From NCBI GenBank assembly GCA_022793335.1, contig JAAWCQ010000003.1:1-64000 (forward strand): 64,000 nt of DNA, in the 5' to 3' direction. A program made the position numbers and the translations under genes. Below the pieces are notes generated by a model, which was given only the letters and a program-made list of their open reading frames with translations, was not told where the DNA came from and did no database searches. Positions 1-64,000 of this stretch are shown piece by piece; within the stretch, counting starts at the first letter, position 1, and each line of letters starts with the position of its first letter. This stretch comes from Clostridia bacterium (lineage in GTDB: Bacteria; Bacillota; Clostridia; Christensenellales; UBA1242).

Positions 1-1244
1 GTATACCAAGTTGGCTCAATCCAAAAAGTTTCTTTTCCTTCAGAGCCAGTCTTTCCAATAATCTCTTCTGGAAGTATTCCATTTCTAAGTTGCAGGCAGA
101 CGCAGTCTGGGTCAAGCTCTTTGACGCGTCTAGATTTGCCCACGCCGCTTGGGCCATGAAGCATAAAGTTTTTGCCTGTTTCAAGATAGAATTTCATTTG
201 CTCGGTCGCTGTGAGAGGGGTGTTGTCAACGGTTACTGAATAAGGAGAAGATTCTTTTTCTGCAAGCTTTTTCATTTGTTTGTTTATTAAAATTTTCTTT
301 TCTTTGTTTTCTTCCCATTTGCTGATCAAGACTTTATCTTGAATAAACATTTGCTCTAAAAATCCATTACCCTCAAAGTTTATATTCTTGGTGCAAAGTT
401 TTGTAGGGTCGCCATTGCCAGCTTGAATATCTTTGTGAAGGTTGAGACTGTTTAAATATGCACGGACGTTTGAATTTTGCCATTCATAAATATTGGCTGA
501 ATGCATAAGGTTATATTCGTTGTTGAAAGGCAGGAATATTAACCCATTTACGCAGTGCAGCTCCATAACTTTTGCTGCATTTTCTTCCTTCCACAATCGG
601 TCTTTTATAGGATTTAAAGAAGAAGGCATATCCTTCCAATTTTCAATCTTCCATACAATTGGACTTACATGATACCACTTATTTGCAAATTCTACATACC
701 TGGCATTGTTGTATAAAACTTCAGCAATATTTACTTTTGATTCTGAATCTATAAGAAAACTTCTTCCAGTAAAAATTATTTGATTATCTTTTTTCGCTCT
801 ATTAAGTTGTTCACATAAAGAGCTTGAGCATTGTTCTTGCGGATAAACTAAATTATTAAATATAATTTCGCCTTTGATTTTATTCAATATATATACGCCA
901 AGCGGGCTAAATTCTTCAAGAACAGCGTCGATTTTAATATCTATTTTAGGGCGTACGCCATGGTATTCTATGCAGTTTGTTGTGTTAGAAAATTCGCCTT
1001 TACTGCAATTGAAAGTGGGTTCTTGGTTTGGCATAAGCCAGACTTTGCAAAGTCTGTTGTTGCTTAACTGAGCTGCTTCTGCATACCCACTATCAAAAAC
1101 GAAATCGGAAGGCGTAATATAGCGATATGAATGACTTGGGTCTAATTCTTTAATGCTTTGATGGGTGTCAATTGTGACATAGTCGTTGGTTATAATTCCT
1201 CGATTTGAAACAGTCTGTTTAATCAAAATATCTTCAAGTTTCAT
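1..1244 (-). CDS. DUF6273-like / AAA+ (MoxR-type) ATPase, paralogue 1, 3' end outside window
   Basis: This gene runs off the left edge; about 414 N-terminal residues are visible from the ATG at 1244, which has a GAGAGG ribosome site. The N-terminal half carries a GVRPKIDI stretch (around residues 110-120) and a later W-x2-SNVRAYLNS stretch, both reminiscent of DUF6273 proteins. A Walker A motif GPSGVGKS lies at about residues 364-371, followed by LDPDCVCLQLRNG and LPEEIIGKTG, which are almost identical in the two full-length paralogues at 4790 and 20958. The ATPase half resembles AAA_5/MoxR proteins, which remodel partner proteins; the partner here is unknown. It is monocistronic, with its own promoter at 1265-1293. 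The family call is firm, the biological role is not known. Confidence 0.75.
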   Translation of the reverse strand, partial: MKLEDILIKQTVSNRGIITNDYVTIDTHQSIKELDPSHSYRYITPSDFVFDSGYAEAAQLSNNRLCKVWLMPNQEPTFNCSKGEFSNTTNCIEYHGVRPKIDIKIDAVLEEFSPLGVYILNKIKGEIIFNNLVYPQEQCSSSLCEQLNRAKKDNQIIFTGRSFLIDSESKVNIAEVLYNNARYVEFANKWYHVSPIVWKIENWKDMPSSLNPIKDRLWKEENAAKVMELHCVNGLIFLPFNNEYNLMHSANIYEWQNSNVRAYLNSLNLHKDIQAGNGDPTKLCTKNINFEGNGFLEQMFIQDKVLISKWEENKEKKILINKQMKKLAEKESSPYSVTVDNTPLTATEQMKFYLETGKNFMLHGPSGVGKSRRVKELDPDCVCLQLRNGILPEEIIGKTGSEGKETFWIEPTWY

Positions 1245-1264
1245 TTAAAAACCTCTCTTTAAAA

Positions 1265-1293
1265 AGTGTAACACAAATTGGTTGTGATTTCAA
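1265..1293 (-). promoter_or_regulatory. SigA promoter of the 1-1244 ATPase gene
   Basis: On the minus strand TTGAAA (1288-1293) is followed after 17 bp by TACACT (1265-1270). The predicted start is about 15 nt upstream of the ATG at 1244. Confidence 0.6.
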
Positions 1294-1312
1294 GAGTAAA
1301 AATTGAAATAGG

Positions 1313-2020
1313 CTAAGCTATTAAATATAAATATTTAATCTCTCCATTTTTACGCCATTGGATAGTCTGTGGTTGCGCGGAAGAAAGAAGGCTGTCTTGT
1401 TGAGAGTTGCTGATAATATATTTGCCGCCGCATAGAGTTTTTTCGCTTTTAAAGCCTTCAAAACAGGTTTCGCTTGCGATAATGCAATGAGTTTTATCTT
1501 CTATAAATTGAGATAAAATGAAAATTTCCTCATTTTTTATTTTTAATTTTGACAGCAAAAATGCAAGCTCTTCATTAAATGTTTTTGCTGGGAAGGTGTA
1601 AGATTGGCTGAAAAGTTTGCGCGAGGAAAGGTTGACAATTTCAAGATGGCTGGGGCTGTGAGATAAAAGTTGTTCATCAAAATGAATTTTGCTTAAATAA
1701 TTGAAGCCAGAAGGACATTTTGAAGGTGAAATTCCATGGAATGCCTTAAAAGCTCTTGAAAAGCCCTCTCTCGTCTCATATCCACATGCAACAGCCACAT
1801 CAATTACGCGGTCTTTTACAAGCAAAAGGGCAGCTTCGCTGAGTCGTCTTTTTCTTATATAATCCTTTATGGTAAAGCCAGTGAGCAGCTCAAAAAGAGG
1901 GGACGCAAGATTTCCGCTCAGCTCCAAAAGCCTGCAAATCTTTCTCATGTCAGGCTCTTCAAATATGTTTTGCTCTATATAATCAATTGTGCTGTTAAGC
2001 CGTTTATAAATATTTATCAT
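1313..2020 (-). CDS. AraC-family transcriptional regulator with GyrI-like C-terminal region
   Basis: A 235-residue protein. The first ~100 residues hold two helix-turn-helix motifs of AraC type, the second around VACGYETREGFSRAFKAFHG, followed by ISPSKCP. The remaining ~130 residues resemble the effector-binding (GyrI-like) half seen in Rob/SoxS-like regulators. An upstream in-frame ATG at 2062 exists, but it lies upstream of and overlaps a perfect TTGACA-17-TATAAT promoter whose predicted start falls at the ATG at 2020, so I take 2020 as the start and the message as leaderless. No Shine-Dalgarno site precedes either ATG. It is divergent from the small gene at 2136. The effector and regulon are unknown. 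Confidence 0.85.
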   Translation of the reverse strand: MINIYKRLNSTIDYIEQNIFEEPDMRKICRLLELSGNLASPLFELLTGFTIKDYIRKRRLSEAALLLVKDRVIDVAVACGYETREGFSRAFKAFHGISPSKCPSGFNYLSKIHFDEQLLSHSPSHLEIVNLSSRKLFSQSYTFPAKTFNEELAFLLSKLKIKNEEIFILSQFIEDKTHCIIASETCFEGFKSEKTLCGGKYIISNSQQDSLLSSAQPQTIQWRKNGEIKYLYLIA

Positions 2021-2027
2021 AAAATAT

Positions 2028-2056
2028 ATTATAATAATATAAAAGCGTTCTGTCAA
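2028..2056 (-). promoter_or_regulatory. Consensus SigA promoter, leaderless, for the AraC gene
   Basis: Minus strand TTGACA (2051-2056), 17-bp spacer, TATAAT (2028-2033), then only seven bases before the ATG at 2020. Initiation at the usual distance would start transcription at or next to the start codon. Confidence 0.75.
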
Positions 2057-2135
2057 GCTCATGTGATATTTTATTGTGCAAAAATATCACGCAAGTATCG
2101 ACAAAATATGATAAATTATAAGTGAGGTGAATGCT

Positions 2136-2648
2136 ATGGAAAAAGTTTATAAATTTCTTGGCGAAGAATATAATTTGGAAGAAGTCGCTGCAGAGGTAGA
2201 CAAAACACTTCAAAACATGATAAATGACCTTGCTGGCATGCAGGGGCTTTACAAAAGCATAATCAGCGAGTTTAAAGTGGATACAAGAGGTGAAAACGAT
2301 GAAGTTACACAAAACTGCTTAAAACTTTTTGATGCTTTTCAGACAACCGTTGAAAAAAATCATTCTGGCAGAATGGCAAAACTTGAAGAAATCATCGACA
2401 ATAATGACTATGAGAAAATGCTTGAGGCGGTGGAAGAAACTGCAGTTAATTTTGACAGAGCGGTTAAAGGGCTTGATAAAGTGCTTCAAGAGTCTATTGA
2501 TGTGCCAGGAATTGACAATCTTATTCGCTTTAAAACATTGACAGCAAATAAAGATTCAATCAAATATGCACTTAAAGAGCTTCAACGCCAAAAAGAATAT
2601 ACAAGAAAGTATGCTCAAGAGCATGATGCTGAAGCTGGTCTTGAATAA
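2136..2648 (+). CDS. Hypothetical helical protein, 170 aa
   Basis: I do not recognise this protein. It is acidic, helix-rich and lacks a signal peptide or membrane segment. A GTG at 2127 opens the same frame, but the AGGTGA ribosome site (2125-2130) overlaps it and is well placed for the ATG at 2136, so 2136 is chosen. Repeated leucines and alternating charge suggest a coiled-coil or helical bundle. It is divergent from the AraC gene, with about 115 bp between start codons; co-regulation is possible but not shown. Confidence 0.6.
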   Translation: MEKVYKFLGEEYNLEEVAAEVDKTLQNMINDLAGMQGLYKSIISEFKVDTRGENDEVTQNCLKLFDAFQTTVEKNHSGRMAKLEEIIDNNDYEKMLEAVEETAVNFDRAVKGLDKVLQESIDVPGIDNLIRFKTLTANKDSIKYALKELQRQKEYTRKYAQEHDAEAGLE

Positions 2649-2883
2649 ACAAAGATTGCGAAAGCTTTAAAATAATGAAAAATTTATGCTGCAATTTTGC
2701 TTAGATCTTTCTGGGCAAAGATAAAAATATATGCACTAAAGTTTTTTATGGCAAAAAATGTGTCTGAAAAACAGAAATCTTCATAGACTGATTTGGTGGA
2801 CAAAATTTTTGTTTAATTTGGTTTAGAAAACAATAAACAGGTTGATAATCATAAATAAGTAAAGTGTGAACAGGAGTAAAAAT

Positions 2884-3051
2884 ATGGCAAGAGAAACCGA
2901 ATATGATATAATCAATAAATATATAGATGAGGCAATAAGTCTTATACTTAAAAAGAAAGAGTATGATTGCATACGCGTTCTTGAAAGTTTAAAGCTTTTC
3001 AGCCACAGCGTTTTAAACGCAAAATATCTTTTTGGAACAGATGAAGATTAA
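2884..3051 (+). CDS. Small hypothetical protein, 55 aa
   Basis: A short gene beginning MARETEYDIINKY, with an AGGAG ribosome site (2872-2876) seven bases before the ATG at 2884. An in-frame GTG at 2866 would extend it by six residues but overlaps the ribosome site. The product is a small soluble helical protein of mixed charge and is not recognised. Its stop codon is overlapped by a terminator hairpin, which supports a genuine short transcription unit. The 235 bp before it hold no gene I can support. Confidence 0.5.
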   Translation: MARETEYDIINKYIDEAISLILKKKEYDCIRVLESLKLFSHSVLNAKYLFGTDED

Positions 3052-3078
3052 GGGTCTTATCAAGGCTCTTTTTTTTTA
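3050..3078 (+). terminator. Intrinsic terminator after the 55-aa gene
   Basis: AAGGGTCTT (3050-3058) pairs with AAGGCTCTT (3062-3070) over nine base pairs including G-U pairs, with a three-base loop and a run of T. It overlaps the stop codon at 3049-3051. Confidence 0.6.
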
Positions 3079-3169
3079 CCATTTTTTTGAAAACTATGAA
3101 AAATTCTGACTTTTTTGTCAAATTTTGACACTTTTTTCAGCAATTTATGTGAAAAAAGGTTGATAAATG

Positions 3170-3198
3170 TTGGTTCGAGAAGAAAAATAAGTTATACT
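3170..3198 (+). promoter_or_regulatory. Probable SigA promoter of tilS
   Basis: TTGGTT (3170-3175), 17-bp spacer, TATACT (3193-3198). The -35 is weak, the spacing ideal. Confidence 0.45.
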
Positions 3199-3234
3199 AA
3201 ACTGTAAAAATCTTTATTGATAAGAGGTGTAAGC

Positions 3235-4590
3235 ATGAATTTGTGCGGACAATTTATTCAAAATAATCGGCTTTTAAATAGTGGCGATAAGCTCGGCGTG
3301 GGCGTAAGTGGCGGCAGCGACTCTGTTGCACTTTTGCATTATCTGGCGACGAATAAAGACGCGTTGAAAATTGAGATGGTTGCCATTCATGTTGACCACC
3401 AAATAAGAGAAAACAGCGGGCAAGACTGCAAGTTTGTGGAAAAATTGGCAAAAGAGCTTGGGGTCAGATTTTGCAAATTCAAAATAGATGTGCCAGCACT
3501 TGCTAGAACGCGAGGGCAAAGCTTGGAGACGGCGGCAAGGGAGGCTCGATATGAGGTTTTCAGGTCACTTGTAAAAAAAGGAATTATAAACAAAGTGGCG
3601 CTTGCTCATCATAAAAATGATCAGGCAGAGACCATTCTTATGCACATTTTCAGGGGCTCGGGCGTGAGCGGCGCAAAGGGCATGGAGCCGACAAGTGAAA
3701 AAGTGTTTATCAGACCGCTGCTTGACTGCTCTAAAGAGGATATTCTTGCATATTTGAAACGAAACAAACTTGAATATGTCAATGATTACACCAATGAAGA
3801 TATTGCTTACAACAGAAACTTTGTGCGAAATGTCATTTTAAAGGAAATTTGTTCTCGCTGGCCAAATGCAGTTGACGCAATTGTCAATTTTGGCAGGTCG
3901 GCGAGCGAAGATGACGAATATATAAATTCGCAGGTTTATGAAGATGCGATTTTGAATGCAGAAAAATTGGTTAAAGTACCGACGAGTTATTTTGTCTTTC
4001 ATAAAGCGGTGGTTTCGCGTATAATCTTTAAAGCGTTGAAGAGCATTGGTGTAAATAAAGATATTGAAAGAAAACATATTTCTCTTATTATCGACCTTGC
4101 CAAAAATGGCGAAAATGGAAGCAAACTCAGCCTGCCTTTTAATGTCAAAGCGGTCAAAGAATATGACTATATTGTTTTTCACAACAATCAAAAAGAAAAG
4201 TCAAACTTTGAAGCAATCTTTAAATGTGGAAAAGTCAATGTTGAAAATTTTGGCACAATCTTAATAAAGAAGGTGAAAGATAAGGGGGAAGTGGAGGACG
4301 CGCTAAAAAGCAAAAATATGTTTTTCATAGACGGAGATAAACTGCCCAAGGGTGCCAAGTGGAGAACAAGAAAAGAGGGTGATAACTTTGCCAAGTTTGG
4401 CGGCGGAAGCAAAAAACTTAAGAGCTTTTTAATCGACCAAAAAGTACCAGCAAGGATAAGAGATTTTTTGCCTGTGCTTGCAAATGAAAATGAGATTTTT
4501 GTTGTTGGCGGAATTGAAATTTCAGAAAAAGTCAAAGTTGACGAAAAGACAAAAAATATCTATAAAATAATATTTGATAGAGATAATTAA
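3235..4590 (+). CDS. tilS: tRNA(Ile)-lysidine synthetase TilS
   Basis: TilS ligates lysine to C34 of the CAU-anticodon tRNA-Ile so that it reads AUA codons; it is an essential cytosolic enzyme. The PP-loop motif SGGSDS is at residues 25-30, followed by the family's VAIHVDHQIRENS and the AHHKNDQAETILMHIFRGSG stretch. The C-terminal TilS domain (about 360-440) includes WRTRKEGD and KKLKSFLIDQKVP. At 451 residues it is of usual length. A TTG at 3217 extends the frame, but the AGAGGTG site (3223-3229) fixes the ATG at 3235. The usual neighbours hpt and ftsH are absent; the gene stands alone between two terminators. Confidence 0.95.
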   Translation: MNLCGQFIQNNRLLNSGDKLGVGVSGGSDSVALLHYLATNKDALKIEMVAIHVDHQIRENSGQDCKFVEKLAKELGVRFCKFKIDVPALARTRGQSLETAAREARYEVFRSLVKKGIINKVALAHHKNDQAETILMHIFRGSGVSGAKGMEPTSEKVFIRPLLDCSKEDILAYLKRNKLEYVNDYTNEDIAYNRNFVRNVILKEICSRWPNAVDAIVNFGRSASEDDEYINSQVYEDAILNAEKLVKVPTSYFVFHKAVVSRIIFKALKSIGVNKDIERKHISLIIDLAKNGENGSKLSLPFNVKAVKEYDYIVFHNNQKEKSNFEAIFKCGKVNVENFGTILIKKVKDKGEVEDALKSKNMFFIDGDKLPKGAKWRTRKEGDNFAKFGGGSKKLKSFLIDQKVPARIRDFLPVLANENEIFVVGGIEISEKVKVDEKTKNIYKIIFDRDN

Positions 4591-4661
4591 CAAAAATTTT
4601 AGTAATTTTGCCAAAAAAACGCGAAAAAAGCTGAAATTTTAAATATAAACAGAAAAATTAA

Positions 4662-4697
4662 AAGATTTTCCGTGTTTTAGGAAAGTCTTTTCTTTTT
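4662..4697 (+). terminator. Intrinsic terminator after tilS
   Basis: AAGATTTTCC (4662-4671) pairs with GGAAAGTCTT (4680-4689) with one T-G pair and an eight-base loop, followed by a T-rich tract. Confidence 0.7.
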
Positions 4698-4727
4698 AAA
4701 TCATTTTAAATAAATTTATTTTTAATA

Positions 4728-4756
4728 TTGAAAAGCTGTTGAAATTGTGCTAAAAT
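4728..4756 (+). promoter_or_regulatory. SigA promoter of ATPase paralogue 2
   Basis: TTGAAA (4728-4733), 17-bp spacer, TAAAAT (4751-4756), about 33 bp before the ATG. Confidence 0.6.
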
Positions 4757-4789
4757 AAGAAGGTAAGATTTTATTGAAAGAAGGTTTAA

Positions 4790-6925
4790 ATGGCACAACT
4801 TTTTAAAAATTGTATTATTCCGATGGAGCTTGAATGTGGTACAAAAGACCTTGTTTTTTTTGATGCTTATAAAGATTTTAGGTTTTATCTTTTCATACCG
4901 CTTAAGCCAACCGATTATGCAATTGCCTGCGGTGCAGATATCAATGCCAGCAATGAATGCGACGCTGCAATCAGAAATATAAATGATGACGAGGCCTTAT
5001 GTTTCAGTGAAGGAAATGAATATGGTTGTGAATCTACCTGCAAAAGAAATGCTATTTTTCCAAGCATGTTGCTTGACAAAAAGAAGCTTCCAAAAAATCA
5101 CAATGTGACAAATTATGGCAATTATAAGACCATTTCTTTTGATGATTTTGTTTTTCCGCAGTCTTATGCATTAAACTCGGCTGAAATTGAAGATGCTTAT
5201 CAAGATGGTAAGCTGAATGCTACAGGCAGGGTTTACAGCGGAAGATATATAGCTGGACTTGAAAGCGTTTTGCAAGACAACTTTGAGTATGAATACAAAG
5301 GCAACAAATATGTAAGGGTCAGAGCGGACAAAGCAAGCAAATGTCAAGGCAAGGTAAGTTTTGAAGGTGATATCGACTTTAATAAAGGTGAACATTACTG
5401 GTTTAAGGTAGAGCCTATTGAGTTTTTAATAGAAAAAGATGAAAATGATACGATGTTAGTAAGAAGCAAAAAGGGAATTTTATCAGGCGTTCCTTTTTAT
5501 CATCGCAACAATGAAGTGCAATGGCAAAATTCTATATATCGAGTTTATCTTAATGGATATGATTTGGAAAAAGAGTTTGAAATTGGCAATGGCAACATAG
5601 CGGATGCCCCTACAAGATTGTATAACTCAGAAGGTTGTGGATTTTTGGAAGAGGCAGACATGAACGCAGAGCTCAACTATTCAGATGAAGATGATGAAGA
5701 AGAGGAAAAGCAAGAAACAAAAACACGCCCAAATCCTTATGGAGTAAGCATCAACAACACGCCACTATCAGTAAAAGAGCAGATGAGGTTTTACATAGAT
5801 GAAGGTATAAGCTTCATGCTGCATGGCCCAAGCGGAGTAGGAAAGACAAGGCGAGTGCAAGAGCTTGACCCAGACTGCGTATGCCTGCAATTAAGAAATG
5901 GAATACTGCCAGAAGAGATAACAGGAAAGACAGGCACAGAAGGTAGGCAATCATTTTGGATAGAGCCAACATGGTATACCCGCTTGAAAGAGCTTTGCGA
6001 AAACGACCCAGAGCACAATCATGTATTATTCATAGATGAGCTTACAAATGTCAGACCAAATGAGCAGTCACTTGTGTTCCACCTCGTATTGTCAAGGTCG
6101 ATAGACGGAAATATAGGCAAACTGCCAGACAATTGTGTGGTGGTTGCAGCAGGAAATAGCCCAGAAGAGAGCGAGGCTGCCTACAATATGCCAGAGCCAC
6201 TATTCCGCCGCTTTGAAGCACATATCGAGCTTAAACCAGATATAAAAGACTTCTTGGAGTGGGGAAGCGAGAAAAGACCAGACGGTAAAACTAAGATACA
6301 CCCACTAGTAGCAGCCTTTGTAGCAGCAAATGATAAGTCAGTGTTCTATACAAAGTATGACACAGAAAACCCACCGAAATTTGCAATCGACCCACGCGGC
6401 TGGGAACAGGTTTCAAATATCATCTATGCAAATAAAGGAGAGCTTCGAATAAAGATGCTGGCAGATAAGATAGGCGAGTCAAACGCGATAGCCCTTATCA
6501 AATTTGCATCACTACCACGAATAACAATAGAAGATATATTGTCAGACCAAGTGGATTTGAAAGCGTTGCCAAGCAAACAGACCGAGAAATATGCCCTTAC
6601 ATGCAGCTTTAAGTGCGTGGACGAGAAGGGAGTAAAGAAGGTACGCGAATTTGTAAAGGTGCATTTAGGGAGAGAAAACCTAGAAGTATTTGACAGCTTA
6701 TGGATAGAAAATGATGATGAGCGTGCTATTTTAATCAATCAAATTGATGAAGAGGAAAAGAAAAATTATGATGACAAGGCTTCTCAGATGATGGAAAGAT
6801 TTAAAAATACCACGACCTTTTTAGAAGAAGAAAGAAAACTTGAAAAAGACAGAGAAAAAATATTTGGTTATTCAAAAGATGTAATTGAAAACTCATTAAA
6901 AAATTATCTTGATAAGGATATCTGA
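4790..6925 (+). CDS. DUF6273-like / AAA+ (MoxR-type) ATPase, paralogue 2
   Basis: A 711-residue cytosolic-looking protein. Residues 1-300 contain modules resembling DUF6273 (FVFPQSYAL; WFKVEPIEFLI; a later W-x-NSIYRVYLNG), then an acidic linker (about 300-315) and an AAA+ domain with Walker A GPSGVGKT at 346-353, Walker B VLFIDE ending at D416-E417, a sensor asparagine in VAAGNS and arginines in PEPLFRRFEAH. It is monocistronic with its own promoter and terminator. Codon use changes sharply: from about base 5745 to 6700 isoleucine is ATA or ATC and I find no ATT, whereas both flanks use ATT. MoxR-like ATPases usually act on a partner protein; none is adjacent. Confidence 0.8.
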   Translation: MAQLFKNCIIPMELECGTKDLVFFDAYKDFRFYLFIPLKPTDYAIACGADINASNECDAAIRNINDDEALCFSEGNEYGCESTCKRNAIFPSMLLDKKKLPKNHNVTNYGNYKTISFDDFVFPQSYALNSAEIEDAYQDGKLNATGRVYSGRYIAGLESVLQDNFEYEYKGNKYVRVRADKASKCQGKVSFEGDIDFNKGEHYWFKVEPIEFLIEKDENDTMLVRSKKGILSGVPFYHRNNEVQWQNSIYRVYLNGYDLEKEFEIGNGNIADAPTRLYNSEGCGFLEEADMNAELNYSDEDDEEEEKQETKTRPNPYGVSINNTPLSVKEQMRFYIDEGISFMLHGPSGVGKTRRVQELDPDCVCLQLRNGILPEEITGKTGTEGRQSFWIEPTWYTRLKELCENDPEHNHVLFIDELTNVRPNEQSLVFHLVLSRSIDGNIGKLPDNCVVVAAGNSPEESEAAYNMPEPLFRRFEAHIELKPDIKDFLEWGSEKRPDGKTKIHPLVAAFVAANDKSVFYTKYDTENPPKFAIDPRGWEQVSNIIYANKGELRIKMLADKIGESNAIALIKFASLPRITIEDILSDQVDLKALPSKQTEKYALTCSFKCVDEKGVKKVREFVKVHLGRENLEVFDSLWIENDDERAILINQIDEEEKKNYDDKASQMMERFKNTTTFLEEERKLEKDREKIFGYSKDVIENSLKNYLDKDI

Positions 6926-6935
6926 CAAAAAAAAT

Positions 6936-6963
6936 AGAGCTGTTAAAATCAGCTCTTTTTTTA
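6936..6963 (+). terminator. Intrinsic terminator after ATPase paralogue 2
   Basis: AGAGCTG (6936-6942) and CAGCTCT (6950-6956) form a perfect seven-bp stem followed by a T run. Confidence 0.8.
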
Positions 6964-7204
6964 ATAAGAAAAAAACAATTGTTCGATTTTAATAGAAAAA
7001 AATAATAACAAATAATATTAGACAACATTTTTTAAATCTTAAAAACAGTAAGAAAATATAAAATATCCTTCAAAAATTGAAAAAATGGCAAAAAAAACAA
7101 TAAAAAAAGACTTTTTTTTGCACTTTTTTATAAATTTTCTACAAAAATCAAAATTTTTTAATTTATTTAATTATTTTACAAAAAGCAGCGAAATTAAAAA
7201 ATAG

Positions 7205-7233
7205 TTGCATTTTTATTGCATTTATGATATAAT
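7205..7233 (+). promoter_or_regulatory. SigA promoter of the OLE-like RNA
   Basis: TTGCAT (7205-7210), 17-bp spacer ending in TATGA, TATAAT (7228-7233). The predicted start is near 7240. Confidence 0.7.
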
Positions 7234-7239
7234 CTAATA

Positions 7240-7832
7240 ATAGAAGGTGCAGTATTCTAGTCAGAAGGCTTTTTTAGGAAGGCGAAGTAATAGCGTCGAC
7301 GGGCATATCTGTGAAGTTTCTGGTGCTGGCTTTGGTTGCCCAAACTGGGGCTGGTGCTGGGAGTTAAGAATTTTGGGCGAATTGTAATGGCATACAGTCC
7401 ACGACCCAATTTTCGTGGAGACCTTAATGGGTGGAAGTCAACTCTTCTACTATTGAGGAAGAACCTGCATTGCGATAAAAGTTGTGTGCAGCGTAGCCTG
7501 CCTTGAGTGAATGGCTTGGGATTAAGCAAAAGCGTTTTCATATTATCGGCCAATAATTTGATAACTGCTGCTTATGAAATGGCATTTGCAAAATAGGCTA
7601 ATAAAATTGTTTTCTGTCAAGGAAAACTTCTAGACTGTTGCTAAGTGCTGGCTGGATAGGGATTATAGTGCGACCTAAGTGGCGATTCGGTGTAATGTCT
7701 TGCTTAATAGGAAACTGCTCGAAGCGGTGACGCTTGAGTGCGAGAATGGGAAATCCGACCGAACCTATGGCGCAAGGTTTACTTAACCAGCTGCCTTCTA
7801 AGTATAACAGCATTTGCTGTTATACTTTTTTT
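7240..7832 (+). ncRNA. ole: Large structured RNA, probable OLE RNA
   Basis: A ~590-nt stretch between a good promoter and a strong terminator, clearly more GC-rich than its AT-rich flanks, with no credible ribosome site or open reading frame. Size, own promoter and position just upstream of an OapA-like membrane protein gene match OLE (ornate, large, extremophilic) RNA of Firmicutes, which forms a ribonucleoprotein at the cell membrane with OapA and is linked to stress tolerance. I could not fold it or compare it with the OLE covariance model. It lacks the tRNA-like ends of tmRNA and the GAGGAAAGTCC core of RNase P RNA. ROOL RNA (similar size) is the main alternative; the downstream oapA favours OLE. 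Confidence 0.75.
7800..7832 (+). terminator. Terminator of the OLE-like RNA
   Basis: A perfect 13-bp stem, AAGTATAACAGCA (7800-7812) with its complement (7815-7827), then seven T residues. Confidence 0.9.
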
Positions 7833-8097
7833 ATGCAGAAAATGTAATTATATCTTGATAAAAAATGCAGTTATATTTATATTGACAATGCTGTCATATT
7901 TATTTAGTAAGCACAATTATATTTATATTAAGTGTGGGTATAGCTGCTTTATTATTTCATATAGTAATTTTGTCATAATATTTTATGCAGGAAGAGCACC
8001 GTGCTTTTTATAAAGAAAGTTTAGCTATTTATAAGGCATATAAGATATATGTAAAATATAAAGTAAATTATAGATTTTAGATAAAAAATAAAATTAT
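7833..8097 (+). other. AT-rich spacer between OLE-like RNA and oapA
   Basis: No gene seen. A short hairpin near 7990-8012 (AAGAGCA-CCG-TGCTTTT) followed by T residues could be a second, backup terminator. The apparent reading frame from 7738 is a chance frame over the RNA. Confidence 0.4.
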
Positions 8098-8126
8098 TTG
8101 CAAAAGAAATAAAAATATGATATAAT
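8098..8126 (+). promoter_or_regulatory. SigA promoter of oapA
   Basis: TTGCAA (8098-8103), 17-bp spacer ending in TATGA, TATAAT (8121-8126). It closely resembles the promoter of the upstream RNA, so the two may be expressed in parallel. Confidence 0.7.
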
Positions 8127-8169
8127 ATCTTTCATTAAAAGAGGATAAATTAAAAGAGGTAATAAAAAA

Positions 8170-8970
8170 ATGAAAATTAAAAAAGAACGAAAACCCAAAC
8201 CGTCGAAGTTTGCAGTGTGGTGGAAATGGCCGCTTATTGTTTTGGCACTATCTTTCTTCTTATCGCTTGCTTTCGGTATTGCGAGTGAGATTGCACTTTC
8301 AGGTGCAGGCATAGCTGTCAGTGTGGTTGTCATTTTGGTGTTTATTTTGATTTCAATCTTTGCAGATATGATTGGTGTTGCAATTACTGCTGCGAATTTT
8401 GAGCCTTTTAGAGCTATGGCTGCAAGAAAGGTAAGGGGGGCAAAAGAGTCAATCAGACTTCTTGAAAACAAAGAAAAAGTTGCAAGTGTTGCAGCCGATG
8501 TTATTGGTGACATTTGTGGAATTTTGTCGGGCGCAGCTGGTGCGACAATCACGGCAGCAGTTATACTTCATGTATCAAACAATTTTCTTATGGTATTCAT
8601 TGCATCACTTGTTTCAGCAGTTATTGCGGCGCTTACAATTTTCGGTAAGGCATATTTTAAAAAGTATGCAATGCTGCACTCAGAAAAGGTCATAATCCTT
8701 CTTGGAAAGTTTTTAAGTCTGTTTCATCCGCAAAAGAAAAATAAAGATAATTTAGATAAAAAAGCGAAAAAAGACGATAAAAACGCGAAAAAACATGCAA
8801 AAAACGATAATTCTGTCAAAAAATCGGATGATTTGAATGAAAATGTTGATAATAAAGAAACCGAGGAATTGAAAGAAACAGATATCGAATTGAAGGCTGA
8901 AGATGAGAAAATAGCAGAAGAAAACGACAATAATGAAGTTGAAAATAAGGATAACTCAGTAGAAAATTAA
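8170..8970 (+). CDS. oapA: OLE-associated membrane protein OapA
   Basis: A 266-residue integral membrane protein with about four hydrophobic segments between residues 18 and 180. Between them lies the conserved stretch around FADMIGVAITAANFEPFRAM, followed by AARKVRGAKESIRLLENK and DVIGDICGILSGAAGA, which I recognise as the OapA family (related to the DUF21 domain of CNNM/CorC magnesium proteins). OapA binds OLE RNA and places it at the membrane. Residues ~190-266 form a charged tail, first lysine-rich, then glutamate-rich, that I do not remember in described OapA proteins. A GAGGT ribosome site precedes the ATG. It has its own promoter and terminator, about 340 bp after the RNA. Confidence 0.8.
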   Translation: MKIKKERKPKPSKFAVWWKWPLIVLALSFFLSLAFGIASEIALSGAGIAVSVVVILVFILISIFADMIGVAITAANFEPFRAMAARKVRGAKESIRLLENKEKVASVAADVIGDICGILSGAAGATITAAVILHVSNNFLMVFIASLVSAVIAALTIFGKAYFKKYAMLHSEKVIILLGKFLSLFHPQKKNKDNLDKKAKKDDKNAKKHAKNDNSVKKSDDLNENVDNKETEELKETDIELKAEDEKIAEENDNNEVENKDNSVEN

Positions 8971-8974
8971 AGCT

Positions 8975-9007
8975 AAAGCAGGTCAAATTATGACTTGCTT
9001 TTTTTGT
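8975..9007 (+). terminator. Intrinsic terminator after oapA
   Basis: AAAGCAGGTCA (8975-8985) pairs with TGACTTGCTTT (8991-9001) with one G-U pair and is followed by a T run. Confidence 0.85.
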
Positions 9008-9214
9008 TGAAATTAAATTTTTTTTCTGATTTTTTATTTTATTATAGCGGTACGATTTTATAATACTATTTTGATTCATATTTTTTTGTTGTATGATTAT
9101 TTAATTTTATAATTTGCTTAATTGATTTTTTCACAATATTTTATTACTTTAAATATGTTTGATTTTTAAGGGGAAATAAGATAGAATAATAATAAATGGA
9201 TAGGAGGCGATAAA

Positions 9215-10348
9215 ATGGCTAGTTTGACTAAACCTGATTTCAATAATAATATCTTAAATGTATCAGCGACTTTGGCGGAGTTTCTTGGATGTGAAAATCA
9301 TAATCCAACTTTGCCTGTTTTAAAAAGAGAGCTTGAGCATGGCTTTAAAAATGTTGTGTTTATCATCTTTGACGGACTTGGCATAAACCCAATAAATGTC
9401 AATTTGAGAGAGGAGGCAATTTTAAGAAGGTGTGTCAAGCAGACGCTCACTTCTGTATTTCCTGCCACCACGACAAATGCGACCACAACCATTCATACAA
9501 ACAGCTATCCAATGCAACACGGAAGATTTGGGTGGGCAATGTATTTTGAAGAGCTTGGGCGAAATGTAGATATCTATCTTTCAAAAGATTCAAAGACAGG
9601 CGAGGCTATAGACCCTGATTTTGTGGATAAAACGCTTAAGTTGAAACCTTATTATCTTTCTGCCAAGACCGATTATGAAATAAATCGCGTGGTGCCTCCT
9701 TATTGGAAGGATGGTTGCACAGAAAATCGAATTGATTGTCTTGAATTGAATGACTATTTTGAAGCGCTTGAAAAAGTTTGCAAAAAAGATGGCAAGCAAT
9801 TTGTGTATATGTATTGCCCAGAGCCTGATGCGACTATGCACGACTATGGCGTTTCTTCTGAGCAGGCATTTAGACTGATAAATCATATAAATGACAAGAT
9901 GAAAGAGTTATGCTCTAAGTGCAATGACACGATATTTGTCATCACTGCTGACCATGGTCAGATTGATGTTGATGGTTATGTCGAATTGTATAAGGATGAG
10001 CAACTTTATTCATTGTTGCAAACTCCTCCATATCTTGAGTCGCGAGCAACTGCGTTTAAAGTAAAAGAGGGCAAAAAGCAAGAATTTGAAAGGCTGTTTA
10101 AAGAAAAATATAGCGAAGATTTTGAGCTTTATACCTCAGAAGAGCTGGTAAATCAGGGCTATTTTGGCGGAAGCGTCAAGGATGAGAATGTTAAATATCT
10201 TGGTGATTTTATTGCTATCTGCAAAGGTTATAAGCAATTTGTAATTTATGAAAAATCGCACAGATTTAAAGGACATCATTGTTCACTGACGGAAGAAGTA
10301 TTTGTTCCACTGATTTTAATTGAAAATAAAATTCCTGTTGGTTTATAA
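9215..10348 (+). CDS. Type I phosphodiesterase / nucleotide pyrophosphatase family protein
   Basis: A 377-residue member of the alkaline phosphatase superfamily. The first metal-binding aspartate is in FIIFDGLG (D53), the probable nucleophilic threonine is in FPATTTNATTT (about T85-T87), and further metal ligands are in DATMHDYG, ITADHGQ and FKGHHCSL. Such enzymes hydrolyse phosphodiesters or nucleotides; the true substrate is unknown. There is no signal peptide, so it is probably cytosolic. An AGGAGG ribosome site precedes the ATG and a possible -10 (TAGAAT, 9182-9187) lies upstream. It is followed by a terminator and is monocistronic. Confidence 0.85.
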   Translation: MASLTKPDFNNNILNVSATLAEFLGCENHNPTLPVLKRELEHGFKNVVFIIFDGLGINPINVNLREEAILRRCVKQTLTSVFPATTTNATTTIHTNSYPMQHGRFGWAMYFEELGRNVDIYLSKDSKTGEAIDPDFVDKTLKLKPYYLSAKTDYEINRVVPPYWKDGCTENRIDCLELNDYFEALEKVCKKDGKQFVYMYCPEPDATMHDYGVSSEQAFRLINHINDKMKELCSKCNDTIFVITADHGQIDVDGYVELYKDEQLYSLLQTPPYLESRATAFKVKEGKKQEFERLFKEKYSEDFELYTSEELVNQGYFGGSVKDENVKYLGDFIAICKGYKQFVIYEKSHRFKGHHCSLTEEVFVPLILIENKIPVGL

Positions 10349-10404
10349 TAAAAAATAATAATTTAAAACCAAATTTATCTTTTACATTTCATCAATAAAT
10401 AAGG

Positions 10405-10443
10405 CCATGGATTTGCTTAAATATGACAAATTCATGGTTTTTT
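10405..10443 (+). terminator. Intrinsic terminator after the phosphodiesterase gene
   Basis: CCATGGATTTG (10405-10415) pairs with CAAATTCATGG (10427-10437), one G-U pair, then TTTTTT. Confidence 0.85.
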
Positions 10444-10520
10444 AGTGTTTTTTCTGCGTTTTTTGCTAAATTTCGCGCAATTATCTTAAATTATGCATAA
10501 ATAAAAAGAAATACTCATTA

Positions 10521-10549
10521 TTGACATTTAACTGAAAATATGATAGAAT
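10521..10549 (+). promoter_or_regulatory. SigA promoter of the GNAT gene
   Basis: TTGACA (10521-10526), 17-bp spacer ending in TATGA, TAGAAT (10544-10549). Confidence 0.75.
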
Positions 10550-10573
10550 AATTACAAAATAAACAGGTGTAAT

Positions 10574-11197
10574 ATGAAAGATTTAAAGTTTGAAGTGGTG
10601 CGTGGAGAAAGTGTTTATTCGGGTGATATTGAAGAAATTTATCATCAGAATGACAAGGCTCATGGTGGAATATTTAATGATAGGTGTATAATCAAAGATA
10701 TCAACAAATTGGCAAGAGATTATCGAAAAAACATTTATATTATTTGCGCAATTAAGGATGACAAAGTTGTCGGGTTTGCTCAGCTTACTGATGCTTATGT
10801 TCCAAACAGTTTGTATATAGCAATATTGGCGGTAGAAAAAGGACATAGAATGCAGGGGATAGGAAAGGCTATTATTGAATATGCCCTTCACCATTCAATT
10901 GGGCATAGCACTGTTTCACTTGAAGCGTTTACAAGTAATGAAAAGGCAATGAAATTATACAGCAGTTTGGGTTTTGAAAAGGTGCTTTCATACACAATTG
11001 AAGGCAGTGAGTTTGAAAATGAAGAGCAAAACTTTTTTAGAGTGCCAGTTGAAAAGATTTTAGATAATGAGCAAATGGAATATACGCAGGCAAATAAAAC
11101 TATAGATAATGTCATGCCAGAATTGAGATTTCCAAGTGAAAAGGCAATAAATGAGGCATCTATTATTTATGAAGAAGAGCCTTTCTCTTCAAGATAG
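10574..11197 (+). CDS. GNAT-family N-acetyltransferase
   Basis: A 207-residue protein. Residues ~10-150 form a GNAT fold: the beta4 strand SLYIAILAVEKGHRMQGIGK carries the acetyl-CoA pyrophosphate-binding loop (R/Q-x2-G-x-G/A) and EAFTSNEKAMKLYSSLGFEK is the usual C-terminal part. These enzymes move an acetyl group from acetyl-CoA to an amine; the acceptor is not predictable. About 50 residues after the fold (from EKILDNEQMEY) form an unassigned acidic tail. The ribosome site is AGGTG and the gene is monocistronic between a strong promoter and a terminator. Confidence 0.85.
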   Translation: MKDLKFEVVRGESVYSGDIEEIYHQNDKAHGGIFNDRCIIKDINKLARDYRKNIYIICAIKDDKVVGFAQLTDAYVPNSLYIAILAVEKGHRMQGIGKAIIEYALHHSIGHSTVSLEAFTSNEKAMKLYSSLGFEKVLSYTIEGSEFENEEQNFFRVPVEKILDNEQMEYTQANKTIDNVMPELRFPSEKAINEASIIYEEEPFSSR

Positions 11198-11247
11198 AAA
11201 AAAAGACAACTTATTCACTTAATTTATAAAAGAGCGGAATAAATAAA

Positions 11248-11275
11248 AACATAGACTAAATCGTCTATGTTTTTT
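11248..11275 (+). terminator. Intrinsic terminator after the GNAT gene
   Basis: AACATAGAC (11248-11256) and GTCTATGTT (11263-11271) form a perfect nine-bp stem with a T run. Confidence 0.85.
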
Positions 11276-11350
11276 GCATTTTTGATTATTGCTTTTCTAA
11301 TAAGTTTTCAATGCTTTAAAATGAAAAAAAGTATTTTATCTAATTTTTGA

Positions 11351-11386
11351 AAAAAGTCTAAACCGAAAACTCGTTTTAGACTTTTT
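11351..11386 (+). terminator. Perfect 12-bp hairpin, possible second (bidirectional) terminator
   Basis: AAAAAGTCTAAA (11351-11362) pairs fully with TTTAGACTTTTT (11375-11386). Terminal A and T runs would let it stop transcription from either side, including read-through past the tRNA gene on the minus strand. Confidence 0.55.
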
Positions 11387-11459
11387 ATGGTGAGGCGATT
11401 TAATAGCAGTCCAAATATTTGCTTCAGTGTTCTAACAATGTTTATACCGATGGAGTTAT

Positions 11460-11496
11460 ATAAAAAATACGCACACCGAGTTAAAGTGTGCGTATT
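11460..11496 (-). terminator. Terminator of tRNA-Val
   Basis: Perfect 11-bp stem (11466-11476 with 11486-11496) directly downstream of the tRNA on the minus strand, with a minus-strand T run from 11465 down. Confidence 0.85.
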
Positions 11497-11502
11497 CTGT
11501 TT

Positions 11503-11578
11503 TGGTGGGAGTTATAGGGCTCGAACCTATGACCCTCTGCTTGTAAGGCAGATGCTCTCCCAGCTGAGCTAAACTCCC
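11503..11578 (-). tRNA. tRNA-Val (anticodon TAC)
   Basis: A 76-nt gene with encoded CCA. The acceptor stem GGGAGTT/AACTCCC, D-arm AGCTCAGCTGGGAGAGC, anticodon arm CTGCC-TTACAAG-CAG with anticodon TAC, and T-arm with GGTTCGAGCCC are all present. TAC reads valine codons GUA and GUG, and others by wobble. It has its own promoter and terminator. Confidence 0.95.
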
Positions 11579-11589
11579 ATTGCTCTTTA

Positions 11590-11618
11590 ATAATATCAAA
11601 AAGATTTTTTTTTGTCAA
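11590..11618 (-). promoter_or_regulatory. SigA promoter of tRNA-Val
   Basis: Minus strand TTGACA (11613-11618), 17-bp spacer, TATTAT (11590-11595); the start would lie a few bases before the tRNA 5' end. Confidence 0.75.
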
Positions 11619-11639
11619 CACTTTTTTAAAACTTTTTTG

Positions 11640-11983
11640 ATTTTTTTAATAAAATCATATTTTTATAGGTTTTCAAAGTAATTCTTATTTTACGCAATTG
11701 CGTTTTGTCAGCTTTGCAGTTGTATGATATTATTTTATTTAATATATGACCTAAGGAAGTTGATTATTTTTTCTTATTGGCAAATTATATTGTATGACTT
11801 AAGTAAGTTTTTACGACATGGCTTGGTGTGAAATAAATGAGTTGTGCGATTGTAAAAAAGCCTTAATGTAAATTCGAAAGATGTATAATTAAAGAAAAAT
11901 AGGCTAAATTTTATCAAAAAATGCAAAAAAATCTTATAAAAACCACATTTTTATAAAATTTTTTTAAAAATGACTGTTTTTGT
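11640..11983 (+). other. AT-rich intergenic region before the InlB-repeat gene
   Basis: I see no gene, RNA or repeat that I can support here, only AT-rich sequence. Confidence 0.4.
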
Positions 11984-12010
11984 TTGACAATAAATCGGGG
12001 GGGGTAAAAT
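11984..12010 (+). promoter_or_regulatory. Promoter with G8 tract in the spacer, upstream of the InlB-repeat gene
   Basis: TTGACA (11984-11989), then ATAAATC, eight G residues (11997-12004) and TAAAAT (12005-12010). The spacer is 15 bp, two short of the optimum, so slippage of the G tract would change promoter strength. The same layout with nine G residues precedes the gene at 62649. Confidence 0.7.
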
Positions 12011-12104
12011 TATTATATAAATACATATAATAATAAAAGGACTAGGGAATAATACAGTAAAGAGAGTGACGAGATAGATTTAGAAAAGCTTAAGGAGGTG
12101 TAAT

Positions 12105-15100
12105 ATGAAGATTAAAAACAGTGTTAAATTGATTTATATTATCCTGATATGTTTTTTCTTGATTGGCGGAATTGCACTCTTAGCTTGTCCAAACTTATAT
12201 GATAAGTCGTTGGATAATACTATTGCCCGCACAAATGATTTTACTATTCAAATTTATACAAGATATTATAAAGATGGTGATGTGACAGAATATACAGCTT
12301 GGAATGGCGGTGCAAGCACAGCACCGGTAAATAATGGAAATGTTTTTTCCATATATTGGTATGAAAATGAAGGGTCAACTGCAAAAAATTTTGGCTCTGA
12401 TTATTATGCGAATGGGGGAAAGCGTGGAAACAGCTCATCTGCTACAAATATCAGCACTTTTTATATGCGTTATACTTATGGCGGAATTGGTGTAAGAAGG
12501 CATGGTCGAATTTATATCAACCATAACCCTGAAGTAAAAGCTGGCGAGAGTGTCTATGTTGGGGCAAGATTTAACGATATAAATGCCGACTCTTCTAGAA
12601 GTAACAGTACAAGTTTTTATAGATATGAAGACAGAAAGTCACATACACAGATGTTTACAACAAGTCCTCCTTCTGGATGGCAGTCTGGCGAACAAATGTC
12701 GGGTACGGTTTATATTTCTTATCGCTATTGTTATGGATTAAAATTTAATGGAAATGGAAATTCTGGCGGAACAGTGCCTTCTGATATGACCTATTTGTCA
12801 GGGGTTGATTTTTATATGCCATCTTCAAATCTTGAAAGAGCAGGTTATACATTCAAAGGTTGGGCGAGAAACTCGAATGCCACCGAGGCGGAATTTTCTC
12901 CTGGGAGTAGGTATAGCGATGGTAATGAGGCGCTTCGAGGCTCACCAACTACCACTCTTTATGCGGTTTGGCAACCAAACACTTACAGAGTGACAGCCTA
13001 TGCAAACAATGGGGAAATAAGTGAAACAAGAGGCTGGAGTGGAAGCGGCAACTCTGCTTATAAAGATGTAGTTTATAAAACAACTTATGGCACTATGCCT
13101 TCAGCTACACGATATGGATATTATTTGACAGGTTGGTATACTTCGTCGACAGGTGGTAGTCAAATTACAGATTATAATGTTGTTGATATAACAAACAATT
13201 TGGATGTATACGCGCATTGGACACCATATGATTATACAATAACAGCTTTTGCAAACGGAGGAGTCATTCCGTCAACAAGTGGTTGGAGCGGGAGTGGGGT
13301 AAGTGTTAGTAAAAATGTAAATTTTGACAATTCTTATGGAACGCTTCCGACGCCAACCCGAACAGGTTATACCTTTGCAGGCTGGTATACATCATCGTCT
13401 GGCGGCACAAAAGTGACCTCATCGACGATTTTGTCTACTACAGGAAATAAATCCATTCATGCACACTGGACTGTAAACAGTTATAGGGTGACGGCAAACC
13501 TTGGCGGAGGTTATGTTGAAGCTTATGGAAGTTTCAACGGCAACAATGGAATTGTGTCAAAAGCTATAAATTACAACTCAACCTATGGCACGCTTCCAAC
13601 AGTAAAACGCTCAGGTTATTATTTTACAGGTTGGTATACAGCGCCAAGTGGTGGAAGCAAAGTTGAAAGCACGACGGTTATGGCAACCGCTAGTGCAAGC
13701 ACAATCTATGCACGCTGGTCTCAAAATATATACAAAGTGGTATTAAACTACAACGGCGGTACATACAGTGGTAGCGGAAGTCGAAGTGAAGATTTCACTT
13801 ATGGAACGAGTAAGACTTTCCCAGTGCCAATAAAAACTGGATATGATCTCACTATGTGGAATTGCAGCTTTTCAACAAGTGAAAGTTTTAATTGTGACAG
13901 CAATGGAAATTTGACAATAACGGTACCATACTTGGGTGAGAATAACAACAGTGTGACCTTCACAGCTCAATGGCAGGCAAAGACATACACACTGACAGCG
14001 AACGCAAACGGCGGAAGTATTCCAACAACAAGTGGTTGGAGTGGAAGCGGAGCAAGTGCGAGCAAAACGATAACCTTTGATTCTACATACGGCACTCTTC
14101 CAACTCCAACCCGAACAGGTCATACCTTTGCAGGCTGGTATACAGCGGCAAGTAGTGGAGAAGCTGTGAGTGCAACAACAGGAGTAACAACAACAGGAAA
14201 CAGAACAATCTATGCACACTGGACAGTCAACAGCTATACACTTACAGCAGATGCGAACATGACAGGAGCAACATTTACAAGTGTGCCAAATGGCTGGAGT
14301 GGAAGTGGTACAACAAGGACAAGAAGCGTAATTTACAATACAAGTTATGGCATCCTTCCAACACCAGCAAAAGAGGGATATATCTTCTTAGGCTGGTATA
14401 CAGCAGCAAACGGAGGCTCAAGCGTATACAGCACGACTACAATGGGTGCAGGGAATACTAGAATCTATGCACACTGGGAAAGGACATGGGCGGCAGACGC
14501 TGTGGGGATAGACTTAAGCGGACTAGGCGGAAGCGGAACAACAAGTGACCCTTATGTAATCGACAGCGCAACAGATATAGCCTTCTTAGCATTGCAGACA
14601 AGTAAAAATGTCACCTTTGATGGAAAATATTTCAAGCAGACCACAAACATAGACCTAGAAGGAAAGACATGGCTGCCAATAGGAAATGCAACAACAGCAT
14701 TCCAAGGCAGCTATGATGGAAATGGATACTTGATAACAAATATCACAACAATAGCCAATGGCCAATTGAATTATTCAAATGTAGGCCTGTTTGGTTATAC
14801 AAGAAACGCAACGATAAAGAATGTGAATGTCATATCGGGCAATATTCAAGGCTATGATTATGTAGGCTCGATAGTCGGCAACCTCAACAACGGAAGCGTA
14901 GAAAACTGCCGAAGCGGAGCAACAGTGACAGGGCATAACTATGTAGGAATGATAGGCTACGGAGTAAGCACCTCAATCTTGTCAAGCTATAACTATGGAA
15001 GCGTAAGCGGAAATGACTATGTAGGAGGAATCCTTGGCCGTAATGGCGGAACAGGCACTCGCCTAGAAAACTGCTATATGAAGGGCAGTGTGACTGCAAC

Positions 15101-15500
15101 TGCTTCAGAAGCAAACTGTGGAGGAATACTCGGTCAAACAACAAGCGGAATAACCTTGCAATCTTGCGGCTTTATCGGCAGCGTAACAGGAGGAAGTAAT
15201 ACAGGTCTTCTTACAGGCAACTTAAACGGCGGAAGCGTAATCGACTGCTTTGCAAACTCTACAACAGACTATGCCTTTACAAAAGGAAGCGGAATAGTAA
15301 AGAGCAGTTTGTATATACAAAACAAGGCTAGCAACAACCCAGTAAAGAAATATGTTACCAATAACAGCGAAACAAACCCATTTGCAAACTGGACAGTGGC
15401 AGTAAACAATCAGCCATTGCCAAAAGGCTTTTCATGGATAAGCAGCAGTGGAAGCAACTTAACAATGGAAAAACTTGAAAAACTTGGCTATACAGCATAG
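12105..15500 (+). CDS. Secreted InlB B-repeat / GLUG-type surface protein
   Basis: A 1131-residue exported protein behind a near-perfect AAGGAGGTG ribosome site. Residues ~10-32 form a signal peptide or membrane anchor. Residues ~205-795 hold seven InlB B-repeat (Listeria-Bacteroides) units, each with a GYTFAGWYT-like core and ending in YAHW or similar. Residues ~800-1060 resemble GLUG repeats (VGLFGYTRNATIKNV, VGGILG). No LPxTG or S-layer anchor is seen. The C-terminus (VKKYV, PLPKGF, W) resembles that of the frameshifted protein ending at 57337. Such proteins usually act in adhesion or the cell envelope. From about base 13960 codon use changes and ATT almost disappears. Confidence 0.85.
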   Translation: MKIKNSVKLIYIILICFFLIGGIALLACPNLYDKSLDNTIARTNDFTIQIYTRYYKDGDVTEYTAWNGGASTAPVNNGNVFSIYWYENEGSTAKNFGSDYYANGGKRGNSSSATNISTFYMRYTYGGIGVRRHGRIYINHNPEVKAGESVYVGARFNDINADSSRSNSTSFYRYEDRKSHTQMFTTSPPSGWQSGEQMSGTVYISYRYCYGLKFNGNGNSGGTVPSDMTYLSGVDFYMPSSNLERAGYTFKGWARNSNATEAEFSPGSRYSDGNEALRGSPTTTLYAVWQPNTYRVTAYANNGEISETRGWSGSGNSAYKDVVYKTTYGTMPSATRYGYYLTGWYTSSTGGSQITDYNVVDITNNLDVYAHWTPYDYTITAFANGGVIPSTSGWSGSGVSVSKNVNFDNSYGTLPTPTRTGYTFAGWYTSSSGGTKVTSSTILSTTGNKSIHAHWTVNSYRVTANLGGGYVEAYGSFNGNNGIVSKAINYNSTYGTLPTVKRSGYYFTGWYTAPSGGSKVESTTVMATASASTIYARWSQNIYKVVLNYNGGTYSGSGSRSEDFTYGTSKTFPVPIKTGYDLTMWNCSFSTSESFNCDSNGNLTITVPYLGENNNSVTFTAQWQAKTYTLTANANGGSIPTTSGWSGSGASASKTITFDSTYGTLPTPTRTGHTFAGWYTAASSGEAVSATTGVTTTGNRTIYAHWTVNSYTLTADANMTGATFTSVPNGWSGSGTTRTRSVIYNTSYGILPTPAKEGYIFLGWYTAANGGSSVYSTTTMGAGNTRIYAHWERTWAADAVGIDLSGLGGSGTTSDPYVIDSATDIAFLALQTSKNVTFDGKYFKQTTNIDLEGKTWLPIGNATTAFQGSYDGNGYLITNITTIANGQLNYSNVGLFGYTRNATIKNVNVISGNIQGYDYVGSIVGNLNNGSVENCRSGATVTGHNYVGMIGYGVSTSILSSYNYGSVSGNDYVGGILGRNGGTGTRLENCYMKGSVTATASEANCGGILGQTTSGITLQSCGFIGSVTGGSNTGLLTGNLNGGSVIDCFANSTTDYAFTKGSGIVKSSLYIQNKASNNPVKKYVTNNSETNPFANWTVAVNNQPLPKGFSWISSSGSNLTMEKLEKLGYTA

Positions 15501-15518
15501 CGAGAAAATATTCACTAA

Positions 15519-15550
15519 AAAACTCTTCTAGTTTAAGAAGAGTTTTTTTT
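15519..15550 (+). terminator. Intrinsic terminator after the InlB-repeat gene
   Basis: AAAACTCTTCT (15519-15529) pairs with AGAAGAGTTTT (15536-15546), followed by further T residues. Confidence 0.85.
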
Positions 15551-15879
15551 GATTTTGCTTTGTTGGTTGATTTATATTTAGTTGTAAGTTTTATTGTTTA
15601 CTTTTTACTATTTAATTTTGGTAGTCAATGTTTTGGTTTTAATATATATATAACTTTTTATTGTGTTGTTTTTAACTTATTTTATTTTTTTAGTGTATGG
15701 GGGTTGAGAGGCGTTTTTTAGTATTTATGTGTCGTGTGGAGTTTTTAATTTTTTGTTGTTAAATTTAATTTTAATTTTTACCTTGGGGGGATAAATTTTT
15801 TTGTACTAAATGAAATTGTCGGATGTTTGGGTGGAAATTGTACTATTATGGTTGTTTTATTTTTTGCGAAAAAAAAGAG
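15551..15879 (+). other. T-rich intergenic region
   Basis: No gene seen. It contains a G6 tract near 15785 that is not placed between -35 and -10 elements. Confidence 0.35.
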
Positions 15880-15908
15880 TTGACAATGTTTGAAGGCTGT
15901 GTTAGGAT
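15880..15908 (+). promoter_or_regulatory. SigA promoter of the ABC-F leader
   Basis: TTGACA (15880-15885), 17-bp spacer, TAGGAT (15903-15908). It would give a leader of about 260 nt before the ABC-F start codon. Confidence 0.65.
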
Positions 15909-15934
15909 AAAGAAAAAGAAGGAGAAAAAAAGAA

Positions 15935-15958
15935 ATGCGTTTTGTAGTTGTTTTATAA
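15935..15958 (+). CDS. Candidate leader peptide MRFVVVL
   Basis: A seven-codon frame with an AAGGAG site (15919-15924) ten bases before its ATG, starting about 20 nt from the predicted transcription start. Short translated leaders upstream of a terminator are usual for antibiotic-resistance ABC-F genes, where drug-stalled ribosomes change leader folding. A second frame without a ribosome site (MAREHNQAYAFLFSIRVV, 16075-16131) runs through the 5' arm of the terminator. Confidence 0.45.
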   Translation: MRFVVVL

Positions 15959-16118
15959 CATTGGCACAATTTTAAGTTTGAATTTTTGGCGTGGCTACTT
16001 AATTTTTGTTTATTTTTTGACAAAATTAAGAGGACTGGCATGTCAAAATATCTGTTCTTTTGTTGTGCTTTTTCATGGCAAGGGAACATAATCAAGCTTA
16101 TGCGTTTCTTTTTTCGAT

Positions 16119-16156
16119 AAGAGTCGTTTAAGGGTTTTCCTTGCGGCTCTTTTTTT
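16119..16156 (+). terminator. Attenuator hairpin upstream of the ABC-F gene
   Basis: AAGAGTCG (16119-16126) pairs with CGGCTCTT (16144-16151), with an inner AAGG/CCTT pairing, followed by seven T. It lies after the promoter and leader peptide but before the ribosome site (16163-16170), so most transcripts should stop before the gene. An upstream TTTTGACA/TGTCAAAA hairpin (about 16016-16058) may take part in switching. Confidence 0.65.
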
Positions 16157-16173
16157 GTGAATGGAGGTGGAAT

Positions 16174-17652
16174 ATGGCACAAATTATAGTAGAAAATTTG
16201 ACTTTCGCCTATGATGGCGGAATTGATTACATTTTTAAAGGGGCAAACTTTAGATTTGACTCAAATTGGAAGCTTGGGCTTATTGGCAGAAATGGAAGGG
16301 GAAAGACAACCTTTTTAAAGCTGCTTTTGGGCAAGTTTGAATATCAAGGGAAAATTGTAAGTGGTTTACATTTTGATTATTTTCCTTATCAGGTGAAAAA
16401 TAAGGGGCTTAATGCTGTTGATGTATTGGCTGAAATTGATCCAGAGCTTGAGCTTTGGAAGGTTATGATTAAGATGGGAGATTTAAGTCTTAATCAAGAG
16501 GTGCTTTACAGACCGTTTGAAAGTTTATCGTTTGGTGAACAGACCAAGTTTTTGCTTGCGGCGTTGTTTGCAAAAGACAACAACTTTTTGCTGATTGATG
16601 AGCCGACAAATCATCTTGACAGGCAAGCAAGAGATAATGTTTGTGAGTTTTTGAAGAGGCAGAAGGGGTTTATTGTGGTTTCGCATGACAGAGACTTTTT
16701 GGATGCTTGCACCGACCACATTATTTCAATCAATAAAAACGACATTGAAGTGCAGAAAGGAAACTTTACTTCTTGGTGGCAAAATCGACAAAATCAAGAC
16801 AATTTTGAGAAGGCGAGCAACGAAAAGCTTCAAAAAGAAATTTCTCATCTTAATGAAAGTATTAAAAAGACTAAGGTTTGGGCGGATAAAATCGAGTCGG
16901 GCAAAAATGGGAATTTAATATCTGGAGTTAAGGCTGATAAGGGATACATTGGGCACATGGCGGCAAAGATGAACGCCAGAAGCAAGGCGACTTTGGCAAG
17001 GCAGGAAAGGTTGGTTGAAGAGAAATCAAAACTGCTCAAAAATATAGAAGAACAAGAGGGGTTGTTTTTAAATAGTGTTGGTTTGCGAAGTGAAAATGTG
17101 CTTGAGGTGAGAGATTTGTCAATAAGATATGGTGATAAAGAGGTGTTTAAAGAGCTGTCTTTTTCGGTAAAAAGAGGCGAAAAAGTGGCTGTTTGCGGCA
17201 AAAATGGCTGTGGAAAAAGCAGTTTGTTGAAACTTTTGCTGGGCGAAGATATTGATTATAGAGGGCAAGTTTTTAAAAGTGGAAATCTTAAAATATCCTA
17301 TGTCAGTCAAAATTTTGATTACTTAACTGGCAGTCTTTTTGACATAGCTTATGAAAATCAGTTGGATCAGACAAAATTTCTTACCATGCTTAAAAAGCTA
17401 GGTTTTGATAGAAAGTTGTTTGAAAACAGGGTTGAAAGTTATAGTGCTGGGCAGAAGAAAAAGGTGCTTATTGCCAAAAGTTTATGTCAAGAAGCAAATC
17501 TTTATATATGGGATGAGCCCCTTAATTATATTGATATTATCTCGAGAATGCAGATTGAACAAATGCTATTGGAAAGTGACATAACCCTAATTTTTGTTGA
17601 GCATGACAGTGCTTTTGTGCGAAATGTGGCAAGCAAAAAGGTGGAAATTTAA
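16174..17652 (+). CDS. ABC-F ATPase of the Lsa/Vga ribosome-protection type
   Basis: A 492-residue soluble protein with two ABC cassettes and no membrane segment. Cassette 1 has Walker A GRNGRGKT (38-45), signature LSFGEQ and Walker B FLLIDEPTNHLD; cassette 2 has GKNGCGKSS, YSAGQKKK and IWDEPLNYID. The linker with WADKIESGK and YIGHMAAKMNARSKATLARQ is typical of Lsa/Vga-like antibiotic-resistance ABC-F proteins, which bind the ribosomal E site and expel lincosamides, pleuromutilins or streptogramin A. Housekeeping Uup/EttA proteins differ in this linker. The GGAGGTGG site fixes the ATG at 16174. The attenuated leader supports a drug-inducible role. The spectrum cannot be read from sequence. 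Confidence 0.85.
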   Translation: MAQIIVENLTFAYDGGIDYIFKGANFRFDSNWKLGLIGRNGRGKTTFLKLLLGKFEYQGKIVSGLHFDYFPYQVKNKGLNAVDVLAEIDPELELWKVMIKMGDLSLNQEVLYRPFESLSFGEQTKFLLAALFAKDNNFLLIDEPTNHLDRQARDNVCEFLKRQKGFIVVSHDRDFLDACTDHIISINKNDIEVQKGNFTSWWQNRQNQDNFEKASNEKLQKEISHLNESIKKTKVWADKIESGKNGNLISGVKADKGYIGHMAAKMNARSKATLARQERLVEEKSKLLKNIEEQEGLFLNSVGLRSENVLEVRDLSIRYGDKEVFKELSFSVKRGEKVAVCGKNGCGKSSLLKLLLGEDIDYRGQVFKSGNLKISYVSQNFDYLTGSLFDIAYENQLDQTKFLTMLKKLGFDRKLFENRVESYSAGQKKKVLIAKSLCQEANLYIWDEPLNYIDIISRMQIEQMLLESDITLIFVEHDSAFVRNVASKKVEI

Positions 17653-17659
17653 CAAATTA

Positions 17660-17930
17660 TTGTTGCGTCTTTGGGAGAAAGAGGATGTCGCAGACAAAAG
17701 ATGTGAGTTTGGAACAGAAGAGATGAGTGCGGGCAAAAGATGTGAGTGGAAAATAGATGAGATGAGTGTGGAACAAAAGAGGTTGGCTGAGTCAGAAGTA
17801 GCTAGCTAAGACAAAAGAGGTTAGCAGAGATAAACGAGGTTAGCTAAAACAAAAAAGCGAGAGTGGAGACTAAAAGGCGGGCAGTAACTGAAAAATAAGA
17901 CATTTTAAAGGTTATGTTTCAGCGAGACTA
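17660..17930 (+). repeat. Degenerate GA-rich tandem repeats
   Basis: Downstream of the ABC-F stop, words such as GATGTGAGT, GATGAGTG, GGAACAAAAGAG and GAGGTTAGC recur at irregular spacing of roughly 30-45 bp. An open frame to 17809 runs through part of this but starts inside the ABC-F gene and has no ribosome site, so I do not call it coding. Confidence 0.5.
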
Positions 17931-17969
17931 TAGCGTAAAAAGGTTTTAAATAATATTTTGATATTGCGT

Positions 17970-17998
17970 TTGCCAAAAGGCTGAAAATTTGATATAAT
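17970..17998 (+). promoter_or_regulatory. SigA promoter of the hydrolase-phosphorylase pair
   Basis: TTGCCA (17970-17975), 17-bp spacer, TATAAT (17993-17998). Confidence 0.7.
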
Positions 17999-18017
17999 TA
18001 AGCTGCTAGGAGATTAT

Positions 18018-18566
18018 ATGAAAAACTTTTTTGTAATTCACGCGCTTGGCAATTGCGGTCAAGATTATTGGTATGAATATATTAAAACTGAGGTGGAGAA
18101 AAGGGGCTTTGAGTGCTTTGTTCCCACACTTCCGCCTATTGAAAAGATGAGTTATCAAAGTTGGGCAGAGGCCTTTAGTCCATATAAGAAATACATAAAT
18201 GAAGACAGTATTTTTATTGGGCATTCAACGGGCAGCATATTTTCAGTGCATTATCTTATGGAAAACAACTTGAAAATAGCAAAGTTTATTGGGGTTGTGT
18301 CTTTTAATCAGTGCAATACAAACTCGCCCCACCCTGACTGGGAAGAGATAAATAAAAGCTTTTTTGTGGAGAATCTTGCCAAGTTTAAAGCTTTTGCAAA
18401 AGAAAGAATTTGTTTTTATTCGCCGACTGATATCTATGATTTTAGGCTTCTTGACGATTTTGCAACCAAGATTGAGGCGACAAAAGTGATTATTGAAAAG
18501 GCGGGACATTTCACGGCAGCGACAGGCTATGACAAAGAGTTTAAAGAAATTTTGGAATATTTATAG
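18018..18566 (+). CDS. RBBP9/YdeN-like alpha/beta hydrolase
   Basis: A 182-residue cytosolic serine hydrolase. The nucleophile elbow is GHSTGS, the acid is probably the aspartate in FYSPTDIYD and the histidine is in KAGHF, giving a complete triad. The small size and N-terminal VIHALGNCGQDYWYEYIK match the RBBP9/YdeN family (DUF1749/ser_hydrolase). The substrate is unknown. It is the first gene of a two-gene unit; the next gene starts 14 bp later with its own AAGGAG site. Confidence 0.8.
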   Translation: MKNFFVIHALGNCGQDYWYEYIKTEVEKRGFECFVPTLPPIEKMSYQSWAEAFSPYKKYINEDSIFIGHSTGSIFSVHYLMENNLKIAKFIGVVSFNQCNTNSPHPDWEEINKSFFVENLAKFKAFAKERICFYSPTDIYDFRLLDDFATKIEATKVIIEKAGHFTAATGYDKEFKEILEYL

Positions 18567-18580
18567 TTTAAGGAGAATTT

Positions 18581-19333
18581 ATGGTTTTAAATTTTGATGA
18601 AGACAGGGTTGCAATGTTAAGCCCTTGTGATATGGTTGAAAAAATTGAAGGAATGCCAGAGACGGTTGTCACCTTCTTTGACGACAAAATAATGGATGAA
18701 TTTTTGAGGCTTTACAAGGTGGAAACTATTGGCTCGACGGCCATTAAAAAGCATACTATTTATAAAACAGTTGTAAACGGAAAAGAAATTGCTGTTGTGC
18801 TTGCCGGAATTGGTGCGCCACTATCAGTCGCACTTTTTGAAGAGGTCTGCTTCATGGGCGCTAAAAATATTTTGATGTTTGGCTCTTGTGGTGTGCTTAC
18901 TGATATTAAGGAAGCCTCTATCATCATTCCTTATGCAGCCGTTCGTGACGAAGGAACAAGTTTTCACTATGCCCCAGCAGGTGAAGAAATTCAGCTTAAC
19001 CCTGTCTATGTTGACAGACTTGAAAAGCTTTGCAAAGAGGCTGAAGTTGATTATGTTAAAGGCAAGACTTGGACAAATGATGCCTTTTACAGAGAGACAA
19101 AGGCCAAGGTTGCACAAAGAGTTAAAGAGGGTTGTATTTGCGTTGAGATGGAATGCTCTGCTATGGCCGCCTTTGCCAATCTTCGAAATGTCAATTTTGC
19201 ACAATTCTTTTATGCTGCAGACAGTTTGGCAAAAGAAAAGTGGGATATGCGAATATTGCAGGGCGAAAGTTTGCAAGGGGAAGAAATAGCACTTAAACTC
19301 GCTCTTGAGTTTGCAACAAAATTGTTCGATTGA
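18581..19333 (+). CDS. Nucleoside phosphorylase (PNP/UDP family, uridine phosphorylase-like)
   Basis: A 250-residue member of the PNP_UDP_1 family. The phosphate-binding FGSCG stretch, the CVEMECSAMAAFA stretch (ribose and base contacts: EMEC in this family) and VLAGIGAPLSVAL near residue 70 are clear. These enzymes split nucleosides with phosphate into base and ribose-1-phosphate for salvage. The N-terminus and spacing look more like a uridine-phosphorylase-type enzyme than a hexameric DeoD, but the substrate cannot be fixed from sequence. It is cotranscribed with the hydrolase at 18018. Confidence 0.85.
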   Translation: MVLNFDEDRVAMLSPCDMVEKIEGMPETVVTFFDDKIMDEFLRLYKVETIGSTAIKKHTIYKTVVNGKEIAVVLAGIGAPLSVALFEEVCFMGAKNILMFGSCGVLTDIKEASIIIPYAAVRDEGTSFHYAPAGEEIQLNPVYVDRLEKLCKEAEVDYVKGKTWTNDAFYRETKAKVAQRVKEGCICVEMECSAMAAFANLRNVNFAQFFYAADSLAKEKWDMRILQGESLQGEEIALKLALEFATKLFD

Positions 19334-19361
19334 TATTTTAATATACAAATTTAAAAGAAGT

Positions 19362-19479
19362 TATGTTGAAAACAACTTAAAATATGTAGAAAAACAGTCT
19401 TTAAGATATGTTGAAAACAATTGTTTTTAAAATATGTTGAACAACCTCTTTAAAGTATGTTGAAAACAACTGTCTTGAG
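19362..19479 (+). repeat. Five-copy TATGTTGAAAACAAC-type array
   Basis: Copies begin at 19362, 19383, 19407, 19433 and 19456, spaced 21-26 bp. Most hold the small dyad GTTG-AAAA-CAAC, followed by a CTTTAA-like stretch. It lies between the phosphorylase stop and the next gene, and could be a multi-site operator or a degenerate tandem repeat. Confidence 0.6.
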
Positions 19480-19525
19480 TTGAAAAATTATTTTTAAAAA
19501 GCAGAATATATAAAGGAAAACATAC

Positions 19526-20281
19526 ATGAAAAATCTTTTTGTGAAAATCTTGGGTGCGACAAGCCCATATTGCAAGCAGGGGCAAGCATGTCCGTCCTAT
19601 CTCGTAAGTGATGGCGAGACCTATATTTTGCTTGATGCTGGAAGCGGCTCTCACAGCAATTTTGATATGGAAAATTTAAGCGGTCTTAACATTTTCATTT
19701 CTCACCTGCATAGAGATCATTACAACGATATTTTCAATTATCAATATGCGTCTTATGTGCTTCATGGGCAGGGCAAGGTGCAAGAGAAAATTCATGTTTA
19801 TTTGCCAGAGTTTAATTGCCAGTTTGCCGAAGATATAAAAAATGAAGAGATTGCCTTTGCTGATTATCATGAAATAAAAACAGAAAAAGTATATGAAATA
19901 GGGGCTTTCAAAATTGAAATTTGCAAGCTTATTCACACACCGCAGTTTTATAGTTATGCCACAAAAATCCAAGCGCATGGAAAAACCATTGTCTATTCAG
20001 GCGATGTATCCTTCAGTGATAAAGATAGACTGGCTGAGTTTGCAAAGGGGGCTGATATGCTTATTTGCGAAGCAAGTTTGCTTGAAAGTTATGGCTTCCC
20101 AGAAATTTATGTGCATCTTACGGCGGCGCAGGCGGGAAAGATAGCGGCGCAGGCGGGGGCTGAAAAACTTATGCTTACTCATTTTTGGCCGGAAGAGGAC
20201 AGAAAAAATTGCAAGGCAGAAGCTGAGAAACATTTCAGCAAGGTGCTTATTGCAAAGGAAGGACAATTGCATTATTTATAA
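19526..20281 (+). CDS. Metallo-beta-lactamase-fold hydrolase (RNase Z-like subgroup)
   Basis: A 251-residue cytosolic protein with the metal-binding motif HLHRDH near residue 67, a preceding LLDAGSGSH, a further metal histidine in CKLIHTPQFYSY, VYSGDVS for the bridging aspartate, and a last histidine in LMLTHFWPE. This order fits the RNase Z/YhfI-like branch of the superfamily. Those enzymes are phosphodiesterases or related hydrolases; the substrate here is unknown. An AAGGA ribosome site precedes the ATG. It is preceded by the repeat array and followed by a terminator. Confidence 0.85.
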   Translation: MKNLFVKILGATSPYCKQGQACPSYLVSDGETYILLDAGSGSHSNFDMENLSGLNIFISHLHRDHYNDIFNYQYASYVLHGQGKVQEKIHVYLPEFNCQFAEDIKNEEIAFADYHEIKTEKVYEIGAFKIEICKLIHTPQFYSYATKIQAHGKTIVYSGDVSFSDKDRLAEFAKGADMLICEASLLESYGFPEIYVHLTAAQAGKIAAQAGAEKLMLTHFWPEEDRKNCKAEAEKHFSKVLIAKEGQLHYL

Positions 20282-20307
20282 GCTTAAATACTTAAGAATA
20301 TTAAAAG

Positions 20308-20334
20308 ACGCAATATGCTTTTTGCGTTTTTTTA
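20308..20334 (+). terminator. Intrinsic terminator after the metallo-hydrolase gene
   Basis: ACGCAA (20308-20313) pairs with TTGCGT (20322-20327), followed by a long T run. Confidence 0.7.
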
Positions 20335-20368
20335 TTTTTTAAGAAAGCCACTTTTAAAAATTTCAGCA

Positions 20369-20397
20369 TTGACAAATTAGGCTGTTTATGATATCAT
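20369..20397 (+). promoter_or_regulatory. SigA promoter of the 20.4-24.7 kb operon
   Basis: TTGACA (20369-20374), 17-bp spacer ending in TATGA, TATCAT (20392-20397). Confidence 0.7.
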
Positions 20398-20423
20398 TAA
20401 GTTAACTTATGGAGGGGCAAATT

Positions 20424-20909
20424 ATGGATATATACAAATCAAATCGAAGATGCTATGAAATTCGTGAATATATTCAATATTTGAATAAGAGAATTGGTGA
20501 AATTAAAGATAAAAACAAGCTTACAGATGAAGATAAACTTGCAAAGATTTTGCTTTTCAATTTAGAGCATTATTCAAGATACGAGCAAGCAAAAGGTATG
20601 ACTTTTACTTTGTATATTCTAGACCACTTTACAGATATTGTGAAGGATGAAAATGATATTTTTCAAAGACGTAAAATTGAATTTCATATTCCAACCAAAG
20701 TGAAGAGAAACCTCTTTAGAGAATATAGAGAGTATGTAAAAGCTGTTGAAATGGTGGTTTCTGCCTCTGAAGAAGAGCTTGCCGAAATGATTGAAAATGG
20801 TGAAGTCAGCATCCCTGCGGTTAAGAAAGATTCAGAAGGCAAAACTGTTGTTGGCGGTGATGCAGAAGTTGAAAGTGAAAGCGAAACTGATGAAGATGAG
20901 ATGGAGTAA
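20424..20909 (+). CDS. Hypothetical acidic protein, 161 aa, first gene of the ATPase operon
   Basis: Not recognised. It is helix-rich with an acidic, low-complexity tail (residues ~135-161, GDAEVESESETDEDEME). An ATG at 20409 overlaps the GGAGGGG ribosome site, so the ATG at 20424 is chosen. No signal peptide or membrane segment. It is followed after 48 bp by the third DUF6273-like/AAA+ ATPase with no terminator or clear promoter between, so the two are likely cotranscribed; it may be a cofactor or substrate of the ATPase. Confidence 0.6.
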   Translation: MDIYKSNRRCYEIREYIQYLNKRIGEIKDKNKLTDEDKLAKILLFNLEHYSRYEQAKGMTFTLYILDHFTDIVKDENDIFQRRKIEFHIPTKVKRNLFREYREYVKAVEMVVSASEEELAEMIENGEVSIPAVKKDSEGKTVVGGDAEVESESETDEDEME

Positions 20910-20957
20910 GTTTGAATAAAACCTTGCTATTATCGCACTTTTAGAAGCTGATTAAAG

Positions 20958-23090
20958 ATGAGTTTTAAAGGAAGCACAGAAGTGGAATTTAACAAATATA
21001 TTTCAGAAAACAAAAATAAAAAGGGGCTCTATCCTTGGTCTAAGGATAGGGTTTTTATTGAAGGGGCCGAGCTTAACCGAGGTGTAGATTTTTTGAAAAG
21101 AGTGGCAGGTGCAAGTGACTATGCCATCGCATGCGGTGGGTCAAGATCGGACAACTATAAAAGCCCAAGTGGCCATTATAAAGGCAATGTTTGGCTGTCA
21201 ACTCCCTATGTTGATGCTTCAAATAAGGTGCTTGACAGGTCTGTAAGAAATCAATATGTCTATCACATTGATATGGAAGGCAAAGTTGCCGAGTTTGCCA
21301 CCTGTTCTATGAGCGATTATTTAATCTGCCCAGCTTTCAATCTGAGTTTAAAAGCTCTTGAAGAAAGCGAAAACTTTAAAGGTTATACGCTCGGTCTTAG
21401 AAATTTGTGCTATCATACTATAAAATTCCCAAACCTTGTTTTTCCGCAAACTAAAGTGGAAGAAAAAAATGAATTTAAGCTTGAGCTTGCCTATCAAACG
21501 GGCAATTTATACCATACAGGCAAGAAATTCAGCGGAAGCTTTAATGGGCTTTGCGAGCTTGAACAGCACGAAGAATTCTATTTTGAAGGACGCAGATTTG
21601 TCAGAGTAGTGCTTGAAAATCAGTGCCGCTTTAATGACGGAAGCGTAGTTGAAAAGGACAAGCCAGTTTGGTTTGAAGTAGAGCCTATCAATTTCATGAT
21701 CAGAAACTGGGAAGAAATGCCAAAAAATATCAATCCAAACGGTGATGAAAGTGCGACAGAGCTTATTCTTAGAAGTGAAGATGGCTTGCTTAGTGGCATT
21801 CCATTTGATCTTGGTTTAAACTCAAACAGGTGGCAACAATCTATAATCAGATATTACTTAAACTCAATTTCAGGCAAAGCGTACGCCTTTGTAAATAATA
21901 AAGGACAACTTGGTTTTAATAAAAAGAAAACTTATGATTTTAAAGATAACGGCTTTTTGGAAGAGGCTCATTTTGATGAAAAACAACTCAGTGCAGCCCT
22001 TGCAAATGAGGTCAAAAAATCTGATAATAACCATTCAAACAAGCAGGAAAATTGCAATAATGAATATTTTGAAACCTATGATGTGTCGATTGATAATCGC
22101 GCACTTTCAGTTGAACAACAATTGAGGTTTTATTTAAAAAATGGTCAGTCATTCATGCTTCATGGCGTGAGTGGAGTGGGAAAATCACGAAGAGTGAAAA
22201 ACCTTGACCCAGACTGCGTTATGCTTCAACTGCGAAACGGAATGCTTCCAGAAGAGATTGTTGGCAAAACAGCATACAAAAATGAAAATGAAAAAACTGT
22301 TTGGCTTGCGCCAACTTGGTATCAACGACTTTGCGAGGTCTGTGAGGCAGAGCCAAATAAAAACCATGTTCTTTTCATAGATGAAGTGACCAATGTCAGA
22401 CCAAGCGAACAATCACTGATTTATCATATAATTCAAAGCCGCACAATTGATGGCCAAAATGGAAAACTTCCTGACAATTGCGTGGTGGCGGCAGCAGGAA
22501 ATTCAATTTTTGACTCAAACGCCGCATATAATATGCCAGAGCCTCTTTTTAGAAGGTTTTATGCTCATGTAGAGCTTGACATTGATGTAAAGGAGTTTCT
22601 CATTTGGGGAAGCGAGAAAAGTCAGAAGGGAGACGGCAGGTTGAATATTCATCCAGTAGTTGCGGCCTTTATTGCAAAAGAAGGTGAAGAGGTGCTGTTT
22701 TCAAAATATGACGCATATGAAAACCAAAGCCATGTGGTTGACCCACGCGGCTGGGAACAGGTTTCAAACATCCTTTATGATAATGGCGAGGTGTTTAAGA
22801 TAGAGCTTATTGCAAATAAGATAGGGCTTGACATGGCAGGAAAATTTGTCAAGTTTGCAAAAAATCAGTTGCTAAGCAGAAAGAAAATCTTAAGCGGCGA
22901 ATATGATGAAAGTCAGCTTCCAAAGGATGAAAATTCAATTGTTGCACTGATTTTAAGACTTAGATATGCAAAGGAAAAAGAGGAAATTCGCAAATTTGTT
23001 TCAGAACATTTTGGAGTGGAAAAACTTGAGTTTTATGACCAACTTATAGGCACTGAAGAATTAAGTGAAAAAGAGCTTGGAGGTGAATAA
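20958..23090 (+). CDS. DUF6273-like / AAA+ (MoxR-type) ATPase, paralogue 3
   Basis: A 710-residue protein with the same architecture as the genes at 1-1244 and 4790. Residues ~35-140 contain VWLSTPYVDA and an LICPAFNLSL stretch like the end of DUF6273; ~230-330 contain WFEVEPINFMI, LRSEDGLLSGIPF and W-QQSIIRYYLNS, then NGFLEEA. The AAA+ domain has Walker A GVSGVGKS (about 398-405), Walker B VLFIDE, VAAAGNS and PLFRRF. Codon use is uniform and typical of the genome, unlike paralogue 2. The ATG has only a weak ribosome site. It is the second gene of a four-gene unit; the next ATG follows directly after its stop codon. Function unknown. Confidence 0.8.
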   Translation: MSFKGSTEVEFNKYISENKNKKGLYPWSKDRVFIEGAELNRGVDFLKRVAGASDYAIACGGSRSDNYKSPSGHYKGNVWLSTPYVDASNKVLDRSVRNQYVYHIDMEGKVAEFATCSMSDYLICPAFNLSLKALEESENFKGYTLGLRNLCYHTIKFPNLVFPQTKVEEKNEFKLELAYQTGNLYHTGKKFSGSFNGLCELEQHEEFYFEGRRFVRVVLENQCRFNDGSVVEKDKPVWFEVEPINFMIRNWEEMPKNINPNGDESATELILRSEDGLLSGIPFDLGLNSNRWQQSIIRYYLNSISGKAYAFVNNKGQLGFNKKKTYDFKDNGFLEEAHFDEKQLSAALANEVKKSDNNHSNKQENCNNEYFETYDVSIDNRALSVEQQLRFYLKNGQSFMLHGVSGVGKSRRVKNLDPDCVMLQLRNGMLPEEIVGKTAYKNENEKTVWLAPTWYQRLCEVCEAEPNKNHVLFIDEVTNVRPSEQSLIYHIIQSRTIDGQNGKLPDNCVVAAAGNSIFDSNAAYNMPEPLFRRFYAHVELDIDVKEFLIWGSEKSQKGDGRLNIHPVVAAFIAKEGEEVLFSKYDAYENQSHVVDPRGWEQVSNILYDNGEVFKIELIANKIGLDMAGKFVKFAKNQLLSRKKILSGEYDESQLPKDENSIVALILRLRYAKEKEEIRKFVSEHFGVEKLEFYDQLIGTEELSEKELGGE

Positions 23091-23091
23091 T

Positions 23092-23583
23092 ATGGCGAAA
23101 AAACATGAAAAAAGCAGAAAAAAACGCAAAAAATCATCATTTTTCTTACTTTTTCTGCTAATTATCTTGCTTGGCGGCGGCGTAGGCGGTTTTTATCTCA
23201 ACAATTATATTTCCAGAAATGATATGTTTGAGGTCAATGGCGATAAGGTAATTTACCTTGAAATCGGTGATGAATATGTCGAACAAAATGCAAGTGCAAT
23301 TGCTTTTGGAAAGAAGGTGGGCGAGAAAGATATCAAGATTGAAGGTGAGGTTGATATAACTACAGCCGGAAGATATACGATCAAATACACGACCAATAAT
23401 TTTAAATATAAAAATGTTGCGCGCTATCGCATTGTGATTTTCAGTGAGCCAGAAATCGAACAAGAGCCTGACATTCCTGCTGAAGAAAGCAAAACAGCTA
23501 AGAGCGAAAATGGAGCAATACGATTTTACAGTCAGGCTGCATTAAATCAAACCTGCATTGCTAGAGCAGGAGGTGCAAGATGA
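23092..23583 (+). CDS. Membrane-anchored protein with a DUF5011-like Ig-like domain
   Basis: A 163-residue protein. It starts with a strongly basic segment (KKHEKSRKKRKKSS) and one membrane helix (about residues 20-45), so the rest is outside. Residues ~50-130 (YLEIGDEYVEQNASA, then DITTAGRYTIKYT) match the bacterial Ig-like DUF5011 domain common in envelope proteins. A GGAGGTGA site sits inside the end of the upstream ATPase gene and selects the ATG at 23092. The stop overlaps the next ATG (ATGA), indicating coupled translation with the ComEC-like gene. Confidence 0.75.
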   Translation: MAKKHEKSRKKRKKSSFFLLFLLIILLGGGVGGFYLNNYISRNDMFEVNGDKVIYLEIGDEYVEQNASAIAFGKKVGEKDIKIEGEVDITTAGRYTIKYTTNNFKYKNVARYRIVIFSEPEIEQEPDIPAEESKTAKSENGAIRFYSQAALNQTCIARAGGAR

Positions 23584-24713
23584 TTAAACTTATCAAAGGC
23601 CTTTTCAAACTGATGTTTATTTTGATATTTGCTTGCGTTGGGCTTGCTGGCGGATTTTTAATCAATTTGTATGTACTTAATCCTGTAAAAGATGAAGACC
23701 CAACAAAAATTATAACCAGCGGAAACCTTTCAATTCATTTTCTTGAGGTGGGCAATAATAACACTGGTGACAGCATTTATATCAAATGTGGCGAAACAGA
23801 TATTTTGGTTGATGGCGGCTCTAGAACAAACAGCAGCAAGGCAATTCAACAATATGTAAACCAATATGTAGATGACGGTGTGCTTGAATATGTTATTGTC
23901 ACACATGCAGACCAAGACCATATTGCCGCTTTTGCTGGCGACGGGTCAAATCAAAGCTTGTTTGATATGTATGAAGTCAAAACTATCATAGATTTTCCAA
24001 AAACAGACAAAAGCACGGCTGTTTTGAATAGATATGTTCAAAAAAGAGAGGCTGAGGTTGAACAAGGTGCAAAACATTACACCGCTCTTCAGTGTTGGAA
24101 AGGCGAAAATGGCGGTCAAAGAAGCTATGAAATCGGCGACGGCGTTACATTGAATATTTTATATAATTATTATTATGAAAATAAAAGCTCTGACGAAAAC
24201 AACTACTCAGTTTGTTTTCAGATAGAACAGGGTGCAAACAAATATCTCTTCACTGGCGACTTAGAAGAAAAAGGTGAAGAATATCTTGTAAGCTATAATA
24301 CTTTAGGCAAGGTTAAACTTTACAAGGCAGGTCATCACGGTTCAAAGACTTCAAGCAATGATTGTCTTTTGGAGGTCATCCAACCTGAAATTGTCGTTGT
24401 GACTTGCGTTGCTGGCAGCGTTGAATATACACAAAACTTTTCAAACACCTTCCCAACACAACTGTTTATTGACCGAATTTCAAAGTGGACAGATAAGGTC
24501 TATGTGACAACGGTTGGCGAGGTGGAAGAAGTAGTTGATAAAGACGGAAATACAAAATTTAAAGACGCAGGCTTTTCAAGCATGAACGGCAATGTTGTGA
24601 TAAATGTTGACAAAAATAATATTGAAGTGACTTGCAGCAACAACAATCTTAAACTGAAAGAAACCGATTGGTTTAAAGCAAATCGCACCTGCCCAAGTGC
24701 ATGGGCTGCATAA
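23580..24713 (+). CDS. Membrane-anchored ComEC-like metallo-beta-lactamase-fold hydrolase
   Basis: A 377-residue protein with one N-terminal membrane segment (residues ~8-30) and the rest probably outside the cell. The hydrolase domain resembles the C-terminal domain of ComEC/Rec2: VDGGSRTNSS, the metal motif HADQDH, FTGDLEE and KAGHHGSKTS. In ComEC this domain is linked to DNA degradation during uptake; here there is no membrane competence channel domain, so it is a stand-alone enzyme of the nuclease or phosphodiesterase type. It is translationally coupled to the Ig-like gene and followed by a terminator. Substrate unknown. Confidence 0.8.
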   Translation: MIKLIKGLFKLMFILIFACVGLAGGFLINLYVLNPVKDEDPTKIITSGNLSIHFLEVGNNNTGDSIYIKCGETDILVDGGSRTNSSKAIQQYVNQYVDDGVLEYVIVTHADQDHIAAFAGDGSNQSLFDMYEVKTIIDFPKTDKSTAVLNRYVQKREAEVEQGAKHYTALQCWKGENGGQRSYEIGDGVTLNILYNYYYENKSSDENNYSVCFQIEQGANKYLFTGDLEEKGEEYLVSYNTLGKVKLYKAGHHGSKTSSNDCLLEVIQPEIVVVTCVAGSVEYTQNFSNTFPTQLFIDRISKWTDKVYVTTVGEVEEVVDKDGNTKFKDAGFSSMNGNVVINVDKNNIEVTCSNNNLKLKETDWFKANRTCPSAWAA

Positions 24714-24790
24714 AGTTGTTTTTAATAAAATAACAGATAATTTAAGTAAAAATAGCGAAAATTTGCAAAAAAACGCAAAAAAACATGAAA

Positions 24791-24822
24791 AAACACGAAA
24801 TTATTGATATTCCGTGTTTTTT
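24791..24822 (+). terminator. Terminator of the ATPase operon
   Basis: AAACACG (24791-24797) pairs with CGTGTTT (24813-24819), extended inward by AAT/ATT, followed by T residues. Confidence 0.75.
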
Positions 24823-24889
24823 TGTGGCAATTTCACTGCCTACTAATTTGAATTTTATATAATATAATTTTTAATTTAATCATTTAAGT

Positions 24890-25756
24890 TTAATCAAAAA
24901 TATCTATAATTTTATCGTTTGCGATTGAAAAATCAAAAATCTTATTTTGGTTGTTTGAAATGGCAAAACAAGAATATGGGCTTATCATATAGAAATATGA
25001 AATTTCACCAAAGTAGTCTTTCAAGGTTTCGGTGCTGAGCTTTTGTGCAAGTGAGTGTGAAATCATGTTCATGCAGGCGGCATAATCACCACACTTTACT
25101 GCAATCATAAATTTATAGGGCAATGCTTCGATTGGAGAGGGCATGCTTTCGGCAGTGACAAAACTTTTGTTTTTCACTTTAAGCCCGGCAGAGTCTACAT
25201 AATAATGTTCTTCAATTTGTTTGTAATTAAAATAGGTCTTATGCACAGTAAAGCCATCTTTTTCAAGCTCGATTTTGTCGGCCCTGAAAACTTTGGCACT
25301 GTTCTTTTTTGGGTTGTAGGCAATAAGCACATCTTCGCCGTTGTCCTCAAAACTCACATAGTCGATAAAAAGGAAGGCTCCCACCTTGATGTTTTGTACA
25401 TTGCTTAAAAGGCGAATGATTTTTTTGCTGTTGCTGTTTGCAAAAATAAACTTCCGCTTTCCAATCTCAACACTGCTTTTGACACCATTATAATTGAAAT
25501 TGTGACAGGTGACATTCTCGGCAAGCAGTCCGTCAAGCAAGAATATCAAAATTTTGTCCTCTTTTTTTATTATTCTATAAAGAGGACTTGGGCTGTCAAA
25601 GTCTATTTGAAAACCATAACTATCCTTGCCAAGCGGCTCAACAAAAATCTTTTTGTCAGTCTCTTCCAAAACTAAATGCTCATTTTGACTTATTCTTTCC
25701 TGCTTTCCGTCACATTTGACTAGGCAGGGAAATGATGTGTAAATTATTATCTTCAT
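24890..25756 (-). CDS. Hypothetical protein, 288 aa
   Basis: Not recognised. The product looks soluble, has no signal peptide or membrane segment, and is rich in predicted beta strands in the first ~190 residues (e.g. MKIIIYTSFPCLVKCDGKQ), with a more helical end around KFMIAVKCGDYAACMNMI. No Shine-Dalgarno site precedes the ATG at 25756; a TACTTT/TAAAAT stretch lies directly before it, so it may be another short-leader message. It is divergent from the DNA-binding protein at 25860. The reading frame is long and uses the genome's usual codons, so it is real. Confidence 0.65.
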   Translation of the reverse strand: MKIIIYTSFPCLVKCDGKQERISQNEHLVLEETDKKIFVEPLGKDSYGFQIDFDSPSPLYRIIKKEDKILIFLLDGLLAENVTCHNFNYNGVKSSVEIGKRKFIFANSNSKKIIRLLSNVQNIKVGAFLFIDYVSFEDNGEDVLIAYNPKKNSAKVFRADKIELEKDGFTVHKTYFNYKQIEEHYYVDSAGLKVKNKSFVTAESMPSPIEALPYKFMIAVKCGDYAACMNMISHSLAQKLSTETLKDYFGEISYFYMISPYSCFAISNNQNKIFDFSIANDKIIDIFD

Positions 25757-25859
25757 ATTTTAAAGTATGCCCATTTGCAAACAAAAAGCACAAAAATTTT
25801 AAATTATAAAATGTATAAAATGATAAATGTGAGTCTATAATTTCTGTGAGGTGAAATAT

Positions 25860-26636
25860 ATGAAAGGAATTTGGAATAACAGTGAAGTGAAAGAGCTCTT
25901 TGAAAGAGTGGAAGATTATAAAGATAAAAACAAATCACTTAAACTGGCTTTTGTGGCTCATGCGGAAAAATTTGGCAGAAAACCAAACAGCGTGAGAAAC
26001 TATTACTATCATGAGGTTGACAACTTAAAAGTTGATGGAAAACGCTTGCAAAAACTTGGAATAGACCTTAAAAGACATTCAAAAACATGTGTGACTTATT
26101 TTTCGCCAGAGGAAGAAAAAGACCTTATGAAAGAGGTTGATGATATGGTGCAAAAGGGCATTTCTGTGAGAAAAGCTTGCCTTACTCTTTCGGGCGGTGA
26201 TGTAAGTCAAATGTTGAGATATCAGAATAAATATCGCAATTTTATCGCAAAAAACAAGAAAAAAGATGAAAAAAAGGCTGTTTTAACGCAAAATACTGCA
26301 AAACCAGACAATGTAATTGCTTTTCGCAAGACTGGAAAACTTCTCACCGATGGTGAAATTCAGTCGCTTTTTATGGGGCTTGTAAGACTTGTGAAAAAGA
26401 ATGCTCAAGAGGAAAGCGAAGAGGCTTTTAAAGAAAAACTTGGCAGAGCCAACAACGACTTAAGAAAAGCCATAGCAAAACTTGGCACCAATCAGCGTGA
26501 GAATGAAAAGTTGAAGGAAGAGCTTGATAAGGTCAGAAGTGAAAACTCAAGACTTTTAAATTTAAATTTGCAATTACGCTGTGACAGAGCAGAAGGGCTT
26601 CGTCAAAAACTTCAGAAAAAAGAAAAATCAGAATAA
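25860..26636 (+). CDS. Myb/SANT-like (RsfA-like) DNA-binding protein with coiled coil
   Basis: A 258-residue protein. Residues 1-55 (IWNNSEVKELFERVEDYKD, then AHAEKFGRKPNSVRNYYYHEV) look like the Myb-like helix-turn-helix of RsfA/YlbO-type prespore regulators. A second, weaker copy may start at about residue 78 (TYFSPEEEKDLMKEVDDM). Residues ~195-258 form a coiled coil. The GAGGTGA site fixes the ATG at 25860 over the in-frame GTG at 25851. A TATAAT (25836-25841) lies upstream without a clear -35. A regulatory role is likely from the fold; a sporulation role is inference. Confidence 0.65.
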   Translation: MKGIWNNSEVKELFERVEDYKDKNKSLKLAFVAHAEKFGRKPNSVRNYYYHEVDNLKVDGKRLQKLGIDLKRHSKTCVTYFSPEEEKDLMKEVDDMVQKGISVRKACLTLSGGDVSQMLRYQNKYRNFIAKNKKKDEKKAVLTQNTAKPDNVIAFRKTGKLLTDGEIQSLFMGLVRLVKKNAQEESEEAFKEKLGRANNDLRKAIAKLGTNQRENEKLKEELDKVRSENSRLLNLNLQLRCDRAEGLRQKLQKKEKSE

Positions 26637-26648
26637 AAATTGCAAACA

Positions 26649-26680
26649 AAAAAAAAGGTGGAAGCTTCCACCTTTTTTTT
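26649..26680 (+). terminator. Bidirectional terminator between convergent genes
   Basis: Perfect palindrome centred between 26664 and 26665 (GGTGGAAGCTTCCACC core) flanked by A8 and T8, suited to ending transcription from both sides. Confidence 0.9.
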
Positions 26681-26692
26681 ATATGTATTTTT

Positions 26693-26977
26693 TCAACTTT
26701 TTCGTTTTTTGAGGTCAGATATTATTTGTCTGATTGGTGCAAGCTCTTCAACTGTAAGCCCAGTTACATCAAGATACTCTCTATTATCTCTATCCAATAA
26801 AAAATCTATGCTTACATTATAATAATCAGCAAGTTTTTCAAGTTTTGAAATTGAAGGCTGTGCATAATCATTTTCCCAATTGCAAAGAGTTTGCCTTCCG
26901 ATTTTTAAATCATAAGCCGCTTTAGTTTGTGATATATTGCGTGCTTCTCTTACTTTTTTTAGTTTTTCTCCCAGCAT
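26693..26977 (-). CDS. XRE-family transcriptional regulator
   Basis: A 94-residue protein with a single helix-turn-helix in its first ~60 residues (MLGEKLKKVREARNISQTKA, then IGRQTLCNWENDYAQPSISK and LADYYNVSIDFLL). The remaining ~30 residues are a short helical tail. The AAGGAGA site (26983-26989) selects the start at 26977; the longer frame to 27016 has no ribosome site and runs into the promoter. It is divergent from the gene at 27083, and the region between them carries three TTGTACAA palindromes, so autoregulation is likely. Confidence 0.85.
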   Translation of the reverse strand: MLGEKLKKVREARNISQTKAAYDLKIGRQTLCNWENDYAQPSISKLEKLADYYNVSIDFLLDRDNREYLDVTGLTVEELAPIRQIISDLKKRKS

Positions 26978-26987
26978 TTTTGTCTCC

Positions 26988-27051
26988 TTGTACAATTTTA
27001 TAATACAATTGTACAAAAATAATTGACAATTATATAAGCAATTTGTACAAT
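26988..27051. promoter_or_regulatory. Divergent regulatory region with three TTGTACAA operators
   Basis: The palindrome TTGTACAA occurs at 26988-26995, 27009-27016 and 27043-27050. The plus promoter is TTGACA (27023-27028), 17 bp, TACAAT (27046-27051); its -10 lies in the third operator. The first operator overlaps the ribosome site of the XRE gene. This arrangement fits repression by the XRE protein in both directions. Confidence 0.65.
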
Positions 27052-27082
27052 ATACTTGTCAATTATAAAAAAGGAGGAAAAT

Positions 27083-27364
27083 ATGGTTGATATTATAAGT
27101 ATTATTATAAACGCATTTGATGAGTTTGAGATGAAGGATGGGAGAGTTAAACGAAAGCTGTACAAAAAGGTCTTTAAAGAAGATAAACCGTTTGATGAGC
27201 TTATGTCTGAAAAACTTAATATGAAAGAACATGCATTATATCGTCAGCATGAAGACGACATTGTCTTGTATTGGACGACAAGGGAGGAGGAAGTTGTTAG
27301 GTTTACTTTGCAATTTGTAAGCGAGCTTTTAAGTTTTGGCAAAACTAAAAAAAGTGATAAATAG
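27083..27364 (+). CDS. Small hypothetical protein, 93 aa
   Basis: Not recognised. A small soluble protein starting MVDIISIIINAFDEFEMKDG, with strong AAGGAGG at 27071-27077. It shares its promoter region with the divergent XRE regulator, so it is probably the regulator's main target. A toxin or phage-like role is possible but nothing in the sequence shows it. Confidence 0.55.
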   Translation: MVDIISIIINAFDEFEMKDGRVKRKLYKKVFKEDKPFDELMSEKLNMKEHALYRQHEDDIVLYWTTREEEVVRFTLQFVSELLSFGKTKKSDK

Positions 27365-27408
27365 TCAAAACTCTTTCAAATTTGTGGCAAATATGTTATC
27401 ATATATAC

Positions 27409-30399
27409 ATGAAAATCTGCCTTTATAAAAATGTCACCTCTTTTGACGCTGTCAAAGCTATGTTTTCGGCTATTGACAACAGCAATTTTGAGGTGGAGCA
27501 TGTTGTGATTGTTCCTGACCGTTTTTCACTTCTCAGTGAAAAGCTTTTGTTGAAACTTTTGCCAAGTAAGGCACTTTTTAATGTAAGAGTTGAAAATCTT
27601 ACCAGCTTTTCAGTGGAGCTTTTGGGCAAACTTGGGGTTAAACTTGATGAGGTTTTGTCAAGCGGAGAGGTTTTGCTTCTTACACAAAAGGCAATAGAAA
27701 ATGTAAAAAGTCAGCTTTCAACCTTCAAAAAAAGCCGAATTGCTTTTTCTTATGAGATAAGCAAGCTTTTGTCGCAGTTTAAAAGCTCGGGCGTGACGGC
27801 TGAGGATTTAAACGAAAATGCCGCTGGTATAGCGGGGGCGAAATATCACGACTTAAAAATAATTTACAGCGAATATCAAAGGCTTCTTGCTGGCAAGCTT
27901 GACGCAAATGAGAGGTTGGCACTTTTAAACAACAGCTTGAAAGAGGGTGAATTTTTGGCAAATAGCAAGTTATATTTTGCCGGTTTTGACGCTTTTACTA
28001 AAGAAGGATACAGCTTGATTAAAAAACTTGTTCCGCTTGCAAAAGAGGTGAGTTTTTCGTTGGCTGAGAGTTTTGACAGCGGAAATGAATACATTTATGA
28101 CAACGATATAAATGAAATGATAAAGCAAATTGCCTGTGAAAATGGCTGTATGGTTGAGACTATCGAAGGCAAAAAGGAATTTTCTAAGCAAAAGGAAGGT
28201 TTGTTGAAGGGAGTTTACAGTTATCATAAAACCACTTTTGAAAATGATGGGTTTTATAATCTCTATTCGGCAAGCAATATCACTGAAGAGGTGGAGAGTG
28301 TTTGCAAGCTAATTCGATATAAAATATATAAAAAAGGTTTACGCTTTCGCGATTTTCAAGTTGCGGTGGGTGACTTAGAGCGTTATCAAACTCAAATTGA
28401 AGACATTTTTGACAGATATGACATTCCTTATTATATAGACAGTGGGCTAACTTGTGACCAGACAATGCTTGGGCGACTGGTTTTGGACTTTTTGGAAGGG
28501 GTAAGTTTTGGTTTTTATGGCGAGAGGCTTATCAATATTTTATCAAACATCTTATTGGGAGAAAATCAAGAGCTTATTGAGCGTTGTCAAAGGCTGGTGA
28601 TTGACAGCAAGAGAAAATATAAGAAATATATTGAAAGGGATTTTCCGTTTGCCGACCTTGCATTATCGCTTGAAAGGTGCAAAAATGTTAAGCAATATGG
28701 CGAAAAAATCTTGGAGTTTGTGGGGAGAGTGCTTTCGCCTTTTGATGAGGTTGTAAGGCTGCTTGAAGAGCGAGGTGACATAAAGGAAAAAAACATCAAT
28801 CTTCAAGCCTTTGATATATTAAAAGAGACTATCGACCTTATCGGGCGTTATGACGAGGGCGAAATTGAGATTGATGAATATGCGCGCAAGCTCAAGTTGC
28901 TTTTGTCGTTCAGGCAGGTTTCAACAGTGCCGACCTTTGTTGACGGAGTGATGATTGGAGACGCTTCAAAGAGCTTTTTTGGAGAGAGTGACACCTTGAT
29001 TATAATGGGTGGACAGGCGTTGCCTATCACAAATTTAGATAATGGTATATTGAGCGATGATGAGCTTTTATCCAATATAAAAGAGATTGAGCCTACCATA
29101 AGAATGATAAACAGGCGAAACAGATTTAGGCTTTTCAGTCTGCTTCCGCTTGGACAAAATCAGCTTAATATTTTCTTTCAAAGTCGCAGTGATGATGGCA
29201 AAAAAATTGAAATTCCATCATATATTGCAAGTTTAAACAGCATATTTTCACAGGTGGATTTGAAGGCTGCAAACATCTTTTTTGCCAGAAAGCCTAGGGA
29301 TGAAGAAAGGGCGTTGTTATGTCATGAATTTAAGAAAATTAAAGGAAATTTGTTAAAAAATGGCGAAAAAACCTTCAAAAACCGCGAAAAATTGAATTTC
29401 GACGGCAAAAAGCTGATGTTTAAGGATAATATAGTGCGTGTTACGCAGCTCGAACAATTTTATAGTTGTCCGTTTAAACACTTTGTTTCTTATGGGTTAA
29501 ACCTTGGCGAAATTAAGAATGTTGAGTTTGATCCGCGTGACATTGGAAACATCTGTCACAAGGGGGCAGAGAAGTTTATTAAAGCACTGATTAAAAATGG
29601 CTTTGACTTTGAAATTGACATTGACAAGTTTATTGAAAGCAGGCTTGGGAAAATTATTGAGGAAGAACATTTAAATGAAAAGCTTGATCTGCTTGATGAG
29701 AAAGAGCCTTTTATTCGTTTTATTAAGCGTCAGCTTAAAGCGAATTTTAATGATATTATAAGAGAGCTTAAAAAAAGCAGTTTCAGACCAAAGTTTATTG
29801 AAAAGAGGTTTGCAGACTATAAATTGAAGGTGGGCGGAGATGAATTTTTGCTTATTGGGCGTGCTGACCGCATTGATGAACAAGGGGATTATGTCCGAAT
29901 TATCGATTATAAGACAGGAAATACTGGCAGCGTTTTAAAACAGCTTTATTTTGGTGATAAATTGCAGCTTTTCCTCTATCAAAAGATTGCGTGTGAGCAG
30001 TTTGGAAAGCGTTCGGCGGGCGGATATTATTTTAACGCCAAGCTTGACTACTCAAACAGTGACGATGACAAGGTTATTTTAAAGGGAATTGCTCCATATG
30101 ACGAAGAGGTGCTTTGCATGCTTGATTGCGACCTTGCTATTGAAAATAAAAGCAGCATTTTGTCAGTAGAGCGTACTAGCAAAGGTTTCAAAGGCGGTGC
30201 AATTTGTGAAGAAAGCTTGGAAACACTTTATGAATATTCGATGGAGATTTCTAAAAAGGCGATTGAAAAAATCGCGGATGGTTTTGTAAGGCCCATGCCA
30301 AATTCTGATAGTTGCACCTATTGCAAATACAGTGCTTTATGTGGCTATGAGAAATCGCAGGGGTTGCGTAAAAATGACAGCAGCAAGATAAGGTTTTAG
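27409..30399 (+). CDS. addB: ATP-dependent nuclease subunit B, AddB
   Basis: A 996-residue subunit of the AddAB helicase-nuclease, which processes double-strand breaks for RecA loading. The N-terminus (VVIVPDRFSLLSEKLLLKLL) is the inactive helicase-like part; the C-terminal nuclease has DYKTG near residues 833-837 and the four iron-sulphur cysteines C687, C969, C972 and C978. The frame extends to 27382, but the ATG at 27409 is the likely start: an extended -10 (TG-n-TATCAT, 27394-27402) lies only six bases before it and there is no ribosome site, suggesting a leaderless message. Its partner addA is separated by an unrelated gene instead of following directly. Confidence 0.9.
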   Translation: MKICLYKNVTSFDAVKAMFSAIDNSNFEVEHVVIVPDRFSLLSEKLLLKLLPSKALFNVRVENLTSFSVELLGKLGVKLDEVLSSGEVLLLTQKAIENVKSQLSTFKKSRIAFSYEISKLLSQFKSSGVTAEDLNENAAGIAGAKYHDLKIIYSEYQRLLAGKLDANERLALLNNSLKEGEFLANSKLYFAGFDAFTKEGYSLIKKLVPLAKEVSFSLAESFDSGNEYIYDNDINEMIKQIACENGCMVETIEGKKEFSKQKEGLLKGVYSYHKTTFENDGFYNLYSASNITEEVESVCKLIRYKIYKKGLRFRDFQVAVGDLERYQTQIEDIFDRYDIPYYIDSGLTCDQTMLGRLVLDFLEGVSFGFYGERLINILSNILLGENQELIERCQRLVIDSKRKYKKYIERDFPFADLALSLERCKNVKQYGEKILEFVGRVLSPFDEVVRLLEERGDIKEKNINLQAFDILKETIDLIGRYDEGEIEIDEYARKLKLLLSFRQVSTVPTFVDGVMIGDASKSFFGESDTLIIMGGQALPITNLDNGILSDDELLSNIKEIEPTIRMINRRNRFRLFSLLPLGQNQLNIFFQSRSDDGKKIEIPSYIASLNSIFSQVDLKAANIFFARKPRDEERALLCHEFKKIKGNLLKNGEKTFKNREKLNFDGKKLMFKDNIVRVTQLEQFYSCPFKHFVSYGLNLGEIKNVEFDPRDIGNICHKGAEKFIKALIKNGFDFEIDIDKFIESRLGKIIEEEHLNEKLDLLDEKEPFIRFIKRQLKANFNDIIRELKKSSFRPKFIEKRFADYKLKVGGDEFLLIGRADRIDEQGDYVRIIDYKTGNTGSVLKQLYFGDKLQLFLYQKIACEQFGKRSAGGYYFNAKLDYSNSDDDKVILKGIAPYDEEVLCMLDCDLAIENKSSILSVERTSKGFKGGAICEESLETLYEYSMEISKKAIEKIADGFVRPMPNSDSCTYCKYSALCGYEKSQGLRKNDSSKIRF

Positions 30400-30559
30400 C
30401 TTTGCTTATAAAGCAGAAAAAATTAAGAGAAGTCTTTTATGAGATAAAATCATACAAAATGATAATTGAAGAATTTTAGCTTAAAAAATGTGAAAAAATG
30501 ACAAAAATTGATGTTTTTTAAGGAAAAATGCGATATTTTCAGATAAATATTAAAAATTA

Positions 30560-30589
30560 TTGGCATTTTGGCATAAATTATGATATGAT
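30560..30589 (+). promoter_or_regulatory. Promoter of the 173-aa gene between addB and addA
   Basis: TTGGCA (30560-30565), 18-bp spacer ending in TATGA, TATGAT (30584-30589). Confidence 0.5.
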
Positions 30590-30613
30590 AAATTATGAAA
30601 TAGGGAGGCGGTT

Positions 30614-31135
30614 ATGGCTGAAAAAATTCAGAAAGAAAACAGTTTTATTCGTGTCGTTAGACAGGCTAAAGCAAACTATGAAAAGGCTATCCAAGAGGGC
30701 GGAAATCCTGCAAGAGAGGGATATAAGGCCTATGAGTTGCTGCTTATAAATATTGGAAGAGCACCAAGTGAAGGAGCTGCTTTTGCTGCAATAGAATATG
30801 AAATTCAAAGCAGCAGAGTTGAGGACTGGAGAGAGCTTGTTGAATTTGTCACCATGATAGCACCTGGTTATCATAGCTATCAAGACAGACTTAGAGAGGA
30901 AAGTCTTGAAAGACAATCAAACTCAAATGAGGCAAATGAGATTATTCTTTATGCCGTTCAAAATAAAGACATTTTAGATAAAGAAGATTTGGCGGCGATT
31001 TATAGTGAGCTTGAAAGATTGAATGTCCCTGGAGCGCTAAGCCGTTTTTGCACATATCTCAATTATAAAAAAGAAGAAGAAAAATCTGATGCTTATGATG
31101 ATGAAAAAGATGACGACTATGGAATAAATCTTTAA
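30614..31135 (+). CDS. Hypothetical protein, 173 aa, between addB and addA
   Basis: Not recognised. A soluble, helix-rich protein (FIRVVRQAKANYEKAIQEGG at the start; YSELERLNVPGALSRFCTYL near the end) with an acidic tail (EKDDDYGINL). It has its own promoter, a GGGAGGCGG ribosome site and its own terminator, so it is an independent unit placed inside the usually contiguous addB-addA pair. No domain suggests a link to recombination. Confidence 0.55.
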   Translation: MAEKIQKENSFIRVVRQAKANYEKAIQEGGNPAREGYKAYELLLINIGRAPSEGAAFAAIEYEIQSSRVEDWRELVEFVTMIAPGYHSYQDRLREESLERQSNSNEANEIILYAVQNKDILDKEDLAAIYSELERLNVPGALSRFCTYLNYKKEEEKSDAYDDEKDDDYGINL

Positions 31136-31155
31136 AAGAAAATATTAAAAAATAA

Positions 31156-31184
31156 AAAACTGAAGCTTAGGCTCAGTTTTTTTT
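31156..31184 (+). terminator. Terminator of the 173-aa gene
   Basis: AAAACTGA (31156-31163) pairs with TCAGTTTT (31173-31180), followed by T residues. Confidence 0.75.
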
Positions 31185-31198
31185 GTTTTTAAGTTTTT

Positions 31199-31262
31199 AT
31201 CTTTTGTAAATATCTTTTGTAAATATCTTTTGTAAATATCTTTTAAATATCTTTTAAATATT
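31199..31262 (+). repeat. Tandem repeat of 13-mer TATCTTTTGTAAA
   Basis: Three 13-bp copies (31199-31237) followed by two shortened 11-bp copies lacking the GT (TATCTTTTAAA). It lies between a terminator and the addA promoter; copy number is likely to vary. Confidence 0.8.
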
Positions 31263-31389
31263 TTTTGTTATGAGTGTTTGTGATAAAGTTTTTGTTAGGG
31301 GTATTTTGTTTAAAGAGGGTGGCTTAAGGTGGGGCGTTCAGGGCTGGGAAAAATATTTATTAAAAATTGGATGCAAAGTTTGTCTTTAT

Positions 31390-31418
31390 TTGACAATTGG
31401 CAAGGTTTATTTTACAAT
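31390..31418 (+). promoter_or_regulatory. SigA promoter of addA
   Basis: TTGACA (31390-31395), 17-bp spacer, TACAAT (31413-31418), about 22 bp before the ATG. Confidence 0.75.
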
Positions 31419-31439
31419 AAAAGATATTAAAAGGCGGAA

Positions 31440-34400
31440 ATGGAAGAAAAAACAAAAAAAATGGGTCCAACTGAAGAGCAAGTGAAAATTCTTGAAAGCA
31501 AGGCAAAAAGTCTTGTTATTTCTGCGTCGGCGGGCAGTGGTAAGACCTATATTGTAATTGAGAAGTTGAAGAAGCTTATTTGTGATTTAAAAGTGCCAGT
31601 CGAGAGGCTACTTGTTTTGACCTTTACAAAGGTGGCAGCAGAAGAAATAAAGACTCGTCTTACCAATGCAATTCTTTCAATGGAGCCTTCAAAAAAGATG
31701 CTTGAAAGTCTTGACGCGCTTCCGCTTAGTGACATTTCCACAATCGACTCGTTCTGTGAAAAGATTATAAAGCGAAATATCAATAAGCTGGAAATTGATG
31801 AAAATTTTGTTATTTTGGAAGAAAAAAGTGCGTTAAAATTGAAAAAAATGGCTTTTTTTGCCACTTATCAGCATTTTTCGCAGGAAGAAAAGGAAAAATT
31901 TGAGGATATTTATCTGGGGTTTAAAAAAGATAAGGGCTCGATTGAAGAGTGTATTTACAAAATTCAAGATTACTTTGGTGCTGTTGAAGATGAGGAGGAT
32001 AAGCTTGTTTATTTTGAAGATGTCTTCCATTTAAACAAGAAGGCAACTGACAAGCTTTTAAGTTATTTTAAAGAGTGTTTCAAAGAGGCAAGGCAGGTTT
32101 TAGATGGGCTTGACACCTCTTCTTATACCAAGAGTGAGCTTGAATTTGTTTTGAAAGCTTATGATATTGTAGGAATGAATTTTGATGAGGACTATTTTAA
32201 CACGGCAAGCACGCTCGCTGCTTTTTCGTTGCCTGCGCTTTTGGGAAGGCACAAAGAAGAGGTGAAGCGACCTCTGGGGAGGGTTAAAGAACAGCTCAAA
32301 AAGGCTTATGATATTGCCAAGAAATATAGTTTTATTCCAAACGGCGCAAGAAGAGAGGCTGAAGAAGGGCGTTTGCCAAGAGCGATACTTTCTTTCTATA
32401 AGTATTATATAAATATATATTCATCATTAAAATTGAAGAGGGCTGGGCTTGATTTTGCTGATATTGAAAAGCTTGCAAAGAAGCTTCTTGCAGATGATGA
32501 GGTTAAGAAGGGCTTGCAGGAGAAGTATGATTATATTTTTATTGATGAATATCAAGATACAAACCGTCTTCAAGAGTCGATTTTAAAGCCTATTGCTGAG
32601 GGGGGATATTTCACCGCTGTCGGAGATATCAAGCAGGGCATTTATGGTTTTCGAAATGCAAGCATGGAAATTATGCTGTCTGATATTGAAGAGTTTTCTT
32701 CAAAGGAAGATGGTGACGCCCTCTATTTAAATGGCAATTTCAGAACGGACGATGCCATTTTGTCTTTTGTCAATCGTGTTTTTGAGAAGGTTATGACAAA
32801 GGAAAGTGTGGGAATTGACTATAGGTCAAACTCGATGCTTAAAGGGCTTAAAAAGTTTTTGCCTGGAAGCATGAAACCGGTCATTGTTGACATATTACTT
32901 AAAGGCGAAAACAAAAAGAGTGAACAAGCTTGTCAAGAGGAAGAAACTCAAATAAGTGAGATATACTCTCTTGAAGATGACTGTCTTGCGGGGGATGACT
33001 CGCAAAGGCAGGAGGTTGATGCGATAATCTCAAGGATAGAGCAGGCTTTGGAAGGGGAGATTTATGACTCTAAACTTGGCAAAATGCGAGCGGTTGAATA
33101 TAACGATATTGCGCTTTTGTTTCGAGGGCGAAGCTCGCTGATGAAGGAGCTTGTCCGAAAACTGAGAGGTCTGTCAGTGCCAGTCAGTGCCGATTTGAAA
33201 GAAGAGCTTATTGATGATTATCAAATAGCACTTTTAAATAGTCTTTTAAAGCTTACTATAAACTTCAAAGATGATGTTTCGGTGGCGGCTGTTATGTGCT
33301 CACCTTTTGGAAATTTTTCAATTGACGAGCTTGCTTCAATTCGCGAGGGTGGCGAAAGTGGAAAAAGTTTTTGGCAGCTTATCGATGAAGCTGACGATGA
33401 AAAAGTGGTTGAATTTAAGAAGATGATTGCCCAGTTTAAGTTTGAAATCCAAATTTTTGGAATAAACAAGGCGCTGTGCAAACTCTTCAATCGTTATGAC
33501 TACTATGGCTATCTTGCCTTGCTTCCAAACTATCATGAGAAGATTTCAAATTTAAACAATCTTTTTAAAATGATTAAGGCGGGCGGGCTTGACTTCAGCA
33601 CGGCTGGTGTTATTGCCGCTTTAGAGGGCTCTTATGAAATACGCAGCGGAGAAGGTAATGCAAACTCAATTTCAGTGCTTACCATTCATGCGACAAAGGG
33701 GCTTGAATATCCTATAGTTATCCTTTGTGGCTGTGGAGAAAGTTTGAATAAGGCTTATACAAAAAGCTATCTCATCTCAAATAAATATGGGCTGGGGTGT
33801 TATCTAAACGATTTTGAAAGCATGACAAGAGTGCCTTCACCTGCCTTTCTTGCTGGCAAGCTTGAGCTTGAAAATCGTGAATTTGTGGATGAAATTATGA
33901 TTTTTTATGTGGCTATGACGAGGGCACAAAATCACCTTTTTATCGTCGGAAGTGCAAAAGAGAAAGAGCTTATTTTTGACAATGTCAGGCTGGCAAACAG
34001 TTATTTAAAATTCATCTTTTTGGGGCTGGGCGAAAATTTTACTGAGCAGCTTTTCAGCCAAGGAAATGTGCAGACAGAAAATCTTGAGTTTAACATAATT
34101 CCTTGCGAAGAAGAAAAAACGGAAGAAGATATTGTAGAAGAAAAGCTGAACGATTTTGAAGAGGAAAACCCTTTTGAAAGTCAAATTCAAGCTTATGATG
34201 AATTTTTATATCCAAACTTGAAAGAGTGTAAAATAAGTTTAAAAAATTCTGTTTCTGGCGTTATGAATGCCTTAAAGCCTTATGAAGAGGGCGAGAAGGG
34301 TGAGGTGGAAGATGAGAGTTTTTCTCACCGCGTTCACAGCAGAGAAGAGGCAATTCAAACGGGAAATGCCTATCATGAAGCATTAAAAATTGTTGATTTT

Positions 34401-34925
34401 AATGATATTGAAAGCTTGGAAGATTTGAAAAATAAAGAGAGTTTTTTGAAGGAAAAGTTGAGTGATGGCTTTTTTGAAAGACTTGATTTAAAGCTTTTGT
34501 TTAAAAACATCATGGTGATTAAAAGTGTGACAAAAGATTTGAAACTTGTCAAAGAAAGAGAGTTTATCATGCAAAGCACGCCGAGTGAGCTTGGGCTTGA
34601 CAGCCTGAATGAAGAACTTTGTTTGCTTAACATAAATATTGCTGAAGATAAGGCTCAAAGCGAAGAAATTGGAATTGAACAAAATAGCTGTGAAGAGAAC
34701 CAACTTATTGTTCAAGGTATTGTCGACCTTTTTGCGATGGGCGAAAAACTTGTTTTAATTGACTATAAATATTCAAGTGAAAGAAATGAAAGGGCGCTTG
34801 TTGAGCGTTATCAAAACCAGATTAAGCTTTACAGCCTTGCTCTTGAAAAAGCTTTTGGAAGGGCTGTGGATGAAAAATATCTGCTTTCACTTAAGGAAGG
34901 AAAACTTATTAAAATTGATTTATAA
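31440..34925 (+). CDS. addA: ATP-dependent helicase/nuclease subunit A, AddA
   Basis: An 1161-residue UvrD-type helicase with a C-terminal RecB-type nuclease, partner of AddB. Walker A ASAGSGKT is at residues 29-36, the Q motif T-EEQ just before it, Walker B FIDEYQDTN and motif III GDIKQGIYGFR follow, motif V/VI around SVLTIHATKGLEYP and FYVAMTRAQNHL; the nuclease motif IDYKYSS is near the end. Length is near the family norm. It has its own promoter, so AddA and AddB may be made independently here. The stop codon lies in a 12-bp duplication (ATTGATTTATAA twice). Confidence 0.93.
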   Translation: MEEKTKKMGPTEEQVKILESKAKSLVISASAGSGKTYIVIEKLKKLICDLKVPVERLLVLTFTKVAAEEIKTRLTNAILSMEPSKKMLESLDALPLSDISTIDSFCEKIIKRNINKLEIDENFVILEEKSALKLKKMAFFATYQHFSQEEKEKFEDIYLGFKKDKGSIEECIYKIQDYFGAVEDEEDKLVYFEDVFHLNKKATDKLLSYFKECFKEARQVLDGLDTSSYTKSELEFVLKAYDIVGMNFDEDYFNTASTLAAFSLPALLGRHKEEVKRPLGRVKEQLKKAYDIAKKYSFIPNGARREAEEGRLPRAILSFYKYYINIYSSLKLKRAGLDFADIEKLAKKLLADDEVKKGLQEKYDYIFIDEYQDTNRLQESILKPIAEGGYFTAVGDIKQGIYGFRNASMEIMLSDIEEFSSKEDGDALYLNGNFRTDDAILSFVNRVFEKVMTKESVGIDYRSNSMLKGLKKFLPGSMKPVIVDILLKGENKKSEQACQEEETQISEIYSLEDDCLAGDDSQRQEVDAIISRIEQALEGEIYDSKLGKMRAVEYNDIALLFRGRSSLMKELVRKLRGLSVPVSADLKEELIDDYQIALLNSLLKLTINFKDDVSVAAVMCSPFGNFSIDELASIREGGESGKSFWQLIDEADDEKVVEFKKMIAQFKFEIQIFGINKALCKLFNRYDYYGYLALLPNYHEKISNLNNLFKMIKAGGLDFSTAGVIAALEGSYEIRSGEGNANSISVLTIHATKGLEYPIVILCGCGESLNKAYTKSYLISNKYGLGCYLNDFESMTRVPSPAFLAGKLELENREFVDEIMIFYVAMTRAQNHLFIVGSAKEKELIFDNVRLANSYLKFIFLGLGENFTEQLFSQGNVQTENLEFNIIPCEEEKTEEDIVEEKLNDFEEENPFESQIQAYDEFLYPNLKECKISLKNSVSGVMNALKPYEEGEKGEVEDESFSHRVHSREEAIQTGNAYHEALKIVDFNDIESLEDLKNKESFLKEKLSDGFFERLDLKLLFKNIMVIKSVTKDLKLVKEREFIMQSTPSELGLDSLNEELCLLNINIAEDKAQSEEIGIEQNSCEENQLIVQGIVDLFAMGEKLVLIDYKYSSERNERALVERYQNQIKLYSLALEKAFGRAVDEKYLLSLKEGKLIKIDL

Positions 34926-35246
34926 ATTGATTTATAAAATAAAATTGAATTGTAAATTTAGAATTGAATTGTAAATTTATTTTTCCATTTTGAAAGTTTT
35001 TAAGCCATGTTTTTGCGACGAAAAAGCATTCAAAAAGCATATACAAAGCGCTCAAAAAGCATGAAAATTTTGTTTAAAAATAATTGCAAAAAGGCTGGCG
35101 AAAATAATTCAAAAAAAATATTCAAAAAATTCCAAAAAAAATCAGAAAAAAATACTAAAAAAATATGAAAAAATTCCAAAAAAAAGCGTATTTTGTTAGT
35201 ATTTTTTTTTCATGTATGATATACTAACACTGAAAAGGGGAAGCTT
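34926..35246 (+). other. A-rich intergenic region with direct repeats
   Basis: No gene seen. An 18-bp direct repeat (34943-34960 and 34962-34979) is followed by words such as CAAAAAGCAT repeated irregularly and a very A-rich tract (about 35105-35190). AATACTAA (near 35150) and TTAGTATT (near 35197) could pair across a long loop before a T run as a weak terminator. A TATACT (about 35220-35225) may be the -10 of the next gene. Confidence 0.5.
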
Positions 35247-37556
35247 ATGTTATCAAATTTATTAACAGTAGATGGCGCTTTAAGAACATTTTTTTATCAA
35301 CTTACTGACGCTATTGGCTTTGGTGGCTATCTTGGAATTATAATTGCCGTTGAAGTTTTATTTATTTTACTGTTTGCTATTAAGTCAATTTTTTCTTATG
35401 AGCACCGTCTTAAAAGAAGTCTTGACAAGGCAAATGCGTGGTTGTTTAAAAACAAAAAACTGGATACCACAAATATTAAGCAATTTAATGATATCGTCAA
35501 AAAGGGACCAAAGCGTTTTGCTTATTATTGGCAACAATTTATGTTAAACCGTGATGGCGGCCCAACTGCCTATATGACAGAAGATAATATAATTGAAAAG
35601 CCACTTCGCACAAGCAGCTGGAAAAATAATGTAAAAAATCTTAGCATTACAACAGGTGTTTGGGCTGTGATTTCTTTTGTTTTGGGAATTGCTTCTCAGC
35701 AGACTTTTGAGCCTAAGTCTTTTGCCGTTGCACTCATTTTGCCAAGCATCGTTTTGCTTTTGGGACTTGTTGCAATCATTGCAATTAAGGGCAGACGCGT
35801 TTTAAATCTTGATGATATCTATCATCTTTATCATATTTTCAGCCGTTTTGTGACAAACGCTTGTGACTCTCTTCCTCCATATATTGATTTCAACCTTCTT
35901 TTTACTCCAAAAGAAATCGAAAATGGAAATGTTCAAATAAGAGAATATTATGAAGAAATGGCAAGAAAGGCGAAAGAAGAATTTGAAGAAGCCAAGAAAA
36001 ATGAAACAACCACTCTTGATTACAATTTCAGAGGCGTTGGAATGGATGGCAACTTGCTTTTAGAGCGTGCTATGAAAGAAAGTGAAGAATATATCGCTGT
36101 AAGAAGTGCCACTCGTTCTCAAATCGCTCAGATTGACGCGCAGAAAGAAGCGCTCAGAAGAAATTATGAAGATGTTCAGATGGACCTTCAAAGAAAACTT
36201 CAAGCTTCCAAAGAAAACATTCAAAAGCTTATTGAACAACAATCAACCACAACCAACCGTTTTGAAATTGGTCGTTTGAGAGAAAGACAGGACAAGGAAG
36301 TTAAGAGACAAGAGCAACTTCAATCTGACTACAACCAAGAAGAAACAAAATTCCAAACTTCAGTTGACGAGCTTGACAAAGAAATTGAAAGACTCAGCAG
36401 AGTTATCGTTGAATGTCTCGACAAAGCTGAAAAGGGTATGATTGCTGAATATCAATCATTCTTTAAAAAGGTTATGAAATCTGCTTACTCTGTTGCTGAC
36501 AGCAAAGTTAAGGCAGAAAAGAGGGCGCTTACTGACGAGCGTGATACAAGCGAAAGAGAGCTTATCAATGTTCAAACTCAAAACAAGAGATTGCTTGATG
36601 AAAATGTTACTTTAAGGGCAAGAATTGACGAACTTACTGCTGCAAATAATGGCGAAGAAAAAACTGAGGGCAATTATGACAACAATGGCAATTTTGTCTA
36701 TGTTGACGGCTCTTTCCATGATGAACGCGGATATTTCCACGATGTTGACGGCAAGGTCTATGATATGAATGGCATGCTTGTTGACGAAAAGGGAAAAGAA
36801 GCGGAAGATGAGGTCAAAGAAGAAGACCTTATAAATGAACAAATTGACAATTTTGGCACCTTTGTTGATGTTGAAGAAAAGGCTCCTGAAGTTGTTGAAC
36901 AAGATCTTAAAGCAGTTGAAGAGTTGCTTGACAAACCTCTTACTGATACAGATGCAGTTGACATGTTATTTGCTGAAGAAAAGGCAAGTGAGCCTGTGGC
37001 TGATTTGACTGAGACAGAAACTCCTGTTGCAGTTGAGCCTGAAAAGCAAGAAGAGACTCCTGCCCAGCCTGCTTTAGAAGCAGAAGAAGCAGCAGAAGAT
37101 GATGAAGAGGCTGCGCAAACTGATGAAGTTGTGGCCGAGAAAAAAGGCAGAGGTCGTCCCAAAAAAGAAGTGACTGAGCCTGTTTCAGATGTTCCAAAGA
37201 AAAGGGGGCGTCCAAGAAAAGAGGTTGAAGAGCCAATTTCTGAAGAGCCTAAAAAGAGAGGCAGACCAAGAAAGAACGCTGTTGCAACTGATGACGACAT
37301 TGCAAAAATAAATGAGCTTATAAGTGCTGAAGAAGAAAGATTTAACGGCGTGAAAGCTATGCTTGATGACAGCATAAATGAAGCTATGGGCAGTGCGGGC
37401 GCTGAGAGAGAAAAAGAGGAGATTATTGCCTCTGTTGAAGCGCTTAGAGAACAAGCTGAAAGCATGAGAGAAGGCAACAGCTCAAGTGAAGAGCTTGCAA
37501 AGGTCAACAAGCGTATTGAAGACCTTATCAAAGCATTGACTTCAATAAATGATTAA
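35247..37556 (+). CDS. Membrane-anchored coiled-coil protein with three AT-hooks
   Basis: A 769-residue protein. Hydrophobic segments lie at residues ~22-45 and as a pair at ~128-180, leaving a long cytoplasmic region. Residues ~230-470 are coiled coil; ~475-520 hold short repeats of the type NGNFVYVDG, RGYFHDVDG and DMNGMLVDEKG; ~520-630 are very acidic. Three basic AT-hook motifs with GRP cores (GRGRPKK near 634, RGRPRKE near 653, RGRPRKN near 670) follow, then a helical end. AT-hooks bind the minor groove of AT-rich DNA, so this could tether the AT-rich chromosome to the membrane. That function is inference; I do not recognise the family. Confidence 0.75.
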   Translation: MLSNLLTVDGALRTFFYQLTDAIGFGGYLGIIIAVEVLFILLFAIKSIFSYEHRLKRSLDKANAWLFKNKKLDTTNIKQFNDIVKKGPKRFAYYWQQFMLNRDGGPTAYMTEDNIIEKPLRTSSWKNNVKNLSITTGVWAVISFVLGIASQQTFEPKSFAVALILPSIVLLLGLVAIIAIKGRRVLNLDDIYHLYHIFSRFVTNACDSLPPYIDFNLLFTPKEIENGNVQIREYYEEMARKAKEEFEEAKKNETTTLDYNFRGVGMDGNLLLERAMKESEEYIAVRSATRSQIAQIDAQKEALRRNYEDVQMDLQRKLQASKENIQKLIEQQSTTTNRFEIGRLRERQDKEVKRQEQLQSDYNQEETKFQTSVDELDKEIERLSRVIVECLDKAEKGMIAEYQSFFKKVMKSAYSVADSKVKAEKRALTDERDTSERELINVQTQNKRLLDENVTLRARIDELTAANNGEEKTEGNYDNNGNFVYVDGSFHDERGYFHDVDGKVYDMNGMLVDEKGKEAEDEVKEEDLINEQIDNFGTFVDVEEKAPEVVEQDLKAVEELLDKPLTDTDAVDMLFAEEKASEPVADLTETETPVAVEPEKQEETPAQPALEAEEAAEDDEEAAQTDEVVAEKKGRGRPKKEVTEPVSDVPKKRGRPRKEVEEPISEEPKKRGRPRKNAVATDDDIAKINELISAEEERFNGVKAMLDDSINEAMGSAGAEREKEEIIASVEALREQAESMREGNSSSEELAKVNKRIEDLIKALTSIND

Positions 37557-37570
37557 AAAGAATAAAAAAG

Positions 37571-37597
37571 ACTGGCAGTTTTAATGTCAGTTTTTTT
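37571..37597 (+). terminator. Terminator of the AT-hook protein gene
   Basis: ACTGGCA (37571-37577) pairs with TGTCAGT (37585-37591), one G-U pair, then T residues. Confidence 0.75.
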
Positions 37598-37719
37598 GTT
37601 TTAAATGAAATTTTAAGAGTTGAATTATAAGGCAGATTTTTGTTTATAATCAAATAAAAAAGGGTGAAAGATTAAAATTTTAATACCGCTTTTTTGTAAG
37701 ATTTAAAAGTTTTTGACTA

Positions 37720-37748
37720 TTGACAAAGGGGATAAGATAATATATAAT
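37720..37748 (+). promoter_or_regulatory. Consensus SigA promoter of the 195-aa gene
   Basis: TTGACA (37720-37725), 17-bp spacer, TATAAT (37743-37748): a perfect match, predicting strong constitutive expression. Confidence 0.85.
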
Positions 37749-37773
37749 AAATAAAGAAATTGAGAGGAAATTT

Positions 37774-38361
37774 ATGTTTGAAAAGCTGAAAGCTAAAAAA
37801 GCAATGAAATTGCTCAGCGACCCAAAAGTTTTAAATGAAGTAATGAAAGAATTAAAATGTCCAGAGGGGGCAGCTTTTTTGAAAAATAGTGAAAAATATA
37901 ACAAAGCAGCTCAAACAATCAAAACAGCAAGAAACAACGAGGTCTATGACACTTCAAGACTGTTTATTGGACATATAGGCACGGTGACATGTAAGGAGGG
38001 AGAGCAAGAAGGATATTTCAACATGCATTTTGACCGAAGGAAAGTTGCTGTTCTTGAGTTGTTGCCAGATAAAGTAACTCATGATATGTGGTTGCATGAT
38101 AAATTAAGATATTATAATTATGCTGCAGATCACTATAGAGTGGTTTCAGAGGCTACAATACTTCCTGTAATAAATCGTTATATAGGTGGTAATGTGAAAA
38201 CAGTTTGGAAGATTGGAATAAAGCATTTATCAGAAGTTATTGACACTGCCGCCCATCCTACAATGTCCAAAAATGATATCATAAGATTTGAAAAATATGT
38301 TTTGAATGGCAATGAACAATCTTTCGTGACTGCAAATGGTGACGAAATTGAGATTGAATGA
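37774..38361 (+). CDS. Hypothetical protein, 195 aa
   Basis: Not recognised. A soluble protein whose first ~55 residues are helical (MFEKLKAKKAMKLLSDPKVL), followed by a mixed region with LFIGHIGTVTCKEGEQEGYF and a conserved-looking HDMWLHDKLRYYNYAADHYR stretch. No signal peptide or membrane segment. A GAGAGG ribosome site and a perfect promoter suggest a well-expressed gene. It is monocistronic with its own terminator. Confidence 0.6.
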   Translation: MFEKLKAKKAMKLLSDPKVLNEVMKELKCPEGAAFLKNSEKYNKAAQTIKTARNNEVYDTSRLFIGHIGTVTCKEGEQEGYFNMHFDRRKVAVLELLPDKVTHDMWLHDKLRYYNYAADHYRVVSEATILPVINRYIGGNVKTVWKIGIKHLSEVIDTAAHPTMSKNDIIRFEKYVLNGNEQSFVTANGDEIEIE

Positions 38362-38392
38362 TTTTGTTAAATTGAAAAATGATAAATATTAA

Positions 38393-38422
38393 AAAGCACT
38401 CTAAAGTTTAGAGCGCTTTTTT
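38393..38422 (+). terminator. Terminator of the 195-aa gene
   Basis: Arms AAAGCACTCTAAA and TTTAGAGCGCTTT (between 38393 and 38420) pair with one mismatch, followed by T residues. Confidence 0.75.
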
Positions 38423-38486
38423 TATTTAAAAGTTTTTAAATTTTGTTTGTTGCTTTTGTTTTAATTTTCTTTGACCTTCAATAATT

Positions 38487-39140
38487 TTAATCTTCCTTTT
38501 CAATTTGTTTTTCCTTTTCAAGAATTTCTTTCATGACCTTTTCAAAAAGCTCTTTATTGACAGCAAATGTTTGCATCTGTTTTAAAAACTCTTGGCTTTT
38601 TGGGGCAGGTAGATAAAATTTCACACTGCCATTTTCGCCAAATCGTTTTTGAATTTGCTCATGTATTCCGTCGAGATGTTGGCTTAATGAATACTGCGGA
38701 AAATTGAATATAGAGAAGTCCCATGCTCGCATAAGCGAAATGGAAATGTCATTGTCTTTATCGGCGTCACTGACAATCTTCCCATATATGCTGCGAGGCA
38801 CTCTGCCTGTAGAGGTGGAGTGGTCAGCACACGCCTGTGCAATGGTGATTATTTCATCATTGTCGAAATATTTTTTTAAATTCTCATCTTGAATTACACA
38901 ATCATAAGAAAACTTTGCATGGCCTTTGCGGGCAATTGTCATGCCCATATCATGAAAGGCGGCTGCGGTGTAAACCATGTTGATATCAACTGACGGGTCA
39001 TTTAAAAATTGTGCAATTTCTAAACTGCGAGAAATGACCGCTTTTGCGTGCCTTGAGTCATGGCCATGGTCGAATGTGTCATAAGTTGGAATTATTTTTT
39101 CTTCTATATATTTTTTAAGATTATCGTTTAACTTGTCCAT
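38487..39140 (-). CDS. HD-domain phosphohydrolase
   Basis: A 217-residue cytosolic protein of the HD superfamily. The metal site is H (HDSRHAKAV), HD (AAFHDMGM), a further DHS (ACADHSTS) and D (VSDADKDND). HD enzymes hydrolyse phosphate esters of nucleotides or similar compounds; the subgroup resembles small uncharacterised YedJ-like HD proteins. Substrate unknown. An AAGGA site precedes the ATG at 39140. It is convergent with the 195-aa gene. Confidence 0.85.
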   Translation of the reverse strand: MDKLNDNLKKYIEEKIIPTYDTFDHGHDSRHAKAVISRSLEIAQFLNDPSVDINMVYTAAAFHDMGMTIARKGHAKFSYDCVIQDENLKKYFDNDEIITIAQACADHSTSTGRVPRSIYGKIVSDADKDNDISISLMRAWDFSIFNFPQYSLSQHLDGIHEQIQKRFGENGSVKFYLPAPKSQEFLKQMQTFAVNKELFEKVMKEILEKEKQIEKED

Positions 39141-39293
39141 TTTTTATCCTTAATTTAACATATTTATTTTATTTTTTTTCAGTAGTAGTTGGCGTTTAAA
39201 CTGAGCATTTAAATTGCTCAGTCAGCTTTAAAGTGTTGCCTTTTAATAGATAAACCAGTTTTTAATCTTGTCTTTTATTAAGAGCTAGGCTGC

Positions 39294-39728
39294 TTAAAAT
39301 GTGGTCGGCAAGATTATTACAATAATTGCAAGTGTTAGCACTGCTATAAGCATTAAAATATTTAAGATTAAAAATATAATGCTGGTGATTTTGATGGCTT
39401 TTGAATTTGACTTTGAGCCAAAGCCAGCTGTGCAAACGCCTGCAACAGAGCATATAAAAGCTGGGATAAAGGTAAGCCAGCTATAAGTGAACAGAAACAT
39501 GAAAAACCAAAATATTGTTTTAGCTTCGTCTTCAAGATTTATTAACTTCATTAAAAAATATAATGTTAAACCGCCAAAAACACAGGCAAGGCAAAACATA
39601 ACAATTGAGACAATCATAGGCACCATGCCTTGAGGTTTTTGTCGAGATTGCTGAAAGTTTTGCGAATTTATATTTGAATTTTGAGAGGTTTGACTGAAGT
39701 TTGGAATATTTATTTGATTATTATCCAT
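39294..39728 (-). CDS. Small integral membrane protein with Q/N/S-rich N-terminus
   Basis: A 144-residue protein. Residues 1-33 are rich in glutamine, asparagine and serine (NQINIPNFSQTSQNSNINSQ); three hydrophobic segments follow (about 36-62, 70-98 and 110-142). This layout resembles DUF4190-type proteins, whose function is unknown. The GGAGA site precedes the ATG at 39728 and a good promoter lies upstream on the minus strand. Confidence 0.7.
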   Translation of the reverse strand: MDNNQINIPNFSQTSQNSNINSQNFQQSRQKPQGMVPMIVSIVMFCLACVFGGLTLYFLMKLINLEDEAKTIFWFFMFLFTYSWLTFIPAFICSVAGVCTAGFGSKSNSKAIKITSIIFLILNILMLIAVLTLAIIVIILPTTF

Positions 39729-39748
39729 ATCTTTTCTCCTGCAGTTTT

Positions 39749-39777
39749 AGTATATTTTGTTTTATTTAAATTGTCAA
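39749..39777 (-). promoter_or_regulatory. SigA promoter of the small membrane protein gene
   Basis: Minus strand TTGACA (39772-39777), 17-bp spacer, TATACT (39749-39754). Confidence 0.8.
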
Positions 39778-39900
39778 TGATTATGATTTTTAAATTGTGC
39801 AGATTTTGCTATAATTTGAATTTTCATGCTTGCTTGGCTGTTATTTTAATGATTTGACAAAATATTGAAATTTTGGCATACTTAATAGAAAGAGGATGTT

Positions 39901-40644
39901 ATGAATAATACAGAAATTATATGTTTGATAATCGCTTCTATAATAGCGGCTTTGGCGCTTGTTGCACTTGTAATGAGGTTTGTCCTTTTAGTAAAATACT
40001 GGGTACTTAATAAAAAACAGGCGGCAACTGGCATTTCTGCAAGAGATGTTGCAAGAAAATTCTTGGATGAAAATGGAATGCAAGATGTGAGAGTTGAGCG
40101 GGTGGGCTTTTTTCGCATGCTGTTTTTCGGCAACCATTACAGCGTTATGAAAAAGACAATCTACCTTAGAAAATCAATTATCTATAAAAATTCAATCACA
40201 GCAATCAGCGTTGCACTTCAAAAGGTTGGACTTGCAATGCAACATAAAAACAAAGAAAAAGGTTTTATGACAAGATATGTCTTTCAAATTTTGTCCTTTT
40301 TCAGTCCACTCATTTTTTACACAATTGTAATTGCAGGTGTTGTAATTGATTTTGTTTCTGGTTTTACTGGCACAGTTTCAATTGTGGCAATAATCGTGGC
40401 CTTTGCCTATTATCTTTTGGTGTTTTTCTGCCTGCTGTTTACAATCAAAGTTGAAAGCAGGGCGAATAAACAGTCAATTTATATGATTGAAAATTCTCAG
40501 ATTTTAAGTGAAGTGGATGTGCGATTGGCAAAAGAGCTTTTAGACACCTATGTAATAATTGATATTTTAGATTTTGTTATTTCAATATTGAAAATCTTCT
40601 ATTATATCATAAAGTTTTTCTCAAAATTTAAAAGAGTAAAATAA
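39901..40644 (+). CDS. YugP-like (zinc peptidase family) membrane protein lacking the HExxH site
   Basis: A 247-residue membrane protein with an N-terminal helix (about 5-35), two or three further helices (about 135-185) and a hydrophobic C-terminus. The stretch TGISARDVARKFLDENGMQDVR through NHYSVMKKTIYLRKSIIY and AISVALQKVGLAMQH aligns by eye with YugP-type zinc metallopeptidases (Zn_peptidase_2), where the equivalent of QKVGL is the catalytic HEVGH. Both zinc histidines and the glutamate are replaced (Q, K, L), so it should be catalytically dead. It might act as a regulatory pseudoprotease. An AGAGGATG ribosome region precedes the ATG. Confidence 0.7.
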   Translation: MNNTEIICLIIASIIAALALVALVMRFVLLVKYWVLNKKQAATGISARDVARKFLDENGMQDVRVERVGFFRMLFFGNHYSVMKKTIYLRKSIIYKNSITAISVALQKVGLAMQHKNKEKGFMTRYVFQILSFFSPLIFYTIVIAGVVIDFVSGFTGTVSIVAIIVAFAYYLLVFFCLLFTIKVESRANKQSIYMIENSQILSEVDVRLAKELLDTYVIIDILDFVISILKIFYYIIKFFSKFKRVK

Positions 40645-40650
40645 AAAAAA

Positions 40651-40697
40651 TATTGCAAACTGAGTTTGTTTGCCACAGCTGAAACTGTGGCTTTTTT
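40651..40697 (+). terminator. GCAAACTGAGTTTG element plus terminator
   Basis: A near-palindromic 14-mer (40655-40668) is followed by GCCACAG (40672-40678), loop, CTGTGGC (40685-40691) and a T run. The same combination occurs at about 50029-50080. It ends the plus-strand YugP-like gene. Confidence 0.7.
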
Positions 40698-40701
40698 ATT
40701 A

Positions 40702-41094
40702 TCAAAATATTTTGGCAAGAGCAATTGGTGCCCGACATACAGAACAAGCGTCTTTAAATATATCAATGCCTTCAAATTCTTTTTTGGTTTCTGCAAGAAA
40801 AAAGGCATAACCTATGATAAGGTCATTTATTATATAAAAAGGTTGTCCAGTGCCAAAATATTTGAATATCATTTTTTGATAGGGTGGATTGTTTTCGATA
40901 AAGTCAGATATTAAATTAAACAGCTTTGCACTATTCTGATTGCGTTCGTTATCATTTTTATTGTCATCCCCAAATATAATGTCATCAGAAATAAAAGATG
41001 ACATTTCTTGAAATAAATCATTGCATAAAAAATGGAGTATTTCTTTGTTCGGAAATAAATATTCCATCCATTTTTGTTTTTGTTCATTTGTCAT
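40702..41094 (-). CDS. Hypothetical protein, 130 aa, island gene
   Basis: Not recognised. An acidic, soluble protein (MTNEQKQKWMEYLFPNKEIL at the start; SVCRAPIALAKIF at the end). A GAGAGGG ribosome site precedes the ATG at 41094. It is the last of three minus-strand small genes that begin beside the 32-bp dyad and is probably cotranscribed with them. Its stop codon lies just inside the terminator of the opposite gene. Confidence 0.6.
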   Translation of the reverse strand: MTNEQKQKWMEYLFPNKEILHFLCNDLFQEMSSFISDDIIFGDDNKNDNERNQNSAKLFNLISDFIENNPPYQKMIFKYFGTGQPFYIINDLIIGYAFFLAETKKEFEGIDIFKDACSVCRAPIALAKIF

Positions 41095-41104
41095 GATACC
41101 CTCT

Positions 41105-41326
41105 CTATATTTTCTCTATTATGATTTGCGTGTAAGTCAAATAAGAAAAGTCAATCATAATATCGCCGACAAGTTTTGCGTTTATAAAAAGGTCTTCAAG
41201 TGCCTCTTTAAGATAGACCATTAAATCTTCAGTGTTTCTTAGCTTGAGTTTGTTTATGACGCTGTCTTTTTCAAAAGAGCTGTTGCCATAATTAAAATTG
41301 TGTTTTTTAATGTAATCATTGTTCAT
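41105..41326 (-). CDS. Hypothetical protein, 73 aa, island gene
   Basis: Not recognised. A small protein (MNNDYIKKHNFNYGNSSFEK, then LKEALEDLFINAKLVGDIMI) with a clear AAGGAGA ribosome site before the ATG at 41326. It ends 10 bp before the 130-aa gene begins, consistent with an operon. Confidence 0.6.
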   Translation of the reverse strand: MNNDYIKKHNFNYGNSSFEKDSVINKLKLRNTEDLMVYLKEALEDLFINAKLVGDIMIDFSYLTYTQIIIEKI

Positions 41327-41377
41327 TTTTTAATCTCCTTATATTTTTGTTTTGTTAACTTTTGTGGGTGGACTTTT

Positions 41378-41521
41378 TCAGTCCACTTTTTTTGTTGTGA
41401 TTTTCACATTTATGCCATTTTCAAGACATACAATGACAGCATCGTTTTCAATAATGGTCTTATTTGCAATTTCCATCTTTAAACAAGCCTTAATGCTTTC
41501 TATTACATTTGTGTTGTTCAT
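41378..41521 (-). CDS. Small hypothetical protein, 47 aa, first gene of the minus-strand island operon
   Basis: A 47-residue frame (MNNTNVIESIKACLKMEIAN at the start, KITTKKVD at the end) with a strong GGAGGG ribosome site (41529-41535). Like the 73-aa product it starts with MNN. It is the gene nearest the 32-bp dyad. Function unknown; small size and position recall early phage or antitoxin-type genes, but nothing more specific is visible. Confidence 0.5.
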   Translation of the reverse strand: MNNTNVIESIKACLKMEIANKTIIENDAVIVCLENGINVKITTKKVD

Positions 41522-41541
41522 TTAATATCCCTCCTTAATAT

Positions 41542-41573
41542 TGTAACTAAAATGCCTAGGCATATCTGTTACA
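41542..41573. promoter_or_regulatory. 32-bp dyad operator between divergent island genes
   Basis: Two nested inverted repeats share one centre (between 41557 and 41558): inner ATGCCT/AGGCAT (41552-41563) and outer TGTAAC/GTTACA (41542-41547 and 41568-41573). It lies in the divergent region between the minus-strand small genes and the double-XRE gene, and looks like a binding site for a dimer of dimers. Confidence 0.7.
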
Positions 41574-41668
41574 CAAATCAATTGTATCATCTTTTCCTAT
41601 AAAATAAATAATGACAAAACAATTTTTTTTAAGAAGAATGTCATATTTTGTCGAATATAAGGAGTGTT

Positions 41669-42103
41669 ATGGAAGAATTTAGAGAAATTCTTAAAGATTT
41701 GATTATGGAAACTGGGATGTCATTAAGACAACTTGAAAAAGAAAGCGGGGTTTCTGCTATGCAGTTCAGCCGTTATTTAAGAGGGGCAATTCCTACTATT
41801 GAAGTAGTTTTAAGAATTGCGAAATATTTTAATTGTAGTGTGGATTTTTTGTTTGGCTTGGACAGTGAGAAAAACACCAAAAAATATACAACTTATGACT
41901 TTAAAATTGAAGGTTTTGTAGATAGATATTGCAAGTTGTTAAAGAAGAACAATATTACGAATTATAAATTTGCGCAAACTAGCATGTTTGATGAAAGCAT
42001 AATTAGACACTGGAGAGCTGGTACTACTCCAAGGCTTGATATAGTTTTTGTAATTGCCAAAGACCTTGGTGGTTCTATGGATGAGTTGATAGGAAGATAT
42101 TAG
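41669..42103 (+). CDS. Double XRE helix-turn-helix protein
   Basis: A 144-residue protein. The first helix-turn-helix covers residues ~1-62 (ETGMSLRQLEKESGVSAMQF; IAKYFNCSVDFLFGL) and a second, more diverged copy covers ~75-140 (KKNNITNYKFAQTSMFDESI; IAKDLGGSMDELIG). Two tandem XRE folds could bind the nested dyad at 41542. The AAGGAG site selects the ATG at 41669 over an in-frame start at 41648. The KilA-N gene follows after 26 bp and is probably cotranscribed. Confidence 0.8.
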   Translation: MEEFREILKDLIMETGMSLRQLEKESGVSAMQFSRYLRGAIPTIEVVLRIAKYFNCSVDFLFGLDSEKNTKKYTTYDFKIEGFVDRYCKLLKKNNITNYKFAQTSMFDESIIRHWRAGTTPRLDIVFVIAKDLGGSMDELIGRY

Positions 42104-42129
42104 AATAAGATATGATGCAAGGAGTTTAA

Positions 42130-42933
42130 ATGAAAAAAATAAATGTATTAAAATCTGAATTGAGTGTAATTCAAGTAAATAGTCAAGATTACATTTGTTT
42201 AACTGATATGTTAAAAGCTAAAGATGGGAATTTTTTTATTACTGATTGGTTGAGAAATAGAAATACACTTGAATTTATAGGAATTTGGGAAAAAATTTAT
42301 AATCCATCTTTTAATTATGGCGAATTCGCCATAATTAAAAGTAAATCTGGTTTAAATAATTTTAAAATTGGTGTTAATGAATTTATACAAAGAACAAATG
42401 CGATTTCTTTGCAAGCAAAAGCAGGTAGATATGGTGGGACTTATGCTCATAAAGATATTGCTTTTGAGTTTGCTATGTGGATTAGTGCTGAGTTTAAAGT
42501 TTATTTGGTTAAAGAATTTCAGAGGCTGAAACAGCAGGAACAAGATAGTTTAGAATGGAATGCAAAGCGTGAATTGGCAAAATTAAATTATCGTATACAT
42601 ACTGATGCAATTAAAGAATATATTGTGCCTACTTTAAGTGAAAAACAAATAAATTATGTTTATGCTAACGAAGCTGATTTATTAAATGTGGCATTGTTTG
42701 GGAAAACGGCGAGTGAATGGAAATTGGAAAATCCAAATCTTAATGGAAACATAAGAGATTATGCAACCATAGAACAATTGCTAGTTATAGCAAATATGGA
42801 AAGTTTTAATTCGATTTTAATAGAACAAGGTGTTTCTCAAAATGATAGACTTAAGCAATTAAATAATATGGCAAAGTCTCAATTAAGAGTATTATCACAA
42901 ACAAATTCAAGATTTTTACTGGATAATAAGTAG
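42130..42933 (+). CDS. KilA-N domain protein
   Basis: A 267-residue protein with an N-terminal KilA-N DNA-binding domain: ICLTDMLKAKDGNFFITDWL, the NYGEFAIIKSKSGLN stretch, and AGRYGGTYAHKDIAFEFAMW, then SAEFKVYLVKEFQRLK. The C-terminal half (about 135-267) is helical and matches the tail common to bacterial KilA-N proteins. These occur in phages and mobile islands and are presumed DNA-binding. The gene is AT-richer than its neighbours, suggesting transfer. A GGAG site lies before the ATG. A perfect 34-bp palindrome is embedded at 42308-42341. Confidence 0.9.
   Translation: MKKINVLKSELSVIQVNSQDYICLTDMLKAKDGNFFITDWLRNRNTLEFIGIWEKIYNPSFNYGEFAIIKSKSGLNNFKIGVNEFIQRTNAISLQAKAGRYGGTYAHKDIAFEFAMWISAEFKVYLVKEFQRLKQQEQDSLEWNAKRELAKLNYRIHTDAIKEYIVPTLSEKQINYVYANEADLLNVALFGKTASEWKLENPNLNGNIRDYATIEQLLVIANMESFNSILIEQGVSQNDRLKQLNNMAKSQLRVLSQTNSRFLLDNK
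42308..42341. repeat. Perfect 34-bp palindrome inside the KilA-N gene
   Basis: Arms of 17 bp meet at the centre of GGCGAATTCGCC; every base from 42308 to 42341 pairs with its partner, with no loop. It encodes SFNYGEFAIIKS within the most conserved part of the KilA-N domain. Confidence 0.9.
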
Positions 42934-43017
42934 CAGTTTATAGAATTATAAATTAAAATTATTATTGTTGATAAGAAATTTGTGTATTATATCACTTTTT
43001 TGTGACATACTAAGGGC

Positions 43018-44181
43018 ATGAAGAAGATTGTTATTTTATTTATTTTATCACTTTTTATTATCTGTCCTATTTTTAATGTGGGGGGCGTTTTTGTCAGTGC
43101 TGACGGCAAGCCTGCCGAAAACTATGTGGTTTATGATGAAAATGGCGAGGTTATTTGCGAAAAAAGCTCCATTGAGTTGGGCGACGGCTTCATCACTGCC
43201 GATTTCAACGAATATGAAATAGTCAGAATTGACAATCACAAGGGTTATGCAAAATTGGTTAGAAGGTTAAAACCGCCCTCAATTCGTCATGAAAAAGATA
43301 TAAAAAAAGACAAAATGGCTCAGCGGGGTCAGCTTGAAAAGAAAATTTGTCTCTATATGACGCACAATGATGAGAGTTATACGCCAACGGATGGTTATGA
43401 CAGTGTGTATGGGGCGGGCGGTATTCATGACATTGCAAAGTCATTCAAGAATGAGCTGGGCAAGAACGGCATTGAAGTCGTGCTTGATGAAACGCTTCAT
43501 ATTCCTCACAACAGCAGTGCTTATTCACGCTCTTCTGTGACGGCGAATAGGCTTTTAAAAGATGAACGGCCAGATGCCATGTTTGATGTGCATAGAGATG
43601 GTGTAAGCAAGAGTTATTATTATGTAACCAATAATGGTGAGGGATACAGCAAGATAAGAATTGTTGTTGGCAAGTCAAACCCAAACTTTGATGAAAATTT
43701 TGCGTTTGCGCAGAGCGTGTTTGCAATAGGGCAGGAGAAATATCCATTTTTATTTTCTGACATTTATTTAGGCAAGGGGCATTACAATCAAGCGTTGCAG
43801 CCAACCGACCTTTTGTTTGAAATGGGCACATACTTAATTGAAAAAGAATATGTTGAAAAATCACTTCCTCTTCTAGCTGATGTGGTCAACACCACTTTAT
43901 ATTCAAGTATGACTGACGAGGAAGGTGACATTATTGTGGACGAGGTTGAGAAACCAGATGATAGGGTACCTATAATTCCACCGAGTGATATCAACAAGCC
44001 ATCAGGCAGTCACAATAATGAAAACAATCAAGACATAAATGTTTCTGACCAAGTTACGCAGAAGTCAAACAGAAGTTGGATTGCGGCTTTAGTGCTTTCT
44101 GCAGTGGTTGTAATGGGGCTTCTTATTGGCGGCTTAGCTTTGAAAAAGAAGGAAAATAAAGGCGAAAAAACCAAAAAATAA
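43018..44181 (+). CDS. spoIIP: Stage II sporulation protein P (SpoIIP)
   Basis: A 387-residue membrane-anchored peptidoglycan amidase/endopeptidase that acts with SpoIID and SpoIIM in septal thinning and engulfment. A signal-anchor covers residues ~3-28; the SpoIIP domain (about 105-300) has YMTHNDESYTPTDG, VVLDETLHIPHNSSAYSRSS and MFDVHRDG with the family's metal histidines. Unusually there is a second hydrophobic segment near the C-terminus (about 352-375) after a proline/asparagine-rich linker. A SigE-like -10 (CATACT, 43006-43011) with ATAT 13 bp upstream lies six bases before the ATG; no ribosome site is seen, so the message may be leaderless. Confidence 0.88.
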   Translation: MKKIVILFILSLFIICPIFNVGGVFVSADGKPAENYVVYDENGEVICEKSSIELGDGFITADFNEYEIVRIDNHKGYAKLVRRLKPPSIRHEKDIKKDKMAQRGQLEKKICLYMTHNDESYTPTDGYDSVYGAGGIHDIAKSFKNELGKNGIEVVLDETLHIPHNSSAYSRSSVTANRLLKDERPDAMFDVHRDGVSKSYYYVTNNGEGYSKIRIVVGKSNPNFDENFAFAQSVFAIGQEKYPFLFSDIYLGKGHYNQALQPTDLLFEMGTYLIEKEYVEKSLPLLADVVNTTLYSSMTDEEGDIIVDEVEKPDDRVPIIPPSDINKPSGSHNNENNQDINVSDQVTQKSNRSWIAALVLSAVVVMGLLIGGLALKKKENKGEKTKK

Positions 44182-44250
44182 TGAAAAAAACTATAAAAAT
44201 AACGAAAAAACATTAAATTTAAATGAAAAATGATAAAAAAAGACAAAATT

Positions 44251-44277
44251 ATGCAAGAGGCAAGCTTGCATTTTTTT
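44251..44277 (+). terminator. Terminator of spoIIP
   Basis: ATGCAAG (44251-44257) and CTTGCAT (44265-44271) form a perfect stem followed by a T run. Confidence 0.8.
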
Positions 44278-44475
44278 GTTGTAGCGATTTGCTTGAAACA
44301 ACTATGTTGGATTTCAAGTAGACATATTTTAATTTAAATATTGCAATTGAGTTTTGTCTATTTTTAAAGCATCCACTTTAAAATAAGGTTTTTCTTGTTT
44401 TGGCGAGCAAAAGCCCTTAAAAAATCATAAATTGTATTATTGCAAGTTATGCAAATTTTTAAGGAGAAAAAATTT

Positions 44476-46311
44476 ATGTGTGGAATTTATGGATACATAG
44501 GCAAAGGTGCGACTCGAGAGGCTTTGAGTGGTATAAAAAGGCTTGAATATCGCGGTTATGACAGTGCAGGGCTTGCCTTTATGGATGGGCAAATAGAAAA
44601 TCAAGAGGAAATTTTTAAAGATAACATTGGCAAAAAAGGTGATATCACTTTTATTAAATCGGAGGGGCAAATTTCAAGTCTTGAAGAGATTGTTGACAAA
44701 GTTGAGCCTCGCGCCATGCTTGCTATTGGGCATACAAGATGGGCAACGCATGGCAAGCCAAGCACATTGAATTGTCATCCGCATTTAAGTAGTGACGGCA
44801 AATGGGCGATTGTACATAATGGAATAATTGAAAATTACAAAGAGTTGAAAATGCTTGTCAAGGGTGAAAAGTTTGCAAGTGAGACAGACACTGAAGTGGT
44901 TGTTAAACTTTTGCAGCAGTTTTATGATGGAAATGTGCTTAGCACAATTAAATATGTTTGCAGTCTGCTTGAAGGAAGTTTTGCCTTTGCAATTATCACC
45001 TCGCACGAAAAAGAGAAGTTGTTTGTTGCAAAGAAGGGAAGTCCTGTTGTGGCTTGTTGTGGTGATGGTTTTGGACTGGTGTGTTCTGACCTTAACAGCA
45101 TCACATCAGTCAAGGAGGCTTATCTTTTGGAAGACAACCAGTTTGCTGTTGTCGCCAAGGGTAGTGTAAAGTTGTATAATGAGGGGCTTTGTGAGATTAA
45201 GCTTAAAAATCTTGCCTTATGTGAAAGAGAGAAGAGGGAAGCGCTGGGCAAATATAAACATTTTATGTTGAAGGAAATTGACGAGATTCCGTCTGCAATT
45301 GAGAGGACTATTGAAAGATATAACAATTTTGAAAGTTTCAGGCAGGTATTGCCGTTGGGGCTGGTGCGAAAACTTAAAAAAGTGCTTATTGTTGGTTGCG
45401 GCACTGCCTTTCATGCAGGTCTAATTGGAAGGTGGCTGTTTGAAAAAATTGGCATTAAGACTGAGGTCGAGATAGCTTCAGAGCTTCGTTATACAAGTTT
45501 CAACTATTCCAAAGACACCTTGGCAATATTTGTAAGTCAAAGTGGTGAAACGGCTGATACAATTGGCGCGCTTGAGCTTTGCAAGCAAAAGGGGCTGGTC
45601 ACTCTTGCGATGACAAATGTGAGAAACAGCTCGATTTGTTTTGCAGCTGACAGGGTTATTTATACCTGCGCGGGTGCAGAGATAGGGGTTGCCAGCACCA
45701 AAGCATACAATTGTCAAGTTGCTCTCTTTTATATGCTTGCTGCCTATTTCAAAGAGGTATTTTCGCAGAAGAGTGGAGTTGTGACTGACGAGGCGATAAA
45801 ATTGACCATGGTGGCTGAGCAGATAAGGGCAAACAGAAACAAGGTGCTTTGTCAAAATATAGCCAAAGAGATTTCCAAATCAAACAGCATTTATATGATA
45901 GGTCGCGGGATTGATTATGCCATAGCGCGAGAGGCCAGTTTAAAACTTAAAGAGATTTCTTATATTCATTGTGAGGCCTGTCCAGCTGGCGAGCTTAAGC
46001 ATGGCACAATTTCTTTGATTGATAAGGATAAGTTTGTGTTTGCTTTTTCCACCCAAAGTGAATTGAAAGAAAAAACGCAAGGCAATATAAGTGAAGTTTC
46101 AAGCAGGGAAGGCAAAGTGATTTTACTTTCGCCATTTGAAGAAGGAAAGAAGGGCGTGCACAGATTTATCAAACTTCCACCGCTTGAAGAGCGTTTTATG
46201 CCTCTTTATGTGATTGGATATTTGCAGCTTATTGCCTATTACACCTCGCTTGAGCTTGGAAATAATCCTGACAAACCGCGTTCGCTTGCAAAGTCGGTGA
46301 CGGTAGAATAA
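44476..46311 (+). CDS. glmS: Glutamine-fructose-6-phosphate aminotransferase GlmS
   Basis: A 611-residue enzyme that makes glucosamine-6-phosphate, the first step to UDP-GlcNAc for peptidoglycan. The glutaminase domain begins MCGIYGYIGKG with catalytic Cys2 (exposed after removal of Met) and has TRWATHGKPS and HNGIIENY. The isomerase domain has two SIS folds (GCGTAFHAGLIGRWLFEK and the FVSQSGETADT loop; GRGIDYAIAREASLKLKEIS) and ends in the family signature KPRSLAKSVTVE. The AAGGAG site fixes the ATG at 44476. I looked for a glmS ribozyme: only about 200 bp separate it from the spoIIP terminator and I see no recognisable core. Confidence 0.95.
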   Translation: MCGIYGYIGKGATREALSGIKRLEYRGYDSAGLAFMDGQIENQEEIFKDNIGKKGDITFIKSEGQISSLEEIVDKVEPRAMLAIGHTRWATHGKPSTLNCHPHLSSDGKWAIVHNGIIENYKELKMLVKGEKFASETDTEVVVKLLQQFYDGNVLSTIKYVCSLLEGSFAFAIITSHEKEKLFVAKKGSPVVACCGDGFGLVCSDLNSITSVKEAYLLEDNQFAVVAKGSVKLYNEGLCEIKLKNLALCEREKREALGKYKHFMLKEIDEIPSAIERTIERYNNFESFRQVLPLGLVRKLKKVLIVGCGTAFHAGLIGRWLFEKIGIKTEVEIASELRYTSFNYSKDTLAIFVSQSGETADTIGALELCKQKGLVTLAMTNVRNSSICFAADRVIYTCAGAEIGVASTKAYNCQVALFYMLAAYFKEVFSQKSGVVTDEAIKLTMVAEQIRANRNKVLCQNIAKEISKSNSIYMIGRGIDYAIAREASLKLKEISYIHCEACPAGELKHGTISLIDKDKFVFAFSTQSELKEKTQGNISEVSSREGKVILLSPFEEGKKGVHRFIKLPPLEERFMPLYVIGYLQLIAYYTSLELGNNPDKPRSLAKSVTVE

Positions 46312-46353
46312 AGACTAAACAAATATTTGATGATAATTTGTTAAAATAAAAAA

Positions 46354-46383
46354 AATCACAAAATTAAATTTGTGATTTTTTAG
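46354..46383 (+). terminator. Terminator of glmS, between convergent genes
   Basis: AATCACAAA (46354-46362) and TTTGTGATT (46369-46377) form a perfect stem flanked by A and T runs, so it can act in both directions. Confidence 0.85.
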
Positions 46384-46430
46384 TTTTTTCACTTTTGATT
46401 TGAAGGAGTTTTGTTCTTGCAAATAAAAGT

Positions 46431-47561
46431 TTAAAGCTTTGTCTTTTCAATAAGCAATTCAACTATCTTAGCTGATGAATATGGATGCTGAACAGAAACT
46501 ATATTTTTTTGCATTTGAGAGTAAAGGTCAGGATTATCTAAAAGTAGCTTTGCTTTGTCTTTTGCATCATTTATACTTTTCATTCCAAGTCCGCACTTTA
46601 AATTGATAAAAAGATTCTTATTCAACTCTTCATTTAAAATCATCTTCTCACGCATAATAAAAGGTACTTTTAAAGAAATACATTCAGTAAGGCAAGAACT
46701 TCCACATCTGGTTATGATTATATCAGAGGCTCTCATATAACTTTCAATGTTTGTGACAAAACCTAAGTTTAATACATTTGAAATTTTATTTTTGCTGATA
46801 TATTTATTTATTTTATTGTAATTTTTAATATTTTTGCCGTTGATGACAACAAATTTTATTTCTTCTTGCTGATTGACAGTTTTTAAAGAAAGCAAGTTTT
46901 TCAACAGCTTTAAAGTATTACCAAGTCCGTTTCCGCCTCCGATGATAGTTACCACCTTTTGCCCTTGCATGCTTAGCTTTTCTTTTTCTTCATCTTTGTT
47001 GAAATCTGCATAAAAAACATCTCTAATAGGCATTCCTGTTGTCAATATCTGATTCTCGTTGAAGCCCTTCTTAATCAAATCAGAAGTGGTGTTATCGAGT
47101 GCCTGAATAACATAATCGACATTTATTGAATGCTCCCAATAAGGATGCACGCAATAGTCGGTAAGTATGGTGCTAGTCAAAATATTCTTATCAATCATAT
47201 TATTTTTCTGCATGTAAGAAACTACACTGCTTGCATAGTAGTGAGTGCAAACGATTATATCGGGCTTGACATTATTTATTTCATTTAAGAAATGTGGAAG
47301 ACAATATTTTACATAACTAGGCAGCTTGTCGGTATAGTGATTTTTGAGTCTAAGTTTGTTCCAAACATAGTCGTAAAGTCTTGGAATATGTTTGCAGGCC
47401 CACAAGTATTTTTTATTTTCTTGTGCTACTCTTTTTTCGTTATAACCATAGGTTTGGGTTATATGGGCTTCGACTCCTTTTGCTTCAAATGAAGATTTTA
47501 GAGATTTTGCAATCATATTGTGACCTTCCCCGCAGGTCATTGTAAAAATCAATGCTTTCAT
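46431..47561 (-). CDS. MGDG synthase / UgtP-like diacylglycerol glycosyltransferase
   Basis: A 376-residue family 28 glycosyltransferase. The N-terminal motif GEGHNMIAKSL, DIIVCTHYYASSVVSYM and LTDYCVHPYW belong to the MGDG-synthase-type acceptor half; the C-terminal donor-binding half has VVTIIGGGNGLGNTLKL, LGFVTNIESYMRASDIIITR and SSCLTECISLKVPFI. Such enzymes add glucose or galactose from a UDP-sugar to diacylglycerol on the inner face of the membrane, giving glycolipids or lipoteichoic acid anchors. The exact sugar is unknown. An AAGGA site precedes the ATG at 47561. Divergent from the ABC transporter. Confidence 0.87.
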   Translation of the reverse strand: MKALIFTMTCGEGHNMIAKSLKSSFEAKGVEAHITQTYGYNEKRVAQENKKYLWACKHIPRLYDYVWNKLRLKNHYTDKLPSYVKYCLPHFLNEINNVKPDIIVCTHYYASSVVSYMQKNNMIDKNILTSTILTDYCVHPYWEHSINVDYVIQALDNTTSDLIKKGFNENQILTTGMPIRDVFYADFNKDEEKEKLSMQGQKVVTIIGGGNGLGNTLKLLKNLLSLKTVNQQEEIKFVVINGKNIKNYNKINKYISKNKISNVLNLGFVTNIESYMRASDIIITRCGSSCLTECISLKVPFIMREKMILNEELNKNLFINLKCGLGMKSINDAKDKAKLLLDNPDLYSQMQKNIVSVQHPYSSAKIVELLIEKTKL

Positions 47562-47657
47562 CAACTTATTCCTTTTATAGACTTTTGTTTTTGTTGTATT
47601 TGTTGAATTGCTTTTTTAGGTGAACATTGTTGCTAGCATTTTCCAACAGATAACATA

Positions 47658-47686
47658 ATTTTATTTTATTTATAAACCAATGTCAA
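47658..47686 (-). promoter_or_regulatory. SigA promoter of the glycosyltransferase gene, beside direct repeats
   Basis: Minus strand TTGACA (47681-47686), 17-bp spacer, TAAAAT (47658-47663). On the plus strand AATGTCAAATGATTGT occurs twice in tandem just upstream (about 47679-47717), so several TTGACA-like hexamers lie in line; they could be alternative -35 elements or operator sites. Confidence 0.6.
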
Positions 47687-47768
47687 ATGATTGTTAAATG
47701 AATGTCAAATGATTGTCAAAAAAAGTGCAAATCAGCAAAGAGAAAATAATATTGTCCTTGATTTTATA

Positions 47769-47797
47769 TTGACATTTTAAGTTTAATTCATTAAAAT
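47769..47797 (+). promoter_or_regulatory. SigA promoter of the ABC transporter gene
   Basis: TTGACA (47769-47774), 17-bp spacer, TAAAAT (47792-47797). Confidence 0.75.
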
Positions 47798-47837
47798 AGA
47801 CAAAGTGGCTTTTAAGCTGAAAAATAAAGGTAATAAA

Positions 47838-49610
47838 ATGGACGAGGCAATTGAAATAAAAAAGGGAAATGATGCTATTTCAGATGAAAATAAAGCTGAA
47901 AAAAGAAAAAATAAAAAAATAAAGAAATTCAAACAAAAAATGGCTAAAATTGACAAAAATAAAAAGACTGGCGTATTTAAAGCGCTTGGTCTTATTTGGT
48001 CATTCATGGGCAAAAAAGAGAAGATTATGTTTATCTCAATCTTTTGTTTTTCTCTTATCTCTGCCTTTTGCATGATGTTTCAAAATGTCATTCCATCTTT
48101 AGTGCTTGCCCAGCTTGTTGGCGAAAAAGTCAAGTTTTTGTTCTTCGACTTCACTGGAATGCAGACTATACCGCTGGTGATTACTCTTTGTGGCATTCAA
48201 ATTGGCCTTTGGGTGTTTGGCATGCTTGATTATTATCTTGTTGACATATTTGCGAGGCGAATGATTTGCGTCATCAATGTTCGAGCGCAAGATATGCTGC
48301 TGTTAGAACGCAAAAACCTTGATTATGGCATGACAAATGGAGAGGTCAATTATATCGTAAAGAATGCAACGGACTGCATTTATCAGATTTTGGAGCCTTT
48401 CTGCTGGAGCATTGCTACCCACATTATTACTGTACTTTTTATGACTATCTCGCTGTTTTTCATTGATTATGTGGTTGGGCTTTGTACGATTGCCAATATT
48501 GCTTTGATACTTTTATGCGTTTTTATCAGAATTAAAGTGCAAAAGCCTATTGTTGAAAAAATTGAAAACACCAATGCGAAAATTGGAAATCAATTTTTGA
48601 CTTCAATTCAAAATCTTCCGCTGATTACCATGCAAAAATCTAAAGCGGATGAAGAAAGGCATTTGGGAATTTTAAACACCAAATTCTATAAAAATCACAA
48701 GAGGCGTGCGGCGGTTGGTTTTTGGTATTGGATAGCTATTACCGCCATTGAATATGCAGGTCTAGCATTGTCTGTTGCAGTGTTTGTGATGAGAAACAAT
48801 AGTGAATATATCATTGCTTCAATTACCCTCATTTTCACACTTTCGGCAAGCATTCAGTCATACATTGAGCAGTGGGGCTATCAGATTTGTGATGTGCTCA
48901 ACGCGTCAATAAAACTTTGCAATTTAAACCTTTTAAAACCTGATCAGAATACCTTGAAAGAGGCAAACGATGACAAGTTTGAAAAGTTGTCAAACTCGCA
49001 TATTACATCAATTGATGCAAACAATGTCAAGGTGAGCATTGGCAGATTTGAAGGAAATTACAGCGCGCATTTTGAGAGCGGAAAGATTTATCTGCTTTCA
49101 GGGAGAAGTGGAAAGGGAAAGACAACCTTTATCAATGCACTTTGTGGGTTGAGAGAGATTAAAAGTGGTGAGATTATTGTCAATGGTCAATATAAGTTGA
49201 CTTCGCTGTTTGATTATTCTCAGAAAATTTCTTATATGTTTCAAGATTCAATTTTGTTTGATAGAAGCATAAAGGAAAACATAAGTTATCCAAATAAAGA
49301 GCTTAATGAAGAGGCGTTGCGTCTTATTGAAGTGTTTGGTATGGAAAAGATTGTCGAGCGTGAAATTGTCGATGGCAGCACCAGCAAGACTTTGTCGGGT
49401 GGCGAAAAGAAAAGAATTGATTTTATAAGGTCAATGGCAAAAGAGGCAGATATTTATATCTTTGACGAGCCAACAAACGAGCTTGATAAAGTTAATGTCG
49501 AAAAGGTTATTGAAGAAATTTCAACCTTGCGCGAGAAGGGTAAGATTGCAATCGTTATTTCACATGATAAACGAATAAGCAATTTTGCTGATGAGATAAT
49601 AGAATTTTAA
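47838..49610 (+). CDS. ABC transporter, fused membrane and ATPase domains
   Basis: A 590-residue half-transporter that should work as a dimer. Residues ~1-50 are a lysine-rich cytosolic extension (IKKFKQKMAKIDKNKKTG), followed by about six membrane helices (60-350) and an ATPase domain with Walker A SGRSGKGKTT, signature LSGGEKKR and Walker B IYIFDEPTNELD, and H-loop ISHDK. It belongs to the exporter class; substrate unknown. A GTG at 47805 in frame would be at the transcription start; the weak AAAGG before the ATG at 47838 favours the latter. No partner gene is adjacent. Confidence 0.88.
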   Translation: MDEAIEIKKGNDAISDENKAEKRKNKKIKKFKQKMAKIDKNKKTGVFKALGLIWSFMGKKEKIMFISIFCFSLISAFCMMFQNVIPSLVLAQLVGEKVKFLFFDFTGMQTIPLVITLCGIQIGLWVFGMLDYYLVDIFARRMICVINVRAQDMLLLERKNLDYGMTNGEVNYIVKNATDCIYQILEPFCWSIATHIITVLFMTISLFFIDYVVGLCTIANIALILLCVFIRIKVQKPIVEKIENTNAKIGNQFLTSIQNLPLITMQKSKADEERHLGILNTKFYKNHKRRAAVGFWYWIAITAIEYAGLALSVAVFVMRNNSEYIIASITLIFTLSASIQSYIEQWGYQICDVLNASIKLCNLNLLKPDQNTLKEANDDKFEKLSNSHITSIDANNVKVSIGRFEGNYSAHFESGKIYLLSGRSGKGKTTFINALCGLREIKSGEIIVNGQYKLTSLFDYSQKISYMFQDSILFDRSIKENISYPNKELNEEALRLIEVFGMEKIVEREIVDGSTSKTLSGGEKKRIDFIRSMAKEADIYIFDEPTNELDKVNVEKVIEEISTLREKGKIAIVISHDKRISNFADEIIEF

Positions 49611-49611
49611 C

Positions 49612-49681
49612 CGTGGGGACAACTAGAATTTTTTAACGCGGGCACGCTTACAGCTAGCCGCTGAAATTCGTTTTCCCCACG
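49612..49681 (+). repeat. GC-rich 70-bp hairpin element
   Basis: CGTGGGGA (49612-49619) pairs with TCCCCACG (49674-49681), with an inner GAATTT/AAATTC pairing. The stretch from 49611 to about 49735 is clearly more GC-rich than its surroundings and begins right at the ABC transporter stop codon. It looks like an inserted element or the 3' end of a structured transcript. Confidence 0.55.
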
Positions 49682-49738
49682 AGCCCCTTTTCGCCTCCTT
49701 GAAAAATTCCGCTGGACATTTTTCTGCGTAAAGAAGTT

Positions 49739-49792
49739 GTAATTAAATTTTAAAAAGCAGGCAAAAGCCTTTACTTTTAAAAATTTAATTAC
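49739..49792 (+). repeat. Long inverted repeat (19-bp arms)
   Basis: GTAATTAAATTTTAAAAAG (49739-49757) pairs with 49774-49792 at 18 of 19 positions, with an inner GGC/GCC stem. The end word AAATTTAATTACG recurs at about 49958-49970. This resembles a small inverted-repeat element, but no flanking duplication was established. Confidence 0.6.
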
Positions 49793-50223
49793 GATGGATA
49801 GAATAGGGCAATATCCTTGATAGGCTTTATTATATAAAACAAGATGATTGACGCAAGCCTAACGCTTGGCGACTGTGTTTGTAAATATATTTGAAAAATA
49901 ACCAATAGTGATGGAAACTAAGTTTCCAAACTAAGTTGTCCTTTCCTTATAAAATTTAATTACGTTAAAAACTTTTATAGTTTGACGACACAACATAAAA
50001 GATAAAATAGGAATAATAGTGATGCAAACTGAGTTTGCTACGGCGATTTGAGGTCATGCTCAAAGCCGTGGCTTTTTTGTTGTCAATATGCCAGCAAGCC
50101 AAATAGGATGCGGATAAGGAATAACTACCTTAATATTCTAGTTTTCTTAAATTGTATTTCTGTCTTGACTGGGGAAGGGGGCTATTGTTTGAAGCGGTTA
50201 TTTTTTTATTTTTGTCAAAATTG
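49793..50223 (+). other. Gene-free structured intergenic region
   Basis: No reading frame can be supported. It holds the paired words AATAGTGATGGAAACTAAGT (about 49913-49932) and AATAGTGATGCAAACTGAGT (about 50016-50035), each centred on an odd palindrome (GGAAACT-A-AGTTTCC and GCAAACT-G-AGTTTGC), and a terminator near 50041-50083. Confidence 0.5.
50025..50083 (+). ncRNA. Candidate small RNA or RNA 3' end (GCAAACTGAGTTTGC element plus terminator)
   Basis: GCAAACTGAGTTTGC is followed by a stem (ACGGC and TTTGAG pairing with CTCAAA and GCCGT) and TTTTTT. A TTGACG-15-TAAAAT pair lies at about 49983-50009. The same 14-mer plus terminator arrangement occurs at 40655-40697. This could be a short autonomous RNA or a mobile terminator element. 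Confidence 0.35.
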
Positions 50224-50252
50224 TTGACAAATCAACTATTGTGTCATATAAT
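50224..50252 (+). promoter_or_regulatory. Consensus SigA promoter of the MarR-DegV operon
   Basis: TTGACA (50224-50229), 17-bp spacer, TATAAT (50247-50252): a perfect match. Confidence 0.85.
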
Positions 50253-50282
50253 AAGCGGTAGAGATTTAAAAAAGGAGAAATA

Positions 50283-50744
50283 ATGAAATCTAGGTATGAT
50301 GAGTTTTCTTCTTTGATACTCAGCATAAACAAGAGTATTCAAAGAATAAAGAATTTTGAAATGGAAAGCTTTGGTTTGAAAGGAAATCAAGTGCAGTGTA
50401 TATATCATCTTTACAATGAAGAGGGGGGAATTACTCCAACTCAGCTTAGTCTTCTTTGCGGTGAAGATAAAGGGGCTATGTCAAGGACGATAAAAGAGCT
50501 TGAAAAGGGCGACTATCTTTATATTGAAGAGGTGGGAAAGCAGAAATATCGCAATCCTATCAAGCTTACACAGCGCGGCAAAGAGCTTGGACAGATGGTC
50601 AGCGAAAGGGTGGACGAGATTTTTAAGGAAGGCAGCAATGGTGTTGAGGAAGAGGATAGAAAAGATTTTTACAGACTTTTAAGTTTGGTTGAAGGAAATT
50701 TGCAAGAGATATGTAAGCGCTATGGAGGAAAAAATGGCAATTAA
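50283..50744 (+). CDS. MarR-family transcriptional regulator
   Basis: A 153-residue winged-helix protein. The recognition region is GGITPTQLSLLCGEDKGAMS followed by RTIKELEKGDYLYIEE and the wing YRNPIKLTQRGKELG. Helices at both ends form the dimer interface. MarR proteins usually repress their own operon and are released by small ligands. It has an AAGGAG site and overlaps the DegV gene by 11 bp, so it may control fatty-acid use through it; that link is inference. Confidence 0.88.
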   Translation: MKSRYDEFSSLILSINKSIQRIKNFEMESFGLKGNQVQCIYHLYNEEGGITPTQLSLLCGEDKGAMSRTIKELEKGDYLYIEEVGKQKYRNPIKLTQRGKELGQMVSERVDEIFKEGSNGVEEEDRKDFYRLLSLVEGNLQEICKRYGGKNGN

Positions 50745-51588
50745 ATTAGTAGTTGATTCAGCAAGCGATTATGTTGAAGAAGAGGCAAGAGGGCTGGGTA
50801 TTGAGCTTGTGCCTATGGAAGTGCGTTTTGAGGAGGAGTGCTTCTTGGATGGATTCAACCTTTCGCACAAAGAGTTTTTTGAAAAGCTGATTGAAAGCAG
50901 TGATTTGCCTAAGACAAGTCAAATAAATGAATATGTCTTTGAGGAGTGTTTTGACAGGCTTACAAGAGGTGGCGATGAAGTGATTGCAATTACATTATCA
51001 TCAAAACTTTCTGGCACTTACAGCAGTGCTGAAAAGGCAGCGAAGAAATTTGGCGGTAAGGTGAGAGTTGTTGACAGTTTAAGTGCAAGTATCGGCGAGA
51101 GAATTTTATGCCAATATGCTTACAGAATGATTGGCGAAGGCAAAGGAATTGATGAGATTTGTCAAAAGCTGGAGGAAAGCAAGTCAAATATCAAAGTTTT
51201 GGCGCTTTTAGATACACTCAAATATCTCAAAAAAGGGGGAAGAATTTCTTCTGTGGTCGCTTTGACTGGTGAGGTATTTTCTATAAAGCCTGTCATCTCT
51301 ATCGTTAATGGTGAAGTTAAAATGGCTGGCAAAGCGGTAGGCTCTAAAAAAGGCAACAATTTATTAAATCAACTTGTTGAAAGCAGCAATGGAATTGATT
51401 TTTCTCTTCCTTTCGCGGTTGGTTTTTCAGGGCTTTCTGACCACTTGCTTGTCAAATATCTTGAAGACAGCGGTCAGCTTTGGAAGGATAAGGTTGAAAA
51501 TATCCCTTCTTATATGATAGGCTCGACAATTGGCACTCATGTAGGGCCGGGGGCTATTGCAGTGGCTTTCTTTGCGCAAGAAAAGTAA
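50734..51588 (+). CDS. DegV family fatty-acid-binding protein
   Basis: A 284-residue cytosolic protein of the DegV/FakB type, which binds a fatty acid and presents it to the kinase FakA for phospholipid synthesis. The N-terminus IKLVVDSASDY, TSQINEY, ITLSSKLSGTYSSAEKAA, DTLKYLKKGGRIS and GSTIGTHVGPGAIAVAF near the end are family motifs; the histidine in THVGPG and the serines of SSKLSGTY surround the lipid carboxylate. The GGAGG site fixes the ATG at 50734, inside the end of the MarR gene. FakA is not in the window. Confidence 0.9.
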   Translation: MAIKLVVDSASDYVEEEARGLGIELVPMEVRFEEECFLDGFNLSHKEFFEKLIESSDLPKTSQINEYVFEECFDRLTRGGDEVIAITLSSKLSGTYSSAEKAAKKFGGKVRVVDSLSASIGERILCQYAYRMIGEGKGIDEICQKLEESKSNIKVLALLDTLKYLKKGGRISSVVALTGEVFSIKPVISIVNGEVKMAGKAVGSKKGNNLLNQLVESSNGIDFSLPFAVGFSGLSDHLLVKYLEDSGQLWKDKVENIPSYMIGSTIGTHVGPGAIAVAFFAQEK

Positions 51589-51984
51589 GTTGTGTAAAAA
51601 TAAATTGCAAATAAAGTTAGGCTGTGTTGAAAAATATTATCGCACAAGAAAAAAAGGCTTTACTGAAAAAAAATATATCGAACAAGGATAAAAAGCGATA
51701 ATTTTCAAAAGTTTTTGCAATTTCAAGAAAAGTTTAAAGGCTTTTTATTATATAAACATTTAAAAATTGATTGTTTAATAAACAAAAAATTGCAGAAAAA
51801 TATAATGATTATCATAATTATTTTATTCAAAAAGAGATGCAAAAAAATTGTCAAAGCTTTTTGCTTCTTTTTTTATACTTTGAATAACTTTTTAGTTGTT
51901 GATACAAACTTCTTTTGAAAACAATGGTGTAAATTGTTTGGCAATTGTTGCATAAAAATATTTTTGTAAATTATTGCAACTTGT
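51589..51984 (+). other. AT-rich intergenic region
   Basis: I see no supported gene. A 67-codon frame at 51715-51918 has no ribosome site, is biased to lysine, isoleucine and phenylalanine as expected of AT-rich noise, and is not called. Confidence 0.4.
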
Positions 51985-52014
51985 TTGACATAACTCTTTT
52001 AAAAATGTTAAGAT
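51985..52014 (+). promoter_or_regulatory. SigA promoter of the VirD4/TraG-like gene
   Basis: TTGACA (51985-51990), 18-bp spacer, TAAGAT (52009-52014). Confidence 0.6.
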
Positions 52015-52077
52015 TAAGTTGTAAGAGGGCTTATTTAATATTTGCCTATATAATTTAACTTTAATAAAGGAGAAGAT

Positions 52078-54084
52078 ATGGGAAGAAGAGTAAAACTTGC
52101 AGTAATCTTTATGCTGGTTTTGGGTGTAGTAGGCTTTGGAATTGGTCTCGCTGTTGGATACTTTATGAACAGCAACGACATTTCAGCTGCGCTTAAAAGC
52201 CCAGCAGTTATTGTTTGTGCCATTGTTGGTGCGCTTGTTGGACTGGGCATGGGCTTATTCAGCAGAAGAAAAATCAATGCTGGAAGCAATGTTGGTACAA
52301 CTGCCGATGGCAAAGAAACGGATGTAAACTTTGACTCAAAGTTTATCACACCAGAACAGATGAAAAAGGACGGCGAACTTCTTTATTCGACTTGGAACAA
52401 CCTTCCAAACATGAAAAAGACAGGTTTTGTTTTCAGAATGAAGCAGACAGGCGGTCACTTTGAGGTGAACATGAAGCCAGAAACTCACGCATTGGTGCTT
52501 GGTACCACCGGTGTAGGTAAAACACAGCTTCTTGCAAACCCTACAATCAGAATTTTGGCGCACTCTGGTCAAAAGCCAAGTATGGTTATGACAGACCCTA
52601 AGGGCGAACTTTACAACGACAATGCTGCCGTTCTTGAAAAAGAAGGGTATAAGTGTATTGTGCTCAACTTAAACGACCCATACGCTTCTTCTATGTGGAA
52701 TCCAATGGAAATTGCCTTCCGCACCTATCAAAGAGCGGGCAAACTTACCGAAGAGGTAAAAAAATATACAGATGTAAAACCTGAAGATGTCAAGCACAAG
52801 AGATTTGGGCAAGATGTTCTTCAAGGTGTGGAATATGGCAATGTTTGGTATGGCTTTGAAGGCAAAGCGTTTCCAACTAAAGAGCTTTTACAGCAAGAGC
52901 TTGAATCAAGAAGAATCCAGCTTGAAGATGAAGCAAAGTCAGACATTAAAAACATTGGTCTCTCTCTTATTCCAGATGACCCAAACAGCAAAGACCCAAC
53001 TTGGTCAAATGGTTGCCGTGACTTTATTACAGGTATTATGTACGCCATGCTTGAAGACTCAAGAGATCCTCGTCTTGGCATGACAATTGACAAATTTAAT
53101 TTCTTCAACCTTTACAAAATTTGTATGAGGCGTGACCCAGCTGGTGACAGAGAAAGTGCGCTTAAAACACTTACAACTTACGCCGACGGCAGAGATAAGG
53201 TAAGAGGCAATGTTTATCAGCTTATGAGTGGTGTCTGCCTTGCCAGTGGTGTAACCCAAAGATCTTTCCTTTCAACTCTTTCTTCTTCGATTGGTAAGAC
53301 CCTTGGTGATGAAGGTATCTTGTTCCTTACAAGCGGTACAGATATTGACTTTACAAAAATTCCTGAAGAGCCAACTGCATTCTTTATCAGAATCCCTGAC
53401 CATAAGACAGAAAGACACCCACTTGGTGTGCTTTGTATCAGTCAGCTTTATAAGGTGCTTGTCGATGTTGCAAATAAGACAGGCGGAACATTAAAACGTC
53501 CAGTTTATTTCATTCTTGATGAATTCGGAAACATGCCAGCCGTGCCAAACTTTGGTACTATGGTTACCGTATCGCGTTCAAGAAAAATCTTCTTTGAAAT
53601 TATCTTGCAGTCATATAAGCAGCTTGATATTAAATATGGGCAGGATGAGGCGCAAAACATTCGCGGAAACTTCCAGATGGAAGTGTTCTTAGGCTCTGAA
53701 GACCCATCGACAATTCAAGCCTTCTCAGAAGCCTGCGGTGAAACCACTGTTTTCCACGAGGAGATTTCTCGTTCTCGTCAGACAAACAGAGATATTGCAA
53801 CGGGTGGTGAAAATATTACAACATCTACTCAGCGTACAAGAAAACCTCTTCTTGATAAGCAAGAGCTTCGTCAGCTTGAGAGATGGACAATTATTGCAAA
53901 GATTTTCAGAAAGAGTATTATGAAAGATGTTATGACACCTTTCTTCCAAACAAAATGTATGGAAAAACTCAAAAAGCCAGACCCAATGGCACTTTCAAAA
54001 CAGCTTAATATTGATGAAATCTTCTATGATATTGACAGAAGAAACGCAATAGTTATGAAGCCAAGAAATCAATATGATGATTAA
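52078..54084 (+). CDS. VirD4/TraG-like coupling ATPase, stand-alone
   Basis: A 668-residue protein with two N-terminal membrane helices (about 7-28 and 40-62) and a cytosolic hexameric ATPase domain: Walker A GTTGVGKT at 142-149, DPKGELY, Walker B FILDEFGNM (D481-E482) and the QSYKQLDIKYG stretch typical of T4SS coupling proteins. Such ATPases pump DNA or protein into a type IV channel. No relaxase, VirB4 or other secretion gene is in the window. Codon use is strongly biased to C- and T-ending codons (TTC, ACC, GGT, CTT) as in highly expressed genes, which is unusual for a transfer gene. An AAGGAG site precedes the ATG. Confidence 0.85.
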   Translation: MGRRVKLAVIFMLVLGVVGFGIGLAVGYFMNSNDISAALKSPAVIVCAIVGALVGLGMGLFSRRKINAGSNVGTTADGKETDVNFDSKFITPEQMKKDGELLYSTWNNLPNMKKTGFVFRMKQTGGHFEVNMKPETHALVLGTTGVGKTQLLANPTIRILAHSGQKPSMVMTDPKGELYNDNAAVLEKEGYKCIVLNLNDPYASSMWNPMEIAFRTYQRAGKLTEEVKKYTDVKPEDVKHKRFGQDVLQGVEYGNVWYGFEGKAFPTKELLQQELESRRIQLEDEAKSDIKNIGLSLIPDDPNSKDPTWSNGCRDFITGIMYAMLEDSRDPRLGMTIDKFNFFNLYKICMRRDPAGDRESALKTLTTYADGRDKVRGNVYQLMSGVCLASGVTQRSFLSTLSSSIGKTLGDEGILFLTSGTDIDFTKIPEEPTAFFIRIPDHKTERHPLGVLCISQLYKVLVDVANKTGGTLKRPVYFILDEFGNMPAVPNFGTMVTVSRSRKIFFEIILQSYKQLDIKYGQDEAQNIRGNFQMEVFLGSEDPSTIQAFSEACGETTVFHEEISRSRQTNRDIATGGENITTSTQRTRKPLLDKQELRQLERWTIIAKIFRKSIMKDVMTPFFQTKCMEKLKKPDPMALSKQLNIDEIFYDIDRRNAIVMKPRNQYDD

Positions 54085-54090
54085 AATAAG

Positions 54091-54117
54091 AAAATCCACA
54101 TTGAATGTGGATTTTTT
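54091..54117 (+). terminator. Terminator of the VirD4/TraG-like gene
   Basis: AAAATCCACA (54091-54100) and TGTGGATTTT (54106-54115) form a perfect stem with more T residues after it. Confidence 0.9.
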
Positions 54118-54179
54118 GTTTTAATTTAGTTTTTTAATTTAAATTAAGACCATATTAAAAAGGTTTTTTAAATTAAAAC

Positions 54180-54208
54180 TTGACGAAACGCTTGTTTAAT
54201 TATAAAAT
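54180..54208 (+). promoter_or_regulatory. SigA promoter of the frameshifted InlB-repeat gene
   Basis: TTGACG (54180-54185), 17-bp spacer without a G tract, TAAAAT (54203-54208). It leaves a leader of roughly 95 nt. Confidence 0.6.
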
Positions 54209-54312
54209 TAAAGTATAAACTAATTTGATAAATTGGATAAATTAAAAACATATAAATTTTAAGATTAAAAGTTTAATTATTCTTTAGAAGTTTGTAAGGT
54301 TTAAGAGGGGTT

Positions 54313-57300
54313 ATGAAAAAGAATTTAAACTTTATAGTATTATCTTTCATTGCAATATTTTTGTGCCTCATGGGGATATTCACAATATCTGGAATGGGAA
54401 AGTTTTTTTATGATAAAAATGTTAAAATAAGCGAAAATTCTGTCAGTGCTGCAAATTACACTTTAAAAGTGGCAGGGCCAAGGCTTTATGCCTCAACAAG
54501 CGCTCCATCATCAAATAGAATAAGTGTAAAAGATATATCTTCAAGCGACCAAGAAAAAGTGTATATCAATCGACCAAGCATGTATCTCTATTCGGACGAT
54601 TCTTATGATGAAATAGTACACAGTTTGCCCCATAATCTGTCTCTTAATTCTACCCGTGATTATTATCCTATTTCATTAAGTTTTTATCTTTCATCTTCAA
54701 GTGTAGTAAAATTTGCAGGCTGGTATGAAAACAATAGTGATTATGGTTGGTCTAAATTAAGCTCAGAGACATATTGGAGAATGTCGGAATCTGATGTAAA
54801 CAATTATTCAAATTCGGCCTCTTTTGACGAAGAAATAATTATTACACCATTGTTTTACTCGGTGTCAAGTGGTGTGACTCTCACCTTTGATAAGCAAGGT
54901 GGAACGGGTGGCACATCAAGCAAACGAGTAAGTTATGGGATGAGCATGTCTTCAATAACCTGTCCTACTAAAACTGGACATACATTTTTAGGCTATAACT
55001 CTCGAGCTGATGGCAGAGGCGATGATTATTTCAGCAGCAGTGGTACTGCATTAAAAGTTGCACCGCCATCTATGACTCTTTATGCACAGTGGAGAGCTCA
55101 AACTTGTTCGGTAAGTGCTTATACAAATGGAGGCACTCTTGTTTCTGCAAATGGTTGGAATCAAATTGCAAGTTCTATTACAAAAAATATAGCCTATGGC
55201 AATCCTTTAGGAAGTTTTCCAATTGTGTCAAGGACTGGTTATGTCTTGAAAGGTTGGTTTACCGAAGCGAGTGGAGGTACAGAGGTTACTGTGTCAACAA
55301 CTTTTGGGCTTGAGACGCTTGCTTACATTTATGCTCAATGGGAAAAAGGTAGTTATGCGGTCACTGCAAATGTCAATGGAGGCAAGCTGGGCTCTAACTT
55401 AAATGGTTGGACTAAGAATGGCGACAATGCGAAGAAAAATATTACATATTTGACCAATTATGGAAATTTTCCGCAGGTTACAAGGGATGGTTTTCATTTA
55501 AAAGGCTGGTATTTTGCTTCAAGTGGAGGCACCGAGGTGACGTCAAGCACTGTTATGGATAAGGGGGCGGCACACTCGATTTATGCACAGTGGCTCCAAA
55601 ATGAGTATACTGTTGTATTTGATTTTTAATGGCGGCCTAAATTCTTATAATTCCTCCTCTTCTTCAACAAAACTGAAGTTTGAGCAAGGGTATTCTTTTC
55701 CGATTCCAAAGAAGGAAGGTTTCACTTTGACGGGCTGGCGGTGCAGTTTCAATAATATAATTTATCCGACCAATTCTTCCGATCAAAGTTTATATTTAAG
55801 CATGCCAAATCTTGGCAGTAATGGAGTCAATGCAACCTTTTTTGCGCAGTGGCGTGCAAATAGTTATAGTGTTTGTTTCAACGGCAATGGAGGAAAAGGC
55901 TCCATGCCAAATCAAAGCTTTATTTACAAAAACTCCTCTGAACAGGGAAATGCTCTTTCTTCAAACAGCTTTACAAAAGTGGGCTATTCTTTTGTGGGCT
56001 GGAATACTGATTTAAGTGCGAAAGAGCCTCTTTATTATGATAAGCAGATTGTCAAAAACTTGACCTCAAAAGAGGGCGAAATAATAAATCTTTATGCTAT
56101 ATGGGAAATAAATAATTATAAACTGAAACTTGACGCTAAAGGTGGAAGTTTTCCTATAAACATGAATGGTTGGGAAATTGAAAATGGAATGGCTGTTAAA
56201 GATATTGAATATAATTCAGCTTTTGGATATTTGCCAAAGCCGACAAAGAGAGGGCAAATTTTTCTTGGCTGGTTTGATGTGAATGGGCTTATTGCAGGTG
56301 AGAATATGATAATCAAGGCAGAAGATGTGACTTTAACTGCAGAATGGCAAGACAGTTGGGCAAATTTATCAAATGTTCAGCAACCTAAAAATGAAGGTGG
56401 AATTTATCTCATTTCAAATGCTCAAGAGCTGGCTTGGCTTGCAAGTGAATGCGAAATCAATAATTCAAGATTTCAAGTTAAACAAACAGCAAACATTGAT
56501 TTAAGTGATAATACATGGAAGCCAATTGGCAGTGAGGATTTTGCTTTTAAAGGCTGTTTTGATGGGCAGGGTTTTAAAATAGAAGGAATGAAGGTTATCA
56601 ATGGCTATTATGATAATTGTCAAGGTCTATTCGGGAATGTTGAAGGTGAGAAAATAGATAAGCCTGTCATTATTAAAAATGTCAGACTATTTGGCAAAGT
56701 AATTGGAAATGAAGAGGTTGCTGCGATAGTTGGCAGAGCAGAAAATGCAGTTATAAAGGGCTCTTCCGCGTTTGTTGAAATTCAAGCATCGGCAAAAGTG
56801 GGAGGTGTTGTTGGCCGTGCCAAAGATAATGTTTATGTCGAAAACTGCTATTGTTATGGAAGCATTTCGGCGACAGGTGATAAGGTTGGTGGGCTGATTG
56901 GTGAAGTTTCGGGAATAAATTTTGAAATGAAAAACTGCATGTCAAAGATGAGTTTAATTTCTTCAAATCATTGTGGTGGGCTGATAGGCTATGCTGCTCA
57001 AAACTTTAAACTTTCAGCTTGTTGTTTTGAGGGAAATATGGAAGTAGCAAGTGGCAATCGAGGCTTGTTTGTTGGCTATTCTGTTTTAAGTGGAACGATA
57101 GAAAACTGCTTCTCAAAATTGTTGAATAATGCAGATGGTTTAGCTGGTCAATATTATGGAGAAGCGACGGTTTTGAATTGCTTATTTGAGTTTGATGGCG
57201 TTAAAAAATATGTTGGAGAAGATTTTTCACAGTGGATAATGCTTGAAGATGGAATGCCTTTGCCACGAGCACTTATATGGAGTGGCAGCACTGAAGTCGA

Positions 57301-57337
57301 ATTTAATTTAAGTGAGAGTGGTTTTTCAAAAGCTTAA
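54313..57337 (+). pseudogene. InlB B-repeat surface protein, interrupted by a +1 frameshift
   Basis: Frame 1 (54313-55629, 438 residues) and the overlapping frame to 57337 together encode one ~1008-residue protein like the one at 12105. Frame 1 starts with a signal peptide (about 5-28) and holds four InlB units (GHTFLGYNSRADG, GYVLKGWFTEASGG, GFHLKGWYFASSGG). Frame 2 continues with FNGGLNSYN, further InlB units and GLUG-like repeats (GGLIGEVSG, GGLIGYA) and a C-terminus with KKYV and PLPRAL. Removing one T from the T5 run at 55623-55627 rejoins the frames exactly (VVFD-FNGG). It could be a recent mutation, a slippage switch or a sequencing error. No anchor motif is seen. The start has a GAGGGG site. 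Confidence 0.8.
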
Positions 57338-57340
57338 TAA

Positions 57341-57366
57341 AAAAGAGGATAAGACCTCTTTTTTTT
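57341..57366 (+). terminator. Terminator of the frameshifted InlB-repeat gene
   Basis: AAAAGAGG (57341-57348) and CCTCTTTT (57355-57362) form a perfect stem with further T residues. Confidence 0.85.
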
Positions 57367-57387
57367 GTTTGCAAGATGAAAATTATT

Positions 57388-57624
57388 TTATTCCTCTTCT
57401 ATAAATACTACATTGCCGCACAGCACATCGTAGTACGAAAAGGTTTGCAGTGATGAATTTTCGCTTAAGGAAACGGTAAACACGCTTGGATAGCAATCCT
57501 TAATTGTCCCGTTTAATGTGTCATATTTCTTTCTGCCGCGATTGACATTCATCTCAACCTCTCGGCCTTTAAGTGTGAGTATTTTTGCTTTTATATCGTT
57601 TATTCCCATTCCAGCTTTTCTCAT
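57388..57624 (-). CDS. veg: Veg family protein
   Basis: A 78-residue member of the Veg (DUF1021) family, which is strongly expressed in Firmicutes and linked in Bacillus subtilis to biofilm gene control. The INDIKAKILTLKGREVEMNV start, NRGRKKYDTLNGTIKDCYPS and VFTVSLSENSSLQTFSYYDV are family features. The GGAGG ribosome site lies within an upstream in-frame ATG extension, so the ATG at 57624 is the start. No strong promoter is obvious, which is notable because veg of Bacillus subtilis has one of the strongest known. Confidence 0.88.
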   Translation of the reverse strand: MRKAGMGINDIKAKILTLKGREVEMNVNRGRKKYDTLNGTIKDCYPSVFTVSLSENSSLQTFSYYDVLCGNVVFIEEE

Positions 57625-57833
57625 ATTTTCCTCCAAATTTTAATATATTTAAATAAATGCTTGCTTAATGGTTTTAAGTTGAAATATTTTCAATTTAATG
57701 TTTTTTTAAAAATATTTGGCTTAATTGATAAAAAATCTTCAAAATTTGACCTTTTTTTCAAAATTTGCAAGTTTATTTCAAAGGATTGTTGACAAAAAAT
57801 AAAGATTTTAAACATTTTTGTAATATTTGTCGG

Positions 57834-57861
57834 TTGGGGCTCGTAAGATACCATGTAAAAT
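57834..57861 (+). promoter_or_regulatory. Possible promoter of the SPOCS protein gene
   Basis: TTGGGG (57834-57839), 16-bp spacer, TAAAAT (57856-57861). A sporulation sigma factor is also possible; the -10 is close to the ribosome site, leaving a very short leader. Confidence 0.35.
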
Positions 57862-57875
57862 GTTTGGAGGGTAAA

Positions 57876-59393
57876 ATGGCATTTGAAAGAGAAAATTTTA
57901 ATGTTGCAAGAAAAACTACTCTTGCGAAAGGAGAGGTCACTGTTGAGTGCAATATTTCCGCTGGCGTGAATGTTTCAAAAGTCTTGGCAGTTTCTGTTGA
58001 GGGTTATGGCCAAAATGTTGAAGCGTTGAACGGGGTGGTAAACTATTCAGGTGCGGTTGATGCCAAACTTGTGATTATGGCAGAAGACGGGCAGATTAAC
58101 ACCGTTTGCAATAGTTGTCCTTTTTCTTCTCGTTTTGAAAGTGAAGAAATTGAAAATGGGCAAGACGCTTTTGTGAAAGTCAAGGTTGTTGATTATATTA
58201 TTGAAAGCGTGGGTGGCGAAATGGTCAAACTTGCTGTTGTGCTTGAGCAAAATGGATTTGTTGTGGGCAATCAGGAGATTGGCACTATTGATTGCCATGA
58301 TGACGACATTTGCTTTAAGAAGGATGATATTTCAGTCATTAAATATGTAGGCTCTTCTTCAAGCGAGGTGGCTTTGTCAAGTGAAATAAATCTTCGCGAA
58401 AACATCAAAAAGATTTTGCTTGTTGAAAGCAGAGCTGTTGTCAAGAATGTTGATGCTGGTGCTGATTTTGTCACTGTAAGCGGTGATGTTGTCACAAGAG
58501 TATTGTATGTGAATGAAAATGATAAGTTTGAAAGTGGCTATATCAATGACACCTTTAAAGAAGAGGTGGAGCTTAGCGGCGTTACGCGTGAAAGTTTTGT
58601 CGAAGGTGATGCCTTTGTTAAGCATGACGGGGTTGAGACAGAAATTGTTCAGGATGAAAAAGGTGGCAAAATTATTGTCAAAGTGCCACTTGTGCTTAAG
58701 GTTAGAGCTTTCCAAGAGGGAAAAATCAGTGTAATAAATGACCTTTACAGTGTGAAAAATGAGCTTAATGTAACAACTTCATCTTTCAGCATGACTTCAA
58801 TCTATCCAATGGGAGTTGCTGAAGGCAAGATTGAAGGCTCGCTTACTCTTGAAGAAAACATGCCAAGAGTTGACAAACTTTTATTTAATGGTGGAAATGG
58901 AGTTGTTGTTACAAATTATTACCTTAAAGACAATGAGGTTTTTGTTGAAGGTATTGCAAGGTCAACTGCGGTGTATTTGAATGATGAGGATTCTTCTCTT
59001 CACAGCGTGCAAATTGATGTGCCTTTCATCATTTCTGACAAATTCAATGCAGAAAACGAGGGCGGAGTGCTTAGTGTTGATGCAGTTGCAACCGATGTTG
59101 ATGTGGTTGTGAAGAAGGGCAGAGAAATTTATTATGACGCAAAGATTAAAGCTTGTGTAAACTATTCTTGTCAGCTTTCAGCTGGTGTGATTTCTGAGGC
59201 AAGTGTTATGGAAGAATATGGCAATAAAGATTATGCAATGGAGGTCATTTTTGCACCAAGTGGAAGCGAGCTTTGGAATGTGGCAAAGAGTGCAAGAGTG
59301 AAAGAAGAACAAATTCTCATGCAAAATCCAGAGGTGTCTTTCCCTACAGAAAACAATACTCCACTTGTGCTTTTCTATCAAAGAGTGCAATAA
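57876..59393 (+). CDS. SPOCS-domain (SipL-like) spore protein
   Basis: A 505-residue protein made of three SPOCS (DUF3794) domains (about 10-135, 165-290 and 310-440) and a short C-terminal LysM-like segment (GSELWNVAKSARVKEEQILM). This order is that of SipL of Clostridioides difficile, which binds the morphogenetic ATPase SpoIVA and is needed for coat assembly around the forespore. The TTGGAGGG site fixes the ATG at 57876; the frame remains open upstream to 57765 without a ribosome site. It is followed by a terminator and then the spoIIR cluster. Confidence 0.85.
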   Translation: MAFERENFNVARKTTLAKGEVTVECNISAGVNVSKVLAVSVEGYGQNVEALNGVVNYSGAVDAKLVIMAEDGQINTVCNSCPFSSRFESEEIENGQDAFVKVKVVDYIIESVGGEMVKLAVVLEQNGFVVGNQEIGTIDCHDDDICFKKDDISVIKYVGSSSSEVALSSEINLRENIKKILLVESRAVVKNVDAGADFVTVSGDVVTRVLYVNENDKFESGYINDTFKEEVELSGVTRESFVEGDAFVKHDGVETEIVQDEKGGKIIVKVPLVLKVRAFQEGKISVINDLYSVKNELNVTTSSFSMTSIYPMGVAEGKIEGSLTLEENMPRVDKLLFNGGNGVVVTNYYLKDNEVFVEGIARSTAVYLNDEDSSLHSVQIDVPFIISDKFNAENEGGVLSVDAVATDVDVVVKKGREIYYDAKIKACVNYSCQLSAGVISEASVMEEYGNKDYAMEVIFAPSGSELWNVAKSARVKEEQILMQNPEVSFPTENNTPLVLFYQRVQ

Positions 59394-59477
59394 AGCTGGG
59401 AATATAACAATTTGCGATATGACCAAAAGTAGTGGTTAAAACCATGGCTTATAAGTAAAATTTCGTTTAAAAAGTAT

Positions 59478-59508
59478 AAAATAGGTGATTTTTCGCCTAT
59501 TTTTTTTT
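59478..59508 (+). terminator. Terminator of the SPOCS protein gene
   Basis: AAATAGGTGA (59478-59487) pairs with TCGCCTATTT (59493-59502) with one T-G pair, followed by T residues. Confidence 0.85.
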
Positions 59509-59553
59509 ATTCTATACATTTTTTAATGTCAATAAAGTTTAAGCGAGGTTTAT

Positions 59554-60090
59554 ATGAAATATATATTGGCTGGAATTGCTGTTGTTGGAATAGTTTTAAT
59601 TTTGGTGTTTTGTCCTATGAATATTTTAGGTGGAAGGGCTGAAAATGAATATCTGAGAATACATATTCGTGCAAACTCCAATTCGCAAGAAGACCAGAGA
59701 GTTAAATATAAAGTTAAAGAAGCGGTTGTTGACGCGCTTATTCCACTTCTTGCCGATATTGACGAGTTTGAGGAGGCTAAAGTGGTAATGAGTGAAAACT
59801 TTGACCTCATTGAGAGGGTGGCAAATGAGACTTTAAAGGAAGAAGGTTTCTATTATGGTTGTCGTGCGTCAATTGACAACGAATATTTTCCAACCCGCAT
59901 ATATGACAGTTTGACTCTTGAAGAGGGCTATTACGATGCGCTAATTTTAAGGCTTGGAAGTGGTGAGGGTGACAATTGGTGGTGTTTGGTTTATCCGGCA
60001 TTTTGCTTCACAAATTCGCAAAAATCCGACAATATTGTATATATTTCGAAAATTTGGGAAAAATTAAAAGTGTATTCTAGGAGGAAATAA
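59554..60090 (+). CDS. spoIIR: Stage II sporulation protein R (SpoIIR)
   Basis: A 178-residue forespore-secreted signal that triggers SpoIIGA to activate sigma E in the mother cell. It has a signal-anchor (residues 3-24), followed by the conserved LRIHIRANSNSQEDQRVKYK and VKEAVVDAL and, near the end, NWWCLVYPAFCF. In Bacillus it is under sigma F; no clear sigma F -10 is visible here. A GCGAGG ribosome site precedes the ATG. Its stop overlaps the sleB start, making a coupled spoIIR-sleB-ypeB unit, which is an unusual grouping of an early sporulation gene with germination genes. Confidence 0.92.
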   Translation: MKYILAGIAVVGIVLILVFCPMNILGGRAENEYLRIHIRANSNSQEDQRVKYKVKEAVVDALIPLLADIDEFEEAKVVMSENFDLIERVANETLKEEGFYYGCRASIDNEYFPTRIYDSLTLEEGYYDALILRLGSGEGDNWWCLVYPAFCFTNSQKSDNIVYISKIWEKLKVYSRRK

Positions 60091-60794
60091 TGAAGAAAAG
60101 ACTTTTAATTATTATGTCTCTGATTTTCGTGTTTGCAATTGCTTTCACGGGGGCAGGCATAACAGGAAAAAACCTTTTAAATGAGGGTGACGCTGCCAGC
60201 AGCAAGCAAGAGATGGCAATTGATGCTTTGACGACTGCTGAAAATAAAACAGTGCAAACCAAACTTAAAAGATGGGGTTATTACAAAGGCTCTATTGATG
60301 GAATTTATGGGGCTAAGACAAAGGCGGCTGTAAAAAGCTTTCAAAGTAAGAACGGCCTTGCTGCCGACGGAATTGTTGGACCAAAAACGGCTGCAGCACT
60401 TGGCATGAGCATTAAGGGAAGCTCTTCAACCACTTCTCAGTCGTCAAATGACTTGCATCTTCTTGCAAAGTGCGTTCATGCCGAAGCGAGAGGTGAGCCT
60501 TACACTGGACAGGTGGCTGTGGCTGCGGTTATCTTAAACAGAGTGAAAAGTTCATCATTCCCAAACACTATTGCTGGCGTAATCTATCAGCCATACGCCT
60601 TTACTGCTGTAAATGATGGTCAAATCAATCTTTCACCAAATTCAACCGCTTACAAAGCAGCACAAGATGCTTTAAATGGTTGGGACCCAACTTATGGTTG
60701 TTTGTATTATTACAACCCTAGAACAGCAACAAGTTCTTGGATATGGTCAAGACAGACAGTGGTGACAATTGGCAACCATATCTTCGCATTATAA
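60090..60794 (+). CDS. sleB: Spore cortex-lytic enzyme SleB
   Basis: A 234-residue lytic transglycosylase that breaks the spore cortex during germination. A signal peptide (about 4-24) precedes a peptidoglycan-binding domain (about 50-108, with LKRWGYYKGSIDGIYGAKTK) and the SleB domain (about 122-234) with LAKCVHAEARGEPYTGQVAV, where the glutamate is catalytic, ILNRVKSS and PYAFTAVNDGQ. The AGGAGG site (60079-60084) lies in the end of spoIIR and the start overlaps its stop codon. ypeB follows, the usual partner that protects and localises SleB. Confidence 0.93.
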   Translation: MKKRLLIIMSLIFVFAIAFTGAGITGKNLLNEGDAASSKQEMAIDALTTAENKTVQTKLKRWGYYKGSIDGIYGAKTKAAVKSFQSKNGLAADGIVGPKTAAALGMSIKGSSSTTSQSSNDLHLLAKCVHAEARGEPYTGQVAVAAVILNRVKSSSFPNTIAGVIYQPYAFTAVNDGQINLSPNSTAYKAAQDALNGWDPTYGCLYYYNPRTATSSWIWSRQTVVTIGNHIFAL

Positions 60795-60806
60795 AGGGGG
60801 ACAATC

Positions 60807-62207
60807 ATGAGTGAAGTAAAAAAGAATGAAGGCAGAAGTGCCTTAAAAAGTGAAAAGAAAGAAAACAAAAAGAAAAATGGAGCGATAATCGGGCTTGCAA
60901 TTGCGACCTCTGTGCTTGCACTTTCGACTATCGGCCTTGGAGTTGGTTTGGGATTTTCTCAACATGCAGCAATGAGTTATCGCACAGACCTTGAAAATGT
61001 CTATAATCAAAATTTTTACAATCTGCTTGACAGCGTAAACAATCTTGAAAACAAACTTTCAAAGACCCTTTCGTCTGGCAGTGGAACAACTTATCAAAGA
61101 AAAATGCTGTTGGAGGCATCAAAGAATGCAAGTGAGGCAGAGATATCTGTGTCTCAACTTCCTCTTTCACAATCTGAAATTCAAGAGACAATTAAGCTGG
61201 TCAACCAAATATCTGGTTATACCTCAACTCTTGCTGAAAAGATGGTCAATGGTGGAACGCTTACTGACCAAGAGAGGACAACGCTTGAAAACATTCATCA
61301 AAGTGTAATCAATTTGAAATTGCAACTCAATGATTTTGAAAAGAGACTCAATGGTGGTTATTCAATTTTGGATGGAAGAATGAATGTTGATAATGATGTC
61401 AACAGCTTTACAAGATCGCTTACCTCGCTTAAGAACAATGATGTTGAATATCCAACCATGATTTATGACGGACCTTTCTCTGACTCGGTGACAAACAGCA
61501 AGGTCAAAGGTCTTTATGGTGAAGTTGTCACAAAATCTGAGGCTGGCGAAAATATCAAGAAACATTTCAAAAGTGTTGCTGATATTGAGTTTGAAGGGGA
61601 GACTAAGGGCAGATTTGAGACTTACAACTTCAGAATTAGAAACGCTGACAATGAAAAACTTTATGTTCAAGTCACTAAGATTGGCGGGCATATCTTGACA
61701 GTGAGCGGTGCTGGCAGAGATGGACAAAACAGCATTGATATGGATGCTGCAAAAGATATCGCAAAGAATTTTGCCCAGGAAAACGGTGTTGAAAACCCTG
61801 AGGTTGTTTGGAGTGACAGCATTGAAAATGATGTTTATCTTAATATCGCACCTAAGTCAAGCGGCATAATTCTTTATCCAGACCTTGTCAAAGTAAAAAT
61901 CAATCTTACAAGCGGCACTGTTGTAGGCTATGATGCAACAACCTACTTTACAAATCATACAAAACGAAGCCTTACAAGCGGAACATTGTCTCAATCTGAT
62001 GCAAGAGGAAAGGTGCCTTCAACTTTTGAAATTGTGCAAAGCCGAGTTGTGCTTTCTCCACTTGACTACAATCGTGAAGTGGTCTGCATTGAAGTTGAAG
62101 CAGACAACGATGATGGCACTTATTACTTCTATTTCAATGCTGCAAATGGAAATCTTGAAAATGTGCTTAAAGTAATCGAGACTGATGATGGCAATCTTTT
62201 AATGTAA
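60807..62207 (+). CDS. ypeB: Germination protein YpeB
   Basis: A 466-residue protein needed for SleB stability in spores. It has a lysine-rich N-terminus, a membrane anchor (about 26-48), a helical region with SYRTDLENVYNQNFYNLLDS, and a C-terminal part with repeated PepSY-like domains (about 260-460). It follows sleB by 12 bp with an AAAGGGGG-type ribosome site, completing the spoIIR-sleB-ypeB operon, and ends in a terminator. Confidence 0.9.
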   Translation: MSEVKKNEGRSALKSEKKENKKKNGAIIGLAIATSVLALSTIGLGVGLGFSQHAAMSYRTDLENVYNQNFYNLLDSVNNLENKLSKTLSSGSGTTYQRKMLLEASKNASEAEISVSQLPLSQSEIQETIKLVNQISGYTSTLAEKMVNGGTLTDQERTTLENIHQSVINLKLQLNDFEKRLNGGYSILDGRMNVDNDVNSFTRSLTSLKNNDVEYPTMIYDGPFSDSVTNSKVKGLYGEVVTKSEAGENIKKHFKSVADIEFEGETKGRFETYNFRIRNADNEKLYVQVTKIGGHILTVSGAGRDGQNSIDMDAAKDIAKNFAQENGVENPEVVWSDSIENDVYLNIAPKSSGIILYPDLVKVKINLTSGTVVGYDATTYFTNHTKRSLTSGTLSQSDARGKVPSTFEIVQSRVVLSPLDYNREVVCIEVEADNDDGTYYFYFNAANGNLENVLKVIETDDGNLLM

Positions 62208-62215
62208 AAAAATAT

Positions 62216-62246
62216 AAAGCCTCTCTTTTAAAGAGAAGCTTTTTTA
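62216..62246 (+). terminator. Terminator of ypeB
   Basis: AAAGC and TCTCTTT (62216-62228) pair with AAAGAGA and GCTTT (62230-62242) with a single-base bulge, followed by T residues. Confidence 0.7.
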
Positions 62247-62377
62247 TTTGATGAAATTTTTAAATATGGCAGTTGCTTTTTGAAAAATAAAATATATTAA
62301 AATATTAAATTAAACAATTAAATAAAAATAAAAATAGATAATCAATGTCGAATTTTGCACAATTTTTCCACATTTAC

Positions 62378-62405
62378 TTGACAATCTGTCGGGGGGGGGT
62401 AAAAT
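62378..62405 (+). promoter_or_regulatory. Promoter with G9 tract in the spacer, upstream of the glycine-rich surface gene
   Basis: TTGACA (62378-62383), ATCTGTC, nine G residues (62391-62399), TAAAAT (62400-62405). The spacer is 16 bp. Sequence around the tract (TTGACAAT, TC before the G run, TAAAAT after it) matches the promoter at 11984, which has eight G. Confidence 0.7.
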
Positions 62406-62648
62406 AGAAATATAGAATAAAATGTTTTTAAATATAAATTTAAGTGCTGAGAAAGCTTAGTTTTTTATTATTAGCATTAAAAGAAGCCTCTTGATTTTTT
62501 AAAAAAGTCAGAATTAAAGAAAAATTTTCTAGTTAAGAAATAATACTACCTTAGTTTTAAAGTTGGGAAAATCAATAAAAGTCAATAAGCTGAAATAAGA
62601 AAATTTAAGAAGTAATATCGTATAAAAATATAAAAAAAGGAGGTTTTT
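62406..62648 (+). other. 5' leader of the glycine-rich surface gene
   Basis: About 240 bp between promoter and start codon. No reading frame is supported and I see no clear terminator; the end carries the AAGGAGG ribosome site. Confidence 0.4.
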
Positions 62649-64000
62649 ATGGCAAAATTTATCAAAAAAGATAAAAATAATATAAATTTGTCCAAGACGG
62701 ACTTTGCAAAAATTTGTCTTTTTTGTTTGCTAAGCTGCCTCGCCTTTTTTATTTTATACATTTCAACTGTTTTTTCATATAAAGAAACTGACAATAAAAA
62801 TGTAGCCGATGCAGGCACTGGTTTTACTAATGCTCGAGGTCTAAAAGACACATATTATGAGAGACTTATCTTTACTTCAGGCACAGTTGTCAAGGTAATC
62901 AACAATGTCAATTTATTATATGGGGCGTCTGTGCAGGGTACAGTGGTTTTGTATATACCAAAGAATATTACCTTAACAGTGACGGGCACTACAGGCAATG
63001 CAGGCATAACTTTACATTCTGGCAGCAAGTTGATAGTGGTTGGAGAAGGCACATTGAATGCTACTGGTGGTAATGCAGGCAGAGGTTTAAACGGGCAGCC
63101 GGGAAATAACGGCTATCTTTCGATAAGTTTAAATAGTTACCAAGGCGGAAACGGCGGAAATGGTGGAAATGGTGGCGTGGGCGCTGGTGCTGGAATTGGT
63201 GGCGATGGTGGTGCTGGCGGTCTAGGCGGCAGCGGCGGAATATGCGAAATGAAAGATTGTGAATATGGCGACCAATATGACGCGCAGGGCGGTAATGGCT
63301 ATAACGGCAAGCATGGTGGTTATGGCTTTTCGATGGGCACATTGTATGTTATTGGTGGAATGACTGTTAATGCGAAGGCTGGCAATTCACTCACAAACCT
63401 TAGTGCTGGAAGTGGAGGTAGTGCTGGCTCTGGTGCAAATGATTCTGGCTCGGGCTGGAGAAATGATTACGCTGCCGGCGGCGGTGGCGGAGGCGGCGGA
63501 GGTGGCTCTGGATCCATAAATGCCTCTGCGATTGGTGGCGGCGCACCTGGCGGCGGGGGCGGCGGAGGCGGCGGTGCCGGTGGCACTTATACCTCAAAAA
63601 AAGGTCACAAATATAGCGGCGGAGCTAGTGGCTCGGGCGGCAAGGGATATTTTTATGGAGGCAGTGGAACCTCAGCTACATACGATAGTTATTGTGATGA
63701 TGTGTTGCATCAAGCTTCTGGTGGCGCTGGTGGTGAACGAGGAGAAGTAGGCAATGCTGGCGTGTTATATTCAGATGCTTCAACTGTTTCTGGAAGGTAT
63801 AGGAATTATTCAACCAATGGTGAGCTTTCTGAAATAAATTACACAGCAAACTTTGATGCTGCTGGTGGAAGTTTTAAATATTCGTATGATAAGACTTGCA
63901 ATGTTTGGCTTGGAAAGACTATGACCACTGTAAATTTACCTACTAAAGAGGGCTTTAAATTTAAAGGTTATTATACAAGCTCTGGCGGAGGTGGTACTCA
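62649..64000 (+). CDS. Glycine-rich secreted surface protein with InlB repeat, 3' end outside window
   Basis: The first ~450 residues are visible. A lysine-rich start is followed by a signal or anchor helix (about 20-42), a beta-rich region (60-135, with GNAGITLHSGSKLIVVGEGT), then a glycine-rich region (about 135-385) with runs of GGNGG and poly-glycine, and at the edge the start of an InlB B-repeat (LPTKEGFKFKGYYTSSGGGG). It looks like the third surface protein of the same class as those at 12105 and 54313. A strong AAGGAGG site selects the ATG at 62649. Expression may depend on the G9 promoter. The glycine codons make this stretch locally GC-rich. Confidence 0.8.
   Translation, partial: MAKFIKKDKNNINLSKTDFAKICLFCLLSCLAFFILYISTVFSYKETDNKNVADAGTGFTNARGLKDTYYERLIFTSGTVVKVINNVNLLYGASVQGTVVLYIPKNITLTVTGTTGNAGITLHSGSKLIVVGEGTLNATGGNAGRGLNGQPGNNGYLSISLNSYQGGNGGNGGNGGVGAGAGIGGDGGAGGLGGSGGICEMKDCEYGDQYDAQGGNGYNGKHGGYGFSMGTLYVIGGMTVNAKAGNSLTNLSAGSGGSAGSGANDSGSGWRNDYAAGGGGGGGGGGSGSINASAIGGGAPGGGGGGGGGAGGTYTSKKGHKYSGGASGSGGKGYFYGGSGTSATYDSYCDDVLHQASGGAGGERGEVGNAGVLYSDASTVSGRYRNYSTNGELSEINYTANFDAAGGSFKYSYDKTCNVWLGKTMTTVNLPTKEGFKFKGYYTSSGGGGT

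Follow-up and report, generated by a model that had tools for sequence, protein, structure and literature searches.

The best-known cases of programmed surface variation through simple repeats come from host-restricted pathogens and mycoplasmas, and the vlp genes of Mycoplasma hyorhinis, which are clustered, carry a poly-A tract. Like the genes considered here, the vlp genes are surface genes, and insertions and deletions in their -35/-10 spacer turn transcription on and off (PMC2268961, in the part available). A poly-G tract in the spacer, with transcription dependent on the spacing, is likewise described for porA of Neisseria meningitidis, which loses transcription when the spacing of 17 is shortened (available part of PMC7864442; the available part of PMC5084427 refers to van der Ende 1995 for this promoter). 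In Treponema pallidum, poly-G tracts are likewise located in the promoters of several surface genes (tp0126 and the tpr genes). The tract of tp0126 is positioned between the -35 and -10 boxes, with an optimum at 17, and the tprL tracts contain 7-11 Gs, mostly 9 (same part of PMC7864442). Not every homopolymer in a promoter is a switch: in Mycoplasma agalactiae, the T tract found in the vpma promoter plays no part, according to the available part of PMC2268961. Finally, phase variation of a surface repertoire has, as here, been deduced from metagenomic sequence for the BspA-like proteins of Candidatus Mycoplasma girerdii (PMC5476646, in the part available).

The promoter described here is located in the window, the whole stretch of 64,000 nucleotides that was analysed, which lies within contig C12 of a 1.4-Mb assembly of 17 contigs (G000). 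Judged from its sequence and from those of related genomes, this gut-type bacterium and its close relatives probably switch surface proteins by gaining and losing single Gs.

The G-tract promoter at 62378 and its gene

The promoter occupies positions 62378-62405 of the + strand, where TTGACA, ATCTGTC, nine Gs and TAAAAT are read in this order (TTGACAATCTGTC-G9-TAAAAT). The features of this site, of a first copy of the promoter and of the related genes in the window are as follows.

62378..62383, + strand: -35 box TTGACA (from the sequence)
62384..62390, + strand: ATCTGTC, the left part of the spacer (from the sequence)
62391..62399, + strand: G9 tract within the -35/-10 spacer, which is 16 bp in total (from the sequence; equivalent position in 17 promoters of the genome)
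62400..62405, + strand: -10 box TAAAAT (from the sequence; shared by 14 of the 17 tract promoters)
62638..62643, + strand: AGGAGG, a likely ribosome binding site (read from the sequence)
62649..64000, running past the window end, + strand: 5' part of the surface gene predicted to be switched (ORF)
11984..12010, + strand: first copy of the putative switch, with G8 at 11997-12004 and a spacer of 15 bp (pattern match)
12105..15500, + strand: 1131-aa paralogue behind the first copy, with seven PF09479 stretches (ORF, Pfam, profile search)
54313..57337, + strand: distant family member that lacks a G tract and is split between overlapping frames, 54313-55629 and 55583-57337 (ORF, profile search)

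The 62378 site is the best promoter-like match in its kilobase, with 11 of 12 consensus bases and a spacer of 16. It ends 243 nt before the gene (249 nt when counted from the end of the tract), and its upstream neighbour is a sporulation-type YpeB gene (60807-62207). An Rfam scan matched no RNA element at the site or in the leader. Elsewhere in the window, a full-length OLE RNA is located at 7228-7813 on the + strand (RF01071, 405 bits, E 1.5e-115), followed by the gene of a 266-aa protein with a hydrophobic start (8170-8970).

The gene at 62649 encodes 1131 aa in the full contig. The protein is composed of a hydrophobic N-terminal segment, a glycine-rich part, four InlB-type repeats (PF09479) and a GLUG-like C-terminal module. 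The whole protein matches Pfam PF09479 with an E value of 4.2e-39, and the part encoded within the window alone reaches 23 bits, below the 27-bit cut-off.

The pattern TTGACA-N3..9-G7-N0..6-TAAAAT has two matches in the window, at 62378-62405 and 11984-12010. A chance origin of the two sites was rejected, with 100 dinucleotide shuffles giving a mean of 0.00 matches and a largest count of 0. The common frame that an earlier note on this DNA had described is present at both sites, and consists of TTGACAAT, AAA or CTG, TC, G8 or G9, and TAAAAT. The same note had named tract length as the only difference in architecture between them. The tracts do differ (G8 versus G9), and the three middle bases vary as well (AAA versus CTG). 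It had also placed the sites before two unlinked surface genes. Both genes are of surface type, but they are members of one paralogous family and therefore do not represent two independent gene families.

G tracts and the surface-protein family in the genome

There are 23 G tracts of at least seven bases in the genome, and 17 of them are positioned between a -35 and a -10 box. The remaining six comprise one C9 tract behind TTGACA, three tracts within ORFs, and two unassigned tracts. The exact form, TTGACA..G7+..TAAAAT, has 14 matches in the genome and 0 in the backwards control, and a C is found directly before the tract in all 14. The other three tract promoters have TAGAAT, TATACT and TATAAT as their -10 boxes. 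In general, the promoter reads TTGAC(A/T), a stretch of 6-9 bases with C as the last, G8-11, and TAnnnT, with nine Gs in 13 of the 17 tracts. This is broader than the strict frame of the earlier note, TTGACAAT-N3-TC, which only 6 of the 17 tract promoters fit.

The tract promoters are nearly restricted to one paralogous InlB-type family, as 15 of the 17 precede a large ORF of this family. One of the other two is found before an ABC ATPase gene, which has an additional non-G promoter with 17-bp spacing just upstream; the second lies before the gene of a 92-aa membrane protein, followed by a pyruvate phosphate dikinase-like ORF (both named by eye). With 17 of the 23 long tracts embedded in promoters and 15 of these 17 before surface-type paralogues, the placement of the motif is non-random, in agreement with the earlier note.

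Several G or C tracts are located outside this set. At C10:127408 (L078), a C9 tract on the other strand lies directly behind TTGACA and is followed by TATCCT, with a 17-bp spacer. The downstream protein (905 aa) has a hydrophobic start and DUF4832, DUF4874 and DUF4988 domains, and the site is a possible mirror form of the G-tract switch. The G9 tracts within ORFs (C9:11962, C15:14850 and C1:6822) are in frame at nine Gs; one belongs to a NUDIX-like gene, and another lies close to the beginning of an AMP-ligase-like gene (by eye). These three tracts could be translational switches.

Fourteen proteins of the family were extracted. In the fifteenth (C2:35671), the 5' coding part is in another frame than the rest. 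All 91 pairs of the 14 proteins match, with a median local identity of 37%, and 13 of the 14 pass the hydrophobicity cut. PF09479 scores above its curated cut-off in all eight proteins scanned from the family of 15. The GLUG model (PF07581) stays below its cut-off in one of these eight (18.1 versus 20.5 bits) and finds no match in the other seven; the term 'GLUG-like' denotes a resemblance only.

The C-terminal 200 residues of 12 family proteins were aligned (alignment A1), with 18 invariant columns. A search of the genome with the A1 profile finds 15 loci above 190 bits, corresponding to 12 complete genes plus three 3' halves located at contig ends, and five more distant genes at 90-122 bits. 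Three 5' halves at other contig ends match the three 3' halves in number and presumably pair with them. If so paired, all 15 close members have a tract, compared to none of the five distant members, where 15 of 15 is partly by construction, as A1 was built from 12 tract-linked proteins and its ranking favours tract-linked genes. The A1 profile search of the genome found no close member without a tract.

The distant member at 54313 is split between two overlapping frames, and therefore looks broken or assembly-shifted. It is adjoined by the gene of a type IV secretion coupling protein of the TraG type (52078-54084, + strand). A further distant fragment, at C17:1-1700 (L255), is located directly behind the end of an rRNA gene, which we take from a motif to be the 3' end of 16S rRNA. 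This placement is perhaps the result of a rearrangement or an assembly error, and the member on C17 may be without a promoter region of its own.

In the 80 nt upstream of the -35 box, the median pairwise identity among the 17 promoters is 0.522, compared to 0.543 for shuffled sequence. In the 80 nt downstream of the -10 box, it is 0.539, compared to 0.547. The flanks are thus no more alike than shuffles, which indicates that the 28-bp core has been kept while the surrounding DNA diverged. Confinement of the conservation to this core argues for selection. Together with the 15 of 17 tract promoters before one surface family, it supports the selected, regulon-wide switch that the earlier note had proposed.

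Relatives, spacer length and tract length

The motif recurs in relatives, with 20 of the 61 genomes searched (own genome included) carrying it and 16-24 distinct sites in each of the three genomes of the genus. Long G tracts are embedded in promoters in 24 of 25 cases in relative G032 and in 17 of 19 in relative G008. The bases to the left of the tract vary between species and within a genome, while TTGACA, the tract and the -10 box stay. All backwards controls for the searches of the own genome and of the relatives within the order gave 0. At the level of the order, at least one site is present in 77 of 396 sampled genomes (own included). In the rest of the phylum, 397 genomes were sampled, of which six contain the motif, at one or two sites; the control pattern has one match in each of two genomes outside the order, and these six may therefore be due to chance. 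Several single-copy matches in relatives are located before ordinary genes.

A total of 69 sites was fetched from relatives, including 23 of 24 in G032, 12 of 17 in G008, 8 of 9 in G055 and 2 of 5 in G025. For nine of the 69, where the contig continues for 3 to 473 bases, no downstream ORF was obtained. The downstream ORF was taken from the longest start within 900 nt, an assignment that may be wrong in places. Only 2 of the 60 downstream ORFs belong to the family of the own genome (one in G008, one in G055). Among ten relatives' proteins scanned against Pfam, three from G032 have BspA-type leucine-rich repeats, and DUF285, GLUG and Big_2 are found in one protein each (from G014, G008 and G055, respectively); four of the ten have no Pfam match above cut-off. 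A further Pfam scan of proteins of G032 and G025, which covered L263 (one of these four) again and added L280 and L312, gave no match either. Many of the downstream proteins have a short hydrophobic N-terminus in common. BLAST places 37 of the 60 in one cluster, perhaps partly via repeats.

As a check, the earlier note had suggested looking for an enrichment of signal-peptide proteins. In relatives, 46 of the 60 downstream ORFs have a strongly hydrophobic start, compared to 13 of 48 ORFs of the window. The 60 include many paralogues, and the background is taken from the own genome alone. The remaining 14 downstream ORFs do not have such a start.

In G008, G014 and G032, the contig ends a few hundred bases or less away from many tract promoters, which points to repeats immediately downstream of them.

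There is an offset in the spacing of the tract promoters. Among the 47 ordinary TTGACA..TAAAAT sites of the own genome, which have no G tract, 22 have a spacer of 17 bp, and this is a clear peak. The spacers of its tract promoters straddle this peak, at 15 bp (6 promoters), 16 bp (8), 17 bp (2) and 18 bp (1). Similarly, 50 of 87 ordinary sites in G032 (with TAWAAT as the -10 box, among 100 of 105 matches listed) and 31 of 49 in G008 (same -10 box, among 50 of 122 matches listed) are at 17 bp. The tract promoters have spacers of 15 bp (4), 16 bp (16) and 17 bp (4) in G032, and of 15 bp (4), 16 bp (9), 17 bp (3) and 19 bp (1) in G008. The patterns used for these three distributions permitted spacers of up to 20-22 bp. 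Fisher tests of the share at 17 bp, tract versus ordinary, give 0.018 for the own genome, 0.0004 for G032 and 0.0017 for G008 (the latter two among the matches listed), with the caveat that the ordinary sites include chance matches and the tract promoters of one genome are not independent. The commonest spacer of the tract promoters is 16 bp in each of the three genomes, as would also be expected if the optimum for G-rich spacers were 16 bp.

Tract length differs between promoters with identical flanking frames (one assembly per species). Such sets have 9/9/11 and 8/9 Gs in the own genome, 7/8/9 and 8/9 in G008, 7/8 in G032 (two frames), 9/10 in G014 and 8/9 in G028. Identical frames with equal tract lengths are found as well (9/9/9 in the own genome and 9/9 in G025). 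The tracts in G032 have 7 or 8 Gs only, and its four 17-bp sites contain extra base(s) beside the tract (three sites) or a longer left spacer (one site), but never a longer tract. At G032:C1:211496, a copy of this species' promoter has an interrupted tract (GGGGGAGG) and a 17-bp spacer, and looks as a locked copy would. A test of left-spacer versus tract-length variance over the 147 order-level sites listed was apparently highly significant. It was discarded, because the pattern limits the spacer to 18 bp and thereby forces a negative correlation.

MutS is present in the own genome and in 36 of the 37 genomes searched (own included). Slippage is therefore not raised here by the loss of MutS, and loss of mismatch repair was rejected as a cause as far as this protein is concerned.

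Proposed switch, alternatives and known systems

We consider it likely, from the sequence comparisons, that phase-variable promoters, dispersed over the genome and governed by spacer length, serve the whole family, and that most of them are OFF, at a distance of one or two Gs from ON. Each would be a sigma-70 type promoter with a slippage-prone G tract inside the -35/-10 spacer. Replication slippage would add or remove single Gs and shift the spacer by 1 bp, such that a spacer of about 17 bp would be strong (ON), and one of 15-16 or 18-19 bp weak or silent (OFF). The promoters predicted to be ON in the assembly are C4:255 (G11) and C15:37663 (G10), both at 17 bp; for the copy at 62378 (G9, 16 bp), a single additional G is predicted to give the ON state. 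As each close family member has its own dispersed copy, only a small part of the family would be present on a cell at a time and would change at random, with few of the roughly 15 large repeat proteins displayed and changes at the rate of slippage. The observed spacer distribution is as expected for a repertoire in which a few members are ON and most lack one or two bases. The 17-bp sites of G032, none of which has a longer tract, speak against this reading, as does the possible optimum of 16 bp for G-rich spacers. We infer slippage between cells, an ON state at 17 bp, display at the surface, and a role in adhesion or in evasion of immunity or phages.

The conserved core could also have other functions. 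The G tract, the flanking C and TAAAAT may together be the operator of a dedicated regulator for the surface family, with tract length mattering little. This would explain why the core alone is conserved at dispersed sites and why a C precedes the tract at each of the 14 exact sites. However, otherwise identical promoters differ in tract length, the bases left of the tract vary between and within species while TTGACA, the tract and the -10 box are constant, and relatives place the same design before other families. An operator is therefore unlikely. It is also improbable that the tracts are a form of static tuning, in which stable lengths each set a constant promoter strength for their gene. 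A tuned set needs no tract of a kind that is otherwise rare in the genome (17 of the 23 G7+ tracts are in promoters), and the poly-G tracts in Treponema pallidum promoters vary within isolates (available part of PMC7864442), even though the presence of MutS, the nine Gs in 13 of 17 tracts and the exclusive use of 7 and 8 Gs in G032 are all consistent with stable lengths.

Recent duplication of whole genes together with their upstream regions is a very unlikely source of the likeness among the promoters. The genes are paralogues, with 91 of 91 pairs of 14 proteins matching, but the similarity of the flanks on both sides of the 28-bp core does not exceed that of shuffled sequence, and the five distant members have no tract. 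Invertible promoters are known in gut bacteria, and the 62378 site is bracketed by a 12-nt AT-only pair (62323-62334 and 62462-62473, 92% complementary). On the other hand, this pair is of low complexity and no pair brackets the 11984 site, and we give almost no credence to switching by DNA inversion in place of slippage.

If spacer-length switching by slippage is correct, it would constitute a family-wide variation system in small-genome, MutS-bearing, gut-type Clostridia. The spacer offset would predict the ON members in each assembly, and the tract lengths are open to a read-based test of surface variation. A more tentative proposal, which we hold to be possible but somewhat doubtful, is that the switch is portable. 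The 28-bp core (-35 box, left spacer, G tract and -10 box) would then have been kept or spread within this uncultured clostridial order independently of the genes, being near-uniform within G032 and within G008, and would have been rewired between adhesin families across species, with most copies one or two bases short and few of 15-24 proteins present per cell. If true, this portable switch would provide genome-wide diversification of adhesins and antigens in gut Clostridia without a dedicated recombinase.

The class of mechanism, as in porA, tp0126 and vlp, is already known. There are differences, however, between these systems and the one described here. porA is one gene of a Gram-negative pathogen, compared to 15 paralogues in one Clostridia-type genome. 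In Treponema pallidum, the permissive tracts of tprE, G and J have at most eight Gs, unlike in the switch proposed here, and the tprL start site is located four bases behind the tract, also unlike here; the available part of this account gives no family-wide promoter core of the kind found here (PMC7864442). Compared to vlp, the tract is poly-G, the genes are dispersed over many contigs, and the design is also found before other families in sister species. The repeats of Candidatus Mycoplasma girerdii are mostly dinucleotides with predicted frameshifts of the reading frame, unlike the promoter tracts here (available part of PMC5476646). A literature search that covered few of the subscription journals found no published poly-G promoter switching for the host group. 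Within this coverage, what looks new is the host group, the presence of a tract at all close members of a paralogue family that is dispersed, and the recurrence of the design in sister species upstream of further surface families.
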